This document shows positions 1 through 21,972 of a DNA stretch of 21,972 nt, piece by piece. The stretch's first letter is position 1. Every line of letters begins with the position of its first letter. Source of the DNA: a virus; the IMG/VR virus record IMGVR_UViG_3300032308_002274, positions 1 through 21,972 of that record. The stretch is one strand, 5' to 3'. Below the pieces are notes generated by a model. It was not told the origin of the DNA. It ran no database searches and worked only from the letters and a program-made list of their open reading frames with translations. The translations under genes and the position numbers were made by a program.

Positions 1-14
1 ATATGATATGGCAT
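1..14 (-). CDS. Start of a further gene, cut by the window edge
   Basis: An ATG at 14 overlaps the TGA stop of the gp10-like gene (TGATG), the same kind of junction used by neighbouring genes here. Only four codons (M-P-Y-H) lie inside the window, so nothing can be said about the product. By position a head or head-tail connector gene is expected. This is inference from the coupling pattern alone. Confidence 0.4.
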
Positions 15-475
15 CAGATTGACTCCATTGCTTGTGCGACAAGTTTGTCCAGCGTGCCATTGGATTGGATGGTATCAACAGCTTGTGAAGCAGTATTCCA
101 TCTTCCTTTGTGTATCTCTGCTTGCTGATCACCGACGACATATGGCGCATACGAAGCTGCACTCGTCAGCACTGCTTCATCACCTTGCAAATCAACACGA
201 TATGAGCGATTCAATGTCTCGCTTCCTTTCAATCCTGAGCCAGTACCTCGCTTATATGGCACAGTGATTGCACCACTACTGATATTAGCCATGACAAATC
301 TTCGTTGCTTCTCAGATTTGAATTTCATGCTTCCTCTTGCTGGAGGTGCTGGCTTATCCTCATTCAGCTGGCCTTGCACAAGCACAGCATATCCAAGAGT
401 CACTGTGCGAATCATCTCACCAATCTGCGCTTCACCAATCCTGCCAAGCATTTCTATTGTGATGCTGTTTGCCAT
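14..475 (-). CDS. HK97 gp10-like head-tail/minor structural protein (putative)
   Basis: A 153-residue protein encoded directly after the portal gene; its ATG overlaps the portal stop (TAATG), so it is translationally coupled. The central and C-terminal part reads like HK97 gp10-type tail-completion proteins: a strand-rich stretch ending in SYAPYV (about residues 108-113), then an IHKGRW element and a helical tail. The N-terminal third (GRIGEAQIGEMIRTVTLGYA) looks like an amphipathic helix. In gp10-like families such proteins sit at the head-tail interface. That role is inferred from resemblance and gene order; no catalytic motif is seen. It could also be a virion-morphogenesis protein of another family. 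Confidence 0.55.
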   Translation of the reverse strand: MANSITIEMLGRIGEAQIGEMIRTVTLGYAVLVQGQLNEDKPAPPARGSMKFKSEKQRRFVMANISSGAITVPYKRGTGSGLKGSETLNRSYRVDLQGDEAVLTSAASYAPYVVGDQQAEIHKGRWNTASQAVDTIQSNGTLDKLVAQAMESI

Positions 476-2529
476 TATTTCACCAATCTCAGAGACGTGT
501 CACATCGACAATTGACGTGTGCTGGAGGCCCTTCAGACAATTCAGCTGGCCATTGGTCTTCAGTCGCTCCATTCAGCTTCACGCCATAGACCTGGCCAGT
601 ACAGATGGTACACACAAGCTCATCTGCATCTGTATTCCAGACGCGTGTCATCTGGATACCTCGCTGTGCAAGATAATCTTTGTAAGATGTCGTTGCCTGC
701 GAAGCTGCGCGTGTGGTCTCTGTGATGGCTATCATCTTGGCACGCATGGGATCACTGAGAGGAAGCACAGCAGCTTCCAAATCTTGAATGGTCATACCTG
801 GTGTGGTGCGATACATTTCTATGATTGGCTTGATACGATCTGCTGTGGTTTGGTCAATCTTATCTGTGGTCTTTGGTGTGTAATCAGATAACCAGTCTTG
901 GATATATCGCGACTGGTCTCCAGTATCCATAGGAATGCTGAATTGTGTACCTAGTCTGTCGATACGTTTGCCCATGGTCGTATTCAGCTCAGCATCCAGC
1001 ACTGGTTTGATTACTTCTCGCAGTGATGTCTCTGGTGTCTTGTCTTTGGCGATATCGCGTGCCCATTGCTGGCCTTTGGCACGCATTTCCTTGATGATGC
1101 GATTGTAAATGCGCAATTCATCTGGTGTCATGTCGTCTACTGGCGCTTTAATGGCATGAATGATTTCATGCACATCTGCGACAGTCATCCCTTTATAGCA
1201 TCGCTCCATGACTGCATCGATACGGTCAATTGGAATCAGCGCAGAATCAAATGATGTCTTGGGATCGCGACCGGTTTTGATTCTGCGCTCAATTTTTTTT
1301 GCGAGTAGTGCCCATTCTGCATTTTTTGCTTCAGCATCTGCAGGCAGTGCAACAATTTCTGGCTCGACAGGCAATGGCTCAGAGACTGGTGCAGGATTGA
1401 CCGTCTCTGTGACTGTATCTGTGACGACTGGTGTTGGTGCAGTATCTGCTGGCCAATACTCATCCAGATTATCAATACCAAGCAATTGCGCAGCAGATCG
1501 CGCAGGAATTCCACCTTGCACATACTGCAGGAAGCTCGACGCACGCGCAGCTTCGTCTGTCTGGAATACGTCCATGGTTTCTGGATTAAATCGGAATTGG
1601 TATTTGAGAGGATTGAGCAATTGGCTGTTTATGACTGATTCGTACATGTTGAGTCTTGGAGTGATGGTCTCACGCCAAAACGATTGGCGATCACTGTCAG
1701 CTGTTGCATAGTTTGCTGCACTGGCTTCCAACATGGTGCGAGGAACACCAAGAGTCGCAGCCATGGCAGTAATGGTGCGCTCAGACAATTCTGGCATCTG
1801 CATGGTGTCGATGTTTGGCGTAATCTGCGTCACCTTCAAATCTGGACTGCGCAGAAACAAATACTTGAATGCATTCATGATGCCACCACCAGCTTTGGCA
1901 TTGATGTCTGCACTGAATCGCTCTACCTCAGCAGTATCGGTATACTCTGGCAGATTCATCACAGTGACTGGCTGTGCGCCACCTTGGAAGAATGCTGTGG
2001 CGAATGCAGTCAGGTAATGCGACAATTGCGCGTGTTGCAGTGCCACAGCAGCTGGCGCCAGACCTGGCCCAACATCCTCCACAAAGCTTGGCTCACGAAA
2101 ATACACAATGTCATCAATCGTCCATGGCCCATACAGACGACCATTCAGAGTCTGTGACCAAATCATTCCGCGATACGGCTCATAGATGTCTGCTTTGCCC
2201 TGGTCGAAAAACCATGTAGTGTTTGCAGGATTGAGACAAATGAAACCAGTGAGTGTGCGACCCTTGACGACGCGAAGCCAGTATGCTGCGCCAAACACAA
2301 GCAGACTGCGCTCAGTATCCTTGATGAGCTGTGGCACATTCATCTGCCATGGCCATTCGACTGGCTGATTATTGCGTGTCAGCTGAAATGGCACACTGGA
2401 CAAAGCATCTGCGCGCAGATTGACTGCGCGATAGAGCATGGGCACCAATCGATACGCATCAGCTGGAGAATACAGCTTTCCGCTTCGATTCATGGCTTCT
2501 AGCCATCCATTTGGATACTGAATTGGCAT
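475..2529 (-). CDS. Portal protein fused to a MuF-like head morphogenesis domain
   Basis: Predicted product of 684 residues. The N-terminal part (to about residue 350) is a HK97-type portal (Phage_portal family): YSPADAYRLVPMLYRAVNLRA near the start and LGVPRTMLEASAANYATADS in the centre. A Pro/Thr/Val-rich linker follows (about 360-400), then a helical region. The last about 60 residues carry a Mu F/SPP1 gp7-like minor head signature: CTIC at 640-643 and HVNCRC at 671-676. Portals form the dodecameric DNA entry ring; MuF proteins join the procapsid with it. Separate portal and MuF genes are the usual state, and this is nearly the summed length. The start at 2529 is preferred because GGAG lies 9 bases upstream and it overlaps the TerL stop as TAATG; an ATG at 2544 overlaps the ribosome site itself. 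Confidence 0.9.
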   Translation of the reverse strand: MPIQYPNGWLEAMNRSGKLYSPADAYRLVPMLYRAVNLRADALSSVPFQLTRNNQPVEWPWQMNVPQLIKDTERSLLVFGAAYWLRVVKGRTLTGFICLNPANTTWFFDQGKADIYEPYRGMIWSQTLNGRLYGPWTIDDIVYFREPSFVEDVGPGLAPAAVALQHAQLSHYLTAFATAFFQGGAQPVTVMNLPEYTDTAEVERFSADINAKAGGGIMNAFKYLFLRSPDLKVTQITPNIDTMQMPELSERTITAMAATLGVPRTMLEASAANYATADSDRQSFWRETITPRLNMYESVINSQLLNPLKYQFRFNPETMDVFQTDEAARASSFLQYVQGGIPARSAAQLLGIDNLDEYWPADTAPTPVVTDTVTETVNPAPVSEPLPVEPEIVALPADAEAKNAEWALLAKKIERRIKTGRDPKTSFDSALIPIDRIDAVMERCYKGMTVADVHEIIHAIKAPVDDMTPDELRIYNRIIKEMRAKGQQWARDIAKDKTPETSLREVIKPVLDAELNTTMGKRIDRLGTQFSIPMDTGDQSRYIQDWLSDYTPKTTDKIDQTTADRIKPIIEMYRTTPGMTIQDLEAAVLPLSDPMRAKMIAITETTRAASQATTSYKDYLAQRGIQMTRVWNTDADELVCTICTGQVYGVKLNGATEDQWPAELSEGPPAHVNCRCDTSLRLVK

Positions 2530-3737
2530 TATGCAAAACTCCATTCTATCTTTGGCGTGCTGAGCATACCTACTGCACCACTCACTGCATCCACATAGTC
2601 ATCATGTGGCGCATGAGGAAACGCCACAGTCTCGTCTAAGAAATCGCGTGTCCATGCGCCAGCAACGATGCGCACTGCACCTGCTTCAGCTCTTCCTGCC
2701 CATGGCATAGCACGCTGAATTTTATCACCTCGCACATCGATTCCGCGAAATGGCACAGATGCCAATTCTGGCAGTCGTCGCAATTCCTGCACAGCAGCCA
2801 GACCATTCATGGCTTTTTCAATGCCATGTGTGGTGTCTGTCTCGCTACGCATGATCGACACCATGACTCTTCGCACATCTGGCCATTCTGCGCGCATATG
2901 GATGCCATCAGCAATGTACAGCATACCTTCATGCAGACAGCATCGCACAGATGCTGTATAGTCTGCAGTCTGCTTTGTTGATGTTGCTAAATCCCAATAT
3001 CGAAACCATTTGGCGCCATGTGGTCGCACATCAGTGAGCTTCAGCCATTCTCTGCGAAACAGTGTGCCAATGGGATCAGTGAATTCACCATCTACTTCTT
3101 GTCGATACATCTCAGATGTCATGGACTGTCGCAGTGTGGCAACGAATGTGTCATCCAGAAAGAAATTGTCTGTGGTCTTGCTTCTCACTGTGGCATAGTC
3201 TTTGTGATCGCCATTGAAAAGCTCATAGACCCAATCTTTTCCTCTTGGAGTCGTCGTCATCCATGCTCTACCTGGAGATTCTCGCAATGTCGCAATGGAC
3301 AATGGCCAAATCTCTGCATCCATCATTGCGACTTCATCAAGCCATAGCCATCCAGCATTGGCACCTCGCAAACGATCTGGATTGTCAGCACTGCGAAAGA
3401 TGATGCGTCGATTGCCAATCAAACGCAATTCCATTTCGCTTTTATTCCATGCAGTCACAATGCCTGCTTTGGCAGTGAGTTTCAGAATGGTTTCCATGGC
3501 ACCAAGACGAAGCATGGGATAGGTAGGTGCAACGACCAGACCTGTCGTGTCTTTGGGCTGTCGCAGTGCTTCGACTGCACCAGCACGTGTCTTGCCAGAT
3601 CCACGACCACCTACAAACAAACGAAAACGCGCATCATTGGCCCAAAACGTTTTTTGTGGAGACGTCTGTGAGGTGTGGCGAATCGTCGGTGCTGAGGTCG
3701 ATGACGTAATCTGTTGGTGTGCTGGTACTAATGACAT
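2529..3737 (-). CDS. terL: Large terminase subunit (ATPase-nuclease)
   Basis: A 402-residue DNA-packaging motor that pumps DNA through the portal and cuts it. Visible motifs: Walker A GGRGSGKT (43-50), Walker B LWLDE (131-135), coupling motif TTTPRG (161-166), and RNase H-like nuclease acidic residues in RYWDL (D249) and HDDYVDA (378-384). Length and motif order fit Terminase_6-type proteins. No in-frame ATG, GTG or TTG occurs after 3737 before the ATPase core, so the gene must overlap terS by 104 bases, more than any other junction in the structural genes. The ribosome site at 3737 is weak (GAGA), which may mean dependence on terS translation. The stop overlaps the portal start (TAATG). Confidence 0.96.
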   Translation of the reverse strand: MSLVPAHQQITSSTSAPTIRHTSQTSPQKTFWANDARFRLFVGGRGSGKTRAGAVEALRQPKDTTGLVVAPTYPMLRLGAMETILKLTAKAGIVTAWNKSEMELRLIGNRRIIFRSADNPDRLRGANAGWLWLDEVAMMDAEIWPLSIATLRESPGRAWMTTTPRGKDWVYELFNGDHKDYATVRSKTTDNFFLDDTFVATLRQSMTSEMYRQEVDGEFTDPIGTLFRREWLKLTDVRPHGAKWFRYWDLATSTKQTADYTASVRCCLHEGMLYIADGIHMRAEWPDVRRVMVSIMRSETDTTHGIEKAMNGLAAVQELRRLPELASVPFRGIDVRGDKIQRAMPWAGRAEAGAVRIVAGAWTRDFLDETVAFPHAPHDDYVDAVSGAVGMLSTPKIEWSFA

Positions 3738-4050
3738 GATGATTGTCTCGATATTTCCATGGTCGCAATCCCTTCAATAAGAAAATCAGAAGCACGTCGC
3801 TGCCAGCTTTGGCACGATCACGCGCAATTGCTTCCAATTCGTCTGCGCCATCATCCTCAGCATCGCTCAGTGCCTGGCGAAACTCATCATCTATGTCTCG
3901 CAGTTTATACACAGCACGTCGAGAAACTCCAGCTAACAGCAATGCCTGCTTTACATTGCCAGTCTTGGAGTATGCGCGCAGGAATGGCACTGCCCACAAT
4001 GGACGATTAGGAAGATTGTATTCCGCTTCTTTGCGTTTGACGATTGTCAT
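3634..4050 (-). CDS. terS: Small terminase subunit (DNA recognition)
   Basis: A 138-residue protein immediately before TerL. Residues 31-51 (GNVKQALLLAGVSRRAVYKL) form a clear helix-turn-helix, followed by DDEFRQALSDAEDDGADELE and a helical LLIFLLKGLRPWKYRDN segment typical of phage small terminases of the HTH/Terminase_2-like group. The protein would bind the packaging site and load TerL. The C-terminal about 35 residues (Ser/Thr/Asp rich) are encoded in DNA that also encodes the TerL N-terminus in another frame. The start overlaps the holin stop by four bases (ATGA). The functional call rests on motif plus position. Confidence 0.87.
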   Translation of the reverse strand: MTIVKRKEAEYNLPNRPLWAVPFLRAYSKTGNVKQALLLAGVSRRAVYKLRDIDDEFRQALSDAEDDGADELEAIARDRAKAGSDVLLIFLLKGLRPWKYRDNHHVISTSTPTDYVIDLSTDDSPHLTDVSTKNVLGQ

Positions 4051-4223
4051 CGTATCGACTCTGAAGATACAAAGCGCAGAAGCACATTCACAATAGCAAG
4101 AGCGTATGCGATCTGTGGCGCAATTTCCTGCACCTCAGGCCATGCTGCAATTGTTGCGAGAATCATGGCAATCAGAGAAAGCACATTAATCCAAACCGTC
4201 TTTGATTTGTACCATCGCTTCAT
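4047..4223 (-). CDS. Holin candidate, two hydrophobic segments
   Basis: A 58-residue protein with a positively charged start (MKRWYKSK), hydrophobic segments at about 10-27 and 37-51 separated by WPEVQEIAPQ, and a short polar tail. This matches small class-II-type holins, which form inner-membrane lesions that release or activate the endolysin. It lies directly downstream of the endolysin and XhlA-like genes. Start choice: GGGAGG sits 6 bases before the ATG at 4223 (TGATG overlap with the upstream stop). An ATG at 4226 is also possible but has only 3 bases of spacing. The holin role is inferred from topology and neighbours. Confidence 0.75.
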   Translation of the reverse strand: MKRWYKSKTVWINVLSLIAMILATIAAWPEVQEIAPQIAYALAIVNVLLRFVSSESIR

Positions 4224-4426
4224 CATGCACCTCCCATGCGAAACCATGCAAGAAACAGCATCCATGCGCCAGTACCTGCAATCATGACCAGATATACCTG
4301 TTGTTCGAGACGCGCAATGCGCTTCTCAAACTCTTTGAAATTGGCATCTCCAGATTCCAAACGTCGCAAGATCATGTCTTGCTTTTCCTCTATTCGCGCC
4401 AGCTTTGTTTCTACAGTCTCACTCAT
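4223..4426 (-). CDS. XhlA-like membrane-anchored coiled-coil protein
   Basis: A 67-residue protein: an N-terminal heptad-like charged region (about 4-44, with ARIEEKQDMILRRLES) followed by one membrane segment (about 45-63, YLVMIAGTGAWMLFLAWF) and a tiny tail. This is the architecture of haemolysin XhlA-family proteins, which are known to act with a holin in lysis of some Gram-positive bacteria. The start at 4426 has AAGGA 8-9 bases upstream and overlaps the endolysin stop by eight bases (ATGAGTGA). A longer reading from 4558 would run deep into the endolysin gene and has no reason to be used. Confidence 0.75.
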   Translation of the reverse strand: MSETVETKLARIEEKQDMILRRLESGDANFKEFEKRIARLEQQVYLVMIAGTGAWMLFLAWFRMGGA

Positions 4427-4976
4427 GACTATTTCCTTGATATGCTCTAAACTCTGTGCGAATGACATCCATGTTGATTGCTGAGCCTGGACACGTCTTG
4501 CGCGCAGCTTGATATTCTCGATGGCCTTTGAGCGTGTCAGATGTGACTGTGATTCCATGCCATGCCATCAGTGCGAGAGTCGTTGCGCGCACCATGGTGT
4601 GCAAATCATCTGGCCATGGTCGCACATCGTAATCACCAACAACCTCAATGCCCCACATCGACGCATTACCTTTGAAATCACTGCAGTGAATTCCTGCCAC
4701 ATTCAATGGGCACATCTGCCAGATACCATCATTCTCTACTCTTGGAGATCCAAGCACAATAAACAAATGTGGGCCACCACGCCAGCCCATGGCTTGATAT
4801 CTTGCGCTCATGGCATCCATGGTGCGCTTTCCATTCCATTGGCTTGGTGTTGGTCTCCAGGTGTGATGAAGCACGACACCTTTGGCCCATGGCGCAACAT
4901 CTGGATTATGCCTGTCAAGATGCATACGAAATTGCTCAACAGTTTTCCATTGCATCAACGCATACGCATACGTCAT
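4419..4976 (-). CDS. Endolysin, N-acetylmuramoyl-L-alanine amidase (Amidase_2)
   Basis: A 185-residue single-domain protein of the zinc amidase/PGRP fold that cleaves the bond between muramic acid and L-alanine of the stem peptide. Seen: VVLHHTW (34-40, first zinc His), GGPHLFIV (67-74), SMWGIEVVGDYD (106-117), and GHREYQAARKTCPG (151-164) with H152 and C162 as the likely remaining zinc ligands. There is no signal peptide and no separate cell-wall-binding domain, so export would depend on the holin encoded next to it. The start overlaps the upstream stop by four bases (ATGA) with AAGG nine bases before. Confidence 0.9.
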   Translation of the reverse strand: MTYAYALMQWKTVEQFRMHLDRHNPDVAPWAKGVVLHHTWRPTPSQWNGKRTMDAMSARYQAMGWRGGPHLFIVLGSPRVENDGIWQMCPLNVAGIHCSDFKGNASMWGIEVVGDYDVRPWPDDLHTMVRATTLALMAWHGITVTSDTLKGHREYQAARKTCPGSAINMDVIRTEFRAYQGNSHE

Positions 4977-5302
4977 GAGCGAACACCTTGGAATCGAGCA
5001 ATTTTGTTCATGAATGTGGTGCCATTGATTCGATTGACTATGAAATACAATTCATTGCCAATCACTGTGATGTTGCCATGCGCATCTTCGTAATGCTGAA
5101 TCAATTCCCATGGTGCAGTGAGAGATTTGCGATACCACAAATGGATTGCAAATTTCTTGCTAGGAATCAGGTAGCTGCCCATTGATGTCGCAAACCATTG
5201 ACCTGCTTTGTCTACCTGCACAAATGTCTGTGTGGCAGTGTAGGTGCCACCAGGAATGTTCAATTCACAAGGATTTGGAATTACTGACTGCGCGTTTGTC
5301 AT
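4973..5302 (-). CDS. Unknown protein upstream of the endolysin
   Basis: 109 residues, not recognised. The sequence is strand-like with alternating hydrophobic residues (TYTATQTFVQV, KKFAIHLWYRKSL, ELYFIVNRINGTTF) and ends basic; no membrane segment or signal peptide is seen. A strong ribosome site GAGGAG lies 7 bases before the ATG at 5302; the ATG at 5308 would touch that site and is rejected. It is coupled to the endolysin by an ATGA overlap, so it may be a late virion or lysis-associated protein. That is a position-based guess. The 43 bases upstream, before dcd, hold no gene. Confidence 0.75.
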   Translation of the reverse strand: MTNAQSVIPNPCELNIPGGTYTATQTFVQVDKAGQWFATSMGSYLIPSKKFAIHLWYRKSLTAPWELIQHYEDAHGNITVIGNELYFIVNRINGTTFMNKIARFQGVRS

Positions 5303-5345
5303 GGTCATTCTCCTCTTTTCTTATTATCGCATCACTGTCAAGAAT

Positions 5346-5897
5346 TCATTGCGTCACCTTTGGCAATGTTACTCCAAGCTGATCTTGGTATTTTCCTCGC
5401 TTATCTGCATAGGTAATTGCTGGCCGATCTCCACGAAAAAACATGACCTGTGCGATTCCTTCATTGGCGTATATCTTGACAGGATTCAGAGACGCATTGT
5501 GTATCTCAATGGTCAATTCTCCACGCCATCCTGGCTCCATTGGTGTGCAGTTGACTATCAGTCCACATCTGGCATACGTAGATTTTCCAACAACGATGCC
5601 AATGATGTCTTCTGGTATATCGAATGTCTCCACAGATCGACATAGCACGAAATCGCCAGCAGGCAGAATGATTGCATTTTGTTTCTCTGTGTCTACTGCC
5701 ATCACATCGAAGCCATCAGTGTTTTTGGGATCAATGGTGTCATTTTTGTACCAACACCATTCTTCAGCAACACGCATGTCATAGCCAAACGATGTGACAC
5801 CATAGGAAATTGTGTTTGGCCTGCTGGCATACTCAGCAAATGGCGCAATCATTCCTTTGGCAGCGAGACGTGTAATTTCTTTGTCATTCAGAATCAT
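5346..5897 (-). CDS. dcd: dCTP deaminase
   Basis: A 183-residue trimeric dUTPase-superfamily enzyme converting dCTP to dUTP, the first step towards dTMP. Diagnostic motifs: VGKSTYARCGL (103-113, with S106 and R110), EPGWRGELTIEI (121-132, catalytic E131), EGIAQVMFF (146-154) and the C-terminal GKYQDQ lid (168-173). Length is normal for the family. The start at 5897 overlaps the thyX stop (ATGA), so the two dTMP-pathway genes are translationally coupled. No separate dUTPase gene is seen in the window, so the dUTP step falls to a host enzyme, to a gene outside, or to a bifunctional Dcd; sequence alone does not decide. Confidence 0.93.
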   Translation of the reverse strand: MILNDKEITRLAAKGMIAPFAEYASRPNTISYGVTSFGYDMRVAEEWCWYKNDTIDPKNTDGFDVMAVDTEKQNAIILPAGDFVLCRSVETFDIPEDIIGIVVGKSTYARCGLIVNCTPMEPGWRGELTIEIHNASLNPVKIYANEGIAQVMFFRGDRPAITYADKRGKYQDQLGVTLPKVTQ

Positions 5898-6562
5898 TCG
5901 AAGGCCTTCCATGCTTGACCATAGTGATGGTCACAAATCGTGTTGACTGCATCTGCGTAATGTCGAATATGGCTTTGCGCAGTGCTGTGTGTGCGCAGAC
6001 TGACGAAATGCTTTAATGCCTGCTGTGATGCTGTCCAGTAGAAACGTGTGTACACTGCCAATGGCAAAGCCATGCGTGCTTCCTCGCGAGACATGCCATG
6101 CGCAATCAGGTAATGATAGTGGAGCATAGATGTCTCGATGGATTCGCGCAATTGCTTTGCATGCAATTCGTCCATTGCGTCTGCTGATCCCTGCTTGCTC
6201 ACTGAGCTTTGAAAATGGACGACGTCAGGATTGTATGCATGCAGTATTTCGCTGTATCTCTGAGAAACCTCATTCCATCCAGTATCGACAAATGCATACG
6301 AAGAGCCAACAACATGCTTATACCATTGGCGTGCCACAAACTCTGGACACGACACCATCAGTGTGACTGGCGAATGACGGAATGGAGACCAATGACCGTC
6401 TTTGGCCAGACGCGCAATCAGACGCGCATCCTTCTCAGGATCATGCGCACCATCTTTGTCGTAACTCACTCTGGCTGCATCAGTGATTTTCTCTGATGGA
6501 TTGACGGTCATCCAGTCTACCAATTCGACAAAACCATGCTGGCCATCAACGTCGATTCTCAT
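5894..6562 (-). CDS. thyX: Flavin-dependent thymidylate synthase ThyX
   Basis: 222 residues. ThyX makes dTMP from dUMP using FAD, NADPH and methylene-tetrahydrofolate. Family features seen: HWSPFRHSPVTLMV (57-70), VARQWYKH (76-83), WNEVSQRYSE (96-105), and the C-terminal helix EARMALPLAVYTRFYWTAS (161-179) with LRTHSTAQSHIRHYA. The usual RHR at the start of the signature is KHV here, and extra residues (SSYAFVDTG) separate it from NEVSQRYS. I recall this variation in other phage ThyX proteins, so activity is still likely. Its start overlaps the upstream stop (ATGA). Confidence 0.92.
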   Translation of the reverse strand: MRIDVDGQHGFVELVDWMTVNPSEKITDAARVSYDKDGAHDPEKDARLIARLAKDGHWSPFRHSPVTLMVSCPEFVARQWYKHVVGSSYAFVDTGWNEVSQRYSEILHAYNPDVVHFQSSVSKQGSADAMDELHAKQLRESIETSMLHYHYLIAHGMSREEARMALPLAVYTRFYWTASQQALKHFVSLRTHSTAQSHIRHYADAVNTICDHHYGQAWKAFE

Positions 6563-6867
6563 GCGCGTTTCTCTGCTTCCTCTTTGTATACCTGCTTCTG
6601 CAATTGCTCAATCCTCACAGTGATTTGACTGCGCCAGATGTGCAAATCCTCTCGCTCAGGATGCTTGGCAATCTCTGCGTCAATCTCCATGCGCTTCCAT
6701 CGCCAGAATTCCAAGACCTGCATTGTGCTATTACTCATGTCAAACTTTCCTTCCTGCGATTGGTCATATGTTGGCTCATTGCGTTTTTCCTTCAGCAACA
6801 TCATCAGAAATGCGTGCGCATGTTTACCTTGGAGTTTGATTCGAATGTATTCATCATCACTACTCAT
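6559..6867 (-). CDS. Unknown protein, larger member of a paralogous pair
   Basis: 102 residues, no recognised family. Residues 44-102 (from MSNSTMQVLEFWRWK through EIAKHPEREDLHIWRSQI) resemble the entire next-upstream gene product, so the two share a helical, charged domain. The first 43 residues have no counterpart there. An internal ATG at 6738 begins the shared part and has its own AAGGA site about 9 bases upstream, so a 59-residue shorter product is possible. Starts and stops overlap neighbours by ATGA on both sides. The charged helices suggest a coiled coil; no function is assigned. Confidence 0.7.
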   Translation of the reverse strand: MSSDDEYIRIKLQGKHAHAFLMMLLKEKRNEPTYDQSQEGKFDMSNSTMQVLEFWRWKRMEIDAEIAKHPEREDLHIWRSQITVRIEQLQKQVYKEEAEKRA

Positions 6868-7073
6868 TTTCTGTATCCAAGCATTATTGCTAATTCTTCA
6901 GTCAAAGCTAATATTTTAGCTTTGATTTCATTGCGCCAATCATTTACAGTCTGTTTTGAAGTAATCAATGCATTCTGTCGATCAGGATTTTTGTCAATTT
7001 CTTCGTTGACCAGCATAAGTTTTAATTGCCAGTATGCCAGATCTTGAATCACATCATCCATCCTATTACTCAT
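6864..7073 (-). CDS. Unknown small helical protein, second member of the paralogous pair
   Basis: 69 residues, starting MSNRMDDVIQDLAYWQLK and containing EEIDKNPDRQ, then a long charged helix to the end. It aligns with the C-terminal half of its downstream neighbour (shared start MSN, EFW/AYW, EI-K-P-R and WR-I positions), which points to local duplication. AAAGG lies 11 bases before the ATG at 7073. A longer open frame exists upstream to 7478, but it only shadows the transglycosylase gene and has no support. No function is assigned. Confidence 0.7.
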   Translation of the reverse strand: MSNRMDDVIQDLAYWQLKLMLVNEEIDKNPDRQNALITSKQTVNDWRNEIKAKILALTEELAIMLGYRK

Positions 7074-7087
7074 GCCCACACTGCCTT

Positions 7088-7180
7088 TCAATATCGAACA
7101 AAACCTACCAAGTAAACAAAGAGAATAAAGCACAGCAAATACAAAATCGTCATCAGTGCGACACCTATGTAATACTTCAC
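7088..7180 (-). CDS. 30-residue single-span membrane micro-protein
   Basis: A GTG start at 7180 overlaps the stop of the transglycosylase-like gene as GTGA, the same four-base coupling used across this genome, with AAAGG about ten bases upstream. The product begins with a short KYY N-terminus, then about 22 hydrophobic residues (VALMTILYLLCFILFVYLVG), and ends FVRY. Nothing but a membrane span is encoded. It may be a holin-like or membrane-adaptor peptide for the neighbouring exported protein; this is inference. It also fills what would otherwise be a gap of about 100 bases in a gapless operon, which supports it. Confidence 0.65.
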   Translation of the reverse strand: MKYYIGVALMTILYLLCFILFVYLVGFVRY

Positions 7181-7542
7181 TGCCACACTGCCTTTCCATC
7201 AATGACGACCATCCATTGTGACCAACATTTTTGCGAAGATTTCCAATGCTTCCATCCATGGCCATCATTCCAGAGTCTTCGGAATGCACTGTACTGATTT
7301 TCATAGGAATCTCGCTGCGCATGGTCTGTGCCCATGAGTTTGAGATATGTTGCGTCGTTGAATTGAAACAGTCCACCATCATTGGTCTCTGACCTGGCTT
7401 GCGTCGTGTATGTACCATAGTTGTATCCATCGCCAGACTCGCATGAGATGATGGCCAGTGCTTCGCGAGACACAGCAAATGGCACTACTCGACAGTCACC
7501 AGCAGAACACAGCAGATACCAGAAAAGCACTATGGTTTCCAT
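7177..7542 (-). CDS. Secreted lysozyme/transglycosylase-like (SLT/Rpf-type) protein
   Basis: 121 residues. The N-terminus METIVLFWYLLCSA is hydrophobic, consistent with a short signal or anchor. The domain then shows IISCESGDGYN (31-41) with candidate catalytic Glu35, NDGGLFQFNDATY (54-66), ENQYSAFRRLWNDG (81-94), and GWKHWKSSQKCW (96-107): the order found in resuscitation-promoting-factor and soluble-transglycosylase-like muralytic domains. C34 and C106 could form a disulfide. GGAG lies eight bases before the ATG at 7542. It sits far from the canonical lysis genes, between two micro-membrane genes, so it may act in wall remodelling or accessory lysis. Enzyme class is by motif only. Confidence 0.75.
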   Translation of the reverse strand: METIVLFWYLLCSAGDCRVVPFAVSREALAIISCESGDGYNYGTYTTQARSETNDGGLFQFNDATYLKLMGTDHAQRDSYENQYSAFRRLWNDGHGWKHWKSSQKCWSQWMVVIDGKAVWQ

Positions 7543-7628
7543 CTTCGTTGCTCCAATGCCATGCCGACGACAATCGCCACAGTCGCAGTCACAAAACCAA
7601 GCACACATCCTGCGATAAACTCAATCAC
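7530..7628 (-). CDS. 32-residue single-span membrane micro-protein
   Basis: A GTG start at 7628 has GAGG six bases upstream and overlaps the preceding stop by eight bases. The product is a membrane span (FIAGCVLGFVTATVAIVVGM) followed by a polar, basic tail (ALEQRRWKP). Its 3' end runs 13 bases into the transglycosylase-like gene and carries that gene's ribosome site, so translation is likely coupled. Very small proteins of this shape are common in phage genomes and usually uncharacterised. A holin-like or spanin-like role is possible but unproven. Confidence 0.65.
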   Translation of the reverse strand: MIEFIAGCVLGFVTATVAIVVGMALEQRRWKP

Positions 7629-7833
7629 TCTGCACCTCTTCTGCCAATGCCAGTAATTCTTCAACAATGTCTTCTTTGATCAGTGCCAGTGTGGCATCAA
7701 TCCTGCTTCCTCGTGTCACTACTTCGTCTTCCTGGTCGTCTGCTTTCTCTCGCACCATCATCCATCGACCGCTTAGAGCGACGTCGATTCGGTACCAGTA
7801 TCTGCCAATCAATTTCCGATAAATCATACGCAT
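7621..7833 (-). CDS. Unknown 70-residue protein overlapping the nuclease gene
   Basis: Not recognised. Residues 1-26 are basic and aromatic (RKLIGRYWYRIDVALSGRW), the middle is acidic (KADDQEDEVV), and the C-terminus is a helical acidic stretch (ALIKEDIVEELLALAEE). GGAG is placed 10 bases before the ATG at 7833. The first 137 bases lie inside the nuclease gene in another frame. The sequence looks protein-like, whereas the nuclease tail in the same DNA is low-complexity basic, so this frame may be the older one. A shorter start at 7761 lacks a clear ribosome site. Confidence 0.6.
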   Translation of the reverse strand: MRMIYRKLIGRYWYRIDVALSGRWMMVREKADDQEDEVVTRGSRIDATLALIKEDIVEELLALAEEVQSD

Positions 7834-8125
7834 TGCGCAGAATCTCCATAATGTCCATGGCTTCGTCTACTGTGCGTATGACGACTGCTGGATATTCAGA
7901 CCATTGTGCAAAGAATTCTTTTTGCTTTGCGCTTAGAGATCCCTTTGGAGATTTTACTTCTACACAGAAAAGCGTGCCACGATAGCCACAGAGTAAATCA
8001 GGTACGCCACCACCAGCATTGCTCAGGTCTGCGACCAGTGCGCCAGAGTATGTCAATGCTGCCACAATGGCCTTGTGATTTTGGTCAAGCTGCTGGCGAA
8101 ACCTTGGTATATATCCCTTGCTCAT
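7697..8125 (-). CDS. VRR-NUC-type nuclease (PD-(D/E)XK fold)
   Basis: 142 residues. The core matches VRR-NUC/Holliday-junction-resolvase-like phage nucleases: NAGGGVPDLL (36-45, metal-binding D43), FCVEVKSPKGSLSAKQKEFF (53-72, with E56, K58 and Q68). Such stand-alone domains are common near phage replication genes and cut branched or structured DNA. From about residue 98 on, and especially from residue 113, the protein ends in a basic Arg/Ser/Asp tail (PNRRRSKRSMDD) encoded in the region shared with the next gene. The start overlaps the upstream stop (ATGA). Substrate cannot be told from sequence. Confidence 0.85.
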   Translation of the reverse strand: MSKGYIPRFRQQLDQNHKAIVAALTYSGALVADLSNAGGGVPDLLCGYRGTLFCVEVKSPKGSLSAKQKEFFAQWSEYPAVVIRTVDEAMDIMEILRNAYDLSEIDWQILVPNRRRSKRSMDDGARESRRPGRRSSDTRKQD

Positions 8126-8601
8126 TTCTGCACACCTTCGCCAGTGAATGCCAACATGATCTGAATCAAATCGCGATCACTGCTGCGTGTTTTCCATTGG
8201 CGCCATTTGGATGCAAGCATTGCAAATTCTCCACCTTGGAGAATGCTGGCATCGAGTCGCACATTGAAGCGGTCAATGGCATCTTTGCGCTTCATTGCTG
8301 TACCTGGCCCATACGCAGATGATGCGCTTTCCATCATGGACACAAATCGCTGTTGCGTGTCGATCTGCGATGTGCGCAGTGCTGAGCGCCATGTGGTTTC
8401 TAACTCATCTACCTCATGCGCCACAATGGTCAGTGAGCCAGACGCATCCTTCCTGCACAGTGTGCAAAGCTGTGGATAAGGTGTGGCAGTATCCATGGCA
8501 CGCATGCAACACAAGCACAGTGCAGGCCCATTCTTTTTTATAGTTGGACTGTTGTCGGTTTTGGTATCCATAAACAGATCGCCTTTCTCTCGCTTAGCCA
8601 T
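8122..8601 (-). CDS. Cys-rich (zinc-ribbon-like) unknown protein
   Basis: 159 residues. A CLCC motif (29-32) and CTLC (46-49), 14 residues apart, suggest a small zinc-binding unit; the rest is helical and charged with no recognised fold. AAGGA lies seven bases before the ATG at 8601. Upstream frame extension to 8664 runs into the leader and lacks support. This is the first gene after a 123-base leader behind the primase and couples to the nuclease gene (ATGA). It may bind DNA or RNA, or partner the nuclease, as inference. Confidence 0.75.
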   Translation of the reverse strand: MAKREKGDLFMDTKTDNSPTIKKNGPALCLCCMRAMDTATPYPQLCTLCRKDASGSLTIVAHEVDELETTWRSALRTSQIDTQQRFVSMMESASSAYGPGTAMKRKDAIDRFNVRLDASILQGGEFAMLASKWRQWKTRSSDRDLIQIMLAFTGEGVQK

Positions 8602-8640
8602 TTTCTCTTCCTTCAGTGTGCAATAAGACATTAAGTAGGT

Positions 8641-8658
8641 ATACTTTTTGTAAAGTAT
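8641..8658. promoter_or_regulatory. Perfect inverted repeat in the leader of the Cys-rich gene
   Basis: ATACTTT and AAAGTAT form a 7-bp inverted repeat with a 4-base spacer, about 40 bases before the start at 8601 and just downstream of a possible -10 element. It could be an operator or an AU-rich RNA hairpin. The symmetry is visible directly; function is inference. Confidence 0.4.
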
Positions 8659-8668
8659 GTACATGAAG

Positions 8669-8674
8669 AGAATA
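8669..8674 (-). promoter_or_regulatory. Possible -10 element of a weak promoter
   Basis: In the 8602-8724 gap the minus strand reads CTACTATATTCTC. It shares CTATATTCT with promoter P2, where TATTCT is the -10. The expected -35 position holds only a T-rich run and no TTGACA-like box, so any promoter would be weak or activator-dependent. No gene is seen in the rest of this gap. Confidence 0.3.
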
Positions 8675-8724
8675 TAGTAGAAACTCTTGGAAAAAATAGT
8701 GAGATGATGTCTTAATGCACACGA

Positions 8725-11070
8725 TTATGCTTCACCTCGACGCATTTGACTGCGCGACGGTCGTGCTTCTTCTGGTGCAGTGCGAAACTCATCCAGCATA
8801 CCAATGCCAAACATTGAAGAGCGATTGTGTGAGACTGCACCAATCTCTGCATATCGTGTCAGTAATTGCTGCACAAGCCATCGTTGCGATTTGAATGCTG
8901 CACCTCTTTCGCCTTCGTCTTCTGCCCATTCCTTCCATGCATCGTAGAGCGTGTGCTTACTGACGACAGCAGTCAGATTCATGACGCATCTCTGCTGGAT
9001 GAATCGCGCAACGATGTCTTCTTCTCCACGGTATTCTGTCGTTGCTTTCTCGACAGCTTCGCATGAGCCAAGGCCATTCTGATACCAGAGATGTGCGCCA
9101 AAAATCATCCATTGCAGGATCGCTTCAGATTCCTCATGGAACATGGCTTCCAATTCTCTTGGATCTTTTCTCTGAGCTTCTGGAATGGTCGCAGTGAATG
9201 GCAGGATGCGCAGTCTGCGCCAGATGCCCACATCGAGACCTGTGATGCGAGGTTTATGATTGCCAGTAATCCAGAGTGTGTGCGACGGATTGAAGACGAA
9301 TGGTTTTCCATAGAGTGTGCGCGCAGTGATCGCATCGCCACCAGTGATGTCTTTCACTCTGGATTCATTGAGCTTTCTTCCTTCTGGCATCTCTGAGGCC
9401 ATGGCGAATCGTTTCCCTACCAATGCAGCAATCATTGGTGTGGCACCTTCTCCATCTTGTCTGTGGTCAAGCAGTGCTTCGATGGATGATGTGGTGCCAT
9501 AGTCACCAGCAATGATGCTGAGCGCTTTCATAAAACTGGATTTCCCATTTGCACCATTGCCATAGCAGAAGAAAAGACAGTGTTCGTCTGTAGAGCCAGT
9601 CATGGTATATCCGACGGCCTTCTGCACATAGTCAATCAGATCGGTGTCGTCTTGGAAGACTGTGCGCAGGAATGTCTGCCATTTTTGCGACATGGGAATT
9701 TCTCGATAGTTGACATTGACTATCTTTGTCAGCATCAGTGTGGCATCGTGCTTGATGACAGTCATGGTGCGCAAATCGACGACGCAATTGGCGCAATTAA
9801 AAAGCCATGGAGAGGAATCGAATTCAGATGGCTTTGCGACAAGATATGGCTGAGCTTCTGCAATCATGCCATCGATGCGCGATGTGGATTCACTCTTCAG
9901 TGCCCATTTCGCCAGATCAGCATTGATGGCGAGATTGCCACCAGCTTCTTTGTACATGTCAAGCACGACTGCGTGTGCCAGTCGCTTCACTGCATGGACA
10001 TCAGTATGCTCCCATCGTTGCCCATTCCAGACAATCCATGCTTTCCATTCTGGCACGTATCGCAATTTGTCTTTTGTTGCATCCACCAGTCTTTTTCCAT
10101 TGCCAACATCCGTGTGATGGTATGGAGCATCGATTATTGCAACATCGTCTGTCTGAGAGTCTGTCAGTGCTGCCTGTGACGACGTTTTGACTGGCACTGA
10201 TTTCTCTGATGGCCTTGGTATTGGCAATGGCGCTTTTCGACCATAGCCAATACCATCAATGATTGCTTTGCGCTCTTGTCGCTGCGCACCAGTGCGAGGA
10301 ATCTGCGCACCATACAGCATGTCGGTAATCTGGTCATCAGAGAAGAGAGAAAAGCCAACAGACTCTGCACCAGCAAGATAGCCACCAATCAGACGACCTG
10401 CGCGAATGCGTGTTTCATGGCGATCACCTTCAACAGCATTCGCTACCATGCGTATGCATGCGTCGATGCGTCTCTGCATCACCTCTTTGACCCATGCATG
10501 TGGATAGTCTGCATTGCTTGGTGCCACATTTGGCAAAGGTTTGGATGCTTTGTCTGCATCAGTCAATTCATCAATGAGCCAATTCACTGCATCTTGGATG
10601 TCGGTCAATTCCTCAGAGGATCCATCAGTGAGATTCTCAGTGAATGTGAAATACCTGGCAGTTTCGTATATCTCGACCTTATCGCCACCAGCAGTGCGAC
10701 CTTTGAGCCTGGCACCTTCAGGTATCTTGGCAGTGCCAATGATGTGCAGGCCTTTTCCGCTTGGAGATATTTCGCTGTACGATTTGGCGAAATACAGTGC
10801 TTGCTTTGCGACGTTTGATGGCTTGACTGATGCATCAGGCATTATTGTGAAGCATGCATCTAGGTCGATGCCCACAATGCCATCACCAGTCAGCACAAAG
10901 CCAACACCAACAGTGTTGTATTTTCCTACTGCTTTTTCTGCTTCGTCATGTGTTGTCCATGTCGAGGAATCTGTGGATGATGCATTGCGTCCAGATTTGG
11001 CATCCACAGGAATTTTCTTCGCTGTGTAGCACACCCATCTTGGCTGTGATTTCAGATCGTCAATGTTCAT
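8725..11070 (-). CDS. Primase-polymerase / SF3 helicase fusion (replication protein)
   Basis: 781 residues, the main replication protein. N-terminal archaeo-eukaryotic-type PrimPol domain: GIVGIDLDAC (64-73, D69 and D71), SPSGKGLHI (102-110, H109) and VEIYETARYFTFT (132-144). C-terminal part: D5_N-like region, then an SF3 helicase with Walker A GNGANGKS (504-511), Walker B MASE (557-560), TGNHKP motif C (602-607) and WRRLRILPF with arginine-finger candidates at 618-619. Such proteins prime and unwind at phage or plasmid origins (P4 alpha/D5-like family). The start overlaps the coiled-coil gene stop (ATGA). The domain order is complete, without frameshift. Confidence 0.94.
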   Translation of the reverse strand: MNIDDLKSQPRWVCYTAKKIPVDAKSGRNASSTDSSTWTTHDEAEKAVGKYNTVGVGFVLTGDGIVGIDLDACFTIMPDASVKPSNVAKQALYFAKSYSEISPSGKGLHIIGTAKIPEGARLKGRTAGGDKVEIYETARYFTFTENLTDGSSEELTDIQDAVNWLIDELTDADKASKPLPNVAPSNADYPHAWVKEVMQRRIDACIRMVANAVEGDRHETRIRAGRLIGGYLAGAESVGFSLFSDDQITDMLYGAQIPRTGAQRQERKAIIDGIGYGRKAPLPIPRPSEKSVPVKTSSQAALTDSQTDDVAIIDAPYHHTDVGNGKRLVDATKDKLRYVPEWKAWIVWNGQRWEHTDVHAVKRLAHAVVLDMYKEAGGNLAINADLAKWALKSESTSRIDGMIAEAQPYLVAKPSEFDSSPWLFNCANCVVDLRTMTVIKHDATLMLTKIVNVNYREIPMSQKWQTFLRTVFQDDTDLIDYVQKAVGYTMTGSTDEHCLFFCYGNGANGKSSFMKALSIIAGDYGTTSSIEALLDHRQDGEGATPMIAALVGKRFAMASEMPEGRKLNESRVKDITGGDAITARTLYGKPFVFNPSHTLWITGNHKPRITGLDVGIWRRLRILPFTATIPEAQRKDPRELEAMFHEESEAILQWMIFGAHLWYQNGLGSCEAVEKATTEYRGEEDIVARFIQQRCVMNLTAVVSKHTLYDAWKEWAEDEGERGAAFKSQRWLVQQLLTRYAEIGAVSHNRSSMFGIGMLDEFRTAPEEARPSRSQMRRGEA

Positions 11071-11309
11071 GCGCTCTTCTCGTCTGGATGATTGTAGGTA
11101 TTAACCAAATGCTGTAACACGCTCAGAGACTCTCGCGCAATGCCAAAGGCCTGATCTGCTTGCCATTGCAAGACGGATTCTGGACGTTTCATCAGAAGCT
11201 GGATTGCACCTTGCAAATCAGAAATGCATCCATCAAGCTGCTTTGCTTGCTTCCTGATTTCCATGCGTCGTATGCGTAGAGTTTCCGTGTGTGCTTTGAT
11301 ATCGTACAT
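11067..11309 (-). CDS. Small coiled-coil protein upstream of the primase
   Basis: 80 residues, mostly helical and charged (TETLRIRRMEIRKQAKQLDG, then QADQAFGIARESLSVLQHL). No family recognised. The start at 11309 has GGGGA six bases upstream and overlaps the preceding stop as TAATG; the ATG four codons earlier is unlikely because that ribosome site would fall inside the coding sequence. It is coupled to the primase by ATGA, so it may be a replication accessory or oligomerisation factor, as inference. Confidence 0.7.
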   Translation of the reverse strand: MYDIKAHTETLRIRRMEIRKQAKQLDGCISDLQGAIQLLMKRPESVLQWQADQAFGIARESLSVLQHLVNTYNHPDEKSA

Positions 11310-11620
11310 TATTTTCCCCATTTCCCTTGTCGCAGTATCAGTGCAATGATTGCGTATCCTGCTAGATCGCGCAGTGTGTCGTCGATGGATTCTTCTTGGT
11401 TCAGCAGATGTGGCTGTGATGACAATGTAATCAGTCGCTCTATCTTGTCGCTCATGCGCACAACGATGCCATGCAGACCAAATCTGCCAATCGCATGTGC
11501 GCCATACGAAGATGCTTTGATGACATGCTGTCTGGCTAAATCGTCACAGTTTGTCATGAATGCTTCAAATTGTTCTGGATAGGTTTGCAGTAATGCATCG
11601 AAATTGTCTGGACGTTTCAT
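11309..11620 (-). CDS. DUF1599 / nucleotide modification-associated domain 1 (Nmad1)-like protein
   Basis: 103 residues. VVRMSDKIERLITLSS (53-68) and ESIDDTLRDLAGYA (77-90) reproduce the two signature helices of the DUF1599/Nmad1 family, an all-helical group resembling MazG/dUTPase-type NTP pyrophosphohydrolases and often found in phages with modified DNA. The acidic residues in DKIER and DDTLRDL would fit metal binding. GAGGT is six bases before the ATG. It lies one gene from a C5-cytosine methyltransferase. A dNTP-related role is inferred from family association; substrate is unknown. Confidence 0.75.
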   Translation of the reverse strand: MKRPDNFDALLQTYPEQFEAFMTNCDDLARQHVIKASSYGAHAIGRFGLHGIVVRMSDKIERLITLSSQPHLLNQEESIDDTLRDLAGYAIIALILRQGKWGK

Positions 11621-11790
11621 TCCTTCACCTCAGATACGACTGCGCGCAGCACATCGCCAATGAGTTTATTTCTCGATGTCTTCTTGGATTCTGCCAGCAC
11701 ATGCAGTGCTTGTGCGATGCTCAATGGCAGTCGCACGCTGATGTATACCGATGTGATGCCAGATGGTTTCCGTCCAGGTTTGGTCGTCAT
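11617..11790 (-). CDS. Ribbon-helix-helix DNA-binding protein
   Basis: 57 residues, found by reading the minus strand between the methyltransferase stop and the next start, with ATGA overlaps at both ends. A basic arm (TTKPGRKPSG) precedes a strand VYISVRLP (about 15-22), then helices SIAQALHVLAES (24-35) and SRNKLIGDVLRAVVSEV (39-55). That is the MetJ/Arc ribbon-helix-helix layout: a dimer inserts the strand into the DNA major groove. It is a likely transcriptional regulator, possibly of its own operon; targets could be the inverted repeats in nearby leaders, which is untested. Confidence 0.75.
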   Translation of the reverse strand: MTTKPGRKPSGITSVYISVRLPLSIAQALHVLAESKKTSRNKLIGDVLRAVVSEVKE

Positions 11791-12908
11791 TTGAGAATCT
11801 CCATTATACGTTTACCGATCCATTGCACCACAGGCACAGGCCATGAGTTTCCAAGAGCTTTGTATCTTGGCGCATCTGATGCCATCTTTCCTTTGAATGG
11901 TATCAGTGTATAGTCGTCTGGAAATCCTTGCAGTCTCTCGCATTCTCTTGGTGTGAGCCGTCGTATATCGACCATGGGCACATTGCCACCACCAGTGCTT
12001 ATGTGCGATGTTAGTGCTGGCGCAATGTCGTCAGTCTGGACACGCATGGGATCAAAGCCAATCTTCTGCCAGATTGTTCCAATACTAGGATGATGTTTCA
12101 GTGTTATTGCTGGAGACAATTCCTCTTCATATCCTGGCGCATTTCCAAGCTTTCCAGTATGCACACCATTGCCAGATATGCTGTACGTCATTCCTGCTGA
12201 GCTTTGGCCATCAGTGCTTCTCTGAGAGGTTTCGGAATCTGCTTTCCGTATTTCTCTGATCGGTCTATGATGCTTTTGCACTGAGCCGAATTCAAATAGT
12301 ATTTGTCCAATATCAATGTCGTCTCTAGCACTGCTGACAAGAAACACACGCTTCCTTCGTTGGGCCAATCCGAAGTATTGAGCGTCGAGAATTCGCCATG
12401 CAATGCTTCTGACTGGTCCAATGACAAGACCCGCGTTTGCCCATTTGTTCCTTGGCGAGACCAATGCTTCTGATTCGCCTGCAAGGCCTGCGAGAAAATG
12501 ACCGAATGCATTATCATGCGTGCTGAGGACACCTGGCACGTTTTCCCATAAGATGATTGATGGCTTTTCTCCTCTTGCTCTTCGAACATCGTCAATTGCA
12601 TTTGCTACCTCACAGAATATGAGACTAAGATTTCCGCGATCGTCGTCGAGACTCTGGCGATTGCCTGCCATGCTGAATGCTTGGCATGGCGTGCCACCAC
12701 ACAGCATCTCTGGTGCAGTCACAAAGCCTGAGCGAATCAAATCAGGAAGCACTGCCATATCGCCAATGTTTGGCGTGTCTGGATAGTGATGCGCCAGCAC
12801 TGCTGATGGAAATTCGTCAATCTCAGCAAGCCATGCAGCATGCATGCCAAGAGGATTGAGCGCAACAGATGCAGATTCGATACCACTGCAGACAGATCCG
12901 AATTGCAT
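11787..12908 (-). CDS. DNA (cytosine-5) methyltransferase
   Basis: 373 residues with the full C5-MTase motif set: motif I FGSVCSGIES (3-12), motif IV GGTPCQAFS (71-79, catalytic Cys75), motif VI WENVPG (121-126), motif VIII QRRKRVFLV (183-191), motif IX RRLTPRECERLQGFPDDYT and motif X YKALGNSWPVPV. It methylates cytosine in DNA, probably protecting phage DNA from restriction or marking it. No partner restriction gene is seen, so this is an orphan enzyme. The region between motifs VIII and IX (target recognition) is ordinary in size. GGAG sits six bases before the ATG at 12908. A perfect hairpin lies just upstream of that ribosome site. Confidence 0.95.
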   Translation of the reverse strand: MQFGSVCSGIESASVALNPLGMHAAWLAEIDEFPSAVLAHHYPDTPNIGDMAVLPDLIRSGFVTAPEMLCGGTPCQAFSMAGNRQSLDDDRGNLSLIFCEVANAIDDVRRARGEKPSIILWENVPGVLSTHDNAFGHFLAGLAGESEALVSPRNKWANAGLVIGPVRSIAWRILDAQYFGLAQRRKRVFLVSSARDDIDIGQILFEFGSVQKHHRPIREIRKADSETSQRSTDGQSSAGMTYSISGNGVHTGKLGNAPGYEEELSPAITLKHHPSIGTIWQKIGFDPMRVQTDDIAPALTSHISTGGGNVPMVDIRRLTPRECERLQGFPDDYTLIPFKGKMASDAPRYKALGNSWPVPVVQWIGKRIMEILK

Positions 12909-12921
12909 GGATATCTCCAAT

Positions 12922-12953
12922 GAGATGCGCAGTGTGTAAGCACTGCGCATCTC
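12922..12953. promoter_or_regulatory. Perfect 13-bp stem-loop in the methyltransferase leader
   Basis: GAGATGCGCAGTG and its exact complement flank a 6-base loop between the SSB-like stop (12962) and the methyltransferase start (12908). No T-run follows on either strand, so it does not look like a factor-independent terminator. On the transcript it ends three bases before the GGAG site, so it could control initiation or mark an RNA processing point. Confidence 0.75.
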
Positions 12954-12961
12954 GATACGAA

Positions 12962-13768
12962 TTAGAATGGTCGAGAATCCTCATCATACTCTGTTGGTGT
13001 GTTGCGTGCTGGCTCTTGCACTGCTGGCTCAGCTGGCACCTCGTCATTGGTGCGCATTTCCTTTGACCAGTCGCGATATTCCTCAAAAGCAGTCTGTGCT
13101 TTCTCCATCATGGTCTTTCCGACATAGAGTGATGCGCACAGATCGCGGTCAATCTTGGCAATATCGAAGCCAATCTTTGGAATGATGACAGATGAGCCAT
13201 AGCCAGTATCAGTCGTAATCAGACGATTCTTCCTGTCCAATGGCTGTGTGATCGGTGTCCAAAACATGAAGCTTGGAATGTCTCGCTTTGCAGTCTTTTT
13301 TGCTTCTGTCGCAACATCTCGCATGGCAGCAAAGATTGATTCACTCTTCATTGCTGTGACACCTCGACCTACCAATCCCTTGACTGGCCAGACGACCACA
13401 TCATCATAGCCTTCAACGAAGCACAAGATTTCAGTGTACAGACGCATGTTGGCATTGGCTTTCCAGTGTGTATGCCAGGTCTTGGTGCGAATGCCAGCAG
13501 TCGTCTCTTCTGTGTATGCCTGTGTGCGCGTGCGAATGACGACAATGCGCAGTGATGATGCAGTGAAACCATCTTCGTCGTCGAAAAGCTCAGCATTCTC
13601 CCATGGTGCCAGCAGATCAGGCAATTGCGATGCGCGTGCGTAGAATTTGCCCACAATGCCTGTGGTCTTCGTCGTTGATAACCAAGAGATGCGAGGAATA
13701 CCATCGCCAATGTCTTCGCGCTCATGGCTGTAATTGATGTCTTGCAAATCGCGTTCAAAATCACTCAT
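12962..13768 (-). CDS. Putative single-stranded DNA-binding protein with SSB-like acidic tail
   Basis: 268 residues, not firmly recognised. The core is strand-rich with aromatic and basic residues (IVGKFYARASQLPD, TKTWHTHWKANANMRLY, VVWPVKGLVGRGVTA, PSFMFWTPITQPL). The C-terminus is a long acidic, Pro-rich tail ending YDEDSRPF, which strongly resembles the acidic-Phe tip used by bacterial and T7 SSBs to recruit partners. The KGLVGRG...FWTPI pattern recalls phage DUF5895-like proteins. Its place in the replication block fits SSB function. GGGAG lies before the ATG at 13768; the in-frame ATG at 13819 would read through the leader hairpin and is rejected. Confidence 0.6.
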   Translation of the reverse strand: MSDFERDLQDINYSHEREDIGDGIPRISWLSTTKTTGIVGKFYARASQLPDLLAPWENAELFDDEDGFTASSLRIVVIRTRTQAYTEETTAGIRTKTWHTHWKANANMRLYTEILCFVEGYDDVVVWPVKGLVGRGVTAMKSESIFAAMRDVATEAKKTAKRDIPSFMFWTPITQPLDRKNRLITTDTGYGSSVIIPKIGFDIAKIDRDLCASLYVGKTMMEKAQTAFEEYRDWSKEMRTNDEVPAEPAVQEPARNTPTEYDEDSRPF

Positions 13769-13790
13769 GGAGTTTCTCCCTTGTGTGTAT

Positions 13791-13813
13791 GAGCCAGTCA
13801 GAGTGACTGGCTC
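13791..13813. promoter_or_regulatory. Perfect 10-bp stem-loop in the SSB-like gene leader
   Basis: GAGCCAGTCA pairs exactly with TGACTGGCTC across a GAG loop, between the stop at 13829 and the start at 13768. On the transcript it is followed after about eight bases by the AAGGGAG ribosome site. There is no T-run. The inner GCCAG/CTGGC resembles the stems of the two hairpins near 16000 and 16280. Confidence 0.75.
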
Positions 13814-13828
13814 TATCAAATACTTTGC

Positions 13829-14059
13829 CTAGGTGTTAGGATTGACTGCTTCCCATGTCGGAATGGCATCCAAGGGATCAATCTGGTATGTGCCACACTC
13901 GACATCGATGCGTCGTCGCAATTCTTCGCTGTAGATGTCATAGGCGATCACATCGCCAATCACATATGCAACATGCGAAGCAAACTCCACATACGATGCA
14001 CTACGCTCAGAGACGGTCGAGCGCATTTCCTTGGCCTGTTCCTCAGTGATGTGTCTCAT
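13829..14059 (-). CDS. Unknown small protein, first gene after promoter P2
   Basis: 76 residues beginning MRHITEEQAKEMRSTVSERS; the N-terminal half is helical and charged, the C-terminal half mixed (RRRIDVECGTYQIDPLDAIP). No family is recognised. The ribosome site AAAGGA lies eight bases before the ATG at 14059, in a leader sharing the string CAGAAAGGAAACGACC with the gene starting at 15976. It is separated by 60 bases with a hairpin from the SSB-like gene. As the promoter-proximal gene of the replication block it is probably made early. Confidence 0.7.
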   Translation of the reverse strand: MRHITEEQAKEMRSTVSERSASYVEFASHVAYVIGDVIAYDIYSEELRRRIDVECGTYQIDPLDAIPTWEAVNPNT

Positions 14060-14090
14060 TGGTCGTTTCCTTTCTGACGATACCAATTAT

Positions 14091-14113
14091 GTACTGCGCA
14101 TTGCGCTTCGTAC
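14091..14113. promoter_or_regulatory. Interrupted stem-loop at the predicted P2 transcript start
   Basis: GTAC and GCGC arms pair with GCGC and GTAC around a 3-base loop, with a small asymmetric internal loop. It starts at about the expected first transcribed base of P2, so the mRNA would begin with this structure, which often protects RNA 5' ends. The symmetry is seen; the role is inferred. Confidence 0.4.
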
Positions 14114-14119
14114 CAAACT

Positions 14120-14148
14120 AGAATATAGCATATCAATTCATCTGTCAA
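14120..14148 (-). promoter_or_regulatory. Promoter P2 (sigma-70-like)
   Basis: On the minus strand TTGACA (14143-14148, perfect -35) is spaced 17 bases from TATTCT (14120-14125), and TG-C-TATATT offers an overlapping extended -10. It shares the core TTGATATGCTATAT with P1. The -35 overlaps the stop codon of the tandem-HTH gene. It would drive the replication/modification block starting at 14059. Confidence 0.65.
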
Positions 14149-14972
14149 ACATCATCTTCAGGAAGACAATCAATATTCATTCGCCAGATGCGCATTCTTA
14201 CAGTGTTGTATGCAATACCTAATTCTGCAGAGATTTGCTTTCGTGTGCGAGTAGCAAACCATGCAGGATCAGCAGGCCATCCCATTTCTTTGCGATATGG
14301 AATGTGTGTGTATCCATGTCTTCTGCAGTGATCTCTCACAGAATCCAGTGATGTGCCCAAATCAATTGCTATCTGAGCTGTGGTCTTGGCTGCGTAGTAC
14401 GATGCATCTGTTGGCCATTTGACGTGTGTATAGCTTCGCTTCCATTTCAATCCATGCTTCCTGCAATATGTTTTGACTGTGTTTGTGACGACATGCAGTG
14501 CTTCAGCAATCTCTTGTGTTGTTTTGTCTGCATACCAGGCAGCATCGCTAGGCCATCGATTGTGATATGTTGTTGGTCGAATTGCGCGCTTGGTTTTAAA
14601 TCCATACTGGCGCACAAAGCTTCTCACTGTGGAGTCTGTAAGATTGAATTCATTGCAAATCTGCTTGACCGTGTGAGTTTCGTAGTAATCATGATTCAAT
14701 GGAAGCACGTTTGATTTGCAATTGCGACGGTCTCGCAATTGTGCATAGCCAAAAAAATCACTCTCAGTGATTGCAATCACAGTGCCATTGTGCGACATGC
14801 CAAATGTTTCTTGCATGTGATACAGCACATCTTCTTCAGGAATGTTGATTGCTTTGGCGATATACCATGTCGGATTGTCGCTGTGCAGTGTGGCAATCAC
14901 ATCGTCTGTGTATCGCAGATCATCTCGACAAATCTTCATTTCTGGATATCGCATATCATCACCATATTTCAT
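14145..14972 (-). CDS. Tandem helix-turn-helix repeat protein
   Basis: 275 residues built largely from repeats of about 46 residues. Repeats at about 140-176, 186-222 and 232-268 each open W-P-x-D-x-x-W/Y-Y/F-A, continue KTxxQIAxxL, and end T/S-V-(R/K)-x-x-C-R-x-H-G or a variant. A more divergent copy is at about 91-125 (DYYETHTVKQICNEF...STVRSFVRQYG) and a possible degenerate fifth at about 33-58. Each matches a trihelical HTH with a Trp/Tyr-capped first helix, so the chain could read an extended DNA site. Single HTH units of this type are common in sigma-like and phage regulators; four or more in series are not. Start: ATG 14972 (TGATG overlap) or GTG 14975 (GTGA overlap). The role as regulator is inferred. 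Confidence 0.8.
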   Translation of the reverse strand: MKYGDDMRYPEMKICRDDLRYTDDVIATLHSDNPTWYIAKAINIPEEDVLYHMQETFGMSHNGTVIAITESDFFGYAQLRDRRNCKSNVLPLNHDYYETHTVKQICNEFNLTDSTVRSFVRQYGFKTKRAIRPTTYHNRWPSDAAWYADKTTQEIAEALHVVTNTVKTYCRKHGLKWKRSYTHVKWPTDASYYAAKTTAQIAIDLGTSLDSVRDHCRRHGYTHIPYRKEMGWPADPAWFATRTRKQISAELGIAYNTVRMRIWRMNIDCLPEDDV

Positions 14973-15211
14973 CACAAATGAATTCCTCTCGCAATCAGTA
15001 CTGCGTCGATCATAGAGCGCACATCATTCAGAGTCTTTCCCTCATAGGATTTGACGACTCTTCCCTTGCGTCCACCAGTCTCTTCCAATGTACCAATCCA
15101 GATGCCATCTAAGCCAAGAGCAATCCTGCCATAGTATTGGCGATTTGGCGTGTCGTATTTGACACGCCATGTCATGCCAGTGTGGCGCCATACAATCTTT
15201 GGTGCAGTCAT
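14972..15211 (-). CDS. Unknown small basic protein
   Basis: 79 residues, not recognised. The first two thirds is strand-like (KIVWRHTGMTWRVKYD, RQYYGRIALGLDGIWIGTLEE), then a Gly/Lys/Arg loop and a helix (TLNDVRSMIDAVLIARG). The composition suggests a small nucleic-acid-binding fold, but no motif proves it. It is coupled on both sides (ATGA upstream, GTGA/TGATG downstream). A 9-bp perfect inverted repeat (15146-15169) lies inside the coding sequence. Confidence 0.7.
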   Translation of the reverse strand: MTAPKIVWRHTGMTWRVKYDTPNRQYYGRIALGLDGIWIGTLEETGGRKGRVVKSYEGKTLNDVRSMIDAVLIARGIHL

Positions 15212-15393
15212 TCTTTCTCCATATGCTCTTGATTGCGATTCTCAATGACACGAGATAACTGGCGCATTCTGTGCATCAATGCTTCATATCGTTGCTTTTC
15301 TCGCAATGTCAGATATTCAAACAATCTCTGACGCAATTCGTTGATTTCTTCATTTACCTGCTGAAGATCAGTATCGATGGTAGGTGCAGTCAT
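15208..15393 (-). CDS. Small coiled-coil protein
   Basis: 61 residues, almost entirely one charged helix: VNEEINELRQRLFEYLTLRE followed by RYEALMHRMRQLSRVIENR, with heptad-like spacing of Leu/Ile/Met. No family recognised. ATGA overlaps join it to both neighbours. It begins MTAP like the next gene product, a short likeness that may be chance. Small helical phage proteins of this kind often inhibit or bridge host proteins; nothing here shows a target. Confidence 0.7.
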   Translation of the reverse strand: MTAPTIDTDLQQVNEEINELRQRLFEYLTLREKQRYEALMHRMRQLSRVIENRNQEHMEKE

Positions 15394-15695
15394 AGTGGAT
15401 TCACCTGCTGTGTATCAAAGCGTGCTTCTTCCAACATGCTCAGCATAAGATGTGGATCGCAGACATGATAGATATAATCTTCGTCTCGCTCGACCAGGTA
15501 GACACATCCACACGATGCAGTGATGTAGACTGCACCAACATCGCGACGACGAATCATGAAGCGATATAAAGGATAGTCGCGATTGATGTCGTCATGCAGT
15601 GCTGGCATCTGCGCATTGCGCATCTCCATAGTGAATTTCACTGTATATGCGCCATGGCCCATACGACGCAGCCAAGCATAGAATTCGTTGTGCAT
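15390..15695 (-). CDS. Unknown early protein
   Basis: 101 residues, not recognised. Two Cys sit in VYITASCGCVYLVE (about 56-69) and a third in HVCDPH (about 77-82), with nearby His residues that could form a metal site, though spacing is not a known zinc-finger pattern. The N-terminus is basic with Met/Arg-rich helices. The start overlaps the previous stop as TAATG and the stop overlaps the next start as ATGA, so it belongs to the P1 operon. Confidence 0.7.
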   Translation of the reverse strand: MHNEFYAWLRRMGHGAYTVKFTMEMRNAQMPALHDDINRDYPLYRFMIRRRDVGAVYITASCGCVYLVERDEDYIYHVCDPHLMLSMLEEARFDTQQVNPL

Positions 15696-15976
15696 TAGTT
15701 TGTCTTTCTGTATCGACGTGCTTCGCGTGTCGTTGCGTGCCAGTATCCTCCAATGGGATTGAGTATTCTTCCTTCGTCATTGCGCATGACAGCATAGGTG
15801 CGAGTGCCATACTCGATGTCAGCATAGTCAAGCATGCCAATGATGCGCTTTGCAAATTCGCGGTCAATTGCGACATAGTACTGATGTGTGTACAAAATTT
15901 TGTCATTGTCTGCGCGACAAATGGAGATTGTGATTCTCTCTGTGATCGGCCTGCGCAAATCAGTCAGCACACTCAT
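15695..15976 (-). CDS. Unknown early protein with duplicated leader
   Basis: 93 residues, not recognised. Strand/helix mix (ERITISICRADNDK, YYVAIDREFAKRIIGMLDYA) ending in a basic tail (HATTREARRYRKTN). The ribosome site AGAAAGGA precedes the ATG at 15976 within a 50-base leader that is a near copy of the leader at 16253-16302. The stop overlaps the next start as TAATG. Confidence 0.7.
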   Translation of the reverse strand: MSVLTDLRRPITERITISICRADNDKILYTHQYYVAIDREFAKRIIGMLDYADIEYGTRTYAVMRNDEGRILNPIGGYWHATTREARRYRKTN

Positions 15977-16023
15977 GGTCGTTTCCTTTCTGTGTGGTGC
16001 CAGCTCAGCACTGGCACCATTGC
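15974..16023 (-). repeat. Leader repeat, copy 1 (hairpin plus ribosome site)
   Basis: A 50-base block that on the transcript reads hairpin, CACACAGAAAGGAAACGACC, ATG. It matches 16253-16302 in 43 of 50 positions; 42 of the 43 positions outside the loop are identical. It contains the stem-loop 15995-16019 (9-bp stem with TGGTGCCAG, 7-base loop). Confidence 0.85.
15995..16019. promoter_or_regulatory. Perfect 9-bp stem-loop next to a ribosome binding site
   Basis: TGGTGCCAG pairs with CTGGCACCA across the loop CTCAGCA. There is no T-run. On the transcript the stem ends about four bases before AGAAAGGA, placing it where it could hold back or guide ribosomes or be bound by a protein. The stem is identical to that at 16274-16298. 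Confidence 0.75.
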
Positions 16024-16033
16024 TCTATTCGCT

Positions 16034-16255
16034 CTACAGTGTGTCGTCACCGACAATGTAGCAAACGACGACGTTTTCTTCTGGATGCTTTTCTTTCCAG
16101 TGATTGACGATTGACTGAAAATCAGCATACGTCGTGTTCAGACCATTGAATGCAATCTTGATTTCTCTGGTCTCTGCATCCTTGATGATGACGCGATTGT
16201 ATATGGCTTCAGTGATTGGATTCTTCGTCTTGGAGAATGGATGGTTTTCCTTCAT
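16034..16255 (-). CDS. Unknown early protein
   Basis: 73 residues starting MKENHPFSKTKNPITEAIYN; then a strand-turn-strand (RVIIKDAETREIKIAFNG) and a helix (YADFQSIVNHWKEKHPEE) followed by a hydrophobic strand VVVCYIVGDD. It resembles a small alpha/beta domain; no family recognised. AAAGGA lies 7 bases before the ATG at 16255. A longer frame to 16348 would cross the leader hairpin and overlap the upstream gene, so it is rejected. Confidence 0.7.
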   Translation of the reverse strand: MKENHPFSKTKNPITEAIYNRVIIKDAETREIKIAFNGLNTTYADFQSIVNHWKEKHPEENVVVCYIVGDDTL

Positions 16256-16302
16256 GGTCATTTCCTTTCTGTGTGGTGCCAGTGCTAAGCTGGCACCATT
16301 GC
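16253..16302 (-). repeat. Leader repeat, copy 2 (hairpin plus ribosome site)
   Basis: Second copy of the 50-base leader. Flanks are in the same orientation as copy 1, but the hairpin loop TGCTAAG matches the reverse complement of the copy 1 loop in 6 of 7 positions and its direct sequence in only 1 of 7. This is what inversion of the loop between the two arms would give. Confidence 0.85.
16274..16298. promoter_or_regulatory. Perfect 9-bp stem-loop next to a ribosome binding site
   Basis: TGGTGCCAG and CTGGCACCA flank the loop TGCTAAG, in the 58 bases between the stop at 16314 and the start at 16255. The stem is identical to the copy at 15995-16019. It lacks a T-run, so termination is unlikely. 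Confidence 0.75.
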
Positions 16303-16313
16303 GATTGAGAGTC

Positions 16314-16478
16314 TTAGATGCTGATTCCTCGACGTGCCATCTCTGCACTGATAATCATCATGGCAGACGTGTTGCCCTTTTCCTTTGCTACCTTGAATGC
16401 AAATTCAAGATACCAGTCTGCGCGAGTCGTCATGTTGATTGCCATGCGCATCTGAGATTTGGTCATTTTGGTCTTCAT
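16314..16478 (-). CDS. Small Met-rich basic protein, first gene after P1
   Basis: 54 residues: a basic, Met/Thr-rich N-terminus (MKTKMTKSQMRMAINMTTRA) then an amphipathic helix (WYLEFAFKVAKEKG) and SAMMIISAEMARRGISI. No family recognised. The start at 16478 is chosen because GAAAGG lies eight bases before it in a leader resembling the others; earlier ATGs at 16547 and 16499 lie in or too near promoter P1. The first product of the early transcript is often a host-takeover protein, but nothing in the sequence shows this. Confidence 0.65.
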   Translation of the reverse strand: MKTKMTKSQMRMAINMTTRADWYLEFAFKVAKEKGNTSAMMIISAEMARRGISI

Positions 16479-16518
16479 GGTCGCTACCTTTCGTGTCATC
16501 TGTCTTCTACCTGATGTA

Positions 16519-16547
16519 ATTATATAGCATATCAATGATACATGCAA
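16519..16547 (-). promoter_or_regulatory. Promoter P1 (sigma-70-like) for the early operon
   Basis: On the minus strand TATAAT (16519-16524, perfect -10) follows TTGCAT (16542-16547) with a 17-base spacer. It shares the core TTGATATGCTATAT with P2. It lies about 40 bases before the first early start at 16478 and 170 bases after the terminator of the tail operon, so it would restart leftward transcription. Confidence 0.7.
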
Positions 16548-16554
16548 GCATTTT

Positions 16555-16564
16555 ATTGATCAAT
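16555..16564. promoter_or_regulatory. Perfect 10-base palindrome just upstream of P1
   Basis: ATTGATCAAT lies seven bases upstream of the P1 -35 box, a usual place for an activator or repressor site. Palindromes this short also occur by chance, and it has no second copy at P2. Confidence 0.3.
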
Positions 16565-16716
16565 TTGCGACGAGTTTTGTGCTAATATGAAATGCGATTT
16601 TCAGACATCACTAGATATCGTAATCCGTGTTGGTCTGTTCGCCTGCTCAGTGACGACTGGCATTGATGTGTGACTATGCGCGCAATTGAACATCATCAAT
16701 GCAGAAAGCAGAAAAA
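16565..16716. other. Gene-free interval between terminator and P1 region
   Basis: About 150 bases with no credible gene, tRNA or repeat on either strand; frames crossing it are shadows without ribosome sites. A plus-strand TGCTAATAT could pass as an extended -10, but there is no gene to its right in that direction. It could hold an untranslated regulatory RNA or an origin; no iterons or AT-rich block are seen. Confidence 0.5.
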
Positions 16717-16752
16717 CAAAAGCCACATAGCTTAATCGCTATGTGGCTTTTG
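16717..16752 (-). terminator. Factor-independent terminator of the tail operon
   Basis: CAAAAGCCACATAGC pairs perfectly with its complement (15 bp) around a 6-base loop. On the minus strand the GC-rich stem is followed by CTTTTGTTTTTC, a U-rich tail. It lies about 100 bases after the last tail gene (stop at 16857). The A/T-rich stem ends also give a T-run on the plus strand, so it may work both ways. Confidence 0.9.
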
Positions 16753-16856
16753 CACAGATGACTGACGCAGGAAAGGAAACTGCACCGTCATGCAAATTGT
16801 ATCACTGTGATGCAGTTCTGCCAAGAATAGGACACCACAGTGATGCCAGAATTATA

Positions 16857-17159
16857 CTATGGCTTTGCTGGCCATGTCGTCACATTCCAGATCAGGCCAT
16901 CTGTAATGTCTCGCAGTGCTTGTCGATAGGTCTGCCATGCTGCCACAGTCTGCGCATCCAATCCGACATCTGGCAATTGCGTATAATCGCAGTCAGCGAG
17001 TTTGCCATTGCGTACCAATCGAAAAGCAGTCATTGCCTGATCTGCAGTGTATGGACGATCACTGACGATTTCGCCTTCTGGCACTGTGGCATATTGATTG
17101 CCTTCGTCATCCCAATACTCAAATGTGATGCTGTCAGGCATGAAGATGCGAAAAATCAT
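16857..17159 (-). CDS. Tail-assembly-chaperone-like protein (Phage_tail_APC type)
   Basis: 100 residues. The N-terminal strand region (FRIFMPDSITFEYWDDEGN) is followed by WQTYRQALRDITDGLIWNVT (75-94) and a WPAKP end, matching the W-x-x-Y-R-x-x-L-R-D-I signature at the C-terminus of the phage tail assembly chaperone (APC) family. In other phages these small proteins are encoded near tail fibres and may help fibre assembly. It is the last gene before the terminator, with an ATGA overlap upstream. In the 104 bases downstream, before the terminator, only a short palindrome (16801-16811) is seen. Confidence 0.7.
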   Translation of the reverse strand: MIFRIFMPDSITFEYWDDEGNQYATVPEGEIVSDRPYTADQAMTAFRLVRNGKLADCDYTQLPDVGLDAQTVAAWQTYRQALRDITDGLIWNVTTWPAKP

Positions 17160-17662
17160 ATCATCACCATGTGTAAGATAGGCGATTCGCCTGAGCTGTC
17201 TTCAGTTACCACTTGGAGCGTGTGCGTGCCTGTTTGCGTATGCGCTCGATACTGCACCACGTCGCTGGCTTTGAAAAATCGTGTTGCGGTGTGTCGAAAC
17301 TTTACATCTCTCTGCGCGCCTGTGCCCATCGAGCAAACGTCAACAGAATTGACCAACAAATCTCCATGTATCGTGTCGCGTGTACTCAAAGAGCCGATGA
17401 CGGTAATCTTGTAGTATCCAGCGATTGGCACAGTGATGGAAGAGCCCGACCATGTCATGCCACCAGCACTATCAATTTCATCCTGCCATATGACTGTGAC
17501 ACCAGCAGTCGTAATGCTCAGCGTGCTTGTGCGAGTAAGACTGAGAAAGACTGCATTGTCTGCGCGCTCTAATTGCACTATTCTTTCGCGCAAAGCTTGC
17601 TCATTGCTGGCTGTGAGATAGCTAGATGTTGGATAGGTCAATTTGCACCTCTTCAGCGCCAT
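17156..17662 (-). CDS. C1q/TNF-like jelly-roll tail protein (putative receptor binding)
   Basis: 168 residues. After a short helical part (NEQALRERIVQLERADNAVF) the rest is strand-rich: TTAGVTVIWQDEIDSAGG, SSITVPIAGYYKITVIGSLS, DLLVNSVDVCSMG and FFKASDVVQYRA. The G-Y-Y-K-I-T-V followed by L-x-V-N strand pattern is that of C1q-like trimeric heads, which in phages often form receptor-binding tips. It overlaps the Gp37-like gene by 41 bases if ATG 17662 is used. A TTG at 17641 has a much better ribosome site (AGAGG, 6-base spacing), giving 161 residues and a 20-base overlap. Confidence 0.7.
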   Translation of the reverse strand: MALKRCKLTYPTSSYLTASNEQALRERIVQLERADNAVFLSLTRTSTLSITTAGVTVIWQDEIDSAGGMTWSGSSITVPIAGYYKITVIGSLSTRDTIHGDLLVNSVDVCSMGTGAQRDVKFRHTATRFFKASDVVQYRAHTQTGTHTLQVVTEDSSGESPILHMVMI

Positions 17663-18761
17663 TGGAAGACATCGACAAAGATACTGCGTAGATTTTGCGA
17701 GACAGAGTCTCTGATGATGTTACTGCGATGCTTACTAGATCACCTAAGAAATAATCTCTTCCGTATCGCCATGTCGAGGATTGCAACACCTCAACATCAT
17801 ATGATTTCACCTTTCTTTGCTCTTGATTGTATCTACGCTTTGCGACTGTTGTAAGCTGTGCGACTGTCGTGCTGTCGCTTCCTTTAACCATAGCTTCTCG
17901 CAGATCGGTGCCAGTTGGTGCAGTAGATGGCCAAGCACTGCGCAGATTGTTTTTGTCTTTTCCTCTTCCAACAGACATGATATATGTCGGAAAGTTTACC
18001 AAGCTAGACTGCTTGACCAGTGTGCCAAGAGTGCCATTGAGCTGACTGAGTTTCACATAAGACCGACGGTCTGCACCAAGAGTCGCAGCATAGAAGAGAG
18101 AATATCCGAAAGAAGAAATATCGAAATTGACCTTGAAATCTATGCTGCCAACATCTGCAATCTTCTGCATGGTCAATAGCAGATTTTCTCCAGAACACGT
18201 CAGTGCCATCGATGCGCCAATGCTTAAATCAACAGCATCTGTCGCTGTGCTGATTCTGCCATCTGCCCATCTTTCAAGACCATTTCCATACCGACGTGTC
18301 CAAGCATTGGTTTGCCATGGCGAATTTCCTTCTGCATCTGATCCGACATTGGTATTCCACAATGCAGTGATGATAGAAGATGCTGTTGGATAATTCGCCA
18401 CAGCGAATTGCGAGACACCTCGCATGCTTGGATACCATGCAACAATTCTGTCTTGGAGTATGCACATCGCATCGACTGCAGTCACAGTCAGTATGCGATT
18501 CTGTCCATAGTCTCGCGTCCATGCGCGTATGAAGCCAAGAAATTCTTCATACGCATTCATGCCAATTGATGCATCTGCGCGTGTTATTGACACAATGTAT
18601 CCATAGTCCAAATCTGCCACCACTGGTGCATCGAGATTCACAGAGAATGTGGCTATGGATGGCGAATTGATTTTATGCACAATCGCCAGATTCAATGGTG
18701 TGACAATGCCAAGAGCTGAGCCAGTATCACTATATAGTTTTATGACGTATTGTATCGCCAT
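17622..18761 (-). CDS. Gp37-like baseplate / tail-associated protein
   Basis: 379 residues. The opening (VIKLYSDTGSALGIVTPLNL, then the FSVNLDAPVV/DYGYIVSI strand region), FLGFIRAWTRDYGQ and the helical AVDAMCILQDRIVAWYPS match the siphovirus ReqiPepy6 Gp37-like family, related to the hub (Tal/gp27-type) of the baseplate. These proteins close the tail tip and connect to fibres or lytic tips. No peptidase or lysozyme domain is seen. GAG lies before the ATG at 18761, two bases after the previous stop. The C-terminal DNA doubles as the start of the next gene. Confidence 0.75.
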   Translation of the reverse strand: MAIQYVIKLYSDTGSALGIVTPLNLAIVHKINSPSIATFSVNLDAPVVADLDYGYIVSITRADASIGMNAYEEFLGFIRAWTRDYGQNRILTVTAVDAMCILQDRIVAWYPSMRGVSQFAVANYPTASSIITALWNTNVGSDAEGNSPWQTNAWTRRYGNGLERWADGRISTATDAVDLSIGASMALTCSGENLLLTMQKIADVGSIDFKVNFDISSFGYSLFYAATLGADRRSYVKLSQLNGTLGTLVKQSSLVNFPTYIMSVGRGKDKNNLRSAWPSTAPTGTDLREAMVKGSDSTTVAQLTTVAKRRYNQEQRKVKSYDVEVLQSSTWRYGRDYFLGDLVSIAVTSSETLSRKIYAVSLSMSSNGAEEVQIDLSNI

Positions 18762-18763
18762 GA

Positions 18764-19663
18764 TCAGACTCTGCTAATAGTGAAGCGACCGCTTGCGAAT
18801 GATTGCGTAGCAACATTCGCGAATACTTTTGCGACTGCGACGACGTTTGCAGATGTAACCTCAAATATTCCAGTATTCACTACCTGATGTGTTGCGACAC
18901 CCAAAGCGACAACACGATTATCTAAAACAGCAGATCCACCTACAAACAATTGAAAACCACGTGTTCCTGTAGTGCCACTACTATAGCTACCTGCTAAAGT
19001 AAATAGATACAATCCTGTGCGACGTATAGTGATTTCACCTGTGGTCGTGTTGGCACTGAAGATGTTGTCACTGGTCACTGATGGAGAAGAATAACCCGCG
19101 ACGTCATACGCCGTATTCGCTACGGTCAATGTGGCAGTGCCACCAGACATCGTTGCATAGGATTGGTATGGCAATTGTGTCGTTGTGCCATACATCGCAT
19201 AAGATTGCGCGATTGATGTAATCGACGCACCAGAAACCGTCACAGTGCCTAATGTGACATAGGTCTGACCAGACAATTGCGCATTCGTAGCGACTGCGAG
19301 ACGCACAGAGTATGTGCCCACAGTCGTTCCAGCAACACTGCGAGAAACCGTCAAAGATCCTGCTGTTGCGTTGACTATGATGACGACATTGTATGTAGCA
19401 TTGGCCAGTGTTGAGATGTTGATTGATGAAGATGTGGTGTTTTCGTAGAAATAGCCACCCACGACCGCTGCACCATCAGCAATGGCCAGTGTTGCTGAGC
19501 CAGTGCCTGACAATGCCATTTCACTGCCTACCTGAAGCACGCCATCAGAAAGAGTCTTCGTCTCCATGGCAGTCAATCGACTGCTGGCATATCCTGATCC
19601 CACATTGCCATCACCAAATGATGCGCCAGTACCTGTGGCCATTCCAATTGATTGTTCTGCCAT
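18764..19663 (-). CDS. Putative tail fibre with C1q-like C-terminal domain
   Basis: 299 residues, rich in Thr/Ser/Ala/Gly/Val, with repeated short strands typical of fibrous phage proteins. The N-terminal part contains KTLSDGVLQVGSEMALSGTG and YNVVIIVNATAGSLTVSRSV, a pattern seen in phage fibre shafts. The C-terminal 120 residues (TTGEITIRRTGLYLFTLAGS, then GFQLFVGG) look like a C1q/TNF-type jelly roll. GGGAG is six bases before the ATG. It is placed between distal tail and baseplate proteins, as expected for a receptor-binding or shaft protein. Confidence 0.7.
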   Translation of the reverse strand: MAEQSIGMATGTGASFGDGNVGSGYASSRLTAMETKTLSDGVLQVGSEMALSGTGSATLAIADGAAVVGGYFYENTTSSSINISTLANATYNVVIIVNATAGSLTVSRSVAGTTVGTYSVRLAVATNAQLSGQTYVTLGTVTVSGASITSIAQSYAMYGTTTQLPYQSYATMSGGTATLTVANTAYDVAGYSSPSVTSDNIFSANTTTGEITIRRTGLYLFTLAGSYSSGTTGTRGFQLFVGGSAVLDNRVVALGVATHQVVNTGIFEVTSANVVAVAKVFANVATQSFASGRFTISRV

Positions 19664-19674
19664 GTCAAACTCCC

Positions 19675-20574
19675 TTATATACCGACGTATCGATCATACC
19701 AAAACATGTTTACCTGTGAAGCAGACGTCGTGCCAGTCGCACTGACTGAGAGATACTGCAGACCTGCGTCGAATGTTGGAGCAGGATACAATCCCCAATT
19801 AATCAAATCGCTGTAGATGCTGAGCGAAGCGAATTGCGAGATACCTGCACTATCAATGACGGTCTTTTTGCCATATCGCAAATCAATCGTCCAGATATCT
19901 CCAGCTGGCACTGAAGATGTGAGCTGAATCAAACGACCTGCACCATCGACAAGAGTAAGATTTGTCAATGGGCCAATGCACTGCAGGATTGGAGAAGACA
20001 TGACTGTGCCAGTGTACGCCACAGAAATGGTGTTATCAACAGAGTCTGCGCCATATGGCACTGGATATGGTTTGGGATATGGTGTTGGTGTGCCATATTG
20101 CGTATAGGTCATTTGCTGTGCATTTTGCGTGCTGTTGTACCATGTGGGATCATCTGCGCGAAGCTGGATGACGGCTCTTACATTGAAATCTGTCTGACTA
20201 GAATCCATTGATGCGCCAGAAATCTTGACGTCGATGCTTCGCTTAATCTCAAAGAATGTATCTTGATTCAGTGTATGACGCAATGTGGCTGTGTCATTGC
20301 CTGGCTTAAACATCTGTATGAGATTTTCTCGATTGTTCATCATCTCTTCATAGGTCGTGCCAGGTATGACAATGGGAAGATTGATGACACGAGGATTGAT
20401 GCGATAGTCAATGTCTGTGTCACCTTCTTGGAATGGGCCTCTCTGCACAATGCGTGTGATCGGTGCAATGCCCCAATTGATTGCACCAGTCACATACACA
20501 GTAATGCCAGAATAGCCACCATTGGCAACATTGAATTCCCATGTAGTAGTACCGCGAATGAATTCAAGCTTCAT
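19675..20574 (-). CDS. Distal tail (Dit-like) protein
   Basis: 299 residues directly after the tape measure gene. MKLEFIRGTTTWEFN, the strand-rich IVQRGPFQEGDTDIDYRINP and NRENLIQMFKPGNDTATLRH are characteristic of siphoviral distal tail proteins that cap the tail tube and anchor the baseplate; the C-terminal half (GTVMSSPILQCIGPLTNLTL through VPAGDIWTIDLRYGKKTV) fits their galectin-like second domain. Start at 20574: GGAG seven bases upstream and ATGA overlap with the tape measure stop. An ATG nine codons earlier would place that site inside the gene. Confidence 0.82.
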   Translation of the reverse strand: MKLEFIRGTTTWEFNVANGGYSGITVYVTGAINWGIAPITRIVQRGPFQEGDTDIDYRINPRVINLPIVIPGTTYEEMMNNRENLIQMFKPGNDTATLRHTLNQDTFFEIKRSIDVKISGASMDSSQTDFNVRAVIQLRADDPTWYNSTQNAQQMTYTQYGTPTPYPKPYPVPYGADSVDNTISVAYTGTVMSSPILQCIGPLTNLTLVDGAGRLIQLTSSVPAGDIWTIDLRYGKKTVIDSAGISQFASLSIYSDLINWGLYPAPTFDAGLQYLSVSATGTTSASQVNMFWYDRYVGI

Positions 20575-21972
20575 TGGCCTGCTCCAATCGTCATCATCCA
20601 AGCTTTCGCATCACTGATTAATGACGATTCTGATTGTTGGCTTCCATAGTTTGCAGTCATGTTGAGATAGTATGTGGTGCCATTAGAATTCGTAGAGCCA
20701 GTGATTGATGCGCGTCCAGTCGTCGATGGCTCATCTTCTCCATCACCATCACTACCTTGACCAGAGAAATACGATGTGACTGCAGACCATGCATCGCGTG
20801 CTGCCTGAAGCAGTGCATCCTTAATCCAAGATGCTCCACTCTTGATGCCATCAGCGATCCCTTGCACCATGTCTGTACCAAGCTGCAAAACCTTTGGCCT
20901 GATCTCATCAAAAAACGTCAGCAGATTCTTGTCGAGCGTTTTGAAGAATTCCCACAAATCAGTTAATGCTGTGCCAACAGTCTTTTTCATGGTTTCAAAT
21001 GCGCCAGAGAAATCGCCTTTGACCAGTTGAGACAATGCAGTCAGCAGTCCAGTCACAAAATTAATGACAATCGTTGCTGAAGAAAGAAATGTATCCAAGA
21101 CTGTCTGGATGTATGGCCACATGATAGTGAATGCCTGGCTCAGATACGTCCAAGCAATTGTGGCACCTTGAAACGCCAGCACGAGAATGTCTTGCACAGT
21201 CGTTGCCAATTGCAGAAAGAATGTCGAGAGTGTTGTGATGAATGCTGATACCTGTGGCGATCCAAGATATTCAGCGATTGCCATACCTGCAGACGTAATC
21301 GCAGGAACAAACACACCAACAAAATTCATGACTGCATTAGTCAATGGCTGGAGAAATGCTTGCACTGTTGCAAGGCCTGCACCCATTTGCGCCAGCACAC
21401 CAGGAATCGCAGCAATGGCATTGCGTATCGTATCGAAGATGCCAGACGTCGTGCCAGTCATTTGCATCGTATTAATCCATGCAGACAATTGACCAACAAC
21501 ATTTGCAATGATTGGCACCACAGTATCAGACATGAATGTGCCAAACTCCATGAGGATTGGCATCAATGCCATGCCAAGAGTCTGCTGGATGTCAGCAAAT
21601 TTCTCTTTCAGCACGACCTGCTGACCAGCATATGTGTCAACTGCTGCTGAAGCACTGCCACCAAACTGCGTATTCAATTCCTTCATCATTACTTCTTGTG
21701 CGCCAGCAACATTGCCTGCTTGCACCATGGCTTTAATCATGGCTTCTTGCTCAGCAGTAAACTGCACACCAGATCGCGACAAAGCAGCCAATCCTGCCAC
21801 AGGATCATTGAGCGCTTTACCTACTTGCATTGCTGCAGAATTCAAATCCATTCCCAATGCTTGCGACATGTCGAGGATTGACTGCGTAGCACTGCCAAAG
21901 TTTTGGCCTTTGATGTTGGTAAATGTTGCCAACACATTCTGCGCACCAAGAATTGCGTCATCAGAGAAGAGC
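20571..21972 (-). CDS. Tape measure protein, C-terminal part (cut by window edge)
   Basis: About 467 codons are visible and the frame stays open to the window end, so the N-terminus is missing. FSDDAILGAQNVLATFTNI and VGKALNDPVAGLAALSRSGV (near the right edge) are hallmarks of phage tail tape measure proteins of the TIGR01760 type. Hydrophobic stretches (PILMEFGTFMSDTVVPIIAN, TFFLQLATTVQDILVLAF, ATIVINFVTGLLTALSQL) are probable membrane-active segments. The C-terminus is Gly/Ser-rich and then strand-like. The protein sets tail length and passes through the host membrane during DNA entry. A GTG at 21935 is internal, not the true start. Confidence 0.93.
   Translation of the reverse strand, partial: LFSDDAILGAQNVLATFTNIKGQNFGSATQSILDMSQALGMDLNSAAMQVGKALNDPVAGLAALSRSGVQFTAEQEAMIKAMVQAGNVAGAQEVMMKELNTQFGGSASAAVDTYAGQQVVLKEKFADIQQTLGMALMPILMEFGTFMSDTVVPIIANVVGQLSAWINTMQMTGTTSGIFDTIRNAIAAIPGVLAQMGAGLATVQAFLQPLTNAVMNFVGVFVPAITSAGMAIAEYLGSPQVSAFITTLSTFFLQLATTVQDILVLAFQGATIAWTYLSQAFTIMWPYIQTVLDTFLSSATIVINFVTGLLTALSQLVKGDFSGAFETMKKTVGTALTDLWEFFKTLDKNLLTFFDEIRPKVLQLGTDMVQGIADGIKSGASWIKDALLQAARDAWSAVTSYFSGQGSDGDGEDEPSTTGRASITGSTNSNGTTYYLNMTANYGSQQSESSLISDAKAWMMTIGAGQ

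Follow-up and report, generated by a model that had tools for sequence, protein, structure and literature searches.

Background and closest described systems

Proteins with several helix-turn-helix (HTH) units in one chain are not new, having been described in archaea and in phages. The CRISPR repeat-binding protein Cbp1 of the Sulfolobales (NCBIfam NF040595) carries three HTHs that line up on the CRISPR repeat from 5′ to 3′ (PMC10883916). The D5 protein of phage T5 (PHROG 323) is annotated as DNA-binding and as required for both replication and late transcription; several HTH-like units can be recognized in it by eye and its gene sits between those of a ligase (ligB) and the replicative helicase D6. 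Two or more HTHs per chain, with long composite DNA sites, are found in TnsD/TniQ, in the Tc3/Mos1 transposases and in Pax/POU proteins. The HTHs of the LuxR C-terminus (GerE) and of sigma70 region 4 are found singly, each chain having one that follows a receiver or polymerase-binding domain.

The protein described here is encoded by an uncultured freshwater virus of bacteria. The stretch of DNA analyzed (the window) comprises the whole of an IMG/VR record, 21,972 bases long, which was treated as a fragment, and all genes that could be assigned in it lie on the minus strand. Within the multi-HTH proteins, the five-unit phage family to which this protein belongs is new.

The gene and its genomic context

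The gene of the five-HTH protein (14145-14975, minus strand) was identified as an open reading frame with its translation, and has six orthologs at 78-88% identity. It starts at an ATG (14972) or a GTG (14975), its stop codon ends at 14145 and its product has 275-276 residues, which are numbered here from the ATG at 14972. The original prediction, which placed the gene at 14145-14972 and quoted its recognition helices, was correct on both. Downstream lies a co-directional block (8725-14059, minus strand), coding for an 85-aa ORF, a protein of approximately 267 residues of no known family, a C5-methyltransferase, a DUF1599-like protein, an 84-aa ORF and a D5_N primase/helicase. The HTH gene thus lies ahead of methyltransferase and primase/helicase genes, a replication-gene setting like that of T5 D5.

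The protein of approximately 267 residues (12962-13768, minus strand) gave no match in Pfam and PHROG searches, and is 71-98% identical among relatives. The C5-cytosine methyltransferase gene (11787-12950) is replaced in contig L003 by a gene of the Mom DNA-modification family (8098-8766; PF25680, E-value 4e-37).

Five helix-turn-helix units cover the chain

Nearly all residues of the protein belong to five HTH units; outside them there is only a linker of approximately 30 residues (60-90) and the short chain ends. Three copies of a 46-residue repeat begin at W140, W186 and W232, and are preceded by a diverged copy. These are unit 2 (14598-14702, residues ~91-125, recognition segment TDSTVRSFVRQYG), unit 3 (14448-14555, residues ~140-175, VTNTVKTYCRKHG), unit 4 (14310-14417, residues ~186-221, SLDSVRDHCRRHG) and unit 5 (14169-14279, residues ~232-268, AYNTVRMRIWRMN), all on the minus strand. 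Each was recovered by a shuffle test, a repeat HMM, AlphaFold2 and hhalign, with unit 3 also showing a GerE/Sigma70_r4-like match in Pfam. Pairwise alignment of units 2-5 with each other gave z values of 7.9-20.0 in the shuffle test, the repeat HMM scored 64-68 bits on each, and their ortholog profiles matched pairwise with 99.6-99.8% probability in hhalign. The three regular repeats and the diverged copy that had been proposed from the sequence are thereby borne out.

A fifth copy had been put forward as a possibility and is real. Unit 1 (14796-14924, minus strand, residues ~17-59) is divergent and acidic and is the most conserved unit among relatives. Pairwise alignment did not detect it against the other units (z -0.5 to 2.4 in the shuffle test), but its hhalign profile matches that of unit 4 with 78.6% probability and the HTH of a neighboring multi-HTH protein with 95.8%. 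It is counted as an HTH because of these profile matches and three predicted helices (residues 23-29, 35-42 and 46-55 in the AlphaFold2 model). Its predicted pI is 4.5 vs 8.1-10.0 for units 2-5. The linker to unit 2 (14703-14795, minus strand) is of variable length and is of low pLDDT at residues 74-87.

AlphaFold2, given 24 sequences, produced a model of five trihelical units with a mean pLDDT of 77 and a pTM of 0.31, which therefore predicts the units and not their mutual arrangement; it supersedes a poor run on seven near-identical sequences (pLDDT 54). The model's helices span residues 94-99, 102-109 and 113-122 in unit 2, 144-149, 152-159 and 163-172 in unit 3, 190-195, 198-205 and 209-219 in unit 4, and 236-240, 244-251 and 255-264 in unit 5. 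Repeated trihelical domains are what the original prediction had anticipated, as is the spread of tandem HTHs over most of the chain. Strong Pfam matches, both of this protein and of 19 family members, are to DNA-binding HTH families only, and the Pfam scan found no other domain in the protein. With at least three HTH domains per chain over most of the chain, it has a tandem multi-HTH architecture.

Comparison with known multi-HTH proteins

Cbp1 shares with the window protein tandem HTHs arisen by domain duplication and joined by short linkers, and the head-to-tail alignment of its units along a long asymmetric site may be a further likeness, by analogy. It differs in having three units, an archaeal host and the CRISPR repeat as target, against five units and a phage in the present case. 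On the NF040595 profile, whose family cut-off is 140 bits, the window protein reaches 21.5 bits, the structural match to 2lvs, a CRISPR repeat-binding protein, is weak and not significant, and the 20 repeat families listed for the window (of at least 60) include no tandem repeat array. With T5 D5, which is annotated as DNA-binding, the common features are a phage origin, several HTH-like units and a gene located among replication genes. However, D5 itself scores 242.8 bits against PHROG 323, vs 55.4 bits for the five-HTH protein in three separate stretches, all of them HTH, and with D5 hhalign aligns 33 residues, a single HTH unit, at 34% probability.

Each unit resembles the trihelical DNA-binding domains of GerE and sigma70 region 4, but the chain is made up of HTH units only, unlike a sigma70 factor or LuxR regulator, where one C-terminal HTH follows sigma region 2 or a receiver domain. 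Matches to TnsD/TniQ, Tc3/Mos1 transposase and Pax/POU are weak, and unlike these the protein has no transposase or partner domain; its Pfam TnsD score is 15.4 bits, below the gathering score of 32.4. Neither the Pfam scan nor the families listed for 19 relatives included a nuclease family such as those of homing or HNH endonucleases. Structure matches in BFVD include a D5 protein, endonucleases and uncharacterized phage proteins, a variety which points to multi-HTH proteins as a recurring type in phages. The earlier description of a multi-HTH regulator as unusual has to be qualified, given Cbp1, T5 D5/PHROG 323 and the several such proteins carried by relatives of this phage.

Distribution and relatives

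Approximately 20 relatives of the protein were found, all on IMG/VR contigs (L numbers) and mostly with five units. Orthologs were obtained by direct search (three) and by alignment search (six), and a DNA pattern of two W-P-x-D...Y-F/Y motifs approximately 46 residues apart returned 29 stretches. An iterated HMM of the repeat, run over open frames, returned about twenty distinct proteins of five units, all spaced alike, and further profile searches added more relatives. No relative of the window protein was found in 50,697 cultured-phage records at an E-value of 0.01, and none that was convincing for divergent members of the family; two scans of 84,980 bacterial and archaeal species genomes likewise found none. 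The PDB gave no match by sequence and nothing by fold at an E-value of 0.001, in a whole-chain search that is weakened by unit order. The libraries searched returned no hit to a model made for the five-unit family itself. Together these proteins make up a phage family not described before, with a varying number of repeats and, in some genomes, several multi-HTH paralogs. Four-unit paralogs of about 225 residues occur in L020, L021 (633-1307) and L077-L083, sometimes several in one genome.

Another kind of multi-HTH protein, of about 195-205 aa, has its gene close to the five-HTH gene, often directly upstream, in several of the phages (L018 5411-5992, L021 8795-9376 and L026 6372-6983, all minus strand; L032 3690-4283; L023 12012-12617). 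The two kinds are related by hhalign profiles (97.2%, E-value 3e-11), and the window holds a 79-aa ORF where relatives encode this protein. In L069, three consecutive multi-HTH open frames (7403-9809) are flanked by two promoters whose spacers are almost the same (TTGACACGCTATACAGTAT). In L006 (6031-6780) unit 1 lacks its turn and recognition helix through a 15-residue deletion, and in L002 (6146-6739) the frame is broken ahead of unit 2; units 2-5 are intact in both, and these losses of unit 1 may be real or assembly faults.

Divergence between lineages

Mean identity among lineages is 70% for unit 1, 41-49% for units 2-5 and 34% for the linker. In units 2-5 the kept positions are those of the scaffold (P0, Y6, T10, I14 and L18), and the least kept are offsets 21, 22, 23 and 27 in the turn and recognition helix (0.10-0.23), only a modest drop from the remaining variable positions (about 0.21-0.26). 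The original prediction had contrasted a conserved scaffold with differing recognition helices, and this pattern also holds between lineages, as would be expected if the units differ in specificity.

The HTH gene is subject to rapid change or to exchange. Identities of 62, 43, 40-41, 46 and 34% for the HTH protein stand against 98, 80, 73, 71 and 79% for the ~267-residue neighbor on the same contigs, the extremes being L025/L042 (62% vs 98% for this downstream neighbor) and L019/L040 (34% vs 79%). Immunity-type regulators often diverge fast in the same manner.

Two bracketing promoter-like sites share a spacer block in three of eight lineages

Two promoter-like sites of the sigma70 type, both on the minus strand, bracket the operon of the HTH gene. 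Site (a), TTGCAT-17-TATAAT (16519-16547), is ahead of an operon of small genes that includes the HTH gene, and site (b), TTGACA-17-TATTCT (14120-14148), overlaps the HTH stop codon ahead of the replication operon. The window contains the sequence ATTGATATGCTATAT in perfect form exactly twice, once inside each of these sites (16522-16536 and 14123-14137), and with up to three mismatches there are six matches vs 1.0 expected. Six aligned phages of the window group all have the spacer part ATTGATATGCTA unchanged at both promoters, amid flanking bases that differ. L025 retains the block of the window group despite its HTH protein being only 62% identical.

Other lineages share different blocks. 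Sites (a) and (b) have AATAGCATGATATA in common in L063 and in L064/L023, and share TATACAGTAT (also given as CGCTATACAGTAT) in L069; further lineages keep the -35 and -10 elements but not the block. An extended -10 basal promoter as the cause of the shared spacer is unlikely in view of these latter lineages. With the sites picked by eye from synteny and the lineages grouped by the analyst, pairs from the same genome had a mean of 9.3 of 16 vs 6.4 when permuted at the lineage level, a value as high being reached in 24 of 40,320 permutations. When the whole contig is searched for site (b), site (a) comes out as the top match in the window group, L063 and L069; this is not so in L062, L060, L032, L056, L059 and L070, and L061 gives a tie. 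Spacer sharing is thus strong in three of the eight lineages, each with a different block, and the two promoters of the other five share no spacer beyond background. As a class, sigma70-type sites are no commoner in the region than in shuffles.

The pattern of shared spacers supports one regulator common to both promoters, and the position of its gene suggests the HTH protein as that regulator. We regard the shared block tentatively as its operator, a candidate by correlation only and somewhat short of an even chance. Alternatively, the shared spacer could stem from a duplicated promoter or serve a different regulator.

Proposed function

It is very probable, judging from sequence and model, that the protein binds DNA, which we infer from its fold, its charge and the candidate site. 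That it controls transcription is probable to a lesser degree, in agreement with the earlier suggestion of a likely DNA-binding regulator encoded just ahead of the replication operon, where a promoter-like site overlaps its stop codon. The full proposal, a sequence-specific regulator of transcription that binds double-stranded DNA and acts at both bracketing promoters, we put at even odds on the predicted features. Under it, the basic units 2-5 would probably be arrayed along the DNA, giving a long, non-palindromic, composite site. The acidic and conserved unit 1 may read DNA unlike the other units and would probably have a shared task, for example orienting the protein, self-association or polymerase contact. 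At both promoters the protein would bind over the -10 region and the spacer, controlling its own operon from site (a) and the replication operon from site (b); the simplest sign would be that of a repressor which also sets its own level.

The location of the gene directly ahead of the replication operon would also suit a DNA binder associated with replication, either one that recognizes an origin or iterons or a D5-like factor for replication and a transcription switch, in place of a dedicated promoter regulator. The best PHROG of the protein is 323, 'transcriptional regulator, D5-like' (1.4e-14), and the D5 match in BFVD and the annotated roles and gene position of T5 D5 point the same way. 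We consider this unlikely, as kinship to D5 extends over a single HTH unit, the conserved motif is located in promoters, and the 20 direct-repeat families mentioned above (of at least 60 in the window) include no iteron-like array. The same absence of a repeat array, and the presence of the shared block in just two copies, argue against a chromatin-like protein that coats regions of the phage DNA and switches no promoter, in the manner of Cbp1 or a nucleoid protein. Cbp1, with its three tandem HTHs along the CRISPR repeat, acts so together with Cren7 (PMC10883916), and its profile does match weakly across two units (E-value 1.8e-4), but at a score far below the cut-off such a role seems highly improbable.

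PHROG families of HNH endonucleases match the HTH parts of the protein (8446, 1.5e-10), Pfam gives a weak TnsD match (E-value 0.01), an artificial consensus matches TniQ on plasmids, and endonucleases are among the BFVD matches. These would fit a nuclease or transposition module (a homing endonuclease or a TnsD/TniQ-like target selector) of which the protein is the DNA-binding remnant or an accessory, with the HTH array finding a long target. However, nearly every residue belongs to HTH units, neither the chain nor the list of families for 19 relatives includes a nuclease or transposase catalytic domain, and the operon position is conserved and not that of a scattered insertion, which makes this very unlikely. 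As for a protein that blocks a host process or defense system through sites in host DNA, the fast divergence among related phages would fit an arms race too, but the idea has no positive evidence and the shared promoter blocks point to phage DNA; it has very little probability in our estimate.

If the operator of the proposed two-promoter regulator is right, the lineages provide several naturally matched multi-HTH proteins and sites, with controlled differences from pair to pair. It could then be asked whether HTHs, usually dimeric and palindromic in bacteria, form a linear modular code, and the timing of early and replication genes in an uncultured freshwater phage group would be shown. In its boldest form, which we think distinctly unlikely, the protein would be a modular DNA reader and the phage counterpart of poly-zinc-finger proteins, each unit reading its own bases, recognition helices and operators co-evolving by lineage, and four- and five-unit paralogs in one genome taking different sites; a recognition code for tandem HTHs could in that case be derived from natural protein-operator pairs. 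Even with the operator wrong, the results document an undescribed multi-HTH phage family with varying repeat number.

Inverted repeats and other sequence features

Intergenic inverted repeats of the form TGGTGCCAG...CTGGCACCA were considered as the main operator candidate and rejected, as they sit just before the ribosome-binding sites of small genes. The arms co-vary between copies, TGGCGCCAG occurring with CTGGCGCCA and TGATGCCAG with CTGGCATCA, and since they change together an RNA hairpin fits better than an operator. A cassette of hairpin and ribosome-binding site (TGGTGCCAG N7 CTGGCACCA CACAGAAAGGAAACGACC ATG) precedes several consecutive small genes, at 15973-16023 and 16252-16302 (minus strand) in the window and at 6287-6311, 6622-6646 and 6885-6909 in L054. 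The start-associated sequences of cluster K mycobacteriophages are similarly placed but differ in sequence (PMC3203893). A direct repeat of approximately 10 bp (ATATACG) was noticed, by eye only, at promoters of the L007/L031 group. Past promoter (b), the leader (14049-14112, minus strand) contains an inverted repeat, GTACGAAGCGCAATGCGCAGTAC, which is conserved in the window group and is possibly an RNA hairpin.
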